From contig NZ_RCNR01000006.1 in the NCBI RefSeq assembly GCF_009725985.1, forward strand, positions 1 to 64,000: DNA of 64,000 nt, in the 5' to 3' direction. The notes beneath the pieces were generated by a model, which was not told where the DNA came from, made no database searches, and saw only the letters and a program-made list of their open reading frames with translations. Both the position numbers and the translations under genes were made by a program. This DNA comes from Zobellia amurskyensis (GTDB lineage: Bacteria > Bacteroidota > Bacteroidia > Flavobacteriales > Flavobacteriaceae). Of this stretch, positions 1 to 64,000 are shown in pieces; the stretch's first letter is position 1; each line of letters opens with the position of its first letter.

Positions 1-72
1 AGTAACTTTTCACCGAAAGTTTCATAGCAAAAATCGGCTCCCTAATAAAGGGCACTCCCAGCTTCAACTGAT

Positions 73-97
73 GAAACCGACCATTGAGTCGGTTTTC
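73..97 (-). terminator. Hairpin downstream of the FnIII/ThuA lipoprotein gene
   Basis: An 8-bp stem (AAACCGAC at 74-81, GTCGGTTT at 88-95) with a 6-nt loop lies 22 bp beyond the stop codon of the lipoprotein gene read on the minus strand. There is no clear T-run after it, so the termination role is uncertain. Confidence 0.35.
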
Positions 98-118
98 ATA
101 TTTAAGTGCCTCGCAAAC

Positions 119-2929
119 TTATCGCCCTAGACAATAGAACAATCCACCCAATAAATGAGCTCTAAAATCCGCTTCGTCGTACGATGCGTTGGAATGGCCT
201 CCTGCAGTATAGAAAGCTCTACCTCCGTCATAACTGTGATACCAAGAAAATGGATGATTTGCCCCATTCGTGCCTCCGTTATATGTGGATTCATCCAAGA
301 GTATTAAAGGATTGATACCACTATAAATATCTTTAAAATTGTACCACTCTTCCGTCCGTACCCAATTGTTTGGTAAATGAGAGGTGGAGCTATGATTGCT
401 ATTCACAACATTCAATGTAGCTTCTTGTATGCTTGGGTGACCGTTAAAATAAGCGCCTACCAATTTTCCGTACCAAGGCCAATCATATTCTGTATCCGTA
501 GCCGCATGCACACCCATATAACTACCTCCGGATTGAATATAGCTCTCAAAAGCTCTCTGCTGACCAGCATCCAATACATCTCCCGTAGTATTTAGGAAGA
601 CCACGGTTTTATATCTACTTAAATTATTGAAAGTAAAATCACTCGCATTCTCGGACTGTTCTACTTCAAAATTGTTGGCTTGGCCCAAAGCTTTTAACGT
701 AGCCACCCCCTTTTCAATAGAGCCATGCCGGAAAGCGGCCGTTTTAGTAAAAACCAATATTTTATCTACCGTTTGCGCTTCTTCTATGGTGGAGATAACA
801 AGTGTTTCACTTTGTTGGGATTCATTTTGAGCCGCATCTACTGCCGAAACATTAAAACTGTATGTCGTATTTGATGTTAACCCGATCATAGAATACCCCG
901 TGCCAGTAGCGGATTTAACCCTTTGTCCGTTTTGGTAAATAATGTACTCGGTCACGCCAATATTATCCGTTGCGGTATTCCAACGCAAATCTATACTGGT
1001 TTCCGTAACCTCATCCGCTCTTAAGCCATTTGGCTCAGACGGTGGAACATCGTCTACATATATTTCCGCTTCTGTAGTTAGTTGCAAAGGGGTGCTTTGC
1101 TGCGACTGGTTTTCCGCTACATCATAAGCAGCTACTGAAAATGTATATTCCGTACTGGGCGATAAACCTTCTACACGATATGCCGTTTTTGTAGCCGAAG
1201 CAAGGAGTTTTCCATTTTGGAATATGCTATACCCCGACACTCCCACACTGTCTTCTGATGCTTCCCATGCTAAATTTACCGTAGTCTGGGTTATCTCACT
1301 TGCATTCAAACCATCCGGAATGGTAGGAGCCGTTGTATCGCTAGCCTTTTGCTCTTCTACCTCCTTTTCTGTTGTAACCGAAACCAAATCACTTTGTCGT
1401 GATTCGTTCTGGGCCTCATCTAAAGCTGAAATAGAAAAAGAATATGTAGTATCAGGTGAAAGTTTCTCAACCAAATAGCTCGTTTCCGTTGTAGTAGCAA
1501 GCAAGTCTTCATTTTGAAAAACCCTATAATTGGCCACACCTATACTATCGGCAGATGCGTTCCATCTTACTCTTAAAGATGCTGTAGTAAGCTCTTCAAT
1601 TTTTACATTTTGTGGAATTGTAGGTGCAATAGAGTCTTTAAATACAACCTTTTCGCTTAAGGTGGTAAAGTTTAATATATTACTCTTCTCTGACTGGTTT
1701 CCTAACTCATCTGCTGCAGCTACCGAAAAACTATATTCGGTATTAGCAGTTAACTCCTCAGTCAAATATTCTGGTTTCACGGTATTTGCGACTAAAACTT
1801 CATCCAAATAAATAGAATATTCGGCAACCTTAGTACCATCATTTTCAGGTGACCAAGAAAAACTGGCCGTAGTAGAACCTAAATCAACTACTTGCAAATC
1901 TTTTGGAGCGCCAAGAACAACACTGTCCTTTTTTACCTCGTCAACAGTGCTGATCAAAAGAGGTTCACTACGGGGCGACTCGTTTTCAGCATCGTCCGAA
2001 GCACTTACCCGAAAACTATATGCTGTATTCGCTTCTAAATTCTCCAATACATAAAACGTATCAGCAACTAGACCAACAACTGTAGTATCATTGTAGACTG
2101 TATATGTGGAAACTCCAACACTATCCGTGGCGGCACTCCACAATAATCTCATACTATTTGCTTGAATTTCCGTGGCTTTTAACCCGGTTGGAACCGTAGG
2201 TGCAATAGTATCTTGTTCGACTATATCTTCAAGTAGCGTTTCAACTTCAACAACGTTGCTTCTTTTTGATTCCTTACCAACCAAATCTACGGCTGCAACA
2301 CTAAAGCTATAACCCTCACCCGGCATTAAATCTGCTACCTTGTACGATTTATTGTTGACATTACCTATCTGAATAGTATCTTGGAACACCCTATACTCCT
2401 TAACAACTGAAGCATTAATTTCCAGTTCCCAGTTCAGTTCCACTGAATTCTTCAATACCTTGCCAATGGATAAGCGCGGCGCTCTTAAAATTGAACTAAA
2501 AACCTGCGTAGTATCATTCACGACTACAGTATCTTCTACCGCAACAGCTTCTGTGAGTACTTTTATTTTTTCACTGAATTCAGAATTATTGCCAGCAGCA
2601 TCTGAAGCTCGTACGGAAAAAACATACTCCGTAGCAGGCTTCAAATTTTCAGCATGATATGTAGTTAAGGAATCCCTAGCCACTTCAATACTATCTTGAT
2701 AAACCATATAATGCACCACCTTAACGTTGTCCTTGGCAGATTCCCAAGACACAGTTATAGACGAATCAGTAACTTGTACCGTTTCCAATTTCTTGGGAGG
2801 TAAAGGCGGTATTATATCTGGAGCAATAGCAACGGGGTCGTCACTTTTGTCTTTTTCACAAGCAATACCAAAAAATAAAAAGCACGCAAATAATGCGGAA
2901 AGTAGGCCTACAATGGGTCTTTCTTTCAT
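119..2929 (-). CDS. Surface lipoprotein with seven fibronectin type III domains and a C-terminal ThuA domain
   Basis: 936-aa protein. The N-terminus is an SPII signal with lipobox FGIAC (lipid-anchor Cys24). Seven tandem FnIII modules of about 90 residues follow between residues 38 and 720; each has the W in strand B and a conserved Y-F-SV-A-D pattern ending in E/Q-S. They are joined by acidic linkers that often begin DTxAPTxP. Residues 722-936 are a ThuA-like domain (VFTKTAAFRH, GVHAATD, TAGGH). ThuA domains have a class I glutamine amidotransferase-like fold and are common in Bacteroidota proteins acting on sugars; substrate and reaction here are unknown. FnIII repeats probably extend the domain from the outer membrane. 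A second, unrelated-architecture ThuA protein lies at 49870-50844. Likely monocistronic. Confidence 0.88.
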   Translation of the reverse strand: MKERPIVGLLSALFACFLFFGIACEKDKSDDPVAIAPDIIPPLPPKKLETVQVTDSSITVSWESAKDNVKVVHYMVYQDSIEVARDSLTTYHAENLKPATEYVFSVRASDAAGNNSEFSEKIKVLTEAVAVEDTVVVNDTTQVFSSILRAPRLSIGKVLKNSVELNWELEINASVVKEYRVFQDTIQIGNVNNKSYKVADLMPGEGYSFSVAAVDLVGKESKRSNVVEVETLLEDIVEQDTIAPTVPTGLKATEIQANSMRLLWSAATDSVGVSTYTVYNDTTVVGLVADTFYVLENLEANTAYSFRVSASDDAENESPRSEPLLISTVDEVKKDSVVLGAPKDLQVVDLGSTTASFSWSPENDGTKVAEYSIYLDEVLVANTVKPEYLTEELTANTEYSFSVAAADELGNQSEKSNILNFTTLSEKVVFKDSIAPTIPQNVKIEELTTASLRVRWNASADSIGVANYRVFQNEDLLATTTETSYLVEKLSPDTTYSFSISALDEAQNESRQSDLVSVTTEKEVEEQKASDTTAPTIPDGLNASEITQTTVNLAWEASEDSVGVSGYSIFQNGKLLASATKTAYRVEGLSPSTEYTFSVAAYDVAENQSQQSTPLQLTTEAEIYVDDVPPSEPNGLRADEVTETSIDLRWNTATDNIGVTEYIIYQNGQRVKSATGTGYSMIGLTSNTTYSFNVSAVDAAQNESQQSETLVISTIEEAQTVDKILVFTKTAAFRHGSIEKGVATLKALGQANNFEVEQSENASDFTFNNLSRYKTVVFLNTTGDVLDAGQQRAFESYIQSGGSYMGVHAATDTEYDWPWYGKLVGAYFNGHPSIQEATLNVVNSNHSSTSHLPNNWVRTEEWYNFKDIYSGINPLILLDESTYNGGTNGANHPFSWYHSYDGGRAFYTAGGHSNASYDEADFRAHLLGGLFYCLGR

Positions 2930-3098
2930 TTTCTAGGGGACATATTTAAGGTGAATTCCTAACTATAGTTTCTCACCAACAAAATTCAGTATTTTCATCG
3001 ATAAAAATGAGCGTTATACCGAAGGTTATTAACAAAATAAAGTATGGATACCCATAATTATCATGAAATGGCAAAAATGGGACCTTAATTCTGAAGTA

Positions 3099-3998
3099 TT
3101 AATTGTTTGCCGAGGCCATTAAGTACTTTTTAGGAGTGGTACCGTATTTCTTTTTAAAGGCAGAAATAAAATGGCTGGCCGTACTATAGCCTACCTTAAG
3201 GCCCACTTCATTTACATTATGCTTTCCGGTTTCCAACATTTTACGGGCGTATTCCATTTTGTAATCGAATAGAAAGCTAAATACCGAGTCGCCATAAATT
3301 TGCTTAAAGCCTTCTTTCAACTTTTTTAGGGATAATCCTATTTCTTCGGATAGCTCCGTAAGCGTAGGAGGTTCTGCCATACGGGAAATAACAATTTCCT
3401 TTGCTTTACGTATACGGCGCACGTTATCTTCATCCACCAAAAAAGGGCATTGTTCTATATCGGCATCATCACTTTTATTAAAGTACAACGAGATAAGTTC
3501 ATACACTTTCCCTTTTATATATAATTCTTTTATGGAAGGATGAAGGTTATAATTCATCACCTGACTCAAAATAATTGCAATTGCAGGACTTACTGCTTCT
3601 TGTGCGTAGTACTTTTTATCTTTATTATCAGAACTCAAAAAAGGAATGTAATCTGCCTCTTTGGAAAAGAGCGAATGGAATTTACGAATAGTCATTACTA
3701 CGGAAACCAACCATGAATTTGGTGCCAACTGCAAGTCCATAGGAAGGTCTATCTGTGTGTTATACAGCAACAAAGAATTTTCTTCCGAGACTTCAAGATG
3801 ATATCTTCCGTCATTAAAGACAAACTTTGCATTTCCCTTTAAACAAAAGTGAAATTGTATGTAACTACTATCAATATCACGTACCACATTCTGGGTTTCT
3901 GCGGTATCATTTTGAATTTTGAGCACATAAAACCCATCTTCTATAAGCACCTCTTGAAATGAACCTTGAGCGATATTTTTCCCTTCCATAGAAAACAT
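3099..3998 (-). CDS. AraC-family transcriptional regulator (PchR-like), divergent from hemA
   Basis: 299-aa protein. The last ~100 residues are a typical AraC double helix-turn-helix (LTELSEEIGLSLKKLKEGF, then VGYSTASHFISAFKKKYGTTPKKY). The N-terminal ~190 residues resemble the sensory part of PchR-type regulators (QFHFCLKGNAKF), a family that in other bacteria responds to iron or siderophores; the ligand here is unknown. The gene is transcribed away from hemA with a 197-bp gap that holds an 11-bp perfect inverted repeat (4012-4036) and minus- and plus-strand -7 boxes. This arrangement suggests control of the heme genes, of itself, or both. A second in-frame ATG three codons in is an alternative start. 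Confidence 0.85.
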   Translation of the reverse strand: MFSMEGKNIAQGSFQEVLIEDGFYVLKIQNDTAETQNVVRDIDSSYIQFHFCLKGNAKFVFNDGRYHLEVSEENSLLLYNTQIDLPMDLQLAPNSWLVSVVMTIRKFHSLFSKEADYIPFLSSDNKDKKYYAQEAVSPAIAIILSQVMNYNLHPSIKELYIKGKVYELISLYFNKSDDADIEQCPFLVDEDNVRRIRKAKEIVISRMAEPPTLTELSEEIGLSLKKLKEGFKQIYGDSVFSFLFDYKMEYARKMLETGKHNVNEVGLKVGYSTASHFISAFKKKYGTTPKKYLMASANN

Positions 3999-4011
3999 AT
4001 ATTGGTTTGTT

Positions 4012-4036
4012 TTTATTTAGAAACGTTCTAAATAAA
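4012..4036. promoter_or_regulatory. Perfect inverted repeat between the AraC regulator and hemA; candidate operator
   Basis: TTTATTTAGAA at 4012-4022 is mirrored exactly by its reverse complement at 4026-4036, with a 3-nt centre. Its core reads as half-sites ATTTAGA and TCTAAAT separated by 5 bp. The same 7-5-7 pattern occurs, with one mismatch, at the suf promoter (31909-31927). The site lies in the 5' untranslated region expected for the AraC gene and upstream of hemA. A Fur-type or AraC-type operator is the simplest reading; which protein binds is not shown by the sequence. Confidence 0.7.
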
Positions 4037-4062
4037 TGTACTGTCAAGCACAGTATTCCCTA

Positions 4063-4070
4063 CAAAAATA
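4063..4070 (-). promoter_or_regulatory. Putative -7 box for the AraC regulator gene
   Basis: On the minus strand the sequence reads TATTTTTG, matching the Bacteroidota -7 consensus TAnnTTTG. Transcription would begin around 4055, upstream of the palindrome at 4012-4036. No good -33 TTG is seen at the expected distance. Confidence 0.45.
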
Positions 4071-4165
4071 CTGGTTTTCAACGGATTTACATTCATATAT
4101 AACTAAAAAACCCCTCAACGACACTTATTGTTCCTCTAGCGTTATTTTTATAGCGTTAAGCCTCT

Positions 4166-4173
4166 TATTTTTG
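4166..4173 (+). promoter_or_regulatory. Putative -7 box for the hemA operon
   Basis: TATTTTTG matches TAnnTTTG and lies 22 bp before the hemA ATG, giving a short leader as is usual in this group. No convincing -33 element is visible. Confidence 0.45.
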
Positions 4174-4195
4174 TTTCCGCTTTGAAAAAGCTTTC

Positions 4196-5452
4196 ATGAA
4201 AGATTACCACATTTCAAAAAATAACTCGTTCTATACTATTGGCCTAAGCTATTTAAAAGCTGATGCCGAGGTACGTGGCAAATTCAGTTTGGACGATGCC
4301 GCTATGGAGCGCATTATGGTTAAGGCCAGAGAACTTGGCATTGACGGCCTCTTGGTTACCTCTACCTGTAACCGAACAGAACTGAACGGTTTTGCCCAAC
4401 ACCCTTTTCAGCTTATAAAATTACTTTGCGATAATACATCCGGTTCCGTTGAGGAATTTCAGGAAGTAGCATACGTATACAAAAACAATGACGCCATAAG
4501 CCACCTTTTTCGTGTAGGCACAGGATTGGACAGTCAGATTTTAGGTGATTTTGAAATTATTAGTCAGTTAAGGGCTAGTTTTAACCGTTCCAAGAAGCAC
4601 GGTATTGCCAACCCGTTTATTGAACGTTTGTGCAACTCGGTCATTCAAGCCAGTAAGCGCATTAAAAACGAAACGGAAATTTCTTCAGGCGCCACATCGG
4701 TCTCTTTTGCATCGGTACGATACATCATGGAGAACGTTGAAAATATCTCGGATAAGAATATTTTACTTTTTGGTACTGGAAAGATTGGAAGAAATACTTG
4801 TGAGAACCTTATTAAACATACCAAAAACACGCATATTACCCTTATTAACCGCACGAAGGACAAGGCGGAAAAAATTGCCGGTAAATTTCAATTGGTGGTC
4901 AAAGATTACGGAGACTTACAAACTGAAATACGTTCTACCGATGTGTTAATAGTAGCTACGGGCGCACAATCCCCTACAATTTCAAAAGACCTCATCCATA
5001 CTAAAAAACCTCTTTTGATCTTAGACCTTTCTATCCCAAAAAATGTTTCGGAAACGGTACAAGAGCATGACAATGTTACTTTGGTACATTTAGATCAGCT
5101 TTCCAGGATTACGGACGACACTTTAGAAAGAAGAAAACAATTCATTCCCGAAGCGGAAGTTATCATAGACGAGGTAAAAGGAGATTTCATCCAATGGCTT
5201 GAAACCCGAAAATTTGCCCCTGTCATTAAAGCCCTGAAACAAAAGCTCAAAACAATGAAGGACGAGGAAATGGACTATCAGTCCAAAAAACTATCGGACT
5301 TTAACGAGCAACAGGCAGATGTAATATCCAACAGAATCATTCAAAAAATAACGAAGCAGTTCGCAAATCATCTTAAAGACGATAATGTCGATTCAGACAC
5401 TAGTCTAGAACTCATTCAAAAAGTCTTTCAACTCGAACTCGACACTCCATGA
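4196..5452 (+). CDS. hemA: Glutamyl-tRNA reductase
   Basis: 418-aa enzyme reducing glutamyl-tRNA(Glu) to glutamate-1-semialdehyde with NADPH, the first step of the C5 route to tetrapyrroles. Visible features: the catalytic TSTCNRTE motif with Cys58, the family motif LDSQILGDFEI (111-121), the Rossmann loop GTGKIG (193-198), and a helical C-terminal dimerisation region. Length is usual for the family. The stop codon overlaps the start of the next gene (ATGA at 5449-5452), so it is translationally coupled to the hemC-hemD fusion. First gene of a heme operon, divergent from an AraC regulator and probably controlled from the shared intergenic region. Confidence 0.97.
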   Translation: MKDYHISKNNSFYTIGLSYLKADAEVRGKFSLDDAAMERIMVKARELGIDGLLVTSTCNRTELNGFAQHPFQLIKLLCDNTSGSVEEFQEVAYVYKNNDAISHLFRVGTGLDSQILGDFEIISQLRASFNRSKKHGIANPFIERLCNSVIQASKRIKNETEISSGATSVSFASVRYIMENVENISDKNILLFGTGKIGRNTCENLIKHTKNTHITLINRTKDKAEKIAGKFQLVVKDYGDLQTEIRSTDVLIVATGAQSPTISKDLIHTKKPLLILDLSIPKNVSETVQEHDNVTLVHLDQLSRITDDTLERRKQFIPEAEVIIDEVKGDFIQWLETRKFAPVIKALKQKLKTMKDEEMDYQSKKLSDFNEQQADVISNRIIQKITKQFANHLKDDNVDSDTSLELIQKVFQLELDTP

Positions 5453-7032
5453 GCAAGGTCATACGAATTGGTACACGCGATAGCGAATTAGCGCTATGGC
5501 AAGCAAATACCGTAAAAAATAAACTTAAAGCTTTAGGTCATAAAGTAAAGGTAATCTCCGTAAAATCTACGGGCGACCTAATTCTTGATAAGCCGTTATA
5601 CGAAATGGGCATTACTGGTATTTTCACCAAGACCCTAGACGTAGCTATGCTGAACGACGATATTGATATTGCCGTACATAGTATGAAAGACGTGCCTACT
5701 GCTCTGCCACAAGGTATTGTTCAGGCAGCGGTTTTAGAACGTGCCAATTTTCTTGATATCCTTGCTTTTAAAAAGAACGAAGAATTTCTTGGTGAAAGGG
5801 ATGCCATCATCGCTACCGGGAGCCTAAGAAGAAAAGCACAATGGCTTAATCGCTACCCAACCCACACGGTTGTAGACCTTCGTGGAAACATTAACAGTCG
5901 CTATCAGAAATTGGTAGACAACGATTGGAACGGCGCTATATTTGCCGCCGCCGGTCTTGAACGCATTGGCCTTGAACCCGAAGAAACTGTTGGACTTACC
6001 TGGATGGTGCCTGCCCCTGCACAAGGTGCTATTATGGTGGTTGCCAAAGAGGATGATGAATTTGTTCGTGAGGCCTGCGCAGAGCTCAACCACGAACCTA
6101 CGGATATATGTACCAAACTGGAACGGGAATTTCTTCGTATTCTGGAAGGAGGTTGCTCGGCACCAATAGGAGCAATAGCAACTATAGATAAGGAAAACGA
6201 AGTAACTCTTAAAGGAGTCCTTTTAACCGTAGACGGCAAGAAAAAACTAGAAGCAGAATTTACCGCTCCGCTAGGCAAACACACCTATCTGGCAAAAGAC
6301 TGTGCAAACAGTATTCTTAGCCGTGGTGGCAAACTTCTTATGACCTACAAAGAAGGTACTTTGGAAAACACCAAAATATTTTCCACCAAAAACCTTACGA
6401 CTGCTCAAGAAGAACTTTTTGATGCTGACATCAAGGTAAAATCAGAAGATTTTATCAAAATAAGTTCTAACCGAATTTCTACAATCATACTTAAAAAAGA
6501 AATTCAAAATATAGTGCTTACGAGCCAAAATGCTGTGGAAGCGCTCATAAAAAGCATATCGCCCGAAGAATTAAAATTTGCGAATATTTATTGCGTTGGC
6601 GGAAAGACCAAACGCATGATCAAGAAATATATAGGTCCGGTTAAACATCAGGAAAAAGATGCTAAAAAGCTGGCTGAGTATTTAGTGGAATACATGGAAG
6701 GCACAGAGGTTACTTACTTCTGTAGCAACCTTAGACTTGATGACTTACCCACCATCCTTGCTGAAAACAACATTAAGGTTAATGAAATTGAGGCTTACAC
6801 CACAAAGCATGCGCCAGCAGATGTTGAGGAAGGTGTTGAGGGTGTTATGTTTTTTAGTCCATCAACTATTACTAGTTATTTACTTAAAAACACACCAAAT
6901 AAAGTAGCCTATTGCATTGGCGAAACTACGGCCACGGAAGCCAAGAAACATTTTGAAACCGTTCATGTAGCAAAAATACCCACCGTTGAAAGTGTCATCG
7001 AACTGGTGAACCAAGCCTACGGTAAGAATTAA
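5449..7032 (+). CDS. hemC: Porphobilinogen deaminase fused to uroporphyrinogen-III synthase
   Basis: 527-aa protein, well beyond the ~310 aa of HemC alone. Residues 1 to about 310 are hydroxymethylbilane synthase: IRIGTRDSELALWQA, SMKDVPTALP, and LEGGCSAPIGA with the dipyrromethane-cofactor Cys236. Residues from about 345 onward carry HemD-type motifs (VLTSQNAVEAL, FFSPSTITSYL, CIGETTATEAKKH), so this part should close the linear tetrapyrrole to uroporphyrinogen III. A fusion puts the unstable hydroxymethylbilane next to its ring-closing enzyme. The HemD half is divergent, as the family usually is. Overlaps hemA by 4 bp; hemE follows 60 bp later. Confidence 0.93.
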   Translation: MSKVIRIGTRDSELALWQANTVKNKLKALGHKVKVISVKSTGDLILDKPLYEMGITGIFTKTLDVAMLNDDIDIAVHSMKDVPTALPQGIVQAAVLERANFLDILAFKKNEEFLGERDAIIATGSLRRKAQWLNRYPTHTVVDLRGNINSRYQKLVDNDWNGAIFAAAGLERIGLEPEETVGLTWMVPAPAQGAIMVVAKEDDEFVREACAELNHEPTDICTKLEREFLRILEGGCSAPIGAIATIDKENEVTLKGVLLTVDGKKKLEAEFTAPLGKHTYLAKDCANSILSRGGKLLMTYKEGTLENTKIFSTKNLTTAQEELFDADIKVKSEDFIKISSNRISTIILKKEIQNIVLTSQNAVEALIKSISPEELKFANIYCVGGKTKRMIKKYIGPVKHQEKDAKKLAEYLVEYMEGTEVTYFCSNLRLDDLPTILAENNIKVNEIEAYTTKHAPADVEEGVEGVMFFSPSTITSYLLKNTPNKVAYCIGETTATEAKKHFETVHVAKIPTVESVIELVNQAYGKN

Positions 7033-7092
7033 TTATTTTTACGAATAGAACCACGAACGGGCTTCCCGTTTCATGGGTGTCAATTTATATCT

Positions 7093-8127
7093 ATGTCACT
7101 AAAGAACGACCTTTTTCTTAGGGCCCTTAAGGGCGAAACAGTAGACCGTCCACCCGTGTGGATGATGCGCCAAGCCGGAAGATACCTTCCAGAGTTTATG
7201 GAAATCAGAAAGAAGTACGATTTCTTTACGCGTTGTCAGACGCCGGAATTAGCCTCTGAGATTACGGTACAGCCCATCCGCAGATACGGAATGGATGCCG
7301 CTATTCTTTTTAGTGATATATTGGTAATTCCTCAAGCCATGAATATTGAGGTACAGATGAAACCTAATTTTGGTCCATACCTACCTAACCCGATACGCTC
7401 TCAGAAAGACCTGGATAGCGTTATCGTTCCTGATGTAGATGATGCTTTGGGTTACGTTATGGAAGCCATAAAAGCTACCAAAGAAAAACTAAATGACGAG
7501 GTGCCTCTTATTGGTTTTGCCGGCTCACCTTGGACTATTTTGTGCTACTGCGTACAAGGCCAAGGCAGTAAAACATTTGACAAAGCCAAGGAACTTTGCT
7601 TTACACAACCGGTAGTAGCACACGAACTTTTACAGAAAATTACGGACACTACTATTGCTTATTTAAAAGCGAAAGTCAAGGCCGGTGTAAATGCCGTTCA
7701 AGTTTTTGATTCGTGGGGCGGAATGCTTTCACCAACCGATTACAATGAATTTTCATGGCAATATATTCAACAGATTGTTGATGCTTTAAAGGATGAAGCC
7801 CCAGTTATCGTATTTGGTAAAGGTTGCTGGTTTGCCTTAGGCGATATGGCAAAATCCGGAGCTGCCGCTCTTGGCGTAGATTGGACTTGTTCTGCAAGAA
7901 ACGCACGTTACCTGACCGGCGGAAAAATAACCCTTCAAGGTAATTTTGACCCCGTACGGTTGCTGTCTCCTCCATCCGAAATAAAAAAGATGGTTACCCA
8001 AATGATCAATGAGTTCGGGAAAGATAGTTATGTTGTTAACTTAGGTCACGGAATACTTCCACATGTTCCCGTAGAAAATGCAAAAGCGTTCATAGATGCG
8101 GTAAAAGAATGGAAACCAGTAAACTAA
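7093..8127 (+). CDS. hemE: Uroporphyrinogen decarboxylase
   Basis: 344-aa enzyme converting uroporphyrinogen III to coproporphyrinogen III by four decarboxylations. The signature [16 protein letters not shown] (19-34) contains the substrate-contacting Arg26 and Arg30, and FSDIL places the key aspartate at Asp75; GHGILPHVP near the C-terminus is also typical. Full length for the family. It sits 60 bp after hemC in the same orientation and continues the pathway in order, so co-transcription is very likely. Confidence 0.97.
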
Positions 8128-8144
8128 ATTTAAGTTTAAGCACT

Positions 8145-8696
8145 ATGGAAACCGAGAACAGCCCGATTGCCATTTTCGAAAATTTTTCCATAGAACCTAT
8201 ACACGAAAAGTACGCTTGGCGTATTTGTGATTTTGCCACCATTAATGCTGAGCGTTTACAACGTTATTTTCCCAAAACGTTAGCCAAAAACCTAACACCC
8301 ACGCTTTCTCAAATTTTTGTGGAGCAGAAAGTCCGCGAATTTGAAAAAAACGAAGAGTTTTTATTTGTCCTCAAGGACAATGAAAACCGTACGGTAATTG
8401 GTTTGGTTTACATCAAAGAGTTGGATTGGAACAAGAAACAGGCAGAACTGGCCTATTGCATCGGTTACGACTATGAAGGCAAAGGCATCACCTCACGAGC
8501 AGTAGATGCTTTATCAAAATATGCCATCGGTGATTTAAGGCTTGAAACCCTTCAGATTATTGTTCACAAAACCAATATAGGCAGTGTAAGAATAGCCGAA
8601 AAATGTGGCTATACTTGGCAAAAAACACTTCCAGAAGGACATACACCTCCTAATGAAAAACCATTGGACATGGAGCTATACGAGCTTCATGCCTGA
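8145..8696 (+). CDS. GNAT-family N-acetyltransferase (RimJ/RimL-like)
   Basis: 183-aa protein from the ATG at 8145; an upstream in-frame ATG at 8109 would overlap hemE by 19 bp and give 195 aa. I prefer 8145 because it follows the hemE stop by 17 bp and is preceded by an A/T-rich leader typical of this group. The acetyl-CoA fold is recognisable from GLVYIKELDWNKKQAELAYC, the YEGKGITSRAV pyrophosphate-binding loop, and VHKTNIGSVRIAEKCGY near the end. Such proteins acetylate protein N-termini or small amines; the substrate is unknown. It is embedded in the heme operon with no obvious biochemical link. Confidence 0.85.
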   Translation: METENSPIAIFENFSIEPIHEKYAWRICDFATINAERLQRYFPKTLAKNLTPTLSQIFVEQKVREFEKNEEFLFVLKDNENRTVIGLVYIKELDWNKKQAELAYCIGYDYEGKGITSRAVDALSKYAIGDLRLETLQIIVHKTNIGSVRIAEKCGYTWQKTLPEGHTPPNEKPLDMELYELHA

Positions 8697-8814
8697 GAAC
8701 CGCTGCGAACCAAAAAATTATCTTTATAAATAACCTTTTGTAGTCCTTATCGCTTCATAGCTTCCACGGTAAATCGTAAATTTACAGTCGATTCGCACAA
8801 AATTATTTCTTTTC

Positions 8815-9717
8815 ATGAAAGACAAATTCTTTAGTTACATTCAAAACCTTCAAGATACAATCACCTCCAAATTAGAAGAAATAGACGGTAGTGCGGAATT
8901 TCGTGAGGATATTTGGAAAAGACCAGAAGGCGGTGGCGGGCGTACCCGGGTTATAGAAAATGGTGCCGTTTTTGAAAAAGGAGGCGTAAACATATCCGGT
9001 GTACATGGCGCCTTGCCAAAAAGCATGCAGACCTATTTTGGCGTAGAAGATGCCGATTTCTACGCCTGCGGATTAAGTTTGGTCCTTCACCCAAAAAACC
9101 CAATGGTACCCACCGTTCATGCAAATTGGCGCTATTTTGAGATGTATGATAAAGACGGGAATATTGTTGACCAGTGGTTTGGCGGCGGACAGGATTTAAC
9201 ACCCTACTACTTGTCTGATGAAGATGCCGTTCACTTTCACACCGTTTGCAAATCAGCCTGTGATGCCCATAACCCTGAATTCTATTCCACCTATAAAAAG
9301 AAGTGTGACGATTACTTTTGGAATGCCCACCGAAATGAGGCTAGAGGTATAGGTGGACTCTTCTTTGACTATTGCAAAGCAACCGATGAGATGCGTATGG
9401 ATAACTGGTACGATTTTGTAACTGAAGTAGGAAACAGCTTCTTGGAAAGTTATGTACCGATTGTTTTAAAACGAAAAGAATTAAAATATTCCAAAGAACA
9501 ACGCGATTGGCAAGAAGTCAGAAGAGGGCGCTATGTTGAGTTTAATCTAGTTCATGATAAGGGAACTTTATTCGGGTTGAAGACCAACGGTAGAATTGAA
9601 AGCATATTAATGAGCTTACCTCCACACGTACAGTGGCGATATGACCACCAGCCAGAAGAAGGGAGCGAAGAATACCGATTGGTAAAAATTTTAAAAAACC
9701 CTAAAAACTGGGTATAA
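8815..9717 (+). CDS. hemF: Oxygen-dependent coproporphyrinogen-III oxidase
   Basis: 300-aa aerobic enzyme that oxidatively decarboxylates two propionates of coproporphyrinogen III to vinyl groups. Family landmarks are plain: RPEGGGGRTRV, the VSGVHG-like NISGVHG stretch, VPTVHANWRYFE, WFGGGQDLTPYYL, GIGGLFFDY, RRGRYVEFNLVHDKGT and SLPPHVQWRYDH. Length matches the family. It is the fourth heme gene in the row, separated from the GNAT gene by 118 bp with no clear promoter. Presence of the O2-dependent form indicates aerobic heme synthesis. Confidence 0.97.
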   Translation: MKDKFFSYIQNLQDTITSKLEEIDGSAEFREDIWKRPEGGGGRTRVIENGAVFEKGGVNISGVHGALPKSMQTYFGVEDADFYACGLSLVLHPKNPMVPTVHANWRYFEMYDKDGNIVDQWFGGGQDLTPYYLSDEDAVHFHTVCKSACDAHNPEFYSTYKKKCDDYFWNAHRNEARGIGGLFFDYCKATDEMRMDNWYDFVTEVGNSFLESYVPIVLKRKELKYSKEQRDWQEVRRGRYVEFNLVHDKGTLFGLKTNGRIESILMSLPPHVQWRYDHQPEEGSEEYRLVKILKNPKNWV

Positions 9718-9735
9718 AACTTTAGCAGTCAATTC

Positions 9736-9906
9736 ATGTCTAAAAAAGGAAAAGCAAAAAATACGGTCAACAAGGCCAAGCACACCAAGCTTTTAAATAA
9801 AAAGAAGGCTAAATTAAAATCAGAGAAAGAAACGCGCAAATTGCGTTTGAAAGAAATTATTAAACAAGGCAAAAAAAAACCTGACCTGCCCCGTGAGAAC
9901 GATTAG
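9736..9906 (+). CDS. Small highly basic protein (56 aa) after hemF
   Basis: An ATG at 9736, 18 bp after hemF, opens a 56-codon frame ending at TAG 9904-9906. The product is extremely rich in Lys (starting MSKKGKAKNT) with Glu/Arg in the middle and ends LPREND; no hydrophobic segment is present, and it probably forms a charged helix. It overlaps the next gene by 14 bp, a coupling typical of operon neighbours, which supports it being real. Composition suggests a nucleic-acid- or ribosome-associated protein, but I do not recognise a family. Low-complexity A-rich sequence could mimic such a frame. Confidence 0.55.
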   Translation: MSKKGKAKNTVNKAKHTKLLNKKKAKLKSEKETRKLRLKEIIKQGKKKPDLPREND

Positions 9907-10549
9907 AATCTCTTTTATCAAAAACCTTAAAAATCACTTTATCTGTAAGATATTTTGGGTGCTTATAATTCTGGCTTTAGGTACTTCATGTGATACCAAG
10001 CGAACAAAGAGTGATATAGAGATTGTTTTCACTCAAGATACATTAGATGTTGGCTATACCTACTGGTGGGAAGAATCGGGCCCGTTTATTGGGTATTGCG
10101 GCAAAGAATATGCCCTAGTTTTTTCGGGTACGGTAATAAACTTAGAAAAAGAGAATCATGATGCGGCTCCCCTCTATATTTCCCAAAAAGGAACCATAGC
10201 GATGGACGAGGTTTACAAAATAAAGGACATGGGTAACAACAGCTATGCCAATCAAAAATTCTTTACAACGGATTGTTTTAATAATACCGATGTCACCGTA
10301 GGCGATAAGGTTCTTGTTTTCTGTTATGATTATGAAGGCGAACTCATTATTCCTGGAAACAACTCTATTTTGAACATTAAGGGGTTGGACCACCCGCTCG
10401 TAGGCGCTACCAAAAGATTCATAGATGCCGATGAAAATCCGATTGAAATTAAAAAAGATTCCACATTATGGTCTGCTTACGGTTACCGTAAGCAACTGAA
10501 CCAAATGATACGTTGCAGAGAAAATACCGAACGTATTATTTCCAGGTAA
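9893..10549 (+). CDS. Hypothetical lipoprotein
   Basis: 218-aa protein of unknown function beginning at GTG 9893 inside the end of the small basic gene. After a positively charged N-terminus there is one hydrophobic stretch (IFWVLIILALGTSC) ending in a lipobox-like LGTSC, so lipidation at Cys33 is likely. The mature part has several tryptophans and paired cysteines but no motif I recognise. It is the last gene of the heme strand run before the helicase and overlaps that convergent gene by 14 bp. Confidence 0.65.
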   Translation: MRTIRISFIKNLKNHFICKIFWVLIILALGTSCDTKRTKSDIEIVFTQDTLDVGYTYWWEESGPFIGYCGKEYALVFSGTVINLEKENHDAAPLYISQKGTIAMDEVYKIKDMGNNSYANQKFFTTDCFNNTDVTVGDKVLVFCYDYEGELIIPGNNSILNIKGLDHPLVGATKRFIDADENPIEIKKDSTLWSAYGYRKQLNQMIRCRENTERIISR

Positions 10550-13178
10550 TCGCTTTCTCCGAAACTTCTTTAAATTGATAAACTATATGGGCAAGGCGTG
10601 CTTTAAGCAGTTCTTTTCTACCCATCTGTGTTCGTGTATATAGTAGTTTAGAACCATCTACATGTTTCTTCCAAAAGCTATGGAACCTTTCCGCATCCGC
10701 TTTTCGTCTTCCTAAATCTTGGGGTACTACATAGTAATTACGTATACCCCATTTTCGCTTTAGCCAATTGCTATTGACCAATAAATACCTTGGGTTTTCA
10801 ACAGGAGCCAATATCTCATGCAGTAGATTTACGAAAAGTGTACTTTCATAATTGCTTGCTCCTTTTAAGTAGCAAACAAATGCGCCATTAGCATTTTGTT
10901 CCGCCACAACAGAAATGGCACAAGAGCCTGAATGAATCTGCTTTGTCCGAACTAAATAATCCAATAAAGCATTACTTATTTTTATAGTCTTTTTGAAAGA
11001 ATTTCCAAACAAGAAATATAGCTTTAAGGCTTTGTATGTTTTAGGAGCAAACCCAATAACTATTCCTGCCAACAGAAAATACAAAAACTGAAAAATACCT
11101 TTATTTAATAATGTTCCTATGTTCTTCATAAGAAACTCGGGAAGAAATAAGCCTAAACCCGCCACTACTTCAATAACTAAGTATTGTGCGGCATCTACAG
11201 AACGCATTCTTTTTACTTTTCTAAAGGGAGTTCTATCTGTATAAGGAACTTTAACTTCACGCACTAACACACTGCCCTTATGAATAGCCTCATGCCACCG
11301 CTCTCCAAGATTTTGCCTATCAGAAGCAGATTGTACCATGGTTGCGTTCAGTTCTTCAAGATGGCTATCCTCATCAAAATGTGCTGGAAGTTGTAGCCTG
11401 TCCAATCCATTTTCAATATAAGGTTCTCCATCAATCGATACTCCCGAAAAAGCGGTGAACCTGCGTTTGAGTTTTTCTAAATCCTTTCCACCATCACTTA
11501 TAGTCGGGTCCAAACAGGCCAAGTGCCAAATATTTCCAGTTTTGTTGGATTCGTTAGCATCTGTTCTAATGGCCCTGCCTCGCATTTGATTGGAAGAAAC
11601 AAAAGAGCCCACGTAAGAAGCCAATACTAAAGTATTAATAGCCGGGGCATCCCAACCTTCACCCAAAAGAGATTTAGTACCGATTAGTATTTTTATTTTT
11701 CCTTTCTGAAAAAGCTCTGTTACCGCGGCAACTATGTTATTTTTAGCGTTCCCAAAAGCCGAAATCGTAATAAAATCAGTATCCGCAACCATGGGTTGTT
11801 TGCCAAACGCCCCTTCTCCCAAGACCTTTTCAAAATCTTCAACAACTGTTTTATGCAGGACTACCAAAGAACCCGTTAATATGGCCAAATGTTGCTTGTG
11901 TCCGGATTTGATCCGTAGGTATTGAAAAATAGAGACCACCCCAAGTTTATTTAGTACCCCCGTGGCTTCACCTGTGTAATCAAAGAATTCCTTTCGGATA
12001 AAATCCGTGAGGACAACAGCCTTTAACTGCTCTCCCAAAACTTTATATTCCTCCTGAAGAATGTTGTGAATACTCCGTAATTTACTGGGGCTGCTGGCCA
12101 AAGAGCGGTAGAGTTGCTCGTCTCCCACAAAATTCACCCTTTTCTTCTCGTACACTCCAATTCTTCCCAGCTGTTTTTCAATAGCTTTCAATTGTGGCTC
12201 ATAAGCTCCTAAAGCTTCCCGTTGGGCCACCAACAATTCCTGCAGGAGGATTTCAATCCACTCATATGTTAACTCTGGAAAATCTACTACTTTGTTTTCA
12301 AAACCAAGAAATAGCAGCTTCTCTTTATCTATATCAACTCCAGCAGAATTCAAGAATATCAACATTGCGGACAGGAACGATGGTTTCCCGTAAATTTCCT
12401 CAAGCGTGTCTTCTGTATTTTTATAAAATGGATGTTCTAAAAGGAGGTTTTGAAACTTTGTATCCACCTTCAAATCATTCATAAACTGAATAATATTCTC
12501 TCGGTATTCTACAATGTATCGTATTTGTGCTTCGGATGGCTTGGAGAAATACACAAAATCTTGGTGTGGGCAAAGGTCTCCGTTCTTGACAAGGTCGGGT
12601 ACCGCAATTTCATCGTCTATCGGCCCACAGAGTTCAAAATATTTGTTTAGCTCCGCACCAGAACTATCGTAAGGTGGTGTTGCAGTTAACGCTATAACCG
12701 TTAGACCCTCAATTTCCTTTAAAGCCATCAAACATTTATACCATTCGTTTTTTAAATGATGCGCCTCATCCAGTACTAGGGTTTCAATACCATTTTCTCT
12801 AATGAACTCCAAAAGAGAATGGTTCTCTGCCTTAGTCAAACGCTTATTTAATGCATGCAAGGACTGGTATGTAGAGAAGGTAAGAAGCTTGGGCTCCTTT
12901 ATATTCGTAGAAAAATTGGTGAATGTAACATCGTTCAAAAAGAATGATACCAATCGGTCTTTCCACTGGTTCCTAATGGTCAAAGTGGGTGCCAAAACTA
13001 AGGTCCGCTTATTAACTCTTCTCAGAACTTCTAGTCCTAAAATCGTCTTTCCTGAACCCGGTGGAGCTACCATATGCAAGTGATGGTCCTGTATGTGTTC
13101 CGTAAAATGGTCTAAAAAATTCTGCTGATAGCTGCGCCACTCAAACTTAAATTTCAGACTATGGATCAGTTCAATCAA
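10536..13178 (-). CDS. DEAH-type SF2 helicase with two C-terminal membrane segments
   Basis: 880-aa protein. Helicase motifs: I APPGSGKT (residues 38-45), II DEAH (137-140), III TATPP (165-169), V-like IGTKSLLGEGWDAP (499-512) and VI QMRGRAIRTD (531-540). The middle has a ~200-residue insertion between the two RecA lobes. After the helicase core come two hydrophobic stretches, about 666-684 and 694-711, that look like a membrane hairpin, then a ~150-residue C-terminal domain I cannot name. Helicase motifs resemble the UvrB/RecQ-like or restriction-type (ERCC3-like) group. Membrane anchoring is unusual and might point to a defence or DNA-uptake role, but there are no partner genes. It sits in opposite orientation between heme genes; its start overlaps nothing once hemB is started at 13248. 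Confidence 0.85.
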   Translation of the reverse strand: MIELIHSLKFKFEWRSYQQNFLDHFTEHIQDHHLHMVAPPGSGKTILGLEVLRRVNKRTLVLAPTLTIRNQWKDRLVSFFLNDVTFTNFSTNIKEPKLLTFSTYQSLHALNKRLTKAENHSLLEFIRENGIETLVLDEAHHLKNEWYKCLMALKEIEGLTVIALTATPPYDSSGAELNKYFELCGPIDDEIAVPDLVKNGDLCPHQDFVYFSKPSEAQIRYIVEYRENIIQFMNDLKVDTKFQNLLLEHPFYKNTEDTLEEIYGKPSFLSAMLIFLNSAGVDIDKEKLLFLGFENKVVDFPELTYEWIEILLQELLVAQREALGAYEPQLKAIEKQLGRIGVYEKKRVNFVGDEQLYRSLASSPSKLRSIHNILQEEYKVLGEQLKAVVLTDFIRKEFFDYTGEATGVLNKLGVVSIFQYLRIKSGHKQHLAILTGSLVVLHKTVVEDFEKVLGEGAFGKQPMVADTDFITISAFGNAKNNIVAAVTELFQKGKIKILIGTKSLLGEGWDAPAINTLVLASYVGSFVSSNQMRGRAIRTDANESNKTGNIWHLACLDPTISDGGKDLEKLKRRFTAFSGVSIDGEPYIENGLDRLQLPAHFDEDSHLEELNATMVQSASDRQNLGERWHEAIHKGSVLVREVKVPYTDRTPFRKVKRMRSVDAAQYLVIEVVAGLGLFLPEFLMKNIGTLLNKGIFQFLYFLLAGIVIGFAPKTYKALKLYFLFGNSFKKTIKISNALLDYLVRTKQIHSGSCAISVVAEQNANGAFVCYLKGASNYESTLFVNLLHEILAPVENPRYLLVNSNWLKRKWGIRNYYVVPQDLGRRKADAERFHSFWKKHVDGSKLLYTRTQMGRKELLKARLAHIVYQFKEVSEKAITWK

Positions 13179-13247
13179 GAGTTGGTTTGTTTTCGGGTTT
13201 TTAGGAGGATAATAAGTAACTTTGGCTATTCAAAAATAGGTAAAAGC

Positions 13248-14237
13248 ATGTATCCACTTAGAAGAAACCGCAGGTTAAGAACAAACGACTCCATTAGACA
13301 TTTAGTACGTGAAACCATTTTATCGCCAAAGGATTTTTTGGTGCCTCTTTTTGTAACGGAAGGCAAGGGCATAAAAGAAGAGATTGCCTCTATGCCGGAT
13401 TACTATAGATTGAGTCTTGACCTTCTTTCTGCCGAAGTTAAAGAGCTTTGGAATATGGGCCTACATGCCGTTCTTCTATTTGTAAAAGTACCGGATAATT
13501 TAAAGGACAATAAAGGCACCGAAGCCTTGAACGAAAACGGACTGATGCAAAAAGCCATTAAAACTGTTAAAGATGCCTGCCCGGGAATGTTGGTTATGAC
13601 CGATGTGGCCATGGACCCTTATTCCTCATTTGGACATGATGGTATTGTGGAAAACGGACAGATTCTTAATGACGAAACTGCGGAGTTTCTTGCCGAAATG
13701 AGCGTATCCCATGCTTTGGCAGGAGCCGATTTTGTTGCACCAAGTGATATGATGGACGGCCGTATTCTTTCCATTCGCGAAGCGCTAGAAGATGAGGGCC
13801 TTGTAAATACAGGAATCATGAGCTATAGTGCCAAATACGCCAGTGCCTTTTACGGTCCTTTTAGAGATGCTTTGGATTCTGCACCAGTGGATGTCAAAAA
13901 CGTACCAAAAGATAAAAAGACCTATCAAATGGATTATGCCAACCGTTTTGAAGCTTTAAAGGAAACCGAGATGGATATTGATGAAGGTGCGGATATTGTT
14001 ATGGTAAAACCAGGTCTTTGTTATCTTGATATTGTACGTGAAATTCGTAATGAAGTTGATGTTCCCGTTGCGGTTTACCAAGTTTCTGGCGAATATGCCA
14101 TGGTTAAAGCTGCCGCCGAAAAAGGTTGGTTGGACCATGATGCCGTGGTTATGGAACAACTGACGGCTATAAAACGTGCCGGGGCCAACATTATCGCCAG
14201 TTATTTTGCCAAGGACGCGGTAAGGTTGTTGGGCTAG
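13248..14237 (+). CDS. hemB: Delta-aminolevulinic acid dehydratase (porphobilinogen synthase)
   Basis: 329-aa enzyme condensing two 5-aminolevulinates into porphobilinogen. The Schiff-base lysines are Lys196 (YSAKYASAFYGPFRDA) and Lys254 (VMVKPG). In the metal loop TDVAMDPYSSFGHDG the three zinc cysteines of E. coli-type enzymes are replaced by Ala, Asp and Asp, the pattern of Mg-type enzymes such as that of Pseudomonas aeruginosa. I start at ATG 13248 (MYPLRRNRR, the family N-terminus) rather than 13161, which would add 29 non-family residues and overlap the divergent helicase. It lies apart from the other heme genes, beyond the helicase. Confidence 0.96.
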   Translation: MYPLRRNRRLRTNDSIRHLVRETILSPKDFLVPLFVTEGKGIKEEIASMPDYYRLSLDLLSAEVKELWNMGLHAVLLFVKVPDNLKDNKGTEALNENGLMQKAIKTVKDACPGMLVMTDVAMDPYSSFGHDGIVENGQILNDETAEFLAEMSVSHALAGADFVAPSDMMDGRILSIREALEDEGLVNTGIMSYSAKYASAFYGPFRDALDSAPVDVKNVPKDKKTYQMDYANRFEALKETEMDIDEGADIVMVKPGLCYLDIVREIRNEVDVPVAVYQVSGEYAMVKAAAEKGWLDHDAVVMEQLTAIKRAGANIIASYFAKDAVRLLG

Positions 14238-14257
14238 TTTATATTTAAAAAGCAGAT

Positions 14258-15589
14258 TTGAAAATTGTATCGTTTGTATTCCTTTTTGTATCCCTCCAGC
14301 TATTACAAGCCCAGGAAGGCACTGGAACGCCTTTAAATTTAGGGGTTAAGGATGCCTTAATTTATGGCAACCCTTTTGAAGTAGGTTTAGATTCTACTTA
14401 CATCAACACGAATGTCAAAAAAATAATAACTAACGGTATAAAAAATAACGCTTTTCCCGGTGCGCAAGTACTTGTTGCTAAAAACAGGAAAATAATCTTT
14501 CACAAAGCGTATGGCTATCATACTTACGACAGTATTCAACCCGTAGCTTTAGATGATATTTATGATTTGGCCTCGGTAACTAAAATTACTGCTGCCCTCC
14601 CTGCCCTCATGAAATTGGTGGATGAAGGAAAACTTGATGTGGACGCTCCGTTCAGCAACTACTGGAAACGCTGGAAAAATGAAAAGGATAAAGAGAATAT
14701 TACGCTTCGGGAAATTCTGGCACATCAAGCCGGGTTGGAACCTTACATTGTTTTTCTAAATGAGGTTTTTAAAAAGAACAAAAAACTTAAACGGCGTTTT
14801 ATTCATAGTTCCCCAAACCGCAGATTTCAAAATCAGGCATATGACGGCTTGTTCGTTAAAAACAAGTTCAACAAAAAGATGTACCGTCTTATTGACCGTT
14901 CAGAGGTATCCGCTGAAAAAAAATATAAATATTCCGGACTTGCATTTCTCATCTTTCCCCAGTTAATAGAGCAACTTACCGGTGAATCCTATGACTATTA
15001 TTTAGAGAAGAATTTTTACTTACCATTGAATACCCCCACCATGGGTTTCAAACCTAAAACAAAAGGCTTTCCTAACCCTATCGTCCCTACCGAGATTGAC
15101 ACCCTTTTTAGACATACGCTAACCCAAGGTTGGGTTCATGATGAAAACGCTGCACTTTTAGGTGGAATATCTGGCAATGCCGGACTTTTTGCTACCGCAA
15201 CAGATTTAGCAAAATTGATGCAGATGTACATGCAATATGGAGTGTACGATGGTAAACGTTACTTATCCGAAGCCACTGTAAAGGAATTTACACGTGTGCA
15301 GTTTCCTGAAAATGATAATCGCAGAGGTCTAGGCTTTGATAAGCCTTCATTAAACAACTCGGAACTGTCCCTGTCCAAAGCGTATCCTGCCCCAGAAGTA
15401 GGTACCAGTAGTTTTGGTCACAGCGGTTTTACAGGAACATTCGTCTGGGCAGACCCAGAAAATCAAATGGTATATATTTTTCTTTCAAATAGGGTAAATC
15501 CTACCCGAGATAACAGAAACCTTTATAACCTAAATATTAGACCTGCAGTACAACAGATATTTTATAAAGCCACATTACCAAGTAAATAA
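14258..15589 (+). CDS. Serine beta-lactamase-like hydrolase (class C / esterase family), secreted
   Basis: 443-aa protein from a TTG start at 14258, 20 bp after hemB. The N-terminus is a signal peptide ending near LQAQ. The beta-lactamase-family SxxK motif is SVTK with nucleophile Ser106, a Y-S-G stands in the YxN position, and FGHSGFTG provides the HxG/KTG-like third motif. These families include class C beta-lactamases, D-amino peptidases and esterases, so resistance function cannot be assumed. It may be co-transcribed with hemB. Confidence 0.85.
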   Translation: MKIVSFVFLFVSLQLLQAQEGTGTPLNLGVKDALIYGNPFEVGLDSTYINTNVKKIITNGIKNNAFPGAQVLVAKNRKIIFHKAYGYHTYDSIQPVALDDIYDLASVTKITAALPALMKLVDEGKLDVDAPFSNYWKRWKNEKDKENITLREILAHQAGLEPYIVFLNEVFKKNKKLKRRFIHSSPNRRFQNQAYDGLFVKNKFNKKMYRLIDRSEVSAEKKYKYSGLAFLIFPQLIEQLTGESYDYYLEKNFYLPLNTPTMGFKPKTKGFPNPIVPTEIDTLFRHTLTQGWVHDENAALLGGISGNAGLFATATDLAKLMQMYMQYGVYDGKRYLSEATVKEFTRVQFPENDNRRGLGFDKPSLNNSELSLSKAYPAPEVGTSSFGHSGFTGTFVWADPENQMVYIFLSNRVNPTRDNRNLYNLNIRPAVQQIFYKATLPSK

Positions 15590-15640
15590 GATCAGAAGAT
15601 TATACTTTAATTGGTATCTTCGTTTTACTAAAACTCATTC

Positions 15641-16747
15641 ATGGGCTTATTAATTTTTTATGCTTTAATATCTATTTTCATATCATTTCTTTGTTCAATC
15701 TTAGAAGCGGTATTGTTAAGTATTAATCCAACTTTCGTTAATCTTAAGAAGAAAGAAGGAAAAACCTATGCGGTTACCCTAGAGGAACTGAAGAACGATG
15801 TGGATAAACCGCTCATCGCTATTCTAACACTCAATACCATTGCACACACGGTAGGTGCCATTTTGGTAGGTGTGCAGGCTAAGGTTGCCTATACCGAAAT
15901 GTACGGTTCATCTACGCGAAGTGTATTTGGGGTTACTTTTACCGAGGATTTAATGGTAGGCGTAGTATCTACCATAATGACCATTCTTATCTTAGTGGCC
16001 TCAGAAATTATTCCTAAAACCATTGGTGCCACGTACTGGAGACAGTTGGCCAACTTTACGGCAAAAGCCTTAAAGATTATGGTAATTGCCTTAAAATACA
16101 CAGGCCTCTTATGGATTCTACAGCTTTTCACTAAGCTTGTAGGCGGCAAAGGGCATCATGGCAGTGTGCTAAGTCGTGAAGATTTTACGGCCATGACCGA
16201 TATGGCTCGGGAAGAAGGGGTTTTTGAGAAATCTGAATCGACCATAATAAAAAACCTATTACGTTTTGATCAAGTATTGGTCAAAGATGTAATGACGCCT
16301 AGGGCCGTAATGAAAATTGCTTCGGAAAGTAAAACTATCGCCGAATTTTTTGCGGATAACCCTAAAATGCGTTTTTCACGTATTCCTGTATATGGCGAAA
16401 AAATGGACCATATAGACGGTTTTGTGTTGAAGGATACGATTTTGGAAGAAATGGTAAACGAAAACGGAAACACTCCTCTTTCAGAAATAAAACGTGAAAT
16501 TCTTATCACCGAACGGAATACACCTATTCCTCGTCTCTTTGATACATTTATCGCCAAGCGGGAGCACATTGCCCTTGTTGTGGACGAATATGGCTCAGTA
16601 AGTGGTATTGTAACTATGGAAGATGTTATAGAAACACTTCTAGGACTAGAGATAATGGACGAGAGCGACAATGTTGCCGACTTGCAGGAACTAGCTCGAA
16701 AAAATTGGAATACGCGTGCAAAACGCTCTGGAATACTTGATAAATAG
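15641..16747 (+). CDS. DUF21/CBS-domain membrane protein (CNNM/CorC-like)
   Basis: 368-aa protein. Residues 1 to ~175 form the DUF21 transmembrane domain with several hydrophobic helices and the conserved VASEIIPKTIGA; residues ~200-330 hold a CBS pair including VMTPRAVM and VVDEYGSVSGIVTMEDVIE. The C-terminal CorC/HlyC domain found in many relatives is absent. Family members are linked to magnesium/cobalt efflux or resistance; which ion here is not visible. Starts 51 bp after the beta-lactamase-like gene, same strand. Confidence 0.88.
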   Translation: MGLLIFYALISIFISFLCSILEAVLLSINPTFVNLKKKEGKTYAVTLEELKNDVDKPLIAILTLNTIAHTVGAILVGVQAKVAYTEMYGSSTRSVFGVTFTEDLMVGVVSTIMTILILVASEIIPKTIGATYWRQLANFTAKALKIMVIALKYTGLLWILQLFTKLVGGKGHHGSVLSREDFTAMTDMAREEGVFEKSESTIIKNLLRFDQVLVKDVMTPRAVMKIASESKTIAEFFADNPKMRFSRIPVYGEKMDHIDGFVLKDTILEEMVNENGNTPLSEIKREILITERNTPIPRLFDTFIAKREHIALVVDEYGSVSGIVTMEDVIETLLGLEIMDESDNVADLQELARKNWNTRAKRSGILDK

Positions 16748-16793
16748 TTTCAACGCAATCGTTCATTACTGAACGAGTATAAAACAATTTATA

Positions 16794-17270
16794 ATGGAAA
16801 CTGCTTTTATTAACACCCCTCTTGGTGTAACCAAACTTGAAGGCGATAGTGATGGCTTGGCTTCTATTAAAGTATTGGATGCAGATGAAACCATTTCTAG
16901 CCATATTCCAGATAGCCTCAAAATTGCCGCAGAACAGTTGCAACAATATTTTGAAGGTAACCGTGATAATTTTGATATCGCCTTAAATCCGCAAGGCACT
17001 GATTTTCAAAAACGCGTTTGGGAAGCTTTGCTAAAAATACCCTTTGGAAAAACGGTTTCTTACCTAGATCTTTCCAAAACATTGGGCGACCCAAAAGCTA
17101 TTCGTGCGGTGGCAGCTGCAAACGGCAAAAATCCACTTTGGATTATAATTCCGTGTCACCGTGTCATAGGAAGTGATGGTTCTTTAACGGGCTATGCCGG
17201 TGGGCTACATCGTAAGAAGTGGTTGTTGGAACATGAGTCTCCCTTTAAACAACAAAGCCTGTTCGAATAG
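16794..17270 (+). CDS. ogt: Methylated-DNA--protein-cysteine S-methyltransferase
   Basis: 158-aa DNA-repair protein that transfers O6-alkyl groups from guanine to its own cysteine in a suicide reaction. The active site IIIPCHRVIG contains Cys121; the upstream arginine-finger helix region (AIRAVAAANGKNP) and FQKRVWEALLKIPFGKTVSY are typical. Only the core domain is present, without an Ada regulatory domain. Start at ATG 16794, 46 bp after the previous gene. Confidence 0.95.
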   Translation: METAFINTPLGVTKLEGDSDGLASIKVLDADETISSHIPDSLKIAAEQLQQYFEGNRDNFDIALNPQGTDFQKRVWEALLKIPFGKTVSYLDLSKTLGDPKAIRAVAAANGKNPLWIIIPCHRVIGSDGSLTGYAGGLHRKKWLLEHESPFKQQSLFE

Positions 17271-17591
17271 CACAAATTCTTGAGCATCAACTGCGAAATT
17301 TGCTACCGTTTCAACTATGACTTAAGCATTCCTAACAAACTGATTAGTCGGTTCAAAAACTCGCACCCTCTTATTACAATCAACAGCAGTGTATTTCATC
17401 GATAAATGATTCTTCTTACTGGAGTGTTCAAAACATTTGAGCCTATCCAAGAAATGTATCAACCGACCGGGCGGTTTGTTCCAACTTTTATTACCCTATA
17501 AGATTACTATCTTACAATATCCCTAAATTCAGGGAGTTATTCTAAGACAATCCGCTGTAATTTTGTGGTTAACTATAGTAAAAACTAAAAT
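17271..17591. other. Gene-free region between ogt and the DUF4153 gene
   Basis: 321 bp with no coding frame I would defend. It contains a near-palindrome of the type ATTTCATCGATAAAT at 17393-17407, a motif found in several other gaps of this window, and a TAnnTTTG promoter box at 17558-17565 serving the next gene. Confidence 0.6.
17558..17565 (+). promoter_or_regulatory. Putative -7 box for the DUF4153 gene
   Basis: TAATTTTG fits TAnnTTTG and lies 26 bp before the ATG at 17592. The sequence at the -33 distance (TTA) is a weak match only. Confidence 0.5.
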
Positions 17592-19394
17592 ATGGCTTTT
17601 CTCTCCCTTGGCGATTTAACCGGTAAAGCGCAAAGCGCTTTTAAAAGGTTCCCATTAACAATCCTCTGGGCATTATGCGGTACGCTCTACACCATATGGG
17701 TAGTAGATGCACCCAAAGAAGCAAATACAGATAATCAAACTAATATTATACTTACGTTTATTTTGGGAATAAGTTGGCTTATTGGCTCCCAGTTTTTTCT
17801 TGAACAACTTAAAAACTTTAAAAAGGCAATTTGGCTAAAACTCCTTCTGCTCTTGTTGTTGTTCCTCTTCTACTGGCATTTACCCGAAGTTGATACTTTT
17901 GATGATGACCCTATTTATCTAGTCCGTTTTTTCTTGTTTTTGATTGCAGGACATTTGTTCGTTCTTTTTGCTCCCTTTTTATTCAAATGGAATAAGAATG
18001 CCTATTGGAATTACCTCAAAGCCGCTGGTTTTGCCATCGTGCGAAGTAGTTTTTTCTCAGGTGTGCTTTATCTTGGGCTAGTACTCGCCCTTTTGGCTAT
18101 TGACGCGCTTTTCAATATGCGGATAGATGGTGATATCTATTTTCAATTATTCCTTTTTTGCTTAGGAGTGGTCAATACATGGATATATCTATCAGACTTC
18201 CCAAAAAACATACACCAACAACAAGAAATCAATTTCAACAAGGCCTTGGAGGTCTTTGTCAAATACATTTTGATTCCGCTGGTCATTCTATACCTTCTAA
18301 TTCTTTATTCCTATAGTATAAAAATCTTGGTTGAATGGGAACTTCCAAAGGGATGGGTTTCCTATTTGGTGACCGCATTGGCCTTTTTAGGTTTTACAGT
18401 ACAGGTCATCATAAATCCGATTCATAAAACAGTTAAGTCTTGGACTATCAATCGGTTTTACCCTTGGTTCTATATATTGATATTACCCTTATTGGTACTT
18501 CTTTTCGTTGCCATTTTTAGACGTGTTTCCGATTATGGCATCACCGAGAATCGTTATTTCGTAATACTATTGGCCTTTTGGATTTTAGGAATAAGTCTGT
18601 TTCTATTATTCAGTAGGAAAAGAAGTCTCCTAATTTTACCACTTTCCCTCTTTATCCTTGCAATACTATCGTCTTTCGGTTTTTGGAGCGCATCAAGCGT
18701 GTCATTGAAAAGTCAAACCCATCAATTCCAACTCGTATACGAAAATGTACTTCAAAACAACAGATTGGCCACTTCTGACCAGTACGATCAATTGACGTCC
18801 ATTCTAAAATACTTGGACGATAGAAAATCGGTAAACAAACTAAACGGCATTACAGGTATTGAAATTAAAGATATTTTTAAAGATACCATTAGCGATGATG
18901 AAGTCGGAGTTTATGAATGGTTCGATTCCCAAAAGGTTCTAGACTCTCTTGATATAGCCCTGGCCCCAAATGAACATGGGGCCGAAGCCCGATACACAAA
19001 ATATTACAATTATTATGCAGACCGACAGCAAGCACAAAACTATACGCTTCAAGGATATCATGATTTAGCGGTATTTACCATTAATGAAAACACTACCACA
19101 AACGCGTCAATAGGCGATTATACCATAGATTATGACCATGAGAATAATTTTCTGTGTCTACTTGCGCCTAAAAATAGTTTAACGCTACATGAGATTCAAC
19201 TTCGTCCAAAACTTATAGACTTGAGCAAGACAGGAACTAATCTATATAACATAGACCCTGAACAAATGATAATGGAAGTTGAACATGAAAATATTTCGGT
19301 AAAAATCATTTTTGATGAGCTTAGTTTCCACAAGATGGGTGATTCATTACACCTTAGTAGCGCCCGAATTTTCCTTTTTCTCAAACAAAAGTGA
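17592..19394 (+). CDS. DUF4153 multi-pass membrane protein
   Basis: 600-aa protein. The N-terminal two thirds hold about ten to twelve hydrophobic segments from residue ~20 to ~375 with short polar loops; the C-terminal ~220 residues are polar and rich in Tyr, Asp and Asn and probably lie outside the membrane. The pattern matches the DUF4153 family of the Bacteroidota. No enzymatic motif is visible and function is unknown. Monocistronic, with its own promoter box upstream. Confidence 0.8.
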   Translation: MAFLSLGDLTGKAQSAFKRFPLTILWALCGTLYTIWVVDAPKEANTDNQTNIILTFILGISWLIGSQFFLEQLKNFKKAIWLKLLLLLLLFLFYWHLPEVDTFDDDPIYLVRFFLFLIAGHLFVLFAPFLFKWNKNAYWNYLKAAGFAIVRSSFFSGVLYLGLVLALLAIDALFNMRIDGDIYFQLFLFCLGVVNTWIYLSDFPKNIHQQQEINFNKALEVFVKYILIPLVILYLLILYSYSIKILVEWELPKGWVSYLVTALAFLGFTVQVIINPIHKTVKSWTINRFYPWFYILILPLLVLLFVAIFRRVSDYGITENRYFVILLAFWILGISLFLLFSRKRSLLILPLSLFILAILSSFGFWSASSVSLKSQTHQFQLVYENVLQNNRLATSDQYDQLTSILKYLDDRKSVNKLNGITGIEIKDIFKDTISDDEVGVYEWFDSQKVLDSLDIALAPNEHGAEARYTKYYNYYADRQQAQNYTLQGYHDLAVFTINENTTTNASIGDYTIDYDHENNFLCLLAPKNSLTLHEIQLRPKLIDLSKTGTNLYNIDPEQMIMEVEHENISVKIIFDELSFHKMGDSLHLSSARIFLFLKQK

Positions 19395-19530
19395 TGCTTC
19401 TTAGAAAGATATTTCTTGTAACATTGCGCATCTTCTTATTATGAAGACATTCAGTTATTCACATGAAATAAACGAATTTCAACCAAAATAAGATAGCTAT
19501 TTTCTTATATTTAATCAAAAAAATCCATTC

Positions 19531-20244
19531 ATGTTAAGTAGAATAAACTTAGAACATATTTTATTCTTAGATATTGAAACAGTACCTGAGCAGGAAAGCT
19601 TTGATGCCTTGAACGACGAAAAAAAAGAACTGTGGGACCAAAAGTCCAAATACCAACGTAAAGAAGATTTCACAGCAGAGGAGTTCTATGACCGTGCCGG
19701 TATTTGGGCAGAATTTGGTAAGATTGTATGTATCTCTGTTGGTTACTTTCGCATTAACGGAGAAAATAAAACCTTTAGAACTACTTCGTTTTATGGAGAA
19801 GAAGATAAATTATTAAAAGAGTTCAAAAATTTATTGAACGGACATTTTAGCTCAACCAAGCATTTGCTCTGTGGACACAACGCCAAGGAATTCGACTTTC
19901 CTTATATCGCCCGTAGAATGATTATTCATGGTATTGAATTACCGTTCAAACTGAATCTTTTCGGTAAAAAACCATGGGAAATTCCACATTTAGATACTAT
20001 GGAGCTCTGGAAGTTTGGCGATTATAAGAATTTCACCTCCTTGAAACTATTGGCCAATATTTTGGGTATTCCGTCACCTAAACAAGATATTGATGGCAGT
20101 ATGGTACGCGAAGTTTATTATGAGGAGAAAGACTTAGACCGGATCGTTACCTATTGTGAACTTGATGTAGTTACCACCGCCCAAGTATTTTTGCGCTTAC
20201 GCGGAGACGAACTGCTAGACGAAAGTGATATTAAAAGTATCTAA
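19531..20244 (+). CDS. 3'-5' exonuclease of the PolB/DnaQ-like superfamily
   Basis: 237-aa protein with the DEDD exonuclease motifs: ExoI ILFLDIETVPE with Asp14 and Glu16, ExoII LLCGHNAKEFDFPYI, and ExoIII region TYCELDVVTTAQVFLRLR. It corresponds to the stand-alone 'predicted 3'-5' exonuclease related to the exonuclease domain of PolB' family. Likely acts on DNA in repair or editing; its partner is unknown. It converges on the endonuclease/exonuclease/phosphatase gene 7 bp beyond its stop. Confidence 0.87.
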   Translation: MLSRINLEHILFLDIETVPEQESFDALNDEKKELWDQKSKYQRKEDFTAEEFYDRAGIWAEFGKIVCISVGYFRINGENKTFRTTSFYGEEDKLLKEFKNLLNGHFSSTKHLLCGHNAKEFDFPYIARRMIIHGIELPFKLNLFGKKPWEIPHLDTMELWKFGDYKNFTSLKLLANILGIPSPKQDIDGSMVREVYYEEKDLDRIVTYCELDVVTTAQVFLRLRGDELLDESDIKSI

Positions 20245-20251
20245 AGGAAGG

Positions 20252-21226
20252 TTAAGCATTATATTTTAACTGAATATACACAGGAAAATGATCGCTGTAT
20301 CCACCAATGTATTTATTACCAATATAAGTGCGAAAGGGAGACCCCATGAACTTACCCTTAAATTCTGTCAGAAAATGTTCATCAAAAATATTGGCATGCG
20401 CAAAACTATGTGTGCCCTTTTCAAAATTTAGAAAACTGTGCGACACCATAATTTGGTCAAAAAGCATCCATGACCTTTTATAGTTGGCACTGCCACGCTC
20501 AGGAGTAAGCAATTTTTCCATGGGGTTGTACAATGTCTTTGTTTCCATTAATGCACGTATACTTTCAGATTTTGGGCCATCGTTAAAATCTCCCATTATA
20601 ATATAATTGGGATCGGCCTCATTTTCTTCAATTCCAGTCATGAAATTTATGATAGTATCAGCCGCAATCATGCGTTTGTGTTCTGTTGTAGAATTCCCGC
20701 TTCTTCGCGATGGCCAATGGTTGACAAAAATGTGAACCACTTCATTATTGAGCTTGCCCTTTACATATAGAATATCTCGCGTGGTATCTCTTCTTCCGTC
20801 CTCTTCATAAATAAATAATGTAATAGGCTCCGAGTGTAGCACTTCAAAGTGGTCCTTATGATAGATTAATCCGCAATCAATACCTCTTTCATCTGGAGAA
20901 TCATAATGCACATAGCTATATTTTATATTCGCCAAGGGCTCGGCAGCAAGAAGATCCTCCATAACTTGATGATTCTCAACCTCTGCCACTCCCACGAGAA
21001 CAGGCGGACTCTGGGTTTCAGAATTACCTATTTCAGATATGGTCTTGGCCAGTTTATACAACTTTTTTTTGTACCTTCTTAAGGACCACTTTTTACGACC
21101 TTTAGGAGTAAAATCGTCGTCGAGAGTTTTAGGGTCGTCTACTGTATCAAATAGGTTTTCTAGGTTGTAGAAGCTAATTGTATTTAAATGGCTTCCTTTT
21201 TTCTTTCTGAAAAATGAAAAAATCAT
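20252..21226 (-). CDS. Endonuclease/exonuclease/phosphatase family protein
   Basis: 324-aa protein with the EEP fold landmarks: ISFYNLENLFDTVDD (catalytic Asn/Glu region), VGVAEVEN, YVHYDSPDERGIDCGL, FVNHWPSRRSG, IIMGDFNDGP and the C-terminal GYSDHFPVYIQLK with the catalytic Asp-His pair. No signal peptide is apparent. The family includes nucleases and phospho(di)esterases, so substrate is open. Divergent from hflX. Confidence 0.88.
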   Translation of the reverse strand: MIFSFFRKKKGSHLNTISFYNLENLFDTVDDPKTLDDDFTPKGRKKWSLRRYKKKLYKLAKTISEIGNSETQSPPVLVGVAEVENHQVMEDLLAAEPLANIKYSYVHYDSPDERGIDCGLIYHKDHFEVLHSEPITLFIYEEDGRRDTTRDILYVKGKLNNEVVHIFVNHWPSRRSGNSTTEHKRMIAADTIINFMTGIEENEADPNYIIMGDFNDGPKSESIRALMETKTLYNPMEKLLTPERGSANYKRSWMLFDQIMVSHSFLNFEKGTHSFAHANIFDEHFLTEFKGKFMGSPFRTYIGNKYIGGYSDHFPVYIQLKYNA

Positions 21227-21279
21227 AAATTTCTCGATTGCGATCTTAAAATTACGAAAATAGCTCGGTCAGTATTGCT

Positions 21280-21287
21280 TAAATTTG
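21280..21287 (+). promoter_or_regulatory. Putative -7 box of hflX
   Basis: TAAATTTG matches TAnnTTTG and lies 15 bp before ATG 21303. It includes the TTG at 21285-21287, which therefore should not be the start codon. The -33 region is not convincing. Confidence 0.5.
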
Positions 21288-21302
21288 CATTTTAGTTTAG
21301 AT

Positions 21303-22514
21303 ATGTTAGAAAAGAACACCATAGATCACGAAAGAGCCGTATTGATCGGTATTATAAACCGCGAGCAGAGCGAGGAGAAAGTTACCGAGTATCTTGATGA
21401 GCTTGAGTTTTTGACCTTCACCGCAGGTGGCGAGGTTTTGAAACGATTTGTTCAGCGAATGGACGTTCCTAACCCCAAGACCTTAATAGGTTCTGGTAAG
21501 ATGGAAGAAGTAGAGGCATTCGTAAAACAGAATGACATAGGTTCCGTAATCTTTGACGACGAATTAACGCCCGCCCAACAGCGAAATATAGAAAAGTTAC
21601 TTCGTTGCAAAATTGTAGATCGTACCAGCCTTATTCTGGATATTTTCGCACAACGGGCCCAGACTAGCTATGCGCGTACACAGGTGGAACTAGCCCAGTA
21701 CGAATATTTACTGCCTCGCCTAACCGGACTTTGGACTCACCTTGAGCGTCAACGTGGTGGTATTGGAATGCGTGGACCTGGTGAAACCGAAATTGAAACG
21801 GATAGACGTATTGTAAGGGACCGTATTTCTCTATTAAAGAAAAAGTTACTTAAGATAGACCGCCAGATGGAAACCCAACGTGGTAACCGTGGCGCTTTGG
21901 TACGTGTGGCTTTAGTGGGTTATACCAACGTAGGGAAATCCACTTTAATGAACGTAATCAGTAAAAGTGAGGTATTTGCCGAGAACAAGCTTTTTGCTAC
22001 ACTAGATACTACGGTACGTAAAGTCGTTATAGGTAATTTGCCTTTTCTATTGAGTGACACGGTTGGTTTTATACGCAAATTACCTACGCAACTGGTAGAG
22101 AGCTTTAAAAGTACTTTGGATGAAGTTCGGGAAGCAGATCTATTACTTCATGTTGTTGATATTTCACATCCGCAGTTTGAAGAACATATAGAATCCGTCA
22201 ACAAAATTTTAGATGAGATAGATAGTGCCGATAAGAACACTATTATGGTTTTCAATAAAATTGATAAATATGAACATGCCGAAATAGATGATGACGATTT
22301 GACAACCGAAAGAACCGGAAGGCATTTCACCATTGGAGAATGGAAAAAAACCTGGATGCAGCGTGTTGGTGACAAAGCTCTGTTCATATCAGCCTTAAAC
22401 AAAGAAAATCTGGACGAATTCAGAAAAAGGGTCTATGACGAAGTTAGGGATATTCATGTCACCCGTTTTCCTTACAACAACTTTTTATACCCAGAACATT
22501 TGGACGAGTATTAG
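21303..22514 (+). CDS. hflX: Ribosome-associated GTPase HflX
   Basis: 403-aa GTPase that binds 50S subunits and can split stalled ribosomes. The HflX-specific N-terminal domain ends in the signature GGIGMRGPGETEIETDRR (152-169), followed by a coiled-coil stretch and the G domain: G1 GYTNVGKST (206-214), G3 DTVGFI, G4 NKID, and G5 region ISALN. Start chosen at ATG 21303; a TTG at 21285 would lie inside the promoter box. The gene is followed by the tandem repeat-element array. Confidence 0.96.
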   Translation: MLEKNTIDHERAVLIGIINREQSEEKVTEYLDELEFLTFTAGGEVLKRFVQRMDVPNPKTLIGSGKMEEVEAFVKQNDIGSVIFDDELTPAQQRNIEKLLRCKIVDRTSLILDIFAQRAQTSYARTQVELAQYEYLLPRLTGLWTHLERQRGGIGMRGPGETEIETDRRIVRDRISLLKKKLLKIDRQMETQRGNRGALVRVALVGYTNVGKSTLMNVISKSEVFAENKLFATLDTTVRKVVIGNLPFLLSDTVGFIRKLPTQLVESFKSTLDEVREADLLLHVVDISHPQFEEHIESVNKILDEIDSADKNTIMVFNKIDKYEHAEIDDDDLTTERTGRHFTIGEWKKTWMQRVGDKALFISALNKENLDEFRKRVYDEVRDIHVTRFPYNNFLYPEHLDEY

Positions 22515-22535
22515 CCCAAAATAGGATATAAACTT

Positions 22536-22790
22536 ACCGTTCATCGGACATACCTAGCCACTTGTGTTTTTCACAACAAGCTGAGTTGCCTACACAACAA
22601 TAATTTAGGAGGTTGAATAAACCAGCGTAAGTTTACAGTGTAATTAAGTGATAGTAATGACCCCAAATCGAATCTTGAACTTGACCGAAATAAGTAACGA
22701 ACCCCAAACCCGTTACTTAATCAGAAAAAAATAATACCAAATTGACCAAACCTACTTGATAAAAAAACCCTCTATATAAGAGGGTTTTTT
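22536..22790 (+). repeat. Dispersed element, copy 1 of a three-copy tandem array; candidate small-RNA unit
   Basis: Order of parts: ACCGTTCAT (22536) and GCCACTTGT (22557) 21 bp apart; CACAACA boxes at 22572-22578 and 22593-22599, again 21 bp apart; a -7-like TAATTTAG at 22601-22608; a leader shared with copies 2 and 4 (AGTGTAATTAAGTGATAG, then GACCCCAAATCG); and a terminator at 22761-22790. The predicted transcript is about 175 nt. Copies 1 and 2 are exactly 300 bp apart. The spacer between the CACAACA boxes differs between copies while the boxes and distances stay fixed, which indicates binding sites. A 25-codon frame from ATG 22657 is present but is not preserved between copies. Confidence 0.75.
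22761..22790 (+). terminator. Intrinsic terminator of element copy 1
   Basis: Stem CCCTCT (22768-22773) pairs with AGAGGG (22779-22784) around a 5-nt loop; it is preceded by an A-run and followed by six T. The A/T flanks can extend the stem and make it work on both strands. Confidence 0.85.
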
Positions 22791-22835
22791 ATTGCTTTCT
22801 ATTTTTTATAATCTTCTTAGCTTAGCTCCTTCTAT

Positions 22836-23112
22836 ACCGTTCATCGGACTTATTTAACCACTTGTGTTTTTCACAACAGACTTTGATAAGTTCACAACAA
22901 TAATTTAGTGGGTTGAACAAACCAGCGTAAATTTACAGTGTAATTAAGTGATAGCAATGACCCCAAATCGAATCTTGAACTTAACCGACACAAGTGCGAA
23001 TCCCAAATCCGAACTTGACCTACGAAAAGCTTAAAATATTGTGACCCCAAATCGCAATTAAATTTTATAAGTAAACCTACTTAACAAAAAAGCCGTTCAG
23101 ACGGGCTTTTTT
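22836..23112 (+). repeat. Dispersed element, copy 2; candidate small-RNA unit
   Basis: Same order as copy 1: ACCGTTCAT at 22836 and ACCACTTGT at 22857 (21 bp apart), CACAACA at 22872-22878 and 22893-22899 (21 bp apart), TAATTTAG at 22901-22908, the shared leader with GACCCCAAATCG, then TCCCAAATCCG and a second CCCCAAATCG at 23044-23053, ending in its own terminator. Predicted transcript about 200 nt. Sequence identity to copy 1 is high up to about 22990, then falls away. Confidence 0.75.
23086..23112 (+). terminator. Intrinsic terminator of element copy 2
   Basis: AGCCGT (23091-23096) pairs with ACGGGCT (23100-23106; wording of ends approximate by one base) with a one-base bulge, flanked by an A-run and a T-run of six. 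The stem is unrelated to that of copy 1. Confidence 0.8.
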
Positions 23113-23150
23113 GTTTTACAATACCAAATTACTAGAACAAATGATTTGAA

Positions 23151-23383
23151 GTGTATTTCATCGAAGCTATGTTCATTTTAACGAGCTACACCACAAATTA
23201 AGATGGGTTCACAACAAAAATTTAGCAATTATAGAGTTGCCATCTACATTCGTCTTGTATTTGAAATTTAGTGTACGTCCCAAATAAATTACTTAACCGA
23301 GGTTTGATTTATTGACTGTACAACCAAACTTAACTAATCCTACTTAACAAAAAAAACGCCCCGATTTTCATCGGGGCGTTTTC
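23151..23383 (+). repeat. Dispersed element, copy 3 (diverged); candidate small-RNA unit
   Basis: TTCATCG box at 23157-23163, CACCACA at 23189-23195 and CACAACA at 23210-23216 (21 bp apart), AAATTTAG at 23218-23225 in the -7 position, then a diverged leader that keeps TCCCAAATAAA and repeated ACTTAAC blocks and ends in CCTACTTAACAAAAAA plus a terminator. The distance from TTCATCG to the first box is 32 bp, the same as in copies 1 and 2. The GACCCCAAATCG block is missing. Confidence 0.65.
23349..23383. terminator. Strong bidirectional terminator: element copy 3 and the DUF3078 gene
   Basis: A perfect 10-bp stem, AACGCCCCGA at 23355-23364 and its complement at 23371-23380, loop TTTTCA. An A-run precedes it on the plus strand and a short T-run follows. 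It lies 23 bp from the end of the minus-strand DUF3078 gene and probably ends that transcript too. Confidence 0.85.
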
Positions 23384-23405
23384 ATTATGTATAGATTATA
23401 CTTTT

Positions 23406-24326
23406 TTAGAAAGAGTAGTTAAGACCAAAAAGGTAGTAGCTCTGTAAAACATTATCCAAATTGTCAAAAGACGCATTGGTATCCGTAAGTAATGCGTTAG
23501 CTAAACCTTCTTGCTTATTATCACGAAGACCGAATTCAAAACCTACACCAATTCCTTTCCAAAGCGTGTACCCAAAAGAGTTGATCCATGTCCAGTTAGA
23601 AAGATCTCCGCTCTTGTAACTTTGAAAAGTAGAGAAGTTGGTCTTAAAGTTAATTGCACCTAATTGTTTTGCATAATCAACAACAATCTTAGCACCAGCA
23701 GAAGAATCATAAGCTGCATCATTATCTGCAAATACAAAGTTGTAGTTTAACGGGTGAATAACAACTACCATATCAGGAATAGGAGTCCAAGTAGCACCAA
23801 CACCAAAATCTAAATAACCAGGATCATTAAAGTTATTGATAATAGATGTACGGTATTCCGCCAAAGCTGAAATAGCAAAGCTCTTATTCAATTTGTAACC
23901 GTATAAAGAAGTGATGTTGAAAACATCTGTTGTGTTATCAAATCCTTCAGTATCCGTAGGGTCATTTTTATCATCTAATTTAACCCATTGGAAATTGGCA
24001 TTAGCAGAGTTTCTCCAGAAGAACTTCTCTCTATCCAAATTAGCAATTGCGTTAACCGTAACTCCAATATTTCCAGCAGAGTTATCTGGTGTACCTTGCG
24101 AATACCAGTTGTTAAATTTTGAAAGGTTGGCACCAATAGTACCGAACGCTCTTATTTTCCACCCTGGGAATGCATCAATTTGTCCTTGAAGGGCATTCAC
24201 TCTTCCTTGAATGGCACTTATAGAATCTTTTTTTGCAGCTTGTTCAGCCTTTAATTCATCTATTGTCTGTGCAAAACTTACCGAAAAAGTAAGTAATGCT
24301 AAAGATGTAAGCAGTAATTTTCTCAT
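23406..24326 (-). CDS. DUF3078 outer-membrane-type protein
   Basis: 306-aa protein started at ATG 24326 (MRKLLLTSLALL), giving a clean signal peptide cut near FAQ; an upstream GTG would add nine residues in front of it. After a short coiled-coil-like stretch (EQAAKKDSISAIQGRVNALQ) the rest shows alternating hydrophobic strands with many aromatic residues and ends LFGLNYSF with terminal Phe, as expected of an outer-membrane beta-barrel. It matches the DUF3078 family of Bacteroidota; function unknown. Last gene of the sufS-side run, 66 bp after the DUF2480 gene. Confidence 0.82.
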   Translation of the reverse strand: MRKLLLTSLALLTFSVSFAQTIDELKAEQAAKKDSISAIQGRVNALQGQIDAFPGWKIRAFGTIGANLSKFNNWYSQGTPDNSAGNIGVTVNAIANLDREKFFWRNSANANFQWVKLDDKNDPTDTEGFDNTTDVFNITSLYGYKLNKSFAISALAEYRTSIINNFNDPGYLDFGVGATWTPIPDMVVVIHPLNYNFVFADNDAAYDSSAGAKIVVDYAKQLGAINFKTNFSTFQSYKSGDLSNWTWINSFGYTLWKGIGVGFEFGLRDNKQEGLANALLTDTNASFDNLDNVLQSYYLFGLNYSF

Positions 24327-24392
24327 GGTTTTTGTGTTTATTAATTTAGACACGCGAAATTAATAATTGTCACTCATTTCCAATAAAAAAAA

Positions 24393-24899
24393 CTACTTTC
24401 TTTTGTACAAAGGCACGGAAGAACATGCCTCTCCATACATGAGAGATTTTACTACCGGCTGTAACTTTCCTATTATCAATACATAAGCATTGGGAGGCAC
24501 CGGTTTGTTACTACAGCCTTTAACAATTACAAATTTATCTTTAAATTCTGAAACATCTAAATCCTTTAAAGTCTCTGCGTACAATAGGGTTTCCAATTGT
24601 TCTAATGAGCCTTGTGTATACCTCTTGGCAAAAGGTTGAAGCTTAGTTGCCAACAACATATAGGCCCAGCCAGGCACAACGGCATCAGTAGAGCATTGTA
24701 GGGCAACATAGGCATCTTGGTACTGAGACCAATCGTGCTCTGCTGCATGAACTCTAAATTCTTTCTCTTTCAGCAAAAACCCTTCTAAAAGCCATTCTGA
24801 AATATCAAAAACAACCCGCTTGCCCGGAAGATAATAATCTTCTAAGTTAAATGTAATGAGTTTGCTCTCGGCAACTCTATTGATGATTTCTTCTGACAT
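24393..24899 (-). CDS. DUF2480 family protein
   Basis: 168-aa cytoplasmic protein of the DUF2480 family, which in Bacteroidota often sits beside suf genes. Features: LITFNLEDYYLPGKRVVFDIS near the start, WSQYQDAYVALQCSTDAVVPGWAYML in the middle and VIVKGCSNKPVPPNAYV near the end, each with a conserved Cys-containing turn. Function is unknown; linkage to sufT, 8 bp upstream, suggests a role around Fe-S cluster assembly (inference). Confidence 0.85.
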   Translation of the reverse strand: MSEEIINRVAESKLITFNLEDYYLPGKRVVFDISEWLLEGFLLKEKEFRVHAAEHDWSQYQDAYVALQCSTDAVVPGWAYMLLATKLQPFAKRYTQGSLEQLETLLYAETLKDLDVSEFKDKFVIVKGCSNKPVPPNAYVLIIGKLQPVVKSLMYGEACSSVPLYKRK

Positions 24900-24907
24900 A
24901 ATGGGTA

Positions 24908-25237
24908 TTATAGCAATCCTAACTCCAATTTAGCCTCTTCACTCATAAGCTCCTGTGTCCATGGTGGATCAAAGGTTATTTCAACCTCGGCGTCTTTAAC
25001 CATATCTAAAGACTTTACCTTTTCCTCTACCTCAGCAGGTAATGATTCCGCTACCGGACAGTTAGGGGAAGTAAGTGTCATTAAAATTTTCACTTCATTA
25101 TCTTCGTTCACGAAAACGTCGTAAATCAAACCTAGTTCATATATATCAACAGGGATTTCTGGATCGTAAATTGTCTTAAGTACTATTACTATTTTTTCTC
25201 CCAATTCTTGGGTATCTACTACTGTTTCTTCGCTCAT
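24908..25237 (-). CDS. SufT/MIP18-family (DUF59) Fe-S assembly protein
   Basis: 109-aa MIP18-family protein: KTIYDPEIPVDIYELGLIYDV, the TLTSPNCPVAESLP motif with its single conserved Cys, and the C-terminal VEITFDPPWTQELMSEEAK. This family helps mature Fe-S proteins and is commonly encoded in SUF operons of Bacteroidota. It lies between sufE (53 bp) and the DUF2480 gene (8 bp) in one run. Confidence 0.9.
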   Translation of the reverse strand: MSEETVVDTQELGEKIVIVLKTIYDPEIPVDIYELGLIYDVFVNEDNEVKILMTLTSPNCPVAESLPAEVEEKVKSLDMVKDAEVEITFDPPWTQELMSEEAKLELGLL

Positions 25238-25290
25238 GTTCTTGGAATTAATTCTTTAAAATTTAAGGCGATCCTTTTATTGACGATACC

Positions 25291-25713
25291 TTAATTTAAT
25301 TGTGTTTGGTACGCTATTGCGTATAATTTTAGTTGCTTGATCATACTTACCAAACCATTTGCACGAGTAGGCGAAAGATGTTCTTTCAAACCAATTTCAT
25401 CAATAAATTGGGTATCCGCATCTATGATGTCCTGTGGTCTTTGATTACTAAAAGCACGAATTAAAATAGCTATTATACCTTTCGTAATAATAGCGTCGCT
25501 ATCTGCAGTAAAAACCAGTTTATCTTCCTCTAGCTCCGCATGAACCCACACTTTACTCTGACAACCTTTGATAATATTATCATCGGTCTTAAATTTTTCG
25601 TTGATAAGCGGTAGACTCTTGCCCAACTCGATCATGTATTCGTAGCGCTGCATCCAATCATCGAACATTGAGAATTCGTCTACTATTTCGTCTTGTATTT
25701 CCTTTATCTGCAT
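25291..25713 (-). CDS. sufE: Cysteine desulfuration protein SufE
   Basis: 140-aa sulfur-transfer partner of SufS; it accepts the persulfide sulfur on a cysteine and passes it to the SufBCD scaffold. The acceptor is Cys51 in IIKGCQSKVWVHAE, at the same place as in E. coli SufE. IITKGIIAILIRAFSNQ and LSPTRANGL are also family features. Lies 74 bp after sufS and is probably co-transcribed with it. Confidence 0.95.
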   Translation of the reverse strand: MQIKEIQDEIVDEFSMFDDWMQRYEYMIELGKSLPLINEKFKTDDNIIKGCQSKVWVHAELEEDKLVFTADSDAIITKGIIAILIRAFSNQRPQDIIDADTQFIDEIGLKEHLSPTRANGLVSMIKQLKLYAIAYQTQLN

Positions 25714-25787
25714 TATCGCTATTTTGGGTAAAAATACAATAAGTATCTATGGATTTCAACACTTTAAGAGAATGATAACGCCAGTAG

Positions 25788-27002
25788 CTACTCCAACATG
25801 CCTTTGGCCCTAACAACGGCAGCAACCAACGCATCTACCTCATCCATAGTATTATAAAAGCTAAAACTAGCTCTTACCGTACCCGGAATTTTGTAAAAAT
25901 CCATAATTGGTTGTGCGCAATGGTGACCGGTTCGTACGGCAACACCCAATTTATCTAAGATAGAGCCGATATCATAAGGGTGAAGCCCCTCTATCTTAAA
26001 AGAGATAACCGAAGTCTTATTTTTAGCTGTTCCGTAAATCTTGAGGCCTTCTATTTTTAGCAGTTCTTGGGTAGCATATTCAAGCAATTCGTGCTCGTAT
26101 GCTGCAATTGCTTCAAAACCTATAGCGTTCATATAGTCTAATGCCGCACCAAAGGCAATACCACCGCAAATATTTGGCGTACCTGCTTCAAATTTATGAG
26201 GAAGATCGGCATAAGTCGTTTTTTCAAAAGTAACCTCAGCAATCATTTCACCACCACCTTGATAAGGAGGTAATTTATTGAGCCACTCTTCTTTACCATA
26301 CAACATACCTTCTCCTGTAGGTCCGCACATTTTATGGGCAGAAGCCGTATAAAAATCTACATCTAATTTTTGCATATCTGCTTTAACATGAGGTGCAGCT
26401 TGTGCACCATCAATCAAAACAGCAGCGCCAACAGCATGTGCTTTATCTATAATTATTTCAATTGGGTTAATGGTACCCAATGCATTTGATATATGATTAC
26501 AGAAAACCAGTTTCGTTTTATTAGAAAGTAATTCGGCATAAACATCCATCTTCAACTCACCCTCAAGGTTCATAGGAATCACCTTTAAAACGGCTCCTGT
26601 CCTCTCGGCCAACATTTGCCAAGGCACAATGTTGGAATGATGCTCCATAGCGGAAACCAAAATCTCATCGCCTTTTTCAAGCAAAGTTGTAAATCCGTTG
26701 GCAACGATGTTTATACTGTGGGTTGTTCCTGACGTAAATATGATTTCATACGAATTTTTCGCATTAAAGTGCTTCTGAATCTTTTGCCGTGCTACCTCAT
26801 ATTTATCAGTTGCTTCTTGGGAAAGCGCATGCACACCACGATGTATATTGGCATTATAGTTTTGATAGTAGTCTACAATAACATCAATAACCTGTTGTGG
26901 GGTTTGAGATGTAGCAGCATTGTCTAAGTATACCAAGGGCTTTCCATTAACTTCTCTTTTGAGAATTGGAAAATCTTTACGAATTTTAGTAACGTCTATC
27001 AT
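25788..27002 (-). CDS. sufS: Cysteine desulfurase SufS
   Basis: 404-aa PLP enzyme mobilising sulfur from L-cysteine for Fe-S clusters. YLDNAATSQTP is at the N-terminus, the PLP Schiff-base Lys224 lies in SAHKMCGPTG, and the persulfide Cys362 in RTGHHCAQPIM marks the group II (SufS) type. I start at ATG 27002 (MIDVTKIRKDF), six codons inside the longest frame. A -7 box at 27020-27027 suggests a promoter separate from sufABCD. Confidence 0.95.
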   Translation of the reverse strand: MIDVTKIRKDFPILKREVNGKPLVYLDNAATSQTPQQVIDVIVDYYQNYNANIHRGVHALSQEATDKYEVARQKIQKHFNAKNSYEIIFTSGTTHSINIVANGFTTLLEKGDEILVSAMEHHSNIVPWQMLAERTGAVLKVIPMNLEGELKMDVYAELLSNKTKLVFCNHISNALGTINPIEIIIDKAHAVGAAVLIDGAQAAPHVKADMQKLDVDFYTASAHKMCGPTGEGMLYGKEEWLNKLPPYQGGGEMIAEVTFEKTTYADLPHKFEAGTPNICGGIAFGAALDYMNAIGFEAIAAYEHELLEYATQELLKIEGLKIYGTAKNKTSVISFKIEGLHPYDIGSILDKLGVAVRTGHHCAQPIMDFYKIPGTVRASFSFYNTMDEVDALVAAVVRAKGMLE

Positions 27003-27019
27003 AGTAATTAAATTGAGCA

Positions 27020-27027
27020 CAAAGATA
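27020..27027 (-). promoter_or_regulatory. Putative -7 box of the sufS-sufE-sufT unit
   Basis: The minus strand reads TATCTTTG, a TAnnTTTG match, 17 bp before the sufS ATG. Together with the terminator at 27093-27123 it indicates that sufS starts a new transcript. Confidence 0.5.
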
Positions 27028-27092
27028 CCGACTATGCCTTAAATTATAGTGAAAATAAGAAGCTTTCTAAGTTGAAGGTATTCTTATAAAAG

Positions 27093-27123
27093 AAAAAACC
27101 AAGATAGTTATCTTGGTTTTTTT
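27093..27123. terminator. Bidirectional terminator between the outer-membrane barrel gene and sufS
   Basis: AAAACCAAGATA at 27095-27106 pairs perfectly with TATCTTGGTTTT at 27109-27120. T-runs are present in both directions. It would end the minus-strand transcript of the barrel gene. Confidence 0.8.
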
Positions 27124-27165
27124 ATGTCTTAATAATTACAATTAGAAGCGAAAACCAACTCCCGC

Positions 27166-27732
27166 TTACACAAAGCCTAAATTATCTTTAATATTTTCGG
27201 TGTATCCTTCACCCTTTACCGTACCAGTACTTCTAGTATAATCACATTGCACTTGTAAAAAAAATCGCTTAGTTACATCATAAGAAAGCCCTAGATTTAA
27301 ACTTACACCTCCTGGTGAACGTTTCAATTCAGCAGGTTCGTTAAAGGCAATTCCCTTGTTTTTAGATTCTGTAAAAGTATATCCCAATCCTATACTAGGG
27401 TGGAGTTTTTTAATTGATGGAATAGTAAACTCCGCAAATAACTTTGGCTGAAATAACCAATGGGTTTCCGTGAAATCAAACAGTTCTTCATTAATAGAGT
27501 AATTATGATTTTGTCGAAAATATCCTGCACTTATACTCGCTCCTATTTTTACAATATTAAAATCGAAAAATCGGTATTTTAATCCTAAGTCTAGAATAGC
27601 TGGTGCGTCAGCTCCTAAGTCATCACCAACGGAAATCGGGTAATTTGCCTCCACACTCCATTTTTTGTCTTGGGCGAACAAACTTGCACTTAGAAAGAAG
27701 ATTGAAACTGTTAAAAAGTAGATTTTTTTCAT
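27166..27732 (-). CDS. Outer-membrane beta-barrel protein, apparently cut short by a nonsense codon
   Basis: 188-aa protein with signal peptide (FLSASLFAQ) and alternating barrel strands; resembles the small opacity/OmpW-like outer membrane barrels. The annotated frame ends in NLGFV at a TAA (27166-27168), but the same frame continues for seven more codons encoding AGVGFRF before a second stop at 27142-27144. Barrels normally end in an aromatic residue in exactly this kind of strand, so TAA probably replaced a Tyr codon (TAT or TAC). It lies between sufD and sufS, framed by its own terminators, so it is an insertion in the SUF locus rather than an operon member. Function unknown. Confidence 0.75.
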   Translation of the reverse strand: MKKIYFLTVSIFFLSASLFAQDKKWSVEANYPISVGDDLGADAPAILDLGLKYRFFDFNIVKIGASISAGYFRQNHNYSINEELFDFTETHWLFQPKLFAEFTIPSIKKLHPSIGLGYTFTESKNKGIAFNEPAELKRSPGGVSLNLGLSYDVTKRFFLQVQCDYTRSTGTVKGEGYTENIKDNLGFV

Positions 27733-27788
27733 ACGAACGAATAATTAATGGTTTATAATTCGGTCGTAAATTTATAAGTAAATTCATA

Positions 27789-27820
27789 CAAAAAAATAAC
27801 GACACTATTAAAGTGCCGTT
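27789..27820 (-). terminator. Terminator of the sufABCD operon
   Basis: On the minus strand AACGGCAC pairs with GTGTCGTT (one G-T pair) around a 7-nt loop between 27820 and 27798, followed by a T-run. It lies 55 bp beyond the sufD stop. Confidence 0.7.
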
Positions 27821-27874
27821 AAATAAATTCTGTATTTTAAGATAATCTCTTGTTAAAAAAGCATTTTACACTTT

Positions 27875-29191
27875 CTACAAATCAAACCCAAGATTAACGC
27901 CTAATTTTTTGGCAATCAATCTATTAATACGTGTTTTTAGTTCTGGTATCCGTACACTTTCCAAAACATTATTGGCAAAAGCATACATTAACAAAGCACG
28001 AGCTTCCTTTTTAGGAATACCACGAGATTGCAAGTAGAATAAAGCATCCTCATCTAGCTGACCAATAGTACAACCATGCGAACATTTTACATCATCTGCA
28101 AAAATTTCTAGCTGTGGTTTGCTGTTTATAGTAGCCTTGTCACTAACCAAAATGTTATTGTTCTGTTGAAAGGCATTTGTTTTCTGCGCAATCTTATCTA
28201 CTATAATCTTGCCATTAAAAACACCCGTAGAGCTATCACCATAAATACTCTTGTAATCTTGATGACTTTCGCAATTTGGCTGTATATGATGTACCAAGGT
28301 ATGGTGATCTACATGCTGCTTATCACCTAAAATAGTAACTCCTTTCATGGTAGAGTCTATATACTCCCCATTCTGATAGAAGTTAAGGTTGTTACGCGTT
28401 AGTTTACCACCAAAAGAAAAGGTATGCACTTTTACCAAGCTCTTATCCTTTTGATCAACATAAGTATTATCAATCAATGAAGCTGTAGCTGCGTCATTTT
28501 GAATCTTATAATAGTCAACAATAGCGCTTTTAGCAGCAAAGATTTCGGTAACCGAGTTGGTCAAAACTTCATTTGAAGTTAAACTCTGGTGACGCTCAAT
28601 AATCTGCACTTCCGCATTTTCCTCAACAATGACCAAATTCCTTGGTTGCAACAAAATAGAAGCCTCATTACCAGTAGCGAAATGAATGATTTCGATAGGC
28701 TTTTTAGGCATTTTGTTTTTAGGAATGTAAATATATGCTCCTTCTCTACTAAATGCCGTATTCAATGTAGTAAGCGATTCATCTTTTGAGGCCACTTTAT
28801 TAAAATACACATCTATAACAGCCTTGTACATTGGCTTTGTAAGCGCTGCGCTCATTAAACAAATATCCACTCCATCATGTGTAGTCTCTGAAAGGTATGA
28901 GCTATAAATACCGTCTACAAAGACGATTTTGTACGAGTCTATTTCGTGTAAAAAATATTTTTTAACGTCTTTATACTCAAGGGTATTTTCCTCTCGAGGA
29001 AAAATACTGAAATCTACTTTTTGAATGCTATTCAAAGAAGTATACTTCCAAGCTTCCTCTTTTTTAGTAGGAAAACCTTTGAGTTCAAAGTTTTTCATGG
29101 CTTCTGTTCTAACGTCGTGCACAGAGTGCTCAATATCAACGTTGTTCTCGAACGCCATAAAAGATGATATCAACTTGTCTTTTAAATCCAT
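27875..29191 (-). CDS. sufD: Fe-S cluster assembly protein SufD
   Basis: 438-aa scaffold subunit that forms SufBC2D with SufB and SufC. N-terminal helical part (GFPTKKEEAWKYTSL), then the beta-helix core, and the C-terminal family motif KCSHGCTIGQLDEDALFYLQSRGI with the conserved Cys-His. Usual length. Last gene of the sufABCD unit. Confidence 0.95.
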   Translation of the reverse strand: MDLKDKLISSFMAFENNVDIEHSVHDVRTEAMKNFELKGFPTKKEEAWKYTSLNSIQKVDFSIFPREENTLEYKDVKKYFLHEIDSYKIVFVDGIYSSYLSETTHDGVDICLMSAALTKPMYKAVIDVYFNKVASKDESLTTLNTAFSREGAYIYIPKNKMPKKPIEIIHFATGNEASILLQPRNLVIVEENAEVQIIERHQSLTSNEVLTNSVTEIFAAKSAIVDYYKIQNDAATASLIDNTYVDQKDKSLVKVHTFSFGGKLTRNNLNFYQNGEYIDSTMKGVTILGDKQHVDHHTLVHHIQPNCESHQDYKSIYGDSSTGVFNGKIIVDKIAQKTNAFQQNNNILVSDKATINSKPQLEIFADDVKCSHGCTIGQLDEDALFYLQSRGIPKKEARALLMYAFANNVLESVRIPELKTRINRLIAKKLGVNLGFDL

Positions 29192-29213
29192 ATATTTTAG
29201 TATTAAGTATTGA

Positions 29214-29238
29214 GTACAAAGTTTTTAATGCTTTGTAC
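29214..29238 (-). other. Hairpin in the sufC-sufD intercistronic gap
   Basis: GTACAAAG (29214-29221) and CTTTGTAC (29231-29238) form a perfect 8-bp stem with a 9-nt loop, in the 72-bp gap between the sufC stop and the sufD start. No T-run follows in the sense direction, so it is more likely a processing or stability element than a terminator (inference). Confidence 0.45.
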
Positions 29239-29263
29239 CAATAACTCTGTACTTCGTACTATT

Positions 29264-30016
29264 TTAAACCGCAGTTTCCTGCTTCAACCAATCGTATCCT
29301 TTTTCTTCTAGTTCTAGAGCCAATTCTTTGCCTCCAGATTTCACAATTTTACCATTGTGCAATACATGAACAAAATCAGGTACGATATAATCTAACAAAC
29401 GCTGGTAGTGTGTAATTACAATTACAGCATTGTCCTTACTTTTTAATTTATTTACTCCGTTTGCAACAATACGTAGTGCATCAATATCCAAACCAGAATC
29501 GGTTTCATCTAGAATAGCCAATTTTGGCTCTAACATTGCCATTTGGAATATCTCATTACGTTTCTTCTCCCCACCAGAAAAACCTTGGTTAAGCGAACGA
29601 GACAAGAACTTACGGTCAATTTCCAACATTTCAGACTTCTCACGAATCAACTTCAACATATCCTTAGCAGGCATATCTTCTAGGCCTCGTGCCTTTCTGG
29701 ATTCATTGATCGCAGTTTTCATAAAGTTGGTAACGGAAACCCCAGGTATTTCTACAGGGTATTGAAAAGAAAGGAAAACACCTTTGTGAGCGCGCTCTTC
29801 TGGAGACGTTTCTTCCAAATCCTCCCCTTCTAATTGAACACTACCTTCGGTTACTTCAAATTCTTCTTTACCGGCAATAACAGATGCCAAGGTACTCTTA
29901 CCGGAACCGTTAGGCCCCATAATAGCGTGAACCTCACCAGCTTTAACCTCTAGGTTAATTCCTCTTAATATTTCTTTGTCCTCTACACTAGCGTGTAAAT
30001 TTTCGATTTTAAGCAT
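29264..30016 (-). CDS. sufC: Fe-S cluster assembly ATPase SufC
   Basis: 250-aa ABC ATPase of the SufBC2D complex. Walker A GPNGSGKST (34-42), ABC signature FSGGEKKRNEI preceded by LNQG, Walker B LAILDETDSGLD and the switch His in VIVITHYQRLL are all present. Powers conformational change in the scaffold during cluster assembly. Lies 50 bp after sufB. Confidence 0.97.
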   Translation of the reverse strand: MLKIENLHASVEDKEILRGINLEVKAGEVHAIMGPNGSGKSTLASVIAGKEEFEVTEGSVQLEGEDLEETSPEERAHKGVFLSFQYPVEIPGVSVTNFMKTAINESRKARGLEDMPAKDMLKLIREKSEMLEIDRKFLSRSLNQGFSGGEKKRNEIFQMAMLEPKLAILDETDSGLDIDALRIVANGVNKLKSKDNAVIVITHYQRLLDYIVPDFVHVLHNGKIVKSGGKELALELEEKGYDWLKQETAV

Positions 30017-30066
30017 TTTGTAAATCTTATTTATTAATCAAACTATAAATCTGCATCTGGCAAGTA

Positions 30067-31512
30067 CTACCCTACTGAGCCTTCTAAACTAATTTCCAGT
30101 AATTTTTGAGCTTCCACGGCAAATTCCATTGGTAACTTGTTCAGAACTTCTTTACTAAATCCGTTTACTATCAACGCAATAGCCTTTTCGGTATCTATAC
30201 CTCTTTGGTTACAGTAGAAAATTTGGTCTTCACCAATTTTACTAGTGGTTGCCTCATGCTCTATTTGTGCTGTTTTATTCTTTACCTCAATATATGGAAA
30301 AGTGTGTGCACCGCATTCATTGCCCATCAAGAGAGAATCGCACTGTGAAAAGTTACGTGCATTATCTGCCCGGCTACTTATTTGTACAAGACCTCTATAG
30401 CTATTTTGCGATTTTCCGGCAGATATACCTTTTGAAATTATGGTGCTACGGGTATTCTTGCCCAAGTGTATCATTTTAGTACCGGTATCGGCCTGCTGAT
30501 AATTGTTGGTAACGGCAATAGAGTAAAATTCTCCAATTGAGTTATCTCCTTTTAAAATACAAGATGGATATTTCCACGTAACAGCTGAGCCCGTTTCTAC
30601 TTGTGTCCAAGAAATTTTTGCATTTTTCTCGCACAAACCTCTTTTGGTTACGAAATTGTAAACCCCACCTTTACCCTCTTTGTTCCCAGGGAACCAGTTT
30701 TGTACCGTTGAGTATTTTATCTCGGCATCATCCAGAGCAATAAGCTCTACCACGGCAGCGTGCAATTGATTCTCATCTCTTGATGGCGCCGTACAGCCTT
30801 CTAGGTAACTTACATAACTATCCTCATCTGCAATTACAAGTGTTCTTTCAAACTGACCTGTACCTGCTTGATTGATTCTAAAATATGTAGATAGTTCCAT
30901 TGGGCAACGAACCCCTTTTGGAATATAACAGAAAGACCCGTCTGAAAACACAGCAGAATTTAAAGCCGCGTAAAAGTTATCTTTCTGGGGAACTACAGAA
31001 CCTAAGTATTTTTTAACCAACTCAGGATGTTCTTTTATTGCCTCTGAAATAGAGCAAAAAATAATTCCTTTTTCAGCCAATGTCTTTTTGAACGTAGTAG
31101 CAACGGAAACAGAGTCCATTACTATATCTACAGCAACGTTTTGCAATTTCTTTTGTTCATCAACAGAAATCCCTAACTTTTTGTACATCTCCAATAACTC
31201 CGGATCTACATCATCCAATGATTTATTGGGATCTGCTTTTACAGGAGCTGAATAATAGCTTATTGCCTGAAAATCTGGTTTCGTATAATGTACATTGGCC
31301 CATTCTGGTTCCTCCATCTCTTTCCAGATTTTGAAGGCTTCCAAACGCCAAAGAGTCATCCACTCGGGTTCTTCTTTCTTTTTCGAAATGGCGATAACGA
31401 TTTCTTCATTCAATCCATTCGGAAAAGTGTCGGATTTAATATCCGTATAGAAACCGTACTCGTACTCCTTAGTTTCGAGTTCCTTTTTTAGTTCTTCTTC
31501 TGTGTATGCCAT
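30067..31512 (-). CDS. sufB: Fe-S cluster assembly protein SufB
   Basis: 481-aa scaffold subunit on which the cluster is built. Family motifs: [25 protein letters not shown]-like [42 protein letters not shown] and [15 protein letters not shown], with [18 protein letters not shown] toward the C-terminus. Full length. Second gene of the operon, 62 bp after the SufA-like gene. Confidence 0.97.
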
Positions 31513-31574
31513 TTTTTCCTTTTATACCAACTACGCTAGGTAATTGAATAATTAGTTCTTTTACTATTTTCCGT

Positions 31575-31910
31575 TTATAACGAAAAACTTTCACCACACC
31601 CGCAGGTGCGTTGTGCATTAGGGTTATTGAAAACAAAACCCTTTCCGTTCAGTCCGCCAGAATACTCCAGCGTTGTACCCACTAAGTAGAGAAAACTCTT
31701 TTTATCTACAATAATACGCACATCATTATCTTCAAAAACCTTATCGGTCTCATCTTTTTTTTTGTCAAAATCGAGTTCATATGAAAGGCCGCTACACCCA
31801 CCACTTTTGACACCTACACGAACAAAGTCTTTGGAGGCATCAAAACCTCCTTCAGTCATTAAGTCAATGACTTTCTTTTTCGCAGTCTCAGATACTTGAA
31901 TCATAAGCAT
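31575..31910 (-). CDS. sufA: SufA/IscA-family A-type Fe-S carrier
   Basis: Up to 111 aa; the three conserved cysteines are Cys39 (GGCSGLSYEL) and Cys103/Cys105 (RTCGCGESFSL), which carry Fe-S clusters or iron to target proteins. First gene of the suf operon. The ATG at 31908-31910 lies inside a putative operator; a second ATG two codons downstream (31902-31904) is just clear of it and may be the real start. A -7 box is at 31934-31941. Confidence 0.92.
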   Translation of the reverse strand: MLMIQVSETAKKKVIDLMTEGGFDASKDFVRVGVKSGGCSGLSYELDFDKKKDETDKVFEDNDVRIIVDKKSFLYLVGTTLEYSGGLNGKGFVFNNPNAQRTCGCGESFSL

Positions 31911-31927
31911 TTGGATTTAATCTAAAT
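31909..31927. promoter_or_regulatory. Candidate Fur-like operator of the suf operon
   Basis: ATTTGGA (31909-31915) and TCTAAAT (31921-31927) are inverted half-sites 5 bp apart, differing from a perfect palindrome by one base. The same 7-5-7 pattern is perfect in front of hemA. It lies at the expected transcription start, immediately downstream of the -7 box, a classic repressor position. Confidence 0.6.
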
Positions 31928-31933
31928 AGTTCA

Positions 31934-31941
31934 CAAATATA
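31934..31941 (-). promoter_or_regulatory. Putative -7 box of the suf operon
   Basis: The minus strand reads TATATTTG, an exact TAnnTTTG match, about 24 bp upstream of the first sufA ATG. A -33 TTG is not clear. Confidence 0.6.
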
Positions 31942-32232
31942 CGGCATTAGTAGGGTTTAACCATAAGAACTAACATTATTATAACGTATATTCAAATAAG
32001 GTTTTTCTATTACCATCTTTATAATCGCACTTCACTGGCAGAGCACCATTTAAACGAACATAAACTAAGCATTTAGCATATTAGTCCCCCTTGCTTTTCA
32101 AGCTTTGCTATTCAGCGAGCATTACATCATTAAACAAGTGAGCATCAACACTCTTTTTAAAGCTCTAAAAAATCTAAGTAGTATTATTAAAACTATTTTA
32201 ATAGTTTTAGAAAAAAATTACGCCAATTTCTT
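31942..32232. other. Gap between the suf promoter and the glycosyltransferase gene
   Basis: About 290 bp, very AT-rich toward the right end. It contains a 9-bp perfect palindrome (AAAACTATT at 32189-32197 mirrored at 32200-32208) 24 bp before the glycosyltransferase start, a possible operator. I see no gene or RNA signature. Confidence 0.5.
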
Positions 32233-33111
32233 ATGAAGGTAACCGGATTTTCTTTCGTTAAAAACGCCGTTCGTTTTGAGTATCCAGTTATAGAATCCAT
32301 TCAATCTATTTTACCACTTTGCGACGAATTTGTAATAGCAGTTGGAAAATGTGAAGATGGTACGCTAGAATTGATTCAAAGCATTAACCATGAGAAAATA
32401 AAAATTATTGAGACGGAATGGGACGATAATTTAAGAGAAGGAGGGAAGGTACTAGCTACTGAAACAAACAAGGCTTTAAAGCACATATCCGATGATACTG
32501 ATTGGGCGTTTTACATACAAGCAGACGAGGTTATTCATGAGAAGGATTTAAAAACCATCAAAGATGCGATGTTAAAACATGTGAACAATGAGCAAGTAGA
32601 CGGACTTCTTTTTAAATATTTACATTTTTATGGTTCCTTTGATTACATCGGAGCCTCTTCAAATTGGTATTCTCACGAGATAAGAGTCATTAAAAACAAT
32701 GGTACTATCTACTCTTATAAAGACGCTCAAGGTTTTCGTAAAAATGATAACGAAAAACTTAATGTAAAGACAATAGATGCTTCGGTTTACCATTATGGCT
32801 GGGTTCGTGAACCTGAAGCGATGCAAAGGAAGCAATCAAATTTTGGTTCACTATACAGGGGAAAAGAGGAGTTAGAAAAAGCTAAGACAGCTCCCAAGAA
32901 ATATATTTACGAAGATAGCATACATAAAATAACTCCTTTTAAAGGGGACCATCCTCAAGTTATTATTCCACGAATAAAAAGGAAAAATTGGGCATTCGAT
33001 TATGATATATCCATGAGTCGAATAAGTTTAAAAGACCGAACCAAAAAAATCCTAAAAAATTATTTTGGCATAGACCTATCTTACAAAAATTACAAAATCA
33101 CTAGAAAATAA
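32233..33111 (+). CDS. Glycosyltransferase family 2-like protein
   Basis: 292-aa protein. The N-terminal GT-A-like part has VTGFSFVKNAVRFEYPVIESIQSILPLCDEFVIAVG, then WAFYIQADEVIHEKD, where QADE takes the place of the usual DxD metal motif. No membrane segment is visible, so it is cytoplasmic or peripheral. Such proteins add sugars to cell-surface glycans; donor and acceptor unknown. It stands alone, with no other polysaccharide genes nearby. Confidence 0.78.
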   Translation: MKVTGFSFVKNAVRFEYPVIESIQSILPLCDEFVIAVGKCEDGTLELIQSINHEKIKIIETEWDDNLREGGKVLATETNKALKHISDDTDWAFYIQADEVIHEKDLKTIKDAMLKHVNNEQVDGLLFKYLHFYGSFDYIGASSNWYSHEIRVIKNNGTIYSYKDAQGFRKNDNEKLNVKTIDASVYHYGWVREPEAMQRKQSNFGSLYRGKEELEKAKTAPKKYIYEDSIHKITPFKGDHPQVIIPRIKRKNWAFDYDISMSRISLKDRTKKILKNYFGIDLSYKNYKITRK

Positions 33112-33272
33112 CATTCTTCTATACTAAAAGCGACCGCTCGTAAAAACCAATCTGGTTTTAGAAGAAAGAGTGTTTTTCAAATAAAAAGCATACCACAAAT
33201 CCATCAAAAGCTCAATTACATTTTTGTTAGATGCTATTAATAGAAAAATAGGGCTATAAGGATTATCATTCT

Positions 33273-33280
33273 TACTTTTG
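33273..33280 (+). promoter_or_regulatory. Putative -7 box of thiL, very close to the start codon
   Basis: TACTTTTG matches TAnnTTTG and ends only 4 bp before ATG 33285, so the transcript would start at or next to the ATG (leaderless or nearly so). Confidence 0.5.
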
Positions 33281-33284
33281 CAAA

Positions 33285-34334
33285 ATGCTAGAAGATAAAA
33301 ATCAAGAACGTACGTCCCTTGAGAAATTGGGCGAGTTTGGACTCATAGAACATTTGACCAAAAATTTTGAAATAAAACATAAGTCCACTATAAAAGGGAT
33401 TGGCGATGACGCCGCCGTATTTGACCATACGGACAAAACGATACTAACTACAGACTTATTGATAGAAGGTGTCCATTTTGACCTTAGCTATATGCCCCTA
33501 AAGCATTTGGGCTACAAAGCCGTAATGGTGAACCTTTCAGATGTGTACGCCATGAACGCCACAGCTAAACAAATTACAGTTTCATTGGCTGTTTCCAACC
33601 GTTTTCCGCTAGAAGCATTAGAAGAACTTTACGCAGGAATTGCTCTAGCAGCAAAGATTTTTAATGTAGACCTTATTGGTGGTGACACTACTTCATCTAC
33701 GTCTGGAATGCTTATTAGTATTACGGCAATTGGCGAAGCTAAAGAAGAGGAAATCACCTATCGTAGCGGCGCAAAAGCAAATGACTTATTGGTTGTTAGT
33801 GGCGATTTAGGTGCCGCATATATGGGACTGCAGGTTTTAGATCGTGAAAAAGAAGTTTTTAAGGTAAATCCTAATAACCAACCTGATCTTTCTCCCTACT
33901 CATATATTGTTGAGCGTCAGTTAAAGCCTGAGGCACGAAAAGACATTGTTGAACTTTTGAAAAAATTAGAGGTACTGCCAAGTGCCATGATCGATATAAG
34001 CGATGGACTTTCTTCTGAAATTCTTCATCTCTGTAAGAGCAGCAAGGTAGGATGTAATCTTTTTGAAGAAAAAATTCCATTAGACCCTACTGTAATAAGT
34101 GCTTGCGAAGAGTTTAACATAGATAGTACCACTATTGCCCTTAGCGGAGGTGAAGACTATGAACTTCTTTTTACCATTGCACAAAACGATTTTGACAAGA
34201 TCAAAGGAAATCCTAGCTTAACTGTAATAGGTCATATGACCGATGAAAGTGAAGGCGCTCATTTGGTTACAAGGGGCAACACAAAAATTGAATTAACCGC
34301 CCAAGGGTGGAATTCCTTCAAGTCAAACGACTAA
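33285..34334 (+). CDS. thiL: Thiamine-monophosphate kinase
   Basis: 349-aa enzyme phosphorylating thiamine monophosphate to the active cofactor thiamine pyrophosphate. Motifs: KGIGDDAAVFD (ATP/Mg), TTDLLIEGVHFDLSYMPLKHLGYKAVMVNLSD, DLIGGDTTSS, MIDISDGLSSEILHLC and ALSGGEDYELLFT. Full length. No other thiamine genes are nearby. Confidence 0.96.
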   Translation: MLEDKNQERTSLEKLGEFGLIEHLTKNFEIKHKSTIKGIGDDAAVFDHTDKTILTTDLLIEGVHFDLSYMPLKHLGYKAVMVNLSDVYAMNATAKQITVSLAVSNRFPLEALEELYAGIALAAKIFNVDLIGGDTTSSTSGMLISITAIGEAKEEEITYRSGAKANDLLVVSGDLGAAYMGLQVLDREKEVFKVNPNNQPDLSPYSYIVERQLKPEARKDIVELLKKLEVLPSAMIDISDGLSSEILHLCKSSKVGCNLFEEKIPLDPTVISACEEFNIDSTTIALSGGEDYELLFTIAQNDFDKIKGNPSLTVIGHMTDESEGAHLVTRGNTKIELTAQGWNSFKSND

Positions 34335-34343
34335 ATTTCTTAT

Positions 34344-35381
34344 ATGAAAAAGCATAATAGAGGTAGGAATTGGGGACTACGGTTATCCATTTTCGCCATA
34401 ATTGCCTTCCTCTTTTATGCCTGTGCATCAGTACCAAAATTATCTGACGAGACGGAATCATTAATCAAAACGGTTATCCAAGAACCTTTGCCCGAAATGG
34501 TAAAGGGCAAAACAGGATTTGCCATTTCTGACGGCTGGAAAATTTGGTATGAACGCATCCCATCTAAAGCCTCTAAAAAAGGTACTGTTTTATTGGTAAT
34601 GGGTGCCGCAAACGATGCACTAACATGGCCACCAAGTTTTATTTCAAAATTCACCGGTGCCGGTTATGATGTTATACGCTACGACCATAGAGGCACAGGT
34701 TTGACCCAGCGGCTGAAAAAAACCGATAAAGACTATACGCTTGCCAGCATGGCCAATGACCCCATTGCAATTCTGGATAGTTTACATATTGAAAAGGCCC
34801 ATATTATTGGCGTTTCCATGGGAGGTATGATTTCGCAGATTGCCGTGATTCAACAAGAAAAACGTTTTCAAAGTCTTACCTCGATCATGTCATCGGCAGA
34901 TTTGTTCGATTCTACATTACCGACTCCATCACCGGAAGTTCTTCCAAAAATGGTGAGTGCCGTACTAAAATATGGTTTTTTTGGCGGCAAAAAAGCTCAA
35001 ATGAAACTTCAATTTGTACAAAAGAGAATATTAATGGGAGAGGCCACAGGTCCTATAGCCAGTAAGCCTTTAGCGGAAGCTGCTCTTTACAATATTGAAA
35101 AGAGGGATGGCTTTCATTTTATTGCGGGAAGACAACATCAAAAAGCGATTGAGACCGCTGAACCCAGATATGATGGACTATCAAAATTGAAGGTGCCCGT
35201 GCTTATAATTCATGGAGAGCAAGACCCTGTTATACCCATTGCACATGGAAAAAAAATGGCGAAAATAATCCCAAATGCGGATAGTTTATGGGTAGATAAT
35301 ATGGGACACGATTTGCCTGATGCAGAAATAGACCTCATCAGTACCAAAATTCTGAAAACAGTAGAAGAAAAGAGTTTTTAA
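34344..35381 (+). CDS. Alpha/beta hydrolase, probable lipoprotein
   Basis: 345-aa protein. A basic N-terminus and hydrophobic stretch end in LFYAC, an imperfect lipobox with Cys27. The hydrolase fold shows the oxyanion strand VLLVMGAAN, YDHRGTGLT, nucleophile elbow GVSMGG (Ser158), acid region IHGEQDPVIP and the late His in MGHDLP. Esterase or lipase-like activity is likely; substrate unknown. Starts 9 bp after thiL, so may be co-transcribed. Confidence 0.85.
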   Translation: MKKHNRGRNWGLRLSIFAIIAFLFYACASVPKLSDETESLIKTVIQEPLPEMVKGKTGFAISDGWKIWYERIPSKASKKGTVLLVMGAANDALTWPPSFISKFTGAGYDVIRYDHRGTGLTQRLKKTDKDYTLASMANDPIAILDSLHIEKAHIIGVSMGGMISQIAVIQQEKRFQSLTSIMSSADLFDSTLPTPSPEVLPKMVSAVLKYGFFGGKKAQMKLQFVQKRILMGEATGPIASKPLAEAALYNIEKRDGFHFIAGRQHQKAIETAEPRYDGLSKLKVPVLIIHGEQDPVIPIAHGKKMAKIIPNADSLWVDNMGHDLPDAEIDLISTKILKTVEEKSF

Positions 35382-35529
35382 AGACCTATAAATATGAGGT
35401 TTACACCGATGTCAAACTCATATAATAACAAAAAATTCCCGAAAATAAAGGACATACCTAACTTGTACTGTTGTGGGGCGAACGACAGTGGAGAACGAGG
35501 CTGTTTCCTAAATTTCCGGAAATAAGTTT

Positions 35530-35562
35530 AAAATCCCGATGCCTATATCGGTTCAGGATTTT
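35530..35562 (-). terminator. Possible terminator of the small zinc-ribbon gene
   Basis: AAAATCC (35530-35536) and GGATTTT (35556-35562) form a 7-bp stem, with a further inner pairing CGAT/ATCG. It lies 16 bp beyond the stop of the 72-aa gene. The T-run is weak. Confidence 0.4.
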
Positions 35563-35577
35563 GGTGCCAAAGCATAG

Positions 35578-35796
35578 TTAAGCGGCATGCTCTGCTGCCC
35601 TATGTCTTTTCTGAAATATATTTTCTAAGGTTTTATTAATATCCTGCAGTTCCGGAGTAAGCGTTGAAAGGTTTCCACTTACATCTGTTGTAACTTGTTT
35701 TCCACAATGAATACATTTATACTCTTTAATGTGTAAGGTCACTTTTTTTGACACTGTGTAGTGATGGCCGAATAAACTGCAAAAAAACTTCTTCAT
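35578..35796 (-). CDS. Small zinc-ribbon-like protein (72 aa)
   Basis: 72-aa protein with a CSLFGHHY motif near the start and EYKCIHCGKQ, giving Cys6, His11/His12, Cys28 and Cys31 as a plausible zinc site. The C-terminal half is a polar helix. The pattern recalls small prophage-type or housekeeping zinc-ribbon proteins of unknown function. Its own candidate terminator and intact motif support a real gene. Confidence 0.65.
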   Translation of the reverse strand: MKKFFCSLFGHHYTVSKKVTLHIKEYKCIHCGKQVTTDVSGNLSTLTPELQDINKTLENIFQKRHRAAEHAA

Positions 35797-36182
35797 GGTT
35801 GTAGGTTTAAAAACGCATCATCGGTCCTTGGGAAACCGCTTACTGCAAAAATTTGGGTCTGATCTTTAAAATGTTTTTTAGGCACTCTTTTACTTGAACG
35901 CCATCATATCTTTTTTTATTGGATGGCGTCCTGTCATTGTACCGTTTTTTCGATGAAATACATTTTATTCGACAAACAGCACTCTTAAATCGGCCATCCC
36001 TACGTTTGTTATCAGGTGAATTTACGGTATCTTTCCGCGATTTTATCCCATTACGAATTTCACACCCATTTTTAGGTTGCCGTTCATCGAAACCGATGAA
36101 TAACCTCCTATATTTTCGATGAAGTACCTAAACCTAATAGATAGCCAGAAATGATTTGCCGTACTATTCCTAATTGCTTTTT
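35797..36182. other. Gene-free region upstream of brnQ with several TTCATCGA-type motifs
   Basis: 386 bp without a convincing gene. It contains TTCATCGA on the minus strand at about 35951-35958 and 36114-36121, and an inverted pair TTCATCG-N4-CGATGAA at about 36080-36097. The same motif recurs in other gaps and in the dispersed elements, so these are candidate regulator sites for brnQ or the small gene. Confidence 0.5.
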
Positions 36183-37481
36183 ATGCTAACTAAGGAAACT
36201 AAAGAGGTTCTCGTAACCGCGTTTGCCCTGTTCTCTTTATTCTTTGGGGCAGGTAATCTTATACTGCCACCGTTGCTAGGCAACAAGTCCGGTGAACTGT
36301 GGTGGTTGGTTGCACTAGGTTTTTGTGCTTCCGCAGTGCTCATACCTATTATGGGAATTATGGCACACGCTAAATTGCAGGGTACTATTTTTGACTTCGG
36401 AAAAAAAGTATCTCCCACTTTTAGTCTTATCTATTCCTTACTTATTTATGCCATATCAATTAGCCTACCCTCACCACGTACCGCAGCGGTCACGCATGAA
36501 ATGGCAATCCAACCATTTTTTGACTCACCACCACTATTAACTAGCATTGTATATTTTTCGCTGGTATTTGTATTTGTTATTAATCGCTCAAAAATCTTGA
36601 ATATTCTCGGAAAGCTTTTAACGCCGGCTATCATCCTGATTTTATTCCTCATAATAGGTACAGCTTTATTTTCTTATGATTTTGCTTTCGGTGATACTGT
36701 ATTTCAGAACCCTTTTTCAGATGGTATTCTTGAAGGCTATCAAACTTTTGACGCCATTGGCGCAGTGGTAGTGGGCGGTGTAATTATTATTTCAATCAAC
36801 TTGAAGAAAAAAGAAGCTACCTATGAAGAAAAGAAAGTTCTGATCAGACGTTCAGGTTGGCTAGCAGGTCTTAGCTTATTCCTAATCTATGCGGGTCTTA
36901 TAGTTACTGGGGCTTTAATGCACGGAGAATTCAATGCCGATATTTCGCGAACTGCATTATTAAGTGGCATAAGTACAAAAACGCTGGGAGGAACTGCCAA
37001 TCTATTCTTAAGCATTCTAGTAAGTCTTGCTTGCTTTACCACTGCCGTGGGGATTGTAACCGGTACGGCAGATTTTATAAAATACAGGTTTCACGATTCA
37101 CACGCGGTATATTTAACTACCGCCATACTGGGTTGTATTTTAGGGGTGGTCATGGGCCAATTTAATGTGGGATACATTATTGCTGTAGCCCTACCCGCCC
37201 TAATGTTTATTTATCCGATTACTATTGTGCTTATTCTTTTAAATATAGTGCCGGATAAATTGGCTTCCGAAAAGGTGTTTAGAGCAGTGGTCATTACTAC
37301 CATAATTTTCAGTATTCCTGATTTTCTAGGAAGTATTGGTTTTACAGAAGCTCTATCCAATATTCAAAAAATTATTCCTTTAAGCGGTTATAGCCTAGGA
37401 TGGGTATTGCCGGCAGGAGTGGTTTTTGTAATTGCGAATTTGCTCCATAAGAACAACCCTAAAACCACCCCAGCCAGCTAA
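36183..37481 (+). CDS. brnQ: Branched-chain amino acid transport system II carrier protein
   Basis: 432 aa from ATG 36183 (a TTG three codons earlier is possible). About twelve hydrophobic segments span the protein; FALFSLFFGAGNLILPP near the start and DAIGAVVVGGVIII are typical of BrnQ/LivJ-type sodium- or proton-coupled importers of Leu, Ile and Val. Converges with the aminopeptidase gene 8 bp beyond its stop. Confidence 0.93.
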   Translation: MLTKETKEVLVTAFALFSLFFGAGNLILPPLLGNKSGELWWLVALGFCASAVLIPIMGIMAHAKLQGTIFDFGKKVSPTFSLIYSLLIYAISISLPSPRTAAVTHEMAIQPFFDSPPLLTSIVYFSLVFVFVINRSKILNILGKLLTPAIILILFLIIGTALFSYDFAFGDTVFQNPFSDGILEGYQTFDAIGAVVVGGVIIISINLKKKEATYEEKKVLIRRSGWLAGLSLFLIYAGLIVTGALMHGEFNADISRTALLSGISTKTLGGTANLFLSILVSLACFTTAVGIVTGTADFIKYRFHDSHAVYLTTAILGCILGVVMGQFNVGYIIAVALPALMFIYPITIVLILLNIVPDKLASEKVFRAVVITTIIFSIPDFLGSIGFTEALSNIQKIIPLSGYSLGWVLPAGVVFVIANLLHKNNPKTTPAS

Positions 37482-37489
37482 TACATTTA

Positions 37490-38782
37490 TTACTTATTCA
37501 TCAACTCTTCAATTTCCTCAACTTCAATAGGAATATTGGCCATTAAGTTAAACGGTTCTCCTTTTTCTTGAATCACCACATCATCCTCTATACGGATGCC
37601 CATTTTTTCCTCTGGGATATAGATGCCGGGCTCCACGGTAAAGACCATATTGGCTTCCATAGGCTTTTTCAGTTCTCCGTAATCGTGAGTATTCAATCCA
37701 ATATGGTGACTAGTGCCATGCATGAAGTATTTTTTATAGGCCGGCCAATCCTTGTTCTCGTTCTGAACATCGGCTTTATCCAATAAGCCCAAACCTAAAA
37801 GTTCAGAAGTCATCAGTTTTCCACATTCAACATGATAGTCTGCCCAAATTGTACCCGGTACAAGCATTTTAGTCACTTCGTTCTTTACGCGAAGAACAGC
37901 TTCATAAACTTCTTTTTGTCGCGAGGTGAATTTTCCATTTACAGGAATCGTTCGGGTTAAATCGGAGGAATAATTGGCGTATTCCGCCGCGGTATCCATC
38001 AAAATTAAATCGCCACTTTTACACTGTTGGTTGTTTTCAACATAATGTAGAACATTGGCATTATTACCCGATGCGATTATGGGCGAATATGCAAAACCCT
38101 TAGAACGGTTGCGAATGAATTCATGCAGTAATTCCGCCTCGATCTCGTATTCCCATACGCCAGGCTTCGTAAAGCTCAACACACGACGGAACCCTTTATC
38201 CGTAATGTTACATGCCGTTTGCATCAGTTCTATTTCCTCCGGTTCCTTTACGCCTCTTATCTTTTGTAAGATGGGGTTGCTCTTGGCTACCTTGTGCGCA
38301 GGGAACTTTTGCTTACAGTCAATTATAAAGCGGTCCTCACGTGTTTGTGTTTCAACGGCCTGTCTGTAGTGTTCATTGGTGTTAAAGTAGATAGTATCTG
38401 CCTCGGTCATCAAATCAAAGAGTACCTTGTCAAAATCTTGCAACCAATAAACTGTTTCAATTCCTGAAACTTCCGTAGCTTTCTCTTTGGTTAATTTTTC
38501 TCCTTCCCAAACCGCAATGTGGGCATTGGTCTCTCTTACGAAAAGTATTTCGCGGTGCTTCTTTGACAGCGCATCAGGAAACAGTACTAGTATGGTTTCT
38601 TCTTGATCCGCACCACTTAAATAAAACAAATCTCTATGTTGTTCAAAGGGTAATGTACTATCTGCACCTATTGGATAAATATCATTAGAATTAAAAACTG
38701 CAATGCTTTTTGGTTGCATCGCTGCCATAAATTTCTTTCTATTTTTAATAAATAGACTACTCTTGATTTGATCGTACTTCAT
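37490..38782 (-). CDS. Xaa-Pro aminopeptidase (aminopeptidase P family, M24)
   Basis: 430 aa from ATG 38782 (MKYDQIKSSLF); the longer frame starts with a GTG inside the promoter. The N-terminal creatinase-like domain is followed by the M24 pita-bread domain with the metal ligands visible in LILMDTAAEY and SSDLTRTIPV (two Asp), HGTSHHIGLNTHD (His), EPGIYIP and RIEDDVVI (two Glu). Removes N-terminal residues next to proline. Own promoter at 38801-38830. Confidence 0.93.
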   Translation of the reverse strand: MKYDQIKSSLFIKNRKKFMAAMQPKSIAVFNSNDIYPIGADSTLPFEQHRDLFYLSGADQEETILVLFPDALSKKHREILFVRETNAHIAVWEGEKLTKEKATEVSGIETVYWLQDFDKVLFDLMTEADTIYFNTNEHYRQAVETQTREDRFIIDCKQKFPAHKVAKSNPILQKIRGVKEPEEIELMQTACNITDKGFRRVLSFTKPGVWEYEIEAELLHEFIRNRSKGFAYSPIIASGNNANVLHYVENNQQCKSGDLILMDTAAEYANYSSDLTRTIPVNGKFTSRQKEVYEAVLRVKNEVTKMLVPGTIWADYHVECGKLMTSELLGLGLLDKADVQNENKDWPAYKKYFMHGTSHHIGLNTHDYGELKKPMEANMVFTVEPGIYIPEEKMGIRIEDDVVIQEKGEPFNLMANIPIEVEEIEELMNK

Positions 38783-38800
38783 ATCAATTTTGAATTTTAT

Positions 38801-38830
38801 CAAAATTAAGGATTTACGAGAACTCACAAA
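38801..38830 (-). promoter_or_regulatory. Promoter of the aminopeptidase P gene
   Basis: The minus strand reads TTTG (38830-38827), 18 bp, then TAATTTTG (38808-38801): both elements of the Bacteroidota consensus at usual spacing, about 20 bp before the ATG. Confidence 0.7.
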
Positions 38831-38835
38831 TGGTA

Positions 38836-38869
38836 AGACCCCAAAGGTTTGTTAAAACCTTTGGGGTCT
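38836..38869. repeat. Perfect 15-bp palindromic repeat
   Basis: AGACCCCAAAGGTTT (38836-38850) is followed after GTTA by its exact reverse complement (38855-38869). It lies in a divergent intergenic region upstream of both neighbours, so it is not a normal terminator, and no long T-run follows. Palindromes of this kind (GACC...AAAGGTTT) look like REP-type dispersed repeats (inference). Confidence 0.7.
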
Positions 38870-39151
38870 CTAATTAAAGTTGGTTATGTTACTTGTCCTT
38901 AAACCTGTGGTAAATAGGTCAAATATTTTAAGGTTATAAAGGCATAAAAGTGACTTACCTATTATTTCCTTTTGAATAAATTAACAAAAATTTAAGTTAC
39001 AATACAATAGAATGCGTGATTATTAACGGTTTTAGCGTTAACTGTTATCTTATTGGGGTTAACCTGTAAGTTTAATCTGTAATTTAAGGCTGTCGCCCAT
39101 ACTTTATAATTCAGTTTTGCTAACTTTCCTTTACAAAGAAAACCCATTTTC
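38870..39151. other. Gap upstream of the BNR-repeat protein gene
   Basis: 282 bp, AT-rich, without a coding frame. TAACG and CGTTA half-sites occur around 39024-39040, and GTTAAC is repeated nearby; I cannot assign a promoter with confidence. Confidence 0.45.
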
Positions 39152-42016
39152 ATGAAATTTTTCATCCTTCCTTCCCTTTTGCTTTTTTGGTCAATTAGCA
39201 GTGGACAAATAAAATCTACTTCAAAAGAAGACGTTCAGCATGCGCTTCAGCTTAAAAAGAAAATGGCTGCCAATTCTCTGGTAAAACATATAAAATTAGA
39301 AAGTATTGGACCATCTGTAATGAGTGGTAGAGTGGTTGATTTAGATGTCAACCCAAATAACCCAATTGAATTTTATGTAGCCTATGCCAGCGGAGGATTA
39401 TGGTACACCAATAATAACGGAACATCGTTCTCTCCCATTATGGACAACTCAGAAACTCAAAACATTGGCGATATTGCCGTGCATTGGGAAACCGGTACTA
39501 TATGGGTGGGAACCGGTGAAAACAATGCCTCCAGGTCTTCCTATGCCGGGGTGGGCATTCTAAAATCTAACGATCAAGGAAAAACATGGGAGAATATGGG
39601 ATTGGAAGATGCTCACCATATTGGACGTATCCTTATAAATAATGAAAATCCAGACGAAGTTGTGATAGGTGCTACAGGGCATCTGTATTCTCCAAACACA
39701 GAAAGAGGTATTTACAAAACTATAGACGGTGGCAAAACGTGGAAAAGAATATTATTCATAAGTGATACGGCTGGAATAATAGATATTGCCCAGGCACCTG
39801 ACAATTTTAAAATTCTCTACGCTTCAGCATGGGAAAAAGATAGAAAAGCATGGGATTTTCTTGGAAGCGGAAATGACTCGGACATTTACAAAAGTAATGA
39901 TGGCGGAAGTTCATGGGTCAGAATTTCTAATAATGGAAGTGGTTTTCCCACTGGTTATGGCGTTGGCCGTATTGGTTTGGCCGTATTTGATGAAACAACA
40001 GTGTATGCTTTTCTAGACAATCAGGAACATCGGGAGAAAACCGAAATCCCAGAAAAAAAATCCAATGAACTGTCAAAAGAAGATTTTGAGTCGATGTCAG
40101 AAACGGATTTTCTAAAACTTGATGACAAGAAGCTGAATGCCTTTCTGAAAACAAATAATTTTCAAGAAAAATACCGCGCCGAAAATGTGAAGCAGATGAT
40201 ACGCAGCGGTGTGGCCAAACCCATTGATATAACCAAATACCTAGAAAATGCAAACACCTCATTATTCAATACTCCGGTTATCGGTGCCGAAGTTTACCGA
40301 AGTAACGATGGAGGAAAAACATGGCAAAAACAGAATGAAGATTACATTGATGGTCTATTATATAGTTACGGCTACTACTTTGGCGAAATACGGGTAGACC
40401 CCAATGATGTAAATAAAGTATATTTAGGAGGTGTACCCATTATAAAATCCTCAGATGGCGGAAAAACGTTTACTTCTATCAGCAGAGAAAATGTTCATGC
40501 AGATCATCATGCGCTTTGGGTCAATCCAAAAATGCCCGGACATTTAATAAATGGAAACGATGGCGGTGTTAATATTACGTATGATGATGGTGCCCATTGG
40601 ATCAAAAGCAACTCACCCAATGTTGGTCAGTTTTACGCCATAAATGTAGATAACCAAGAACCGTATCATGTATATGGAGGTCTTCAGGACAATGGAGTTT
40701 GGGAAGGACCCCACAATGCCGAGGAAAATAGCAAATGGCACCAAACAGGGGATTATCCCTGGAAATCACTAATGGGCGGTGACGGCATGCAAATAGAAAT
40801 TGATAACCGAAACCATAATACGGTCTATACAGGATATCAATTTGGCAATTATTATAGGATTGATAAGAATAGCGGAAAGCGATATTATATTCAACCTAAA
40901 CATGAATTGGGCGAGGCACCGTACCGATTTAATTGGCAAACTCCTATTCAACTTTCCCCCCACAATCAAGATATTCTTTACTTCGGAAGCAATAAATTAC
41001 ACCGCTCCATGAACCAAGGGGATGACTGGGAGGTCATTTCTCCGGACTTGACTCGTGGCGGCAAGAAAGGCAATGTTGCCTATGGCACACTAACAACCAT
41101 TTCCGAGTCTCCATTTGCCTTTGGCCTTTTGTACGCGGGAAGCGATGACGGACTTGTACATATTTCAAAAGACGGAGGAAGCAACTGGGAGAACATTTCA
41201 AAAAACATAGACAAAGTTCAAACGGATGCCAAGCTTTGGGTGAGCCGTGTAGTCGCTTCCAAACATAAAAAGGAGCGTGTGTATGTTTGTCTCAATGGGT
41301 ACCGGTGGGATGATTTTACACCCTATATTTTTAGGAGCGATGATTATGGAAAAAGCTGGTCAACCCTTTCCACAGTTATTCCTACGGCTGCAGTCAACGT
41401 AATTATTGAAGACCCTGAAAACGAAAACCTTTTATTTGCGGGCACGGACAATGGCCTTTATGTTTCTTTTGACCAAGGGCTCTCTTGGGAAGTTTTCCAA
41501 AACGGAATGCCCAATGTGGCCGTTCATGATTTAGTAATTCAACCGGAAGCCAAACATCTTTTGGTTGGCACGCACGGGCGAAGCATCTACAAAGCGGATA
41601 TTTCCGTTTTACAAAAAATGACACCAGAATTGCTCCAGAAAGAGTTAGTTGTTTTTGACATAAATGACATCAAACACTCTAAAAGTTGGGGCAACCCGCC
41701 AAATACTTGGGCAAAAGCCAACACTCCTGGCCTTGATATTACTTTTTACAGTCCTCAACCCAACTCGTACGAAGCAGTGATTAAATCTGACGAAGGTATT
41801 ATAGTAAGTCAAACTGAATTAAAAGCAGATAAGGGGTTCAATATATTATCATACGATTTGGCTTTTTCAGAAACCGGGCAAGCATCATATACAAAAAAGA
41901 AGAAAACCGACTTAAAAGCCGCTAAAGACGGAAAGACCTATTTACCTAAAGGAAAGTATACCGTACAGTTAAAAGGAAAAGGAAACCCATCAAAAGTGAC
42001 TTTTACTATTGACTGA
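39152..42016 (+). CDS. Large secreted BNR/Asp-box (sortilin-like) beta-propeller protein
   Basis: 954-aa exported protein with a signal peptide (FILPSLLLFWSISSGQ). At least eight Asp-box motifs of the type S-x-D-x-G-x-T/S-W are spread over it (SNDQGKTW, TIDGGKTW, SNDGGSSW, SNDGGKTW, SSDGGKTF, SMNQGDDW, SKDGGSNW, SDDYGKSW, SFDQGLSW), indicating one or two beta-propellers as in VPS10/sialidase-type folds. Often annotated 'glycosyl hydrolase', but no catalytic residues are identifiable, so a binding role is equally possible. The C-terminal ~130 residues look like a separate beta domain. Ends at the strong terminator 42034-42067. Confidence 0.85.
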   Translation: MKFFILPSLLLFWSISSGQIKSTSKEDVQHALQLKKKMAANSLVKHIKLESIGPSVMSGRVVDLDVNPNNPIEFYVAYASGGLWYTNNNGTSFSPIMDNSETQNIGDIAVHWETGTIWVGTGENNASRSSYAGVGILKSNDQGKTWENMGLEDAHHIGRILINNENPDEVVIGATGHLYSPNTERGIYKTIDGGKTWKRILFISDTAGIIDIAQAPDNFKILYASAWEKDRKAWDFLGSGNDSDIYKSNDGGSSWVRISNNGSGFPTGYGVGRIGLAVFDETTVYAFLDNQEHREKTEIPEKKSNELSKEDFESMSETDFLKLDDKKLNAFLKTNNFQEKYRAENVKQMIRSGVAKPIDITKYLENANTSLFNTPVIGAEVYRSNDGGKTWQKQNEDYIDGLLYSYGYYFGEIRVDPNDVNKVYLGGVPIIKSSDGGKTFTSISRENVHADHHALWVNPKMPGHLINGNDGGVNITYDDGAHWIKSNSPNVGQFYAINVDNQEPYHVYGGLQDNGVWEGPHNAEENSKWHQTGDYPWKSLMGGDGMQIEIDNRNHNTVYTGYQFGNYYRIDKNSGKRYYIQPKHELGEAPYRFNWQTPIQLSPHNQDILYFGSNKLHRSMNQGDDWEVISPDLTRGGKKGNVAYGTLTTISESPFAFGLLYAGSDDGLVHISKDGGSNWENISKNIDKVQTDAKLWVSRVVASKHKKERVYVCLNGYRWDDFTPYIFRSDDYGKSWSTLSTVIPTAAVNVIIEDPENENLLFAGTDNGLYVSFDQGLSWEVFQNGMPNVAVHDLVIQPEAKHLLVGTHGRSIYKADISVLQKMTPELLQKELVVFDINDIKHSKSWGNPPNTWAKANTPGLDITFYSPQPNSYEAVIKSDEGIIVSQTELKADKGFNILSYDLAFSETGQASYTKKKKTDLKAAKDGKTYLPKGKYTVQLKGKGNPSKVTFTID

Positions 42017-42033
42017 TTAAGACAATAGAACAC

Positions 42034-42067
42034 AAAAAAAAGGGCCCCGAATCGGGGCCCTTTTTTT
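42034..42067. terminator. Strong bidirectional terminator: BNR gene (plus) and element copy 4 (minus)
   Basis: GGGCCCCGA (42042-42050) mirrors TCGGGGCCC (42052-42060), flanked by A-run and T-run, so it can act in both directions. It ends the BNR gene transcript and forms the 3' end of the inverted element copy. Confidence 0.88.
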
Positions 42068-42303
42068 AAGTAGGTTTTTTTGATTTTCCGGTGGGGACCG
42101 GTATTTCTTGTAAGCTTCTGTAGGTTAAGTAGCGGACTTGGGATTCGTTACTTGTTTCGGTTAAGTTCTAGGGCGATTTGGGGTCATTACTATCACTTAA
42201 TTACACTGTAAACTTACTGCTGTTTTCTCTTCTGTCTAAAATATTGTTGTGAACCCACCCAACTCTGTTGTGAAAAATACAAGAGACTCATTTCATCGAT
42301 AAA
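42034..42303 (-). repeat. Dispersed element, copy 4 (inverted); candidate small-RNA unit
   Basis: Read on the minus strand: TTTATCG box starting at 42303, CACAACA at 42272-42266 and again at 42251-42245 (21 bp apart), TATTTTAG at 42243-42236 in the -7 position, the leader AGTGTAATTAAGTGATAG, then GACCCCAAATCG, ACCGAAACAAGTAACGAA, TCCCAAGTCCG, CCTACTTAA, and the terminator. Transcript about 195 nt. Relative to copy 1 there is a one-base deletion just after GACCCCAAATCG, so the short reading frame of copy 1 is broken here. Confidence 0.75.
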
Positions 42304-42343
42304 ATGCTATCAAGCGTAACATAAATTTCCCAAAATCAAGAAT

Positions 42344-42374
42344 AAAAAAAAGCCCCCACAAACTGCGGGGGCTT
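42344..42374 (-). terminator. Terminator of the PfpI gene
   Basis: On the minus strand AAGCCCCC (42374-42367) pairs with GGGGGCTT (42357-42350) around a 9-nt loop, followed by a T-run of eight. It lies 32 bp beyond the gene's stop. Confidence 0.88.
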
Positions 42375-42405
42375 AACATTTATATCAATTTACTACGCAT
42401 CACTC

Positions 42406-42951
42406 TTATGCGTGCTGCTCTTCATGCTTACCTTCTTTGATTTCTTCAATCAATTTAGAATTAAAGGCCGGTAAATCATCCGGATTTCTACTTGTTACAA
42501 AACCTTGGTCAACTACCACTTCTTCATCTACCCAGTTTGCTCCAGCATTTACCAAATCATCCTTAATAGAATTAAAACTAGTCATTTTACGACCTTTTAC
42601 CACATCCGCACTAATTAGTGTCCAAGCCGCATGACATATTGCCGCTACGGGCTTCTCTTGCTTAAAAAAGTCTCTTACAAAGGTTAATACTTTCTCTTCT
42701 CTTCTAAGTTTATCCGGGTTGATAACTCCACCTGGTAACATTAATGCATTATAGTCTTCTGCCGTTACCTGATCCAAAGTTTTATCCACTTTATATGAGT
42801 TAGACCAATTACCATCGGCCCATCCTTTTATCTCCCCTGATTCCAGACTTACGATATCTACCTTAAAGCCTTCTTTTTCCATGGCTTCCTTTGGTGATTT
42901 TAATTCGCTCTCTTCAAATCCATTTGTAGCTAAAATTGCTATCCTCTTCAT
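42406..42951 (-). CDS. DJ-1/PfpI-family protein (type 1 glutamine amidotransferase-like)
   Basis: 181-aa protein of the PfpI/YhbO-like group. The nucleophile elbow AAICHAAW holds Cys106, with Glu13/Glu14 (NGFEESE) and MLPGGVINPDKLR typical of the family. Members act in oxidative or carbonyl stress, described variously as proteases, chaperones or deglycases; the activity here is not decided by sequence. Monocistronic with a strong terminator. Confidence 0.9.
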   Translation of the reverse strand: MKRIAILATNGFEESELKSPKEAMEKEGFKVDIVSLESGEIKGWADGNWSNSYKVDKTLDQVTAEDYNALMLPGGVINPDKLRREEKVLTFVRDFFKQEKPVAAICHAAWTLISADVVKGRKMTSFNSIKDDLVNAGANWVDEEVVVDQGFVTSRNPDDLPAFNSKLIEEIKEGKHEEQHA

Positions 42952-43043
42952 ATGTATAATTTTTTAATGATTATTAATTTATTATACTGCAAGATAACAG
43001 TAGTAGACACTTAAGATTGACGGAAAACAAATAGATATTTGCT

Positions 43044-43514
43044 CTATTGATGGGATTCTAAATGTTGAGTTACTTCGGTTAAACATCGATCAAGTTCCTT
43101 CTTAATTTCGGTCTCCCAAAATCGAAACACCTTATAACCTAAGCGTTCTAGCTCTTCATTGACTTCCTCATCCCGCTGAATGTTTCTTTCTATTTTAGCA
43201 ATCCAAAATTCTCTGTTGGTCTTTACTTTGGGTTTACGTTCTTCCCAATTGTAGCCATGCCAATATTCGCCATCAATAAATATGACGGTTTTATATTTTT
43301 TTAATGCGATATCAGGCTTACCGATCAGTTTTTTGTAATCTATGCGATAGCGGTATCCGGCCGCATAAAGCGCTTTTCTAAATGCCAGTTCCGGTTTTGT
43401 GTTCTTACCCCTAATCTTACTCATGATTTTAGAGCGCTTGGGCGTAGTGTAGAAACCGGATTCTTCATTGAACCGGGGTACTTTAATACGTTCTATAGAA
43501 TAATCCTTGGGCAT
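43044..43514 (-). CDS. Very-short-patch-repair (Vsr)-type endonuclease
   Basis: 156-aa protein with the Vsr N-terminal region SKIMSKIRGKNTKPELAFRKALYAAGYRYR, the catalytic Asp68 in IGKPDIAL, and VIFIDGEYWHGYNW in place of the metal/zinc loop; the cysteine typical of classic Vsr proteins at that loop is Glu here. Vsr nicks T:G mismatches created by deamination of 5-methylcytosine. No cytosine methyltransferase gene is in the window, so it is an orphan, and an alternative role in defence or repair is possible. Confidence 0.8.
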   Translation of the reverse strand: MPKDYSIERIKVPRFNEESGFYTTPKRSKIMSKIRGKNTKPELAFRKALYAAGYRYRIDYKKLIGKPDIALKKYKTVIFIDGEYWHGYNWEERKPKVKTNREFWIAKIERNIQRDEEVNEELERLGYKVFRFWETEIKKELDRCLTEVTQHLESHQ

Positions 43515-43525
43515 ACCTTAAAATA

Positions 43526-43565
43526 ACAAAAAATCCCAAACTCCATAAAGAGGAGTTTGGGATTT
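43526..43565 (-). terminator. Terminator of the sdhCAB operon
   Basis: AAATCCCAAACTCC (43531-43544) is perfectly complementary to 43552-43565 with a 7-nt loop; on the minus strand a T-run follows. It lies 40 bp beyond the sdhB stop and 12 bp before the Vsr gene start. Confidence 0.88.
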
Positions 43566-43604
43566 CTAATATTTATAGAAGTGCAATGAGCACTTGTATG
43601 TGTT

Positions 43605-44351
43605 TTATCCTTTTGTAGTTGCGCTTAAATATTCGCGGTTCATACGGGCAATGTTCTCTAAAGAAATTCCTTTAGGGCATTCCACTTCGCATGCTCCGGT
43701 GTTCGTACAGTTCCCGAACCCTTCCAAATCCATTTGGCGTACCATATTTTGAACACGATCAACCGCTTCTACTTGCCCTTGAGGCAATAAAGCAAATTGC
43801 GATACTTTTGCCGATGTAAACAACATAGCACTTGCATTCTTACAAGCAGCTACACAAGCACCACAACCAATACAGGTAGCAGCATCCATAGCTTCATCTG
43901 CATCATGTTTGTTAATAGGAATAGCATTTGCATCTACTGTATTACCAGAAGTGTTCACAGAAATATAACCACCTGCTTGTTGAATTCTATCAAAAGAAGT
44001 TCTATCTACAATCAAATCATTGATAACCGGGAATGCAGTTGCACGAAAAGGCTCTATAACAATGGTATCTCCATCGTTAAACTTACGCATGTGCAATTGA
44101 CATGTGGTTACCAAACGGTCAGGCCCATGAGGCTCCCCGTTAATTTGCAATGAACAAGCGCCACAAATACCTTCACGACAATCATGGTCAAATTGTACTG
44201 GCTCCTCTCCTTTGTTAATCAATTCTTCATTAAGAACATCTAACATTTCAAGGAAAGACATATCGCCTTCAATACCCTTAATAGGATAATCTACAATCTC
44301 ACCTTTTGATTTGGCATCTTTTTGACGCCATATTTTTAAATTAAGCTTCAT
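43605..44351 (-). CDS. sdhB: Succinate dehydrogenase/fumarate reductase iron-sulfur subunit
   Basis: 248-aa subunit. The [2Fe-2S] ligands lie in [12 protein letters not shown] (Cys58, 63, 66 and a later Cys in TTCQLH); the [4Fe-4S]/[3Fe-4S] region is [15 protein letters not shown] and [15 protein letters not shown]. Passes electrons from SdhA to the heme-bearing SdhC. Stop to terminator distance 40 bp; starts 6 bp after sdhA. Confidence 0.97.
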
Positions 44352-44357
44352 AGTTAC

Positions 44358-46361
44358 TTATTTATAACTTCTTGTCTTCAACTCAATATTCTCGTACTTC
44401 AACTCCTCTTTATGCAAAACGGCATCTTTAGGCTCTCCTTTATATTCCCAAGCGGAAACAAATTTAAAGTTCTCATCATCACGCAAGGCTTCACCTTCAG
44501 GCGTTTGGTACTCTTCGCGGAAATGACCTCCACAAGATTCATTTCTTGTAAGTGCATCTTTAGCGAACAGTTCGCCAAGTTCTAGAAAATCGGCCACACG
44601 ACCTGCTTTTTCCAACTCTTGGTTCATACCGTCTGCTTTTCCTGGAATCTTCACATTAGCCCAGAAGTCCGCTCGTAAAGCAGAAATCTCATCGATTGCA
44701 TCTTGCAGATCTTTAGCATTTCTAGCCATACCACATTTGTCCCACATGATTTTACCCAATTTCTTATGGTAAAAATCAACTGAATGTTGACCGCTACCGG
44801 CCATTAACTTGTCCAACCTATCTTGAACGGCAGTTTCAGCAGCATCAAATTCTGGCAAATCTGTTGGGATAGCTCCGGTTCTAATATCTTTAGAAAGGTA
44901 GTCGCCTATAGTATAAGGTAACACAAAATAACCATCTGCCAAACCTTGCATTAATGCAGAAGCACCTAAACGGTTAGCACCGTGATCACTAAAGTTAGCT
45001 TCACCTGCACAGTAACATCCTTCTATAGTTGTCTGTAAGTTGTAATCTACCCAAAGACCACCCATAGTATAGTGAACCGCAGGGTATATCATCATTGGGG
45101 TTTCATACGGATTCTCATCTACGATTTTCTCGTACATCTGAAAAAGGTTACCGTATTTAGCCTCGATTACTTTCTTACCTAAACGTGTTATTTCTTTATC
45201 ATCGGCATTTTTTATACCGTGTGTAAGGGCTTCTTCTTCTCCGTAACGTTGAATTGCCGAAGCAAAATCCAAATAAACGGCCTCACCAGTTTTATTTACA
45301 CCAAAACCGGCATCACAACGTTCTTTGGCCGCACGTGAAGCAACATCTCGAGGCACCAAGTTTCCGAATGCAGGGTATCTTCTTTCTAAGTAATAATCAC
45401 GATCTTCTTCTTTAAGCTGAATAGGCTTCAACTTACCTTCTCTAATCGCGATAGCATCATCCATACGTTTTGGAACCCAAATACGCCCATCATTACGAAG
45501 GGACTCCGACATTAATGTCAGTTTAGATTGGTGATCTCCAGAAACAGGAATACAAGTAGGGTGAATTTGTGTAAAACATGGGTTAGCAAAGAAAGCTCCT
45601 CTACGGTGTGCTCTCCAAGCTGCCATTACGTTACTACCCATTGCATTGGTAGATAAGAAAAATACGTTTCCGTAACCTCCAGTAGCCAAAACAACTGCGT
45701 GAGCAGAGTGACGTTCAATTTTACCCGTAACCAAGTCACGTGCAATGATTCCTCTTGCTTTTCCATCAACAAGAACCATATCCATCATTTCGTGACGGTT
45801 AAACGATTGTATCTTACCACGGTTGATCTGTCTGTTCATGGCAGAATAAGCACCTAATAAAAGTTGCTGTCCTGTTTGACCTTTAGCATAGAAGGTACGT
45901 GATACCAAAACCCCACCAAAAGAACGGTTATCTAACATTCCGCCATACTCCCTTGCAAAAGGAACCCCTTGAGCAACACATTGGTCAATAATATTAGCCG
46001 ATTCTTCTGCCAAACGGTATACGTTTGCTTCACGGGAACGGTAATCACCTCCTTTTATAGTATCATAAAAAAGGCGGTAAGCGCTATCGCCATCACCTTG
46101 ATAATTCTTTGCTGCGTTAATTCCACCTTGAGCAGCAATAGAGTGTGCTCTACGTGGAGAATCTTGGTAGCAAAATGTTTTTACGTTATAGCCTAACTCT
46201 GCTAAAGTAGCAGCGGCAGAACCACCCGCAAGCCCAGTTCCCACAACGATAATATCAATATTACGTTTGTTGGCAGGGTTTACTAGGTTAATATCGTTTT
46301 TATGTTGGGTCCATTTAGCGGCCAATGGCCCTTTTGGAACTTTTGAATCCAATATGCCCAT
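44358..46361 (-). CDS. sdhA: Succinate dehydrogenase/fumarate reductase flavoprotein subunit
   Basis: 667-aa catalytic subunit. FAD Rossmann motif [19 protein letters not shown], covalent-FAD His73 in [17 protein letters not shown], substrate-site stretch [23 protein letters not shown], and [12 protein letters not shown] plus [21 protein letters not shown]. Its length and sequence type fit the Bacteroidota/B. subtilis-like class that pairs with a single five-helix cytochrome b. Oxidises succinate to fumarate in the TCA cycle. Confidence 0.97.
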
Positions 46362-46363
46362 AA

Positions 46364-47032
46364 TTAATGTGTTATTGGGTTAAAATGATGGTAAAGAGCG
46401 ATGAATATAAATCCTAAAGGAATTGCTATAGAGTATATTTTAGTGAAAGTCTGAATACCCGCAGAGTACTTGTTGTTCACACCCACCGTCTGAAAAGACG
46501 AAGCAAAACCATGCCATAAGTGCAATGACAAAAGCACAAATGAAATTACATAGATAATCGTACGCCAGAAAGGTTCAAACTTAAGAACTGTTTCCTCATA
46601 GTACCTAGTTGGACTTTCAGGATTCACTTCAATGTACTTGTATGCCATTTCATGTACCCAAAAATCGTACATGTGCAATCCTAGAAAAGCAAGAACTACC
46701 AAACCGGTAATAATCATGTTCCTAGACATCCAAGATGAATTGGCATTACCATTATACTGTTTGTACTTTATGGCCCTAGCCTTGTTGTTCTTTAACTCTA
46801 GGGCAATACCCATGGCAAAGTGAACAATTACACCCGCTATAAGCACAGGCTGTAGAATAAATTGCACTAACCCATTATAGCCCATAAAATGGGACCATTC
46901 ATTAAAGGTGTCCGGTGCAATTACCGATGTAATGTTGATAACAAAGTGCTGTGCAAGAAAAAAGACCAAAAAAAGACCCGACAGGGCCATGACCACTTTT
47001 CGGGCTATCGAAGATTTTATCAATCCGCTCAT
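46364..47032 (-). CDS. sdhC: Succinate dehydrogenase cytochrome b subunit
   Basis: 222-aa membrane anchor started at ATG 47032 ([12 protein letters not shown]); the upstream TTG at 47069-47071 lies in the promoter -7 box and is rejected. About five hydrophobic helices carry histidines suited to bind two hemes ([44 protein letters not shown]), as in the diheme B-type enzymes. Reduces menaquinone. First gene of sdhCAB, 2 bp before sdhA. Confidence 0.95.
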
Positions 47033-47068
47033 TGTATAATAAGTTGGAGTTAGTTTAAAGACTATGGA

Positions 47069-47100
47069 CAAAATTAGGGCATAAGCTTGGCTTTAACAAA
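47069..47100 (-). promoter_or_regulatory. Promoter of the sdhCAB operon
   Basis: The minus strand reads TTTG (47100-47097), 20 bp, then TAATTTTG (47076-47069), an excellent fit to the Bacteroidota consensus. It gives a leader of about 30 nt to the ATG at 47032. Confidence 0.75.
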
Positions 47101-47122
47101 CTTTGGCACTCTTTAGTAAAGT

Positions 47123-47141
47123 ATTTAGAAACGTTTTAAGC
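47123..47141. promoter_or_regulatory. Degenerate hemA/suf-type palindrome upstream of sdh
   Basis: ATTTAGA followed by AACGT matches the hemA operator half-site and its spacer exactly for 12 bp, but the right half (TTTAAGC) has three mismatches. It lies 23 bp upstream of the -33 element, an activator-type position if it is functional. Confidence 0.4.
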
Positions 47142-47293
47142 AAGCCCTCCGTTCCTCTTTCTGAATAAGACCTCTTTCATTTACACTTCAAATCAAAATA
47201 TCTTTATACTTCAATTTTTCACTTCTAGTTTTTGGATATCCATTTTTTGAACGATATTCAGGTCTTAAACCACCTCTGACTTATACTTTAACT

Positions 47294-48184
47294 ATGGATA
47301 TTGGCCTCCTTTCAGTAAGCATGAATGTCTACTCAACCCAAAGACTATCAGACGAAGCTAAAAATTTAGGGCACTATATAGAATGGGTAGACCATACCAA
47401 ATGTTCCGTAAAAATAGGTAGTGATAAACCCCAAGTACTTTTTCGCCAAGAAAACATAATAGATACCTTTGATGCCATCATACCGCGTATAGGCACTAAA
47501 GTTACCGACCATGGCGTTGCCGTTGTAAAACAGTTTGAAATGAACAAGGTGTTCAGTACTGCACACTCCACAGGAATTTTTAAAGCAAGAAACAAAGCAA
47601 AGTCTTTACTGTTGATGTCCAATAAAGGAATTCCCATACCTGACACCTTACTTTCTATTGACCCCGATGATATTGAAGAACAAATTGAACTACTGGGCGG
47701 CACACCACTTATCATAAAACTACAGGAAGGCACACATGGACTTGGAGTTATTTTGGCGGAAAGTAAAAAATCGGCAAAATCAATTATCGATACTTTCTAT
47801 AAAATGGGTACGAACATTTTTATTCAAGAGTTCATTGAGGAAAGTAAAGGTGAGGATATTCGCGTCTTTGTAGTTGGCAATAAAGTAGTGGCAAGTATGA
47901 AGCGGACTAGCGGGAGTGATGAATTTCGCTCAAATTTACATCGCGGCGGCCGTACCGAGCCCGTAAAATTATCCCCTAAAGAAGAGTTAATGGCAATAAA
48001 TGCTACTAAATATATAGGTTTAGGCGTATCGGGCGTAGATTTGATCCGTTCAAAAAAAGGACCTTTACTATTAGAAGTGAATGCTTCACCTGGGTTACAA
48101 GGTATTGAAGCTGCTACTGGAGTAAACGTCGCCAAAGAAATTATACAGTTCGTAGAACAGAATTGTCTTAAAAAAAGAAAGTAA
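47294..48184 (+). CDS. rimK: RimK-family ATP-grasp ligase (ribosomal protein S6 modification type)
   Basis: 296-aa ATP-grasp enzyme. Features: VIPRIGTKVTDHGVAVVKQFE, GTPLIIKLQEGTHGLGVILAES (ATP-binding), IQEFIEESKGEDIRVFVVGNKVVASMKR, and GVSGVDLIRSKKGPLLLEVNASPGLQGIE with the Mg ligands. RimK adds glutamates to the C-terminus of S6; related enzymes make other amide bonds. The following gene is a desuccinylase/aspartoacylase-like protein, a pairing that suggests joint action on a peptide bond (inference). Confidence 0.9.
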   Translation: MDIGLLSVSMNVYSTQRLSDEAKNLGHYIEWVDHTKCSVKIGSDKPQVLFRQENIIDTFDAIIPRIGTKVTDHGVAVVKQFEMNKVFSTAHSTGIFKARNKAKSLLLMSNKGIPIPDTLLSIDPDDIEEQIELLGGTPLIIKLQEGTHGLGVILAESKKSAKSIIDTFYKMGTNIFIQEFIEESKGEDIRVFVVGNKVVASMKRTSGSDEFRSNLHRGGRTEPVKLSPKEELMAINATKYIGLGVSGVDLIRSKKGPLLLEVNASPGLQGIEAATGVNVAKEIIQFVEQNCLKKRK

Positions 48185-48224
48185 CCTCTTGCCAAACAAG
48201 AGACAGAGAACATCCCAATAGTAT

Positions 48225-49214
48225 ATGGAAATTAACAAAACCATCACCATAGAAGGTGAAAGCGTAAAACCTGGAGAAGCCAGATTACTAAATATAAGCA
48301 TTGACAGACTTCCTACCGGAACCTTAATTGATATACCCGTATACGTTTTTAATGCAAAAAAACCTGGACCAACACTTTTAGTACAAGCTGGCCTTCATGG
48401 CGATGAAATTAATGGTATTGAAATCGTACGCCGTATGTTAACAGAAAAACGATTCAATGTAACCAGTGGTGCCGTTATAGCCGTACCTATTCTAAATATC
48501 TTCGGATTTATCCATTATTCCAGGGATGTTCCTGATGGAAAGGACGTAAACCGAAGTTTTCCGGGTTCTAAAATTGGCTCTATGGCTGGTCGTATCGCGT
48601 ATTACTATACCTCAGCAATTCTTTCTCAAGTAGATTATGGATTAGACCTGCACACAGGAGGTGGGCAGCGGCATAACTTTCCGCAAATAAGGTATACCGA
48701 TAACGATGAACAAAGCGAACAGTTGGCCAAAGTATTCAACGCTCCAATTTCCTTTTCATCTAAATTGATAAAAGGGTCTTTTAGGAATGCGGCTTTTCAA
48801 ATGAAAATACCTACAGTGGTCTTTGAAGCAGGTGAAAGTATGCGGTTTGACAATCATGCTATAATAGAAGGCATGCAAGGCATCCTGAACGTAATGAAGC
48901 ACTTTGATATGATAGCGACTACTGAACCTAAATATATTGAACGAAACAATACAGTTCACCTAAAGAACAGAAAATGGTTACGAGCACCTACTGCCGGTAT
49001 GTTCGTTCCAAAAATAGAGAACGGTAGTGAAATTAAAAAAGGACAGGTCTTAGGTATGGTTTCCGGTCCTTACGCCAAAAGGAGCAAAATGGTTAAAGCT
49101 CCTTTTGACGGATTGGTATTTTGTATCAATCACCAAGCTGTGGTAAATAGAGGTGATGCACTTTTCCATATTGGCATTCCTACTAACGAAGGTGTCATAC
49201 AAGCTGATAGATAA
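48225..49214 (+). CDS. Succinylglutamate desuccinylase/aspartoacylase-family metallohydrolase
   Basis: 329-aa protein of the M14-like AstE/AspA family. Zinc ligands in QAGLHGDEINGIE (His, Glu) and the later His in YGLDLHTGGGQRHNFPQIRY; VFEAGESMRFD holds the catalytic Glu. C-terminal beta domain. Starts 40 bp after rimK in the same direction, so the two likely form an operon in which one builds and the other trims or recycles an amide-linked group. Confidence 0.9.
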   Translation: MEINKTITIEGESVKPGEARLLNISIDRLPTGTLIDIPVYVFNAKKPGPTLLVQAGLHGDEINGIEIVRRMLTEKRFNVTSGAVIAVPILNIFGFIHYSRDVPDGKDVNRSFPGSKIGSMAGRIAYYYTSAILSQVDYGLDLHTGGGQRHNFPQIRYTDNDEQSEQLAKVFNAPISFSSKLIKGSFRNAAFQMKIPTVVFEAGESMRFDNHAIIEGMQGILNVMKHFDMIATTEPKYIERNNTVHLKNRKWLRAPTAGMFVPKIENGSEIKKGQVLGMVSGPYAKRSKMVKAPFDGLVFCINHQAVVNRGDALFHIGIPTNEGVIQADR

Positions 49215-49477
49215 AGGCAGATTTCATCTGATATCTGCCAAGCTTTATCGAGGAAACAAAAAGTTCTAACCTTAGATTTTGAGGAAGCCCTTATAAGAAA
49301 ACAGACCGGCTAGTTTGCAATATAATACTTACCTTGAAAAAACCCTTTGTTTTATACCATTCATCGACGATTGACACACAAAAAACGGAACGCTACTTTA
49401 CCAGGACCAGGTTCTTTTGTATGCATCATATACCGCCTAGTCGGTTCTTTAAAATTTCAATATATTGATACGAACGC

Positions 49478-49867
49478 TTATCGTTCCATATCCTCTAGCT
49501 GAATTTCAAGCGCTTTTGTAGAGAGTTGAACTTCTATTAAAGAGAGCACCAAAGAAAGCATAAGGGCCAAAAGGCTGATTCCAAAAACAAGATTGGCCCA
49601 GAAACTCAATTCAACATAAATTAAGCTCATTGTTATAACGGCCAACAAGAAACTAAAAATTGCCGTTGCCTGCATATTCTTTATTATAGATAAGCGTTTA
49701 CGCAATTTTTTAACCTGCAAAGCAATAGCGGGCGACGACGTTTCTTCATACTTCTGATGAAGTTGCCGGATCAATGCGGCAATAGCCAAATACCTTGCGT
49801 TATACGCCAACATGGTTAATGATATGGCCGGGAAGAGTAGCGCCGGTATACTTAATGTAAGTTCCAT
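49478..49867 (-). CDS. DUF2721 membrane protein
   Basis: 129-aa protein with three hydrophobic segments (near 5-25, 68-85 and 88-110) separated by a basic loop (QLHQKYEETSS, KKLRKRLSIIKN). Matches DUF2721; function unknown. Starts 2 bp after the ThuA gene stop, so probably co-transcribed. Confidence 0.8.
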   Translation of the reverse strand: MELTLSIPALLFPAISLTMLAYNARYLAIAALIRQLHQKYEETSSPAIALQVKKLRKRLSIIKNMQATAIFSFLLAVITMSLIYVELSFWANLVFGISLLALMLSLVLSLIEVQLSTKALEIQLEDMER

Positions 49868-49869
49868 GG

Positions 49870-50844
49870 CTATTTTACAAACTTTCTAGAGCTTGTTTTA
49901 TCGGCTGTTGGGAAATCTTCGGGAATGGATTGAGTCACATTACCGGTAGCAGCCCATTCTGCCCCTCTAAGCATACTGGTCATAAAACCTACGCATTCCA
50001 CGGAATAATCTACATGCCCCATGATGTTATGAAATATACGGCCTTTACCGTACTCCAAAGTCATTAGCGCAGGCTCATGCCTACCTGTTCCTTTGTTTTC
50101 AGGGTCTGAATAAGCCGTAGCCAAAACGGTCATGTTTTCCGCAGGACCACGTAAACTGTTATATAACTCATCTTTGGTATGCAACCACACATTTGGCATT
50201 CCTTTGGTTATTGGATGGTCTTCCCTTATTTGAATCTGGTACTCACTTTGTGGACCGTGGGCACCGGCATTTCCGGGCGAATTATCACGTATAAGTTTAC
50301 CGGCATCATTATAATATACGTAGGGTCCGTCTTTTTCCGTACGGTCTCCCCAACCGCCCAAACCAATCATTTGATTGTAGGCTTCCCATTCAGGAAAAGA
50401 ATTATCAGCGGCATGGAAAACCACTAGTCCGCCTCCTTTTTTGATGTATTTTTCAAATTTCTTCTGAGTGGCTTCCGGCCATGGAGCGGCGTTCCACCCA
50501 AAATTACAAATGACCAAATCATACTTTGAAAAACCAGGATTGTAATTTGGGTCCATTTGTGGTTTCTCCTTTGCTTCCGTTTTTGGAAGATTTGCAATAG
50601 GAAACTCAGAAATAAACTCATCGCCTTTCCATGTAAATGCGGAACGAGCCACCTCAACAGTGAATAATCCTGTATTCTCCATTTCGGTCTTCAACATATA
50701 CGTAATCTTGGGCCACTCACCATGGTTGTTTTGACCGTCAACGATAAGCGTTTTTATCTTTTTTGATGAAGGTGTTTGGGAAAAAACGGTATTTGACACA
50801 AAAACCATAGAAAGTAATAAAACTAAAGTTCGAAAATTACACAT
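49870..50844 (-). CDS. Secreted ThuA-domain protein
   Basis: 324-aa exported protein with a signal peptide (LVLLLSMVFVSNTVFSQ). The ThuA fold is visible in KTLIVDGQNNHGEW, YDLVICNFGWNAAPWP, GGGLVVFHAADNSFPEW, and GRIFHNIMGHVDYS near the C-terminus. ThuA proteins are linked to trehalose or other sugar use, but no sugar genes adjoin it, and the active site is not defined. Second ThuA protein in this window. Confidence 0.87.
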   Translation of the reverse strand: MCNFRTLVLLLSMVFVSNTVFSQTPSSKKIKTLIVDGQNNHGEWPKITYMLKTEMENTGLFTVEVARSAFTWKGDEFISEFPIANLPKTEAKEKPQMDPNYNPGFSKYDLVICNFGWNAAPWPEATQKKFEKYIKKGGGLVVFHAADNSFPEWEAYNQMIGLGGWGDRTEKDGPYVYYNDAGKLIRDNSPGNAGAHGPQSEYQIQIREDHPITKGMPNVWLHTKDELYNSLRGPAENMTVLATAYSDPENKGTGRHEPALMTLEYGKGRIFHNIMGHVDYSVECVGFMTSMLRGAEWAATGNVTQSIPEDFPTADKTSSRKFVK

Positions 50845-50955
50845 ATCATATATTTTGGATGCATAAATATAAGGGATTGTAGTTAAGTTTGGAAAAAAAG
50901 AAAAAGTATGTGCCTTATAAAGTTGTAAATTGAAATCTTAACCTAACAGTACCGA

Positions 50956-52116
50956 ATGACACCCTCTAATTTGAGATTTTCATCTAAACTTCCGAACGCA
51001 AAAACCACAATTTTCACTACGGTTGGAAATTTGGCGCGTAAACATAATGCGGTAGACCTCTCCCAAGGCTTCCCAAATTTTGAAGTAGATGAGAAGTTAA
51101 AAAGTCTGGTTACAGATGCCATGCAAAGCGGGCATAACCAATACGCCGCCATGCAAGGGTATTATGGCCTACGTGAAATCATCTCACAAAAGATTGAAAC
51201 GCTGCATAACAGATCATATCATCCCGAAACTGAAATTACCGTTACGGTAGGTGCTACACAGGCCATATTTACGGCAATCACTGCTTTTGTTAATCACGGC
51301 GATGAAGTAATTGTTCTGAAACCGGCATACGATTGCTACGAACCGGCCATTACACTTAATGGGGGAGTACCAGTTTATGTGCAATTAGATGCCGATGGTT
51401 ACCGAGTGAATTGGCAAGAGTTTAAAAACAAGCTTTCCGACAAAACCCGGATGGTCATCATAAACACACCCCACAACCCCAGCGGACGCATTTTTTCTAA
51501 GGAGGATATGTTACAGCTACAAGACATTTTAAGACCGACCAATTGTATTGTTTTAAGTGATGAAGTATATGAACACATTGTTTTTGATGGAAACGAACAC
51601 CAAAGTGCATCCCGTTTTGAAGATTTAGCACAACGTAGTTTTGTCTGCGCCTCCTTTGGCAAAACCTTCCATGTTACCGGATGGAAAATAGGTTATTGTG
51701 CCGCACCTGAAGAATTAATGCATGAATTTAGAAAAACACATCAGTTTGCAGTGTTTTGTGTAGACCATCCTGTACAACGGGCCATGGCGGCTTATCTTAA
51801 AAATGAGGAACATTATTTGAGCCTACCTTCTTTCTATCAAGAAAAAAGGGATTTGTTTCAGGAAGGATTAAAAGATTCTAGGTTTACGTTTAAGCCGTCA
51901 GAAGGGACCTATTTTCAACTTTTGGACTATACAGAAATTACAACTGAAAGTGATGAAGATTTAGCGAAGCGACTAATTGTAGATTACAAATTGGCTAGTA
52001 TTCCTATCTCTTCTTTTAATGAGCACAATAGGCAAGATGGTGTTTTACGGTTTTGTTTTGCAAAGAAGCGGGAAACGATTGAGAAAGCCATCCAAATTTT
52101 GAACTCTATTCCTTAA
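50956..52116 (+). CDS. PLP-dependent aminotransferase, methionine/kynurenine type (YbdL-like)
   Basis: 386-aa class I/II aminotransferase. VDLSQGFPNFEVDE, NQYAAMQGYYGLREII, NTPHNPSGRIF, the PLP Lys236 in SFGKTFHVTGWKIGYC, and LRFCFAKK with the substrate-carboxylate Arg. Closest in appearance to methionine aminotransferases (MTA salvage) and kynurenine aminotransferases. Overlaps the convergent GNAT gene by 11 bp. Confidence 0.9.
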   Translation: MTPSNLRFSSKLPNAKTTIFTTVGNLARKHNAVDLSQGFPNFEVDEKLKSLVTDAMQSGHNQYAAMQGYYGLREIISQKIETLHNRSYHPETEITVTVGATQAIFTAITAFVNHGDEVIVLKPAYDCYEPAITLNGGVPVYVQLDADGYRVNWQEFKNKLSDKTRMVIINTPHNPSGRIFSKEDMLQLQDILRPTNCIVLSDEVYEHIVFDGNEHQSASRFEDLAQRSFVCASFGKTFHVTGWKIGYCAAPEELMHEFRKTHQFAVFCVDHPVQRAMAAYLKNEEHYLSLPSFYQEKRDLFQEGLKDSRFTFKPSEGTYFQLLDYTEITTESDEDLAKRLIVDYKLASIPISSFNEHNRQDGVLRFCFAKKRETIEKAIQILNSIP

Positions 52117-52627
52117 AATCAAAACGCATCATCCAATCTGTTTGCTTGTCATTACCTACAATATAAGGATGTGTTCCAAACTTTGAAAATCCGTGAGTTT
52201 GATAAAATTTAATAGCTTTAGTATTTTCTTCCCAAACCCCTAGCCAGAGAAATTTTTTACGTTTGTTTTTACCCTTTTTCTTAACCTCGTTAAGCATCCA
52301 TTTTCCAATACCCAGGTTTTGAAAATCTCCAAGTACATAAATGCGTTCTAATTCTATAGCTTCCTTTAATTTCCCATCTGTTTGCGCCTCGTTTTCATTC
52401 AGTTTAAAATAACCAACAAGGTCTTCTCCCCTATAAACGAAATAAAACGAGATATATGGATTATTGATTTGGTCCAGAAGCGTATTCTTGGAGAAGGCTA
52501 AATCTGTATAACTTTTAAAATCAATGGGGTTATTATCCTTTGCGAAAGCATCCGAAAAAGTCTGTGTAGAAATTTTAGAGAGTAACTCTAAGTCTGAGGT
52601 TTTACACTTTTGTAGTCTTAATTGCAT
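52106..52627 (-). CDS. GNAT-family N-acetyltransferase
   Basis: 173-aa protein. Acetyl-CoA-binding loop LGDFQNLGIGKWMLNEVKKKGK and the later LGVWEENTKAIKFYQTHGFSKFG are typical. No specific substrate can be assigned. Its 3' end overlaps the aminotransferase gene by 11 bp on the other strand; a terminator of the neighbouring element lies 34 bp upstream of its start. Confidence 0.87.
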   Translation of the reverse strand: MQLRLQKCKTSDLELLSKISTQTFSDAFAKDNNPIDFKSYTDLAFSKNTLLDQINNPYISFYFVYRGEDLVGYFKLNENEAQTDGKLKEAIELERIYVLGDFQNLGIGKWMLNEVKKKGKNKRKKFLWLGVWEENTKAIKFYQTHGFSKFGTHPYIVGNDKQTDWMMRFDFKE

Positions 52628-52660
52628 ATAGGCACGTACAAATACCTAATGTACTGAAAT

Positions 52661-52694
52661 AAAAAAAAGCGGCCTTTGGGAGAACCACTTTCTT
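52661..52694 (-). terminator. Terminator of element copy 5
   Basis: On the minus strand AAGTGG (about 52691-52686) pairs with CCGCTT (about 52673-52668, one G-T pair), followed by a T-run of eight. It closes a small transcription unit in the 373-bp gap. Confidence 0.7.
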
Positions 52695-52718
52695 TTAATT
52701 TCTTTTTCAAAAAGCTTT

Positions 52719-52820
52719 TTACAGCATAAATAACTTTCTGGTCAGCATTACGATTCCGCTGAAAAAATCATTTTTGTACACTTGAATTTCTTCGGTTGTT
52801 TGGTTAATTTGGGCTTCCAT
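52719..52820 (-). CDS. Possible micropeptide (33 aa) inside element copy 5
   Basis: ATG 52820 to TAA 52719 encodes 33 residues beginning MEAQINQTTEEIQV and ending RKLFML, with a hydrophobic FFSGIVML stretch. It is the last frame before the terminator. It could be a toxin-like or leader peptide, or chance. I do not recognise a family. Confidence 0.3.
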   Translation of the reverse strand: MEAQINQTTEEIQVYKNDFFSGIVMLTRKLFML

Positions 52821-53000
52821 AGGTTGTAGTTTTGGGTAAAATCGGATTTGGGATGCGACTTTCGATTAATAACACTATAAAAATAGTACCTAACCGTCTA
52901 CCAAAAAAAATCTTGTTGTGAAGTAGCAATAATCTGTTGTAAAGGAGCATATCAGCAATTTTCCTACAAAAATTTCCGCAAAATTGCCTTATGATTTTAC

Positions 53001-53654
53001 TTACAAACTCATTTCCGGCACTTCTCCCTCTACAATTAAAATCCCTTCTGTTGCTTCCTTAATTTCATCAACGGTTACACCTGGGGCACGCTCTAGCAAC
53101 TTAAACCCTTTTAGGGTTACTTCAATTACCGCTAAATTGGTAACTATTTTCGTAACACAACCCACACCGGTAAGAGGTAAACTGCATTTCTTTAAAAGCT
53201 TGGATTCACCCGCTCTATTCGTGTGCATCATGGCCACAATTATATTTTCTGCCGAAGCCACTAAATCCATAGCTCCCCCCATGCCCTTGACCATTTTTCC
53301 AGGTATTTTCCAATTGGCAATATCGCCCCCTTCGGAAACTTCCATGGCACCTAAAATAGTAAGGTCTACGTGTTGACCGCGAATCATTCCAAAACTGGTG
53401 GCCGAATCAAAGAAGGAGGCCCCATTAAGGGTCGTTATAGTTTGCTTTCCGGCATTTATAATGTCTGCATCCTCTTCTCCTTCAAACGGAAAAGGGCCCA
53501 TACCCAAAACTCCGTTTTCACTTTGAAATTCTACATTTATATCATCTCTTACAAAGTTGGCTACCAAAGTAGGTATACCAATACCAAGGTTTACATAATA
53601 ACCATCTTTGACCTCCTTTGCAATTCGCTTTGCGATTCCGTTTTTATCTAACAT
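53001..53654 (-). CDS. scoB: 3-oxoacid CoA-transferase subunit B
   Basis: 217-aa subunit; YYVNLGIGIPTLVANF and the catalytic Glu46 in FQSENGVLGMGP, followed by GGAMDLVASAENIIVAMMHT, are family landmarks. Transfers CoA between succinyl-CoA and an acetoacetate-type acid, linking ketone-body or branched-chain catabolism to the TCA cycle. It is separated from subunit A by an inserted four-helix-bundle gene. Confidence 0.95.
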   Translation of the reverse strand: MLDKNGIAKRIAKEVKDGYYVNLGIGIPTLVANFVRDDINVEFQSENGVLGMGPFPFEGEEDADIINAGKQTITTLNGASFFDSATSFGMIRGQHVDLTILGAMEVSEGGDIANWKIPGKMVKGMGGAMDLVASAENIIVAMMHTNRAGESKLLKKCSLPLTGVGCVTKIVTNLAVIEVTLKGFKLLERAPGVTVDEIKEATEGILIVEGEVPEMSL

Positions 53655-53695
53655 AATAGTTAATTTGAAAATGTGTTGATTTGAAAATTGAACAA

Positions 53696-54055
53696 TTACG
53701 ATTTTTTACTTGTTGATATAATTTTCGAAACGATCAAAGTCACAGAATTTAAATTCTTCATTAAGCTTTCAATTGGGTTTGGATAAAATTCCGAAGACCT
53801 ACATATTTCCAGCCAATATTTGAGTTCATCAGCCTCTTTCGCCGAAATTTTGAACTTATGAACAAAGTCTCTTTTGCTTTCTGCATTTTGTGCCTCCCTT
53901 ATATTCGCTCCTATCGATGTACCACATCTAAATATCTGTGAGGCCATTTCAAACCGATTATCAGCTCTAATCTTTTCCGAAAACGCTACGACTTCAAGAG
54001 CTAAATCAAAAGTTAATTTTACAATTAAATTTTCTCTATCATTTCTCATCTTCAA
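53696..54055 (-). CDS. Four-helix-bundle protein of the 23S rRNA intervening-sequence family
   Basis: 119-aa protein, KLTFDLALEVVAFSEKIR, MASQIFRCGTSIGANIREAQNAESKRDFVHKFKISAKEADELKYWLEI: the typical 'four helix bundle / S23' pattern. Such genes occur within intervening sequences of rRNA but also stand alone, often scattered between unrelated genes, and may spread horizontally. Here it sits between the two subunit genes of a CoA-transferase, 41 bp from scoB and 25 bp from scoA, which would co-transcribe it. Function unknown. Confidence 0.85.
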   Translation of the reverse strand: MKMRNDRENLIVKLTFDLALEVVAFSEKIRADNRFEMASQIFRCGTSIGANIREAQNAESKRDFVHKFKISAKEADELKYWLEICRSSEFYPNPIESLMKNLNSVTLIVSKIISTSKKS

Positions 54056-54080
54056 ATTAAGTAATTTTCAAATGGTATAG

Positions 54081-54779
54081 TTATCGCTTCCTAACCGTTC
54101 GTTGTTCAATACGCTTTTCATAGTTGCTCCCTTGAAAAATACGTTGTACGAAAATGCCCGGTATGTGAATCTGATTGGGGTCTAGCTCACCTGCGGGAAC
54201 CAGCTCCTCTACTTCAGCGACCGTAATCTTCGCGGCCCCGCACATACAAGGATTGAAATTTCGGGCCGTACCTTTAAAGATCAGGTTTCCGGCTTCATCT
54301 CCCTTCCATGCTTTCACGAAAGCGAAATCTGCCTTGAATGCTTCTTCAAGCACATACATTTTTCCATTAAATTCTCTGGTTTCCTTACCTTCCGCAACTT
54401 CGGTACCATAGCCCGCAGGCGTATAAAATGCAGGAAAACCAGCTTGTGCGGCACGACATTTTTCAGCCAACGTTCCTTGAGGGGTTAATTCTACCTCAAG
54501 CTCACCACTGAGCATTTGCCGTTCAAACTCTTCGTTCTCACCTACGTAAGAAGATATCATTTTTTTAATCTGATGTTTGTGAAGTAAAAGGCCTAGCCCA
54601 AAATCATCTACACCCGCATTATTGGAAATGCAGGTAACATCTTTAATATTGGAGGCAACCAGCTGTGTGATGGCATTTTCCGGAATTCCACAAAGCCCAA
54701 AACCACCTAACATGAAGGTCATTCCGTCTTTAATGCCCTGCAAGGCTTCTTTTACATCTGCTACTTTCTTAGAGATCAT
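54081..54779 (-). CDS. scoA: 3-oxoacid CoA-transferase subunit A
   Basis: 232 aa from ATG 54779 ([37 protein letters not shown]); the longer frame starting at 54812 adds residues outside the family pattern. GGFGLCGIP and [30 protein letters not shown] are diagnostic. Works with scoB. Confidence 0.95.
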
Positions 54780-54830
54780 ACTAAAGGAATAAAAGATTTC
54801 TACTGGAGTCAAGTTACAATTTTTAAACGA

Positions 54831-54867
54831 AATTGCCCGTGACTTTCAATAGAAGTCACGGGCAATT
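54831..54867 (-). terminator. Terminator of the ricT-gldH-PBP1A operon
   Basis: A perfect 15-bp stem (54831-54845 with 54853-54867) and 7-nt loop, 27 bp beyond the PBP1A stop. The T-run on the minus side is short (TTTCGTTTAAAAA), so efficiency is uncertain. Confidence 0.7.
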
Positions 54868-54893
54868 TATAAGCTCAAATTTACTTTTATCCT

Positions 54894-57236
54894 TTAGAAA
54901 TCTAAGTCATCTAAGTCATCGTCTAAACCTCCATCATCATCGCTGTCGTCTACTACTTTGCTACAATCAACATTAATAGACATGTTTTCAGGTTTTTCAA
55001 ACTCACCATCAGAAATTCCTAAATTTTTATTCTCATAGTTCTTTTTCATGTACAGCCCCCAAATAGGAAGTGCCATAGATGCCCCTTGACCATATGCAAT
55101 GGACTGAAAGTGTGTAGACCTTTCTTCACCACCAACCCAAACGCCTGTAACCAAGTTGGGTACCATACCCATAAACCAACCATCACTATTGTTTTGTGTA
55201 GTACCAGTTTTTCCTGCAATGGGGTTCGTAAATCCGTATGGATAACCAGTAATTATTTCTTTATATACGGTAGAATTCTTTGCACCGGAATGTCTTAGAC
55301 GTGTTCCTGACCCACCATGTGTAACGCCCTCCATAAGGTTGACCATAGCATAAGCTACATCCTTACTTAATACATCCTTTGTTTCTGGGACATATTCATA
55401 AAGAACCGTACCGTTCTTATCTTCTATACGAGTTACCATAACCGGTTTAACGTACACCCCTTGATTTGCGAAAGCACCATAAGCTCCAACCATTTCATAA
55501 ACGTTAGATTCCGGAGTACCCAATGCAATAGAAGGCACTTCTAGGATCTCCCCTTTTAGTCCCAAGTTTTTAATAATAGATACTACCGATCGTGGACCCA
55601 CCCTGTCTATTAACTGTGCAGTCACTGTATTAACAGAATTCGCCAGTGCATCCTTAAGGGTATACATATTGCCCGAATATTGGCCTACCGCATTCTTAGG
55701 ACACCAGGCTTCCATGTTCCCATGTTTTCCCGCCTCAATACAATATTGTGTATCCGGCAACGAATCACAAGGAGAAAGTCTCAACTGATCTATAGCAGCT
55801 GCATACACAAACGGCTTAAAAGTAGAACCTGCTTGACGCGTGCCTTGAATAACATTATCATATTGAAAATGTCTATAGTCAATACCGCCAACCCATGCCT
55901 TTACATGACCTGTTTGCGGCTCCATAGACATCATGGCCGCTCTTAAAAATGTCTTATAATATCTTATAGAATCCAACGGAGTCATAATAGTATCTCGCTC
56001 ACGACCATCACTATTCCAGTCAAACACAGTCATCTCTGTTTTTTTGGTAAACGATGCCCGTATAACTTTTTCAGATTTACCCTCATCTTTCATCTTTCGC
56101 CATCTAGAAGAGTTTTTCATGGCTCGTTCTAGGATACGATTAATTTGAGCTTTATCTAAATCCAAAAACGGAGCTGTAGGGTTTCTATCCGGTGTATTTT
56201 GATGAAAGAATTCATTCTGAAGATTGGCCATATGTTTGCGTACAGCATCTTCGGCATTGGCCTGCATACGTGAGTCAATAGTCGTGTAAATCTTAAGCCC
56301 ATCCAGATAAAGATTCCACTTGTCTCTACCACCTTCTAAAGCAGGCTTAGGGTTTTTAGATATCCAATCGTTCATGAACCCTTGCAGATACATTCTAAAA
56401 TAGGTAGCTAAACCTTCTTTATGCGATTCTGGATTAAAGTTAATATCCATCTTCAAGGCCTGCAATGAATCGCTCTCCTGTTCGGTAATGTAATCGTATT
56501 TAGCCATTTGACCCAGAACGGTGTTTCTTCGGTTTTTAACCAATTCTTCCCTTCTGATCGGATTAAAATAGGATGAGTTTTTAAGCATCCCTACCAAGAC
56601 GGCAGACTCTTCAATTTTCAGCTCTTGTGGTTCCTTGCCAAAATAAATTTTTGCAGCAGAACGTATTCCATCTGCATTATTAAGAAAATCATATTGGTTA
56701 AGATACATAGCAATAATCTCTTGCTTTGTATACTGTGTTTCTAAGCGCGTAGCAAGCACCCATTCCATCACTTTTTGCTTGATGGTCTCAAACTTGTTTT
56801 TTGATCTTACCCCAACAAACAACTGTCTCGCCAATTGTTGGGAAATAGTACTCGCCCCTCCTTTTTTACCAAGATACGCGAAAGCTCTAACCGTTCCACG
56901 AGCATCAATTCCCGAATGCTCTAAAAAACGAGCATCTTCCGTGGCAATAAGTGCATTCACTAAATTCTGTGGAAGGCTATCATAAGGTACAGGCGTCCGG
57001 TTATCATCTAAATAAAACTTACCCAGCGTTTTCGCATCCGAAGAAATAATTTCGGTAGCTAAATTGGTCTGAGGGTTTTCCAAATACTCATATTCCGGCA
57101 TAGGCCCCAACAGCCCCCAAGAAGCAGACAAGAACAACAACACAACTAATAGGATACCTGAAATGAACAGAATCCAAAACCATTTTACGTATTTAAAATA
57201 CCCATTGGTTTTTTTATTTTTATCAACCTTGGCCAT
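54894..57236 (-). CDS. Penicillin-binding protein 1A (bifunctional transglycosylase/transpeptidase)
   Basis: 780-aa inner-membrane protein. One N-terminal membrane helix (~20-40); glycosyltransferase GT51 domain with catalytic Glu100 in ATEDARFLEHSGIDARG and STISQQLARQLF; transpeptidase domain with Ser471 and Lys474 in GSTFKPF, later SVNTV and KTGTTQNNSDGWF. The C-terminus is an Asp-rich tail. Polymerises and cross-links peptidoglycan. Starts 3 bp after gldH, so co-transcribed. Confidence 0.95.
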   Translation of the reverse strand: MAKVDKNKKTNGYFKYVKWFWILFISGILLVVLLFLSASWGLLGPMPEYEYLENPQTNLATEIISSDAKTLGKFYLDDNRTPVPYDSLPQNLVNALIATEDARFLEHSGIDARGTVRAFAYLGKKGGASTISQQLARQLFVGVRSKNKFETIKQKVMEWVLATRLETQYTKQEIIAMYLNQYDFLNNADGIRSAAKIYFGKEPQELKIEESAVLVGMLKNSSYFNPIRREELVKNRRNTVLGQMAKYDYITEQESDSLQALKMDINFNPESHKEGLATYFRMYLQGFMNDWISKNPKPALEGGRDKWNLYLDGLKIYTTIDSRMQANAEDAVRKHMANLQNEFFHQNTPDRNPTAPFLDLDKAQINRILERAMKNSSRWRKMKDEGKSEKVIRASFTKKTEMTVFDWNSDGRERDTIMTPLDSIRYYKTFLRAAMMSMEPQTGHVKAWVGGIDYRHFQYDNVIQGTRQAGSTFKPFVYAAAIDQLRLSPCDSLPDTQYCIEAGKHGNMEAWCPKNAVGQYSGNMYTLKDALANSVNTVTAQLIDRVGPRSVVSIIKNLGLKGEILEVPSIALGTPESNVYEMVGAYGAFANQGVYVKPVMVTRIEDKNGTVLYEYVPETKDVLSKDVAYAMVNLMEGVTHGGSGTRLRHSGAKNSTVYKEIITGYPYGFTNPIAGKTGTTQNNSDGWFMGMVPNLVTGVWVGGEERSTHFQSIAYGQGASMALPIWGLYMKKNYENKNLGISDGEFEKPENMSINVDCSKVVDDSDDDGGLDDDLDDLDF

Positions 57237-57239
57237 ATG

Positions 57240-57725
57240 TTACTCGTTACTTTTTTCTATTTCAAAACCGACGTCAGTAACGCCTTTTAAACTTTCAACT
57301 CCGTTTACACTACCATTTTTGCGCATGGCGTGCCAAACACGTAAATTATATACGCCAGAAGACGGAAAAACGATGTTTTCCTTATACCATAATTTATTTT
57401 CTTTGATACTGCCATATCCTTTGCCCAACCAAGTACCATCTGGCAAAGCCATCTCATACTCTAATGTATCTTTAACCGTTTCTCCGGAAGGATATTCCAA
57501 TTCTGCAATTAAAAATAGGTTGTTATAAGGATAAGTGGCATCATTACGCACCGTAATGAACATATTGTGTCTCTGTGTGGTATCTATTTCCGTAAAAGAA
57601 AAAAGAATATTGTCCGTCTTGCTCCACGCACCACCTTTTGTTGCCTGAAATTCAGATTTTACCAAATTATCGTTACACCCCAGACACAAAGCCGTTACGG
57701 CAAAAACCAGTAAGAACCTAGCCAT
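57240..57725 (-). CDS. gldH: Gliding motility lipoprotein GldH
   Basis: 161 aa from ATG 57725 (MARFLLVFAVTALCLGC); the longer frame from 57887 lies inside ricT. SPII signal with Cys17. The mature part (QATKGGAWSKTDNILFSF, MFITVRNDATYPYNNLFLIAELEYPSGE, YNLRVWHAMR) is characteristic of GldH, which is needed for flavobacterial gliding in Flavobacterium johnsoniae. Overlaps ricT by 8 bp. Confidence 0.93.
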   Translation of the reverse strand: MARFLLVFAVTALCLGCNDNLVKSEFQATKGGAWSKTDNILFSFTEIDTTQRHNMFITVRNDATYPYNNLFLIAELEYPSGETVKDTLEYEMALPDGTWLGKGYGSIKENKLWYKENIVFPSSGVYNLRVWHAMRKNGSVNGVESLKGVTDVGFEIEKSNE

Positions 57726-58968
57726 TATTTTGCTGTCTTTTAGGGTTGTTTCTCCTTCTCTTATTTTTTGAAGGGTTTGCATTACCGATTTTGTTCCCAG
57801 TATTTTTGTTATTGCTTTTACCACTATTACTTTTAGCCTTATTTCGCTTACGATTATTTCTGTTTCTAGATTGTTTAGGTCTATCAAAGCGAGTTAGACT
57901 GTCTTGTCCAACAACATTCTCAAACACCTTTTCTTCCTTAACGAAATTATCTACCGTATATTCCTCAAGACTGGTAACTTTTTCTTTCTTTTTGTTTTTT
58001 TCCAGAATTTCCTGAACCTGCTCTTTGGTAAGTGTATGCCAATTTGCTGGATCATCTCTATATGAAAACCAAAGCATACCCTTAAAAATATCGGTCTTCT
58101 GGCAGAATGCAAGTCCTTTTTCCGTAAACAATTTGGTTTCTTGCGAAGGAAAATCTTTTAAAGCATCCAAGTACATGTCTAGCTCATAATTCAAACAACA
58201 TTTAAGCTTACCACATTGTCCTGCCAACTTTTGAGGGTTCAGCGACAACTGCTGATAACGTGCAGCTGAAGTACTTACAGACCTAAAATCCGTAAGCCAT
58301 GTAGAACAACACAACTCCCGTCCACAAGAACCTATACCTCCTAAACGCTGGGCTTCTTGGCGATAACCTATTTGGCGCATCTCTATACGGATACCAAAAG
58401 CCTTGGCCATATCCTTTATCAACTGCCTGAAATCAACACGGTCCTCGGCAGTGTAATAAAACGTAGCTTTAGAACCATCGCCTTGAAATTCAACATCTGA
58501 AATCTTCATTTGAAGTTTCAAAATAATTGCGATCTCTCTTGCACGCTTTTTGATTTCTTCTTCTCGATCACGACATTTTTGCCATTTATCTATATCATTT
58601 TGCGATGCTTTACGGTGGACTTTAGGAAGGTTTTCGTCCTTATAATCTACTTTTTTGCGCTTCATCTGCACTCTCACCAACTCACCTACAAGGGTAACCA
58701 TACCAATGTCATGACCTGATTGTGCCTGTGTTGCCACAATATCACCTATAGAAACGGATAAATTTTCACTATTTCTGAAGAATTCTTTTCTACTATTCTT
58801 AAATCGAACTTCAACGCAATCAAACGGCTTCTCACCGTTTGGAAGCGACATGTTGGAAAGCCAATCAAAGACCGTCAATTTATTACAACCATCGGTACCA
58901 CAAGTTCCATTATTCTTGCAACCAGAAGGTTGTCCGTCCTTACCGGTCGAACAACTGCTACAGCCCAT
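57718..58968 (-). CDS. RicT/PSP1-domain protein (YaaT-like)
   Basis: 416-aa protein. A Cys-rich N-terminus (CSSC, GCKNNGTCGTDGC) precedes the PSP1 domain with GIGSCGRELCCSTWLTDFRSVS and LAGQCGKLKCCLNYELDMY. Homologues in the Ric complex of B. subtilis bind Fe-S clusters and affect RNA maturation and sporulation. The last ~55 residues are an Arg/Lys/Asn-rich low-complexity tail that looks RNA-binding. Together with gldH and PBP1A it forms a run typical of flavobacteria. Confidence 0.9.
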   Translation of the reverse strand: MGCSSCSTGKDGQPSGCKNNGTCGTDGCNKLTVFDWLSNMSLPNGEKPFDCVEVRFKNSRKEFFRNSENLSVSIGDIVATQAQSGHDIGMVTLVGELVRVQMKRKKVDYKDENLPKVHRKASQNDIDKWQKCRDREEEIKKRAREIAIILKLQMKISDVEFQGDGSKATFYYTAEDRVDFRQLIKDMAKAFGIRIEMRQIGYRQEAQRLGGIGSCGRELCCSTWLTDFRSVSTSAARYQQLSLNPQKLAGQCGKLKCCLNYELDMYLDALKDFPSQETKLFTEKGLAFCQKTDIFKGMLWFSYRDDPANWHTLTKEQVQEILEKNKKKEKVTSLEEYTVDNFVKEEKVFENVVGQDSLTRFDRPKQSRNRNNRKRNKAKSNSGKSNNKNTGNKIGNANPSKNKRRRNNPKRQQNNG

Positions 58969-59143
58969 ATATTATATCTTGGTTTGGCCTAAACGGGGGT
59001 TTTTGGCCAAATAGGGTTCGTACTAATTTTATATGTAAAGGTACTAAATTTTTAATGTGATAGAAAGTTATCTCAACTTACACGGGTTCTTCGTTCCTTT
59101 GCGACAAATTTGGCTCTATTTTAAAAAATTGATGCTGTTTTAC

Positions 59144-60313
59144 ATGGAAAAACAAAAAACACTGAGTAACACCGTTCTCTATCTCATGAGCCTATCTGCG
59201 GGCTTGGTCGCAGCTAATCTCTACTACAACCAACCCTTACTGCACATGATTTCCGTAAGTTTTGGAGTCACGGAATCCGCAGTGAGCAATGTGGCTCTGT
59301 CCACGCAGTTGGGCTATGCGTTCGGGTTATTGTTTGTAATTCCGCTGGGAGACATGGTTTCCAATCAAAAAATACTGAAAATTGATTTTATATTGATGTT
59401 GCTGTCATTATTGGCCGCTGCATTTTCAACCTCGCTATGGCAACTTGTTGTTTCTAGCTTTCTTATTGGATGTACCTCTGCGTTACCTCAACTGTTCGTT
59501 CCCATGGCCGCACAATTATCGAACCCTGAAAATAGAGGGCGTGCTATTGGAATAGTTATGAGCGGATTGCTTATAGGTATTCTAGGCAGCCGAGTAATTA
59601 GCGGGTTTGTTGGGGAACAATTTGGTTGGCGCACAATGTACTTTGTGGCAACTGCAATGATGTTTGTTCTATTTGTGGTCCTCAAATTGAAACTGCCCAA
59701 GGTAGAACCGGTCTACAAGGGCCGGTATATAGATTTGATGAAATCTCTTGTTCACTTCTTCCGCACGGAACCACCTTTACGACTTGCTGCTGTACGAGGT
59801 GCACTTTCATTTGCAGGTTTAAGTGCATTTTGGACCACCTTGGTCTTTCTGATGGAAGACAACTTTGGCTACGGCAGTGGCATAACCGGTACTTTTGGAC
59901 TCATTGGTATTGTTGGGGCTTTGGCAGCTACCGTAGTAGGAAAACTAAGTGACCGAACAAGCAAAAACCGAATCATTATTACATCTACCCTTATTTTGAT
60001 TCTTTCCTGGTCTGTCTTTTTGTTTTCCCACCATTCCATAATTGGCATCGTAATTGGCGTAATCCTAGTAGACCTAGGGCAACAATCGCTTCATATTGCC
60101 AATCAAAACATCATATTCTCTAGAAATGAGGATGCTAGAAACCGCACAAATACAGTGTACATGGTTATCTTTTTTCTAGGAGGAGCCCTTGGAACAATCT
60201 TAGGCGCCTATGCTTGGCAACATTACCAATGGGCGGGCGTGTCCATTTTAGGACTTACCCTTTCCCTTGTATCACTATTGGCCCATTTGGTGTATGGCGA
60301 TAAGAAAACTTAA
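59144..60313 (+). CDS. MFS transporter, probable drug or metabolite efflux
   Basis: 389 aa from ATG 59144 (MEKQKTLSN); the longer frame from 59057 adds residues without family support. Twelve hydrophobic segments, GDMVSNQKILK between helices 2 and 3 (motif A) and GRAIGIVMSGLLIGILGSRVISG. Resembles the YnfM/AraJ-like efflux branch. Substrate unknown. Confidence 0.85.
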   Translation: MEKQKTLSNTVLYLMSLSAGLVAANLYYNQPLLHMISVSFGVTESAVSNVALSTQLGYAFGLLFVIPLGDMVSNQKILKIDFILMLLSLLAAAFSTSLWQLVVSSFLIGCTSALPQLFVPMAAQLSNPENRGRAIGIVMSGLLIGILGSRVISGFVGEQFGWRTMYFVATAMMFVLFVVLKLKLPKVEPVYKGRYIDLMKSLVHFFRTEPPLRLAAVRGALSFAGLSAFWTTLVFLMEDNFGYGSGITGTFGLIGIVGALAATVVGKLSDRTSKNRIIITSTLILILSWSVFLFSHHSIIGIVIGVILVDLGQQSLHIANQNIIFSRNEDARNRTNTVYMVIFFLGGALGTILGAYAWQHYQWAGVSILGLTLSLVSLLAHLVYGDKKT

Positions 60314-60316
60314 AAT

Positions 60317-61348
60317 CTACTTTTTAAACTTCAGTACTTCCGATCTTCCTTTCTTGAAAATTTTGTTACTGGCCCCTTTACCCTTGCGCAATTTTTTCTG
60401 CTCTTCAAAAGGCAATCCATGTACTTCTTTACACGAATCCGAACAACAATCGTTCATTTTTGCCGCACACTTTTCACATTGAATAAACAAAAGATGACAA
60501 GCCTCATTGGCACAGTTTACATGATTGTCACATGCCTCGCCACATTGATGGCAATGCGCAATAACATCGTCCGTAATACGCTCACTACGGCGGTGGTCAA
60601 AAACAAAGTTCTTACCTAAGAATTTATTTTCAAGTTTCTTGTTCTCTACTTGGCGAGCGTAATCAATAATACCACCTTCTAATTGGTATACTTGCTTAAA
60701 GCCTTTATGCTTATAGTAGGCACTTGCTTTTTCGCAACGTATTCCTCCGGTGCAGTACATGACCAGCTTTTTATCCTCTTTATGATCAGCCAGGTCCTTC
60801 TCAATAATATCCAAAGAATCTCTAAACGTATCAACATCTGGCGTAATGGCATTTTTAAAATGGCCGATCTCACTTTCATAATGGTTACGCATATCTACTA
60901 AAATGGTATCCGGATCGTCAATGAGTTCGTTAAATTTTTCCGCTCCAACGTGTATACCCTTGTTGGTTACATCAAAAGTGTCATCTATCAGACCATCAGC
61001 AACTATCTTGTTTCTGACTTTTACCTTCAATTTTAAAAAAGAAAGATTGTCTTGTTCAATAGCCACATTTAAACGTACGTTCTCTAAAAAGGTAATACTG
61101 TCCAAATGGGTCTTGAACAATTCAAAATTCTCGGCAGGAACAGACAATTGAGCATTTATGCCTTCATTAGCTACATAGATACGCCCAAGGACATCTAATT
61201 CGTTCCAGTTGATGAAAAGGTGATTTCTAAATACTTCAGGATTGCCAATCTGTGCATATTTGTAGAAAGAGATAGTCAAGCGTTCTTGCCCGGCTTCTTC
61301 AATTAAAGCCGCTCTTTCTTTTGCACTTAAGTTATTGTACAGTTGCAT
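60317..61348 (-). CDS. trhO: tRNA uridine(34) hydroxylase TrhO (YceA-like rhodanese)
   Basis: 343 aa from ATG 61348 (MQLYNNLSAKERAAL); the longer frame from 61492 is noncoding. N-terminal TrhO domain (LFINWNELDVLGRIYVANEGINAQ), then a rhodanese domain with VDMRNHYESEIGHFKNA and catalytic Cys199 in VMYCTGGIRCEKA, and a C-terminal Cys-rich zinc-binding part (CHQCGEACDNHVNCAN). Hydroxylates U34 in tRNA. Converges with the MFS gene 3 bp away. Confidence 0.94.
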   Translation of the reverse strand: MQLYNNLSAKERAALIEEAGQERLTISFYKYAQIGNPEVFRNHLFINWNELDVLGRIYVANEGINAQLSVPAENFELFKTHLDSITFLENVRLNVAIEQDNLSFLKLKVKVRNKIVADGLIDDTFDVTNKGIHVGAEKFNELIDDPDTILVDMRNHYESEIGHFKNAITPDVDTFRDSLDIIEKDLADHKEDKKLVMYCTGGIRCEKASAYYKHKGFKQVYQLEGGIIDYARQVENKKLENKFLGKNFVFDHRRSERITDDVIAHCHQCGEACDNHVNCANEACHLLFIQCEKCAAKMNDCCSDSCKEVHGLPFEEQKKLRKGKGASNKIFKKGRSEVLKFKK

Positions 61349-61391
61349 GCTATACCAATGTTTTAAGTTTATATAGAATTTTCTAAGGCGG

Positions 61392-61399
61392 CAAAGATA
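61392..61399 (-). promoter_or_regulatory. Putative -7 box of trhO
   Basis: The minus strand reads TATCTTTG, fitting TAnnTTTG, 44 bp before the ATG at 61348. The -33 element is not evident. Confidence 0.45.
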
Positions 61400-61465
61400 A
61401 GAAATATTGGCAAGTGTTTTTCTGCCAATAAAATTACTGGAATCAAACAACCATCTTGGTAGAAA

Positions 61466-61500
61466 TAAAAAAGAGCCTTGAAAAATCATCAAGGCTCTTT
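61466..61500 (-). terminator. Orphan terminator upstream of trhO
   Basis: AAAGAGCCTTGA (61470-61481) pairs exactly with 61489-61500; on the minus strand a T-run follows. It ends some minus-strand transcript arising in the 61500-61840 gap. Confidence 0.8.
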
Positions 61501-61837
61501 ATTGACCGTTCCATTTTTTCTTTTTCATAGCATCTTTAAAAAACACATAAAAAAGGAATCGGCCACCATTGCTCCCTAACACTAAAAAGGGAAGCTTATT
61601 TGAGTTAGTTTCCAATTAAAACTGGAACAGTATTTTTAATAAGATACCAAACCAGCCTTAGCGTTGCGTTAGAGAAGCAACTTTTTAATAAACACTTCTC
61701 TTTTAGACGCATAACAATCATAAGCCTTACAGTCTTAATTGCTTATTTTTAAAATTTTAACGTATTGCGAATTCACAAAAAACACATTGTTCATTTTCAG
61801 AAAATGAATCATAGAACTGGCATTATGATAAAAGAAA
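61501..61837. other. Gap between trhO and recA with an unassigned minus-strand unit
   Basis: About 340 bp. On the minus strand a 27-codon GTG frame (61499-61582) ends in the stem of the terminator at 61470-61500, which implies a small transcript of unknown nature. No tRNA or known RNA is recognised. Confidence 0.4.
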
Positions 61838-61850
61838 TGCTAATTTAGCA
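61838..61850 (+). promoter_or_regulatory. recA promoter region with a TGCTAA-T-TTAGCA palindrome
   Basis: The perfect 6-1-6 palindrome overlaps TAATTTAG (61841-61848), a -7-like box 23 bp before ATG 61871; a TGG lies 20 bp upstream of that box in the -33 position. The palindrome is well placed for a repressor. Confidence 0.45.
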
Positions 61851-61870
61851 TCCCTTAAAAAAAAGAAAAT

Positions 61871-62878
61871 ATGAGCTCGGAAAAAGAAGCAAAACTGAAG
61901 GCCCTTAAGTTAACCTTAGATAAATTGGACAAGACTTACGGAAAAGGTGCCGTAATGAAAATGGGAGATAGCGTGGTTCAAGATGTTGAAGTCATCCCTT
62001 CCGGCTCTTTAGGTCTTGATATTGCCTTAGGGGTTGGCGGTTACCCACGTGGTAGGGTTATTGAAATATATGGTCCAGAATCATCAGGTAAAACTACTTT
62101 AACGCTGCACGCCATGGCAGAAGCTCAAAAAAACGGTGGTATTGCCGCATTTATTGATGCAGAACATGCTTTTGATCGTTTTTACGCGCAAAAGCTTGGT
62201 GTAGATATAGACAACTTAATCATTTCGCAACCAGATAACGGTGAACAGGCATTAGAAATAGCCGATAACTTAATTCGTTCAGGCGCTATTGATATTGTTG
62301 TTATTGACTCCGTTGCCGCTTTGACTCCTAAAAGTGAGATTGAAGGTGAAATGGGAGACTCTAAAATGGGGCTTCATGCAAGATTAATGTCACAAGCACT
62401 TCGTAAACTTACCGGGTCTATTAGCAAAACCAATTGTACGGTTATTTTTATTAACCAGTTACGTGAGAAAATTGGCGTTATGTTCGGAAACCCAGAAACT
62501 ACCACGGGAGGTAATGCATTAAAATTTTATGCTTCCGTTAGACTTGATATTCGCAGATCAACACAGATTAAAGATACGGACGGTGGCGTTCAAGGTAACA
62601 AGACAAGAGTAAAAGTTGTAAAAAACAAAGTAGCCCCACCATTCAGAACTACTGAGTTTGATATTATGTACGGCGAAGGAATATCTAAGGTTGGTGAAAT
62701 TATTGATCTTGGAGTACAGTATGAAATCATTAAAAAAAGTGGTTCATGGTTTAGCTATGGAGATACCAAGTTAGGACAAGGTCGTGATGCGGTCAAGTCT
62801 TTGTTATTGGATAATCCAGAACTTTTTGAAGAGTTAGACGGAAAAATCAGGGATGCCATAAAAGCCCTAAAAGAATAA
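61871..62878 (+). CDS. recA: Recombinase RecA
   Basis: 335-aa recombinase for homologous recombination and repair. Walker A GPESSGKT (68-75), [20 protein letters not shown] (Walker B region, loop L1), [30 protein letters not shown] (loop L2) and the DNA-binding C-terminus are all standard. Full length with no intein. A 22-bp perfect hairpin follows at 62903-62950. Confidence 0.98.
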
Positions 62879-62902
62879 GACAAAACCTCTTATTATAATT
62901 TA

Positions 62903-62950
62903 TTGCGCCGTTAAGAACCAACGATTGATCGTTGGTTCTTAACGGCGCAA
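62903..62950. terminator. Very long perfect hairpin after recA
   Basis: A 22-bp exact stem (62903-62924 with 62929-62950) and 4-nt loop TTGA, 25 bp after the recA stop. It lacks a T-run, so it may be a palindromic repeat or a transcript-stabilising structure rather than a classic terminator. Confidence 0.6.
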
Positions 62951-63029
62951 CTTATTTATTTGAAGCTTAAGACCCCTACACGCAACCCTTGCAGTTATTT
63001 TTCATCTAATAAGAAAAAATTGAAGTACT

Positions 63030-63458
63030 ATGAGGAAATCATACCTTAAACTTTTTGGCTTAGCATGTATGCTAACTATTGTATCTTGTAGTCTGGATGA
63101 TGATCGTGTAAATTTTCAATATACACCGCTCCAAATTACCGGTGCAAGCTTACCTGATACATTTGAATTAGGTCGTGTGTATACGGTAGACGTAAATATT
63201 CTTAGACCAGATGACTGTACTTTACTTGATCAGTTTGACGTAAGACGATCATTTACGGACACCACTCAAATAAGAACCATATCGGCGGTGGGTATTGTAC
63301 TCGATAAAGATGAGTGTGCAGCGCTAAACGACAGCCTGCAAGATGCATTTCAATTTGAAGTGCTATATACCAAACCGTATATTTTTAGATTTTATACCAG
63401 CGATGATTCCGAGGGAGAGCCCGAATTTTTAGAAATAGAAGTGCCAGTAAAAGAATAA
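63030..63458 (+). CDS. Hypothetical lipoprotein
   Basis: 142-aa protein with an SPII signal peptide ending LTIVSC (Cys20). The mature domain contains two cysteines (DDCTLLDQ, KDECAALND) that could form a disulfide and is acidic at the C-terminus. I do not recognise a family. It sits 83 bp before the sigma factor gene, so association with it is possible. Confidence 0.7.
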   Translation: MRKSYLKLFGLACMLTIVSCSLDDDRVNFQYTPLQITGASLPDTFELGRVYTVDVNILRPDDCTLLDQFDVRRSFTDTTQIRTISAVGIVLDKDECAALNDSLQDAFQFEVLYTKPYIFRFYTSDDSEGEPEFLEIEVPVKE

Positions 63459-63541
63459 TTACCTTTAACCTAAGTCATAAAATGTTTCTAAAGAATTATT
63501 TATAGGCGTGTAGCACATGCTTTTAAAAACACCATACTACC

Positions 63542-64000
63542 TTGGGTCTAGAAGAACTCATAAATAACTGTAAAAAAGGTAACAGACAGGCACAAGAACA
63601 ATTGTACCGGGATTATTCCCGAACGTTGTTCGGTATCTGCCTTAAGTATTCACGTACCCGAATGGAAGCAGAAGATAATCTTCATGACAGTTTTATGGTC
63701 ATCTATGAAAAAATCGGTCAGTTTAAATTTAAAGGTTCTTTTGAAGGGTGGCTCAAACGGATAACGGTAAATACCGTACTTCAAAAATATCGTAAAGAAG
63801 AACATCTTAGTTTAGTAACAGAAAATATTGAGGAAGGAGAACCAGAACTAGAGGGTGATTACGAGAATATAAGTTTGTCCATTTTGTTAAATCATATTCA
63901 AGAATTACCGGACAAGTATCGTCTCACATTTAACCTTTATGTTCTTGACGGATACACCCATAAAGAAATCAGTGAACTTTTAGGCACCTCCCAGGGAACT
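63542..64000 (+). CDS. ECF-type RNA polymerase sigma-70 factor (partial, runs off the window)
   Basis: From TTG 63542, 153 codons are open to the window end. An in-frame TAA at 63524-63526 rules out an earlier start. Region 2 is seen in LEELINNCKKGNRQAQEQLYRDYS, GICLKYSRTRMEAEDNLHDSFMVIYEKI and FKGSFEGWLKRITVNTVLQKYRK; region 4 begins at LPDKYRLTFNLYVLDGYTHKEISELLGTSQGT. The product is a typical Bacteroidota ECF sigma factor; the rest, and any anti-sigma gene, lie outside. Confidence 0.9.
   Translation, partial: MGLEELINNCKKGNRQAQEQLYRDYSRTLFGICLKYSRTRMEAEDNLHDSFMVIYEKIGQFKFKGSFEGWLKRITVNTVLQKYRKEEHLSLVTENIEEGEPELEGDYENISLSILLNHIQELPDKYRLTFNLYVLDGYTHKEISELLGTSQGT

Follow-up and report, generated by a model that had tools for sequence, protein, structure and literature searches.

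Tandem repeat units of Zobellia amurskyensis as probable decoy RNA genes that counter a short RNA predicted to repress a small peptide

The three tandem repeat units at positions 22540-23383 of the window, by which we mean the whole 64,000-nucleotide stretch of Zobellia amurskyensis DNA analyzed here (contig NZ_RCNR01000006.1, positions 1 to 64,000), are probably genes for decoy (sponge) RNAs that counter a short RNA which, in turn, would repress a peptide. As far as comparison of sequences can carry it, the case consists of modules in the putative long RNAs, their complementarity to the short RNA, their conservation, and the co-occurrence of the components (Table 1).

As proposed in an earlier note on this DNA, each of the three units carries a CACAACA-N14-CACAACA box pair, a -7 box, and a terminator of its own. 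The box starts are indeed 21 bp apart in units 1, 2 and 3 (22572/22593, 22872/22893, and 23189/23210, respectively), the second box stands 8 bp ahead of the -7 box (TAATTTAG in units 1 and 2, AAATTTAG in unit 3), the offset between units 1 and 2 is exactly 300 bp, and every unit ends in a different perfect stem followed by a T-run. The further claim that the boxes and their spacing are kept while the spacer varies is borne out by 71 non-redundant promoters, in which only the GTT before box 2 is strongly conserved within the N14. Units 1 and 2 have 84% identity over a length of 176 nt; unit 3, the first box of which is CACCACA rather than CACAACA, belongs to a different sub-type that has in common with the other units the boxes and the 3' element CCTACTTAA. 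Of the two genes that flank the array, one encodes GTP-binding GTPase domains (by content, it is HflX-type), and the other is convergent and encodes a DUF3078 protein.

Further copies, on which the earlier proposal depended, exist elsewhere in the same genome and in relatives. Allowing up to 3 mismatches, the composite promoter pattern has 4 matches in the window, with 0.01 expected, the fourth of which (unit 4) was absent from the earlier note; across the whole genome, the pattern is found in 6 places, and its reversed control in 0. A BLASTN search of this genome with unit 2 returns 4 long matches: units 1 and 2, the copy near 42.2 kb, and a further one located on contig C70. With 4-6 BLASTN matches per genome in the genus, shared boxes and individual terminators, the units appear to constitute a multicopy small-RNA family behind one promoter type, so that this part of the functional reading stands; the complementarity to a second conserved RNA and the wider promoter family had been missed. 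Flavo-1, which the earlier note had named for comparison, occurs in Flavobacteria, and neither it nor any other Rfam family matches the window at the gathering score; the earlier note, too, could not match the units to a named family. The sub-threshold matches fall mostly on terminators and were rejected.

Table 1. Features of the repeat units and of the peptide gene in the window
Feature	Positions	Strand	Remarks
Unit 1 upstream 21-bp direct repeat TTCATCGG...CTTGTGTT	22540..22568	+	
Unit 1 CACAACA-N14-CACAACA and -7 box TAATTTAG	22572..22608	+	
Unit 1 predicted decoy RNA, +1 to terminator T-run	22613..22790	+	duplex with short RNA -36.8, z -5.1
Unit 1 site A CCCCAAATC...GAACTTGACC	22661..22686	+	complementary to short RNA
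Unit 1 hairpin, CCCCAAAC in loop	22690..22721	+	
Unit 1 site D AACCTACTTGA	22749..22759	+	ahead of terminator
Unit 1 intrinsic terminator	22762..22790	+	
Unit 2 upstream direct repeat TTCATCGG...CTTGTGTT	22840..22868	+	
Unit 2 CACAACA boxes and -7 box	22872..22908	+	
Unit 2 predicted decoy RNA, three CCCCAAA-type sites, 3' site AACCTACTTAA	22913..23115	+	duplex -43.0, z -6.0
Unit 2 site A CCCCAAATC-N-GAACTTAACC	22961..22986	+	
Unit 2 site B TCCCAAATC..GAACTTGACCTAC	23001..23023	+	loop of hairpin 2
Unit 2 site C CCCCAAATC	23045..23053	+	
Unit 2 intrinsic terminator	23083..23115	+	
Unit 3 CACCACA-N14-CACAACA and AAATTTAG	23189..23225	+	
Unit 3 predicted shorter RNA, second sub-type	23230..23383	+	pairing not above shuffles, -25.3, z -1.2
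Unit 4 CACAACA boxes and -7 box TATTTTAG	42236..42272	-	
Unit 4 predicted decoy RNA	42034..42231	-	duplex -36.9, z -3.5
Peptide-mRNA gene, CACAACA-type promoter through terminator	52941-52661	-	found by promoter model
CACAACA-type promoter of peptide mRNA	52905..52941	-	
ORF, conserved 33-aa peptide MEAQINQTTEEIQVYKNDFFSGIVMLTRKLFML	52719..52820	-	
Peptide leader and start codon	52812..52854	-	predicted short-RNA target; -27.4, z -3.1
Peptide-mRNA terminator	52661..52692	-	

The predicted transcribed part of a unit measures 155-210 nt and contains the modules CCCCAAA(TC), ACTTAACC and CCTACTTAA, which are complementary to a second RNA of ~75 nt. In the alignment of the long RNAs, the invariant columns of the body fall in the CCCAA, ACTT and CTAC of these complementary modules, as well as in a 5' block, and the length of the body varies through insertions and deletions between modules. 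The modules shift from copy to copy, and RNAalifold found no consensus structure for the whole alignment, so a per-motif hairpin test was used in its place: the second CCCAA motif lies in a hairpin loop the stem arms of which change together (a mean of 6.4 pairs vs 3.6 for shuffled flanks, n=70), the third shows a smaller excess (5.5 vs 4.0, n=24), and the first shows none (5.3 vs 5.0, n=86). The conserved 5' block, TTTACAGTGTAATTAAGTGATAG (22632-22654 of the window and equivalent positions), is unrelated to the short RNA and contains several stop triplets. When its complement was sought in the same genome with up to 3 mismatches, the only matches were the four long copies themselves, so that no second antisense RNA was found there. 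TTTACAGTGTAATTAAGTGATAG, with the palindrome TTACANTGTAA, is common to the decoys, to another small-RNA class described below and, loosely, to the peptide leader, and may be an operator just after the transcription start.

The short RNA came to light through a weak BLASTN side match on contig C49 of the same genome, where four tandem copies of CCATAGCATAAGTAGGTTAAGTTCATGGTAAGATTTGGGG are found, each with a -7-like box before it and a terminator after it; the fourth copy differs from the searched pattern by two changes. The complement of this RNA holds CCCCAAATC-N6-TGAACTTAACC, that is, the composite site of the long RNA with the same spacing. It is predicted to fold into a 5' hairpin followed by an open tail, UAAGAUUUGGGG, and Rfam yields no match in four short-RNA loci. 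Judged by its copies, the RNA is nearly invariant in most of the genera of the family that were searched: BLASTN at E < 1e-13 recovers it in 20 of 29 family genera and in 0 of 19 genera of other families, where the weaker matches cover the terminator only. A pattern for its complement, which also matches the decoys, is present in 159 of the 199 genomes of the family, compared with 12 matches for the reversed control; among the matches listed, most read as the short RNA's own complement and at least 12 do not. The query fixes 24 nt of each copy; among 164 copies, which come from 78 named loci, 110 continue with AGATTTGGG and 52 with GATTTGGG, and 126 have a -7 box that begins 19 nt upstream. 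The available text of PMC9723704 places the flavobacterial -7 box at -12 to -5, and with this placement the transcription start of the short RNA would fall on the first base of the ACCAT hairpin.

The surroundings of the short RNA are conserved as well. At 81 loci in other genomes, a 630-aa protein with glutamine amidotransferase domains (purF by content) is encoded upstream of the array in 66, and an Fe/Mn superoxide dismutase downstream in 61; in Z. amurskyensis, where the end of contig C49 closely follows the array, the purF side alone is visible. Among 20 named genomes, those with the CACAACA promoter family have 2-6 short-RNA copies vs 1-3 in those without it, a clade-confounded count of exact-pattern copies in loci of up to 8 kb. 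Palindromes of the form TTTCATCGAT(G)AA adjoin short-RNA arrays (L019, 1594-1620; upstream of several arrays), and on the minus strand of L086 (genome G022), at about 1475-1560, there is a divergent short RNA in which ACCATA...TATGGTAGATTTGGGG and the terminator are kept and the loop is different.

Comparative evidence lends good support to base pairing between the putative long RNAs and the short RNA. Across 58 unique long RNAs, the best duplex has a median energy of -36.9 kcal/mol vs -23.9 for dinucleotide shuffles and -22.8 for the reversed short RNA, 41 of the 58 have z < -3, and folding unit 2 jointly with the short RNA brings a gain of 25 kcal/mol. Not among the 41 are unit 3 and its orthologues (10 of the 58), where the best z is -2.8 and most values are near those of shuffles. 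Extended complementarity at the accessible parts of the short RNA, as would be expected of a sponge, is a property of these 41 long RNAs and is absent from the unit 3 type. In genera not used in building the model, the modules recur with different linkers; 36 of 38 model matches there were scored, only 13 of which have z < -3, and the 36 include 5 that represent another RNA class and 2 more without marked modules. Substitutions at the pairing sites (58 transitions keep the pairing vs 7 that break it, and most of the 76 transversions break it) were not used as a test, the sites being A/C-rich and the copies related.

The same promoter model led to a gene for a small peptide within the window. 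A text pattern recovered such an ORF in 12 of the 15 places examined; the peptide has 33-45 aa and matches nothing in Pfam or NCBIfam. Summed over the pairs of 6 orthologues, most changes are in third positions (199 of 307 differences), and 139 codon differences are synonymous vs 96 that are non-synonymous. Flavobacterial mRNAs are described in the available text of PMC9723704 as largely devoid of Shine-Dalgarno sequences. Many of the peptide leaders contain modules related to those of the long RNAs and end in CT-ATGG, which matches CCATAG at the 5' end of the short RNA. In the first set of 12 leaders, the best duplex with the short RNA covers the start codon in all 12, with a median z of -3.5 vs -0.8 for the coding control, although three of the coding controls reach z -2.0 to -2.7; the reversed short RNA yields -15.2 to -25.2 on these leaders and comes close to the real one in L372 (-25.2 vs -25.8). 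In a wider set, the ORF is present in 27 of 30 loci, and the leaders have z < -2 in 18 of the 27 and z < -3 in 14, the first 12 being counted again among them; of the 15 new leaders, only 6 have z < -2, one represents a wrong ORF, and several leaders of the clade do not pair. With a profile at E <= 1e-7, the peptide is detected in 31 genomes, all within the 33 that have the promoter family, and in 0 of the 166 others; the cut-offs were set after the lists had been seen, and the co-occurrence is partly circular because the promoter model also matches the peptide gene's own promoter. 

The common promoter type and leader modules raise the question of whether the long RNAs are themselves small peptide mRNAs, like the sister gene at 52941-52661, such that the pairing would amount only to their own repression by the short RNA. 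We give this idea hardly any credence, given that no ORF of 60 aa or more exists within the repeat units, that several stop triplets interrupt the 5' block, and that insertions and deletions between the modules make the body vary in length.

Below the cut-off, the peptide profile has 21 weaker rows, at E 9e-5 to 0.08, 10 of which were taken for examination. Four of these are small ORFs with a like C-terminus, LTKK[LV]FM[LF] (L410, L414, L417 and L421), and all four come from genera without the promoter family at the cut-off; the other six, L411, L412, L413, L415, L416 and L420, were examined and dropped. The start regions of the four hold long complements of the short RNA, for example, CCAAATCTACCATGAAC, some of which lie within the coding part; in L410, the complement encodes N-L-P-E-P-T. 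Against the consensus short RNA minus one A, a form that is present in three of the four genomes, these mRNAs reach z -5.6 to -8.0, a level attained by 0 of 200 shuffles, and against the other form z -3.5 to -6.1, the downstream controls lying between -1.7 and +1.1. The fourth genome (L417) has its own divergent short RNA with a changed loop, predicted to pair with the leader and start codon (z -3.3, 1 of 200 shuffles as good); a within-clade paralogue, L418, reaches about z -2. A separate observation concerns L412 (G207 C101:1-600), where a degenerate peptide-like stretch without a start codon, perhaps a decayed copy, lies beside CACAAC-like boxes.

The predicted long RNAs, unlike the short RNA, are confined to one clade (Zobellia-Maribacter). 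BLASTN detects them in 12 of 60 relatives, namely, all 9 genomes of the genus, that of Z. amurskyensis included, and 3 of 28 other family genera, and the same three-unit array occupies the same position in 8 of 8 other genus genomes examined. A sequence-only model of the promoter and first site (R1) matches 52 of 199 family genomes at E <= 0.01 and 33 at E <= 1e-6; many of these matches are to the promoter part alone, so that the count reflects the CACAACA promoter family and not the decoys alone. All 20 named genomes have the short RNA. In 8 of these (Maribacter, Zobellia, Arenibacter, Eudoraea, Robiginitalea, Flagellimonas, Pricia and Cellulophaga) the best R1 match has E <= 2.4e-6, that in Arenibacter and Cellulophaga being promoter-only, and in the remaining 12 (two Flavobacterium, Aquimarina, Algibacter, Salinimicrobium, Salegentibacter, Aequorivita, Hanstruepera, Winogradskyella, Mangrovimonas, Tamlana and Ulvibacter) no R1 match is better than 0.0027. 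The sequences are related, and all counts across copies and genomes are, accordingly, non-independent.

Two alternatives were weighed. The fixed position of the array, along with the fixed spacing of the -7 box, the differing terminator stems, and the conservation of the body largely on the modules complementary to the short RNA, is hard to reconcile with the view that the repeats are dispersed DNA of a selfish or structural kind, or serve as sites for the titration of a transcription factor, with incidental transcripts; although the repeats are intergenic, their DNA boxes are strongly conserved and they carry the small palindrome TTACANTGTAA, we regard such an origin as highly improbable. A more serious contender, yet still an unlikely one, reverses the roles: the long RNAs would be the actual regulators, acting on mRNAs through C-rich loops in the manner of LhrC, and the short RNA their restraining antagonist. 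The long RNAs are multicopy, with C-rich loops and a conserved 5' block unrelated to the short RNA, complementarity by itself has no direction, and in some members of the clade no pairing of the peptide leaders with the short RNA is predicted. However, the short RNA occurs without the long RNAs in the 12 named genomes that lack a clear model match, it is predicted to pair with the mRNAs of divergent peptides in four genera that lack the promoter family, and the modules of the long RNAs resemble the peptide leader, all of which speaks against this reversal.

Other candidates for pairing with the short RNA were sought. Conserved 12-nt sites, TTRACCTACTTA, occur in the 9 genus genomes outside the short-RNA arrays at about the level of the reversed control. 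Five such loci were read (L280, L276, L271, L277 and L272): the sites of L280 and L276 fall within the same coding gene, apparently one for a response regulator, that of L271 seemingly lies in a coding gene, and that of L272 corresponds to the leader of a gene for a reg_prop-type regulator on C18, with moderate predicted pairing in this genome (z -2.7, 1 of 200 shuffles as good). In the two genomes of L280 and L276, TTGACCTACTTA stands near position 1500 in the LytTR-type response-regulator-like gene, some 48 kb ahead of the decoy array; its occurrence in that gene may be due to chance.

Several other putative transcription units were noticed behind promoters of the CACAACA type. In L332 (1458-3780; G000 C37), a CACAACG-N14-CACAACA promoter precedes a PAS histidine kinase gene and a response-regulator-like gene, possibly members of the same regulon, and in L334 (from 3498; G000 C23), a promoter of this type with 3 mismatches precedes a gene for a large secreted-looking protein. 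A second small-RNA class consists of the core TTTTTCATTTTCATATAGTGTTCTC and a terminator, with loci in G000 at C1:73493 (+), C2:165915 (-), C25:17678 (+) and C37:15726 (+) (L338, L343, L348 and L353) and in other genera (L328-L330, L336). The C23 and C37 genes and this class do not pair with the short RNA, and a search of 5 genomes with up to 3 mismatches revealed no antisense partner of the class, the TTTTCAT of which might base-pair with ATGAAAA starts. Direct TTYATC repeats, 20-21 bp apart, lie upstream of both RNA classes, and a common regulator is, therefore, possible; the repeats may be half-sites of the kind in LytTR-regulated promoters, where GTTYRT-type direct repeats stand about 21 bp apart, and the TTCATCGG...CTTGTGTT repeat of unit 1 has LytTR-like half-sites.

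For the preferred reading of the units as decoy genes, we infer transcription, the direction of control, the inducing signal and the role of the peptide along the following lines. Each unit would be transcribed from its CACAACA-type promoter and ended by its own terminator, and the resulting decoy RNA would display the modules CCCCAAAUC, ACUUAACC and CCUACUUAA, some of them in hairpin loops, for pairing with the open tail GAUUUGGGG and the hairpin loop GUAGGUUAAG of the short RNA. The short RNA, in turn, would pair with the leader and start codon of the mRNA for the 33-45 aa peptide, most likely blocking translation. When the regulator acting at the CACAACA boxes is active, the peptide mRNA and the decoys would be made together, and the decoys, as mimics of the mRNA leader, would take the short RNA out of action, such that the peptide is made. 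In the Zobellia-Maribacter clade, then, one promoter type would drive both the peptide gene and RNAs that carry the modules of its leader minus the ORF. A broader scenario, which we put forward as a possibility that we are more inclined to doubt than to assert, is that a multicopy trans-antisense RNA guards the start of a micropeptide, perhaps a growth-inhibiting one, throughout the family, and that one clade added co-induced decoys that copy the leader, producing a three-layer switch.

Post-transcriptional control in Bacteroidota is poorly known, and a near-invariant, family-wide small RNA with a candidate target and putative dedicated decoys offers a ready test system. If the scenario is correct, it shows decoys arising by the copying of a target leader and multiplying alongside the RNA that they trap. 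We found no description of the long RNA, the short RNA or the three-part circuit in open-licence PMC text; PMC7366714, in its available part, mentions sponges in general only.

Type I toxin-antitoxin systems combine a very small peptide ORF with an antisense-type RNA that covers its start. The predicted pairing of the short RNA with the translation start of the peptide is of the same kind, and the likeness lies in this pairing; unlike the members of type I pairs, the short RNA is encoded in trans, on contig C49 with the peptide on C6, has several copies, and would be joined by decoys. Among the small RNAs of Flavobacterium psychrophilum, Rfp18, with at least three stem-loops and protease targets, is, according to the available text of PMC9723704, independently transcribed and conserved in Flavobacterium, like the putative short RNA, which, as far as a comparison by description goes, may be identical with one of the Rfp RNAs. 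The long RNAs share with the LhrC RNAs of Listeria the occurrence in several copies and the C-rich motifs, which in LhrC lie in a stem-loop, in a single-stranded stretch and near the terminator (available text of PMC8383071), and here in loops of RNAs behind one promoter type; LhrC binds ribosome-binding sites of mRNAs (same source), whereas here the C-rich loops match a GGGG-bearing small RNA. There is no sequence relation to LhrC, as Rfam gives nothing at the gathering score. The chb-ChiX, SroC-GcvB and ChiZ sponge examples are enterobacterial, and the present case comes from Flavobacteriaceae. In the systems of chb-ChiX, SroC-GcvB and the 5'UTR-derived ChiZ, as portrayed in the available text of PMC8383071, an RNA sequesters a small RNA by pairing and frees its mRNA targets, and the decoy can resemble the target, as we propose for Zobellia. 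The putative Zobellia decoys differ from these sponges in being dedicated, independently encoded and multicopy, with several sites each, in having a multicopy small RNA as their opponent, and in having a promoter motif in common with the target mRNA.
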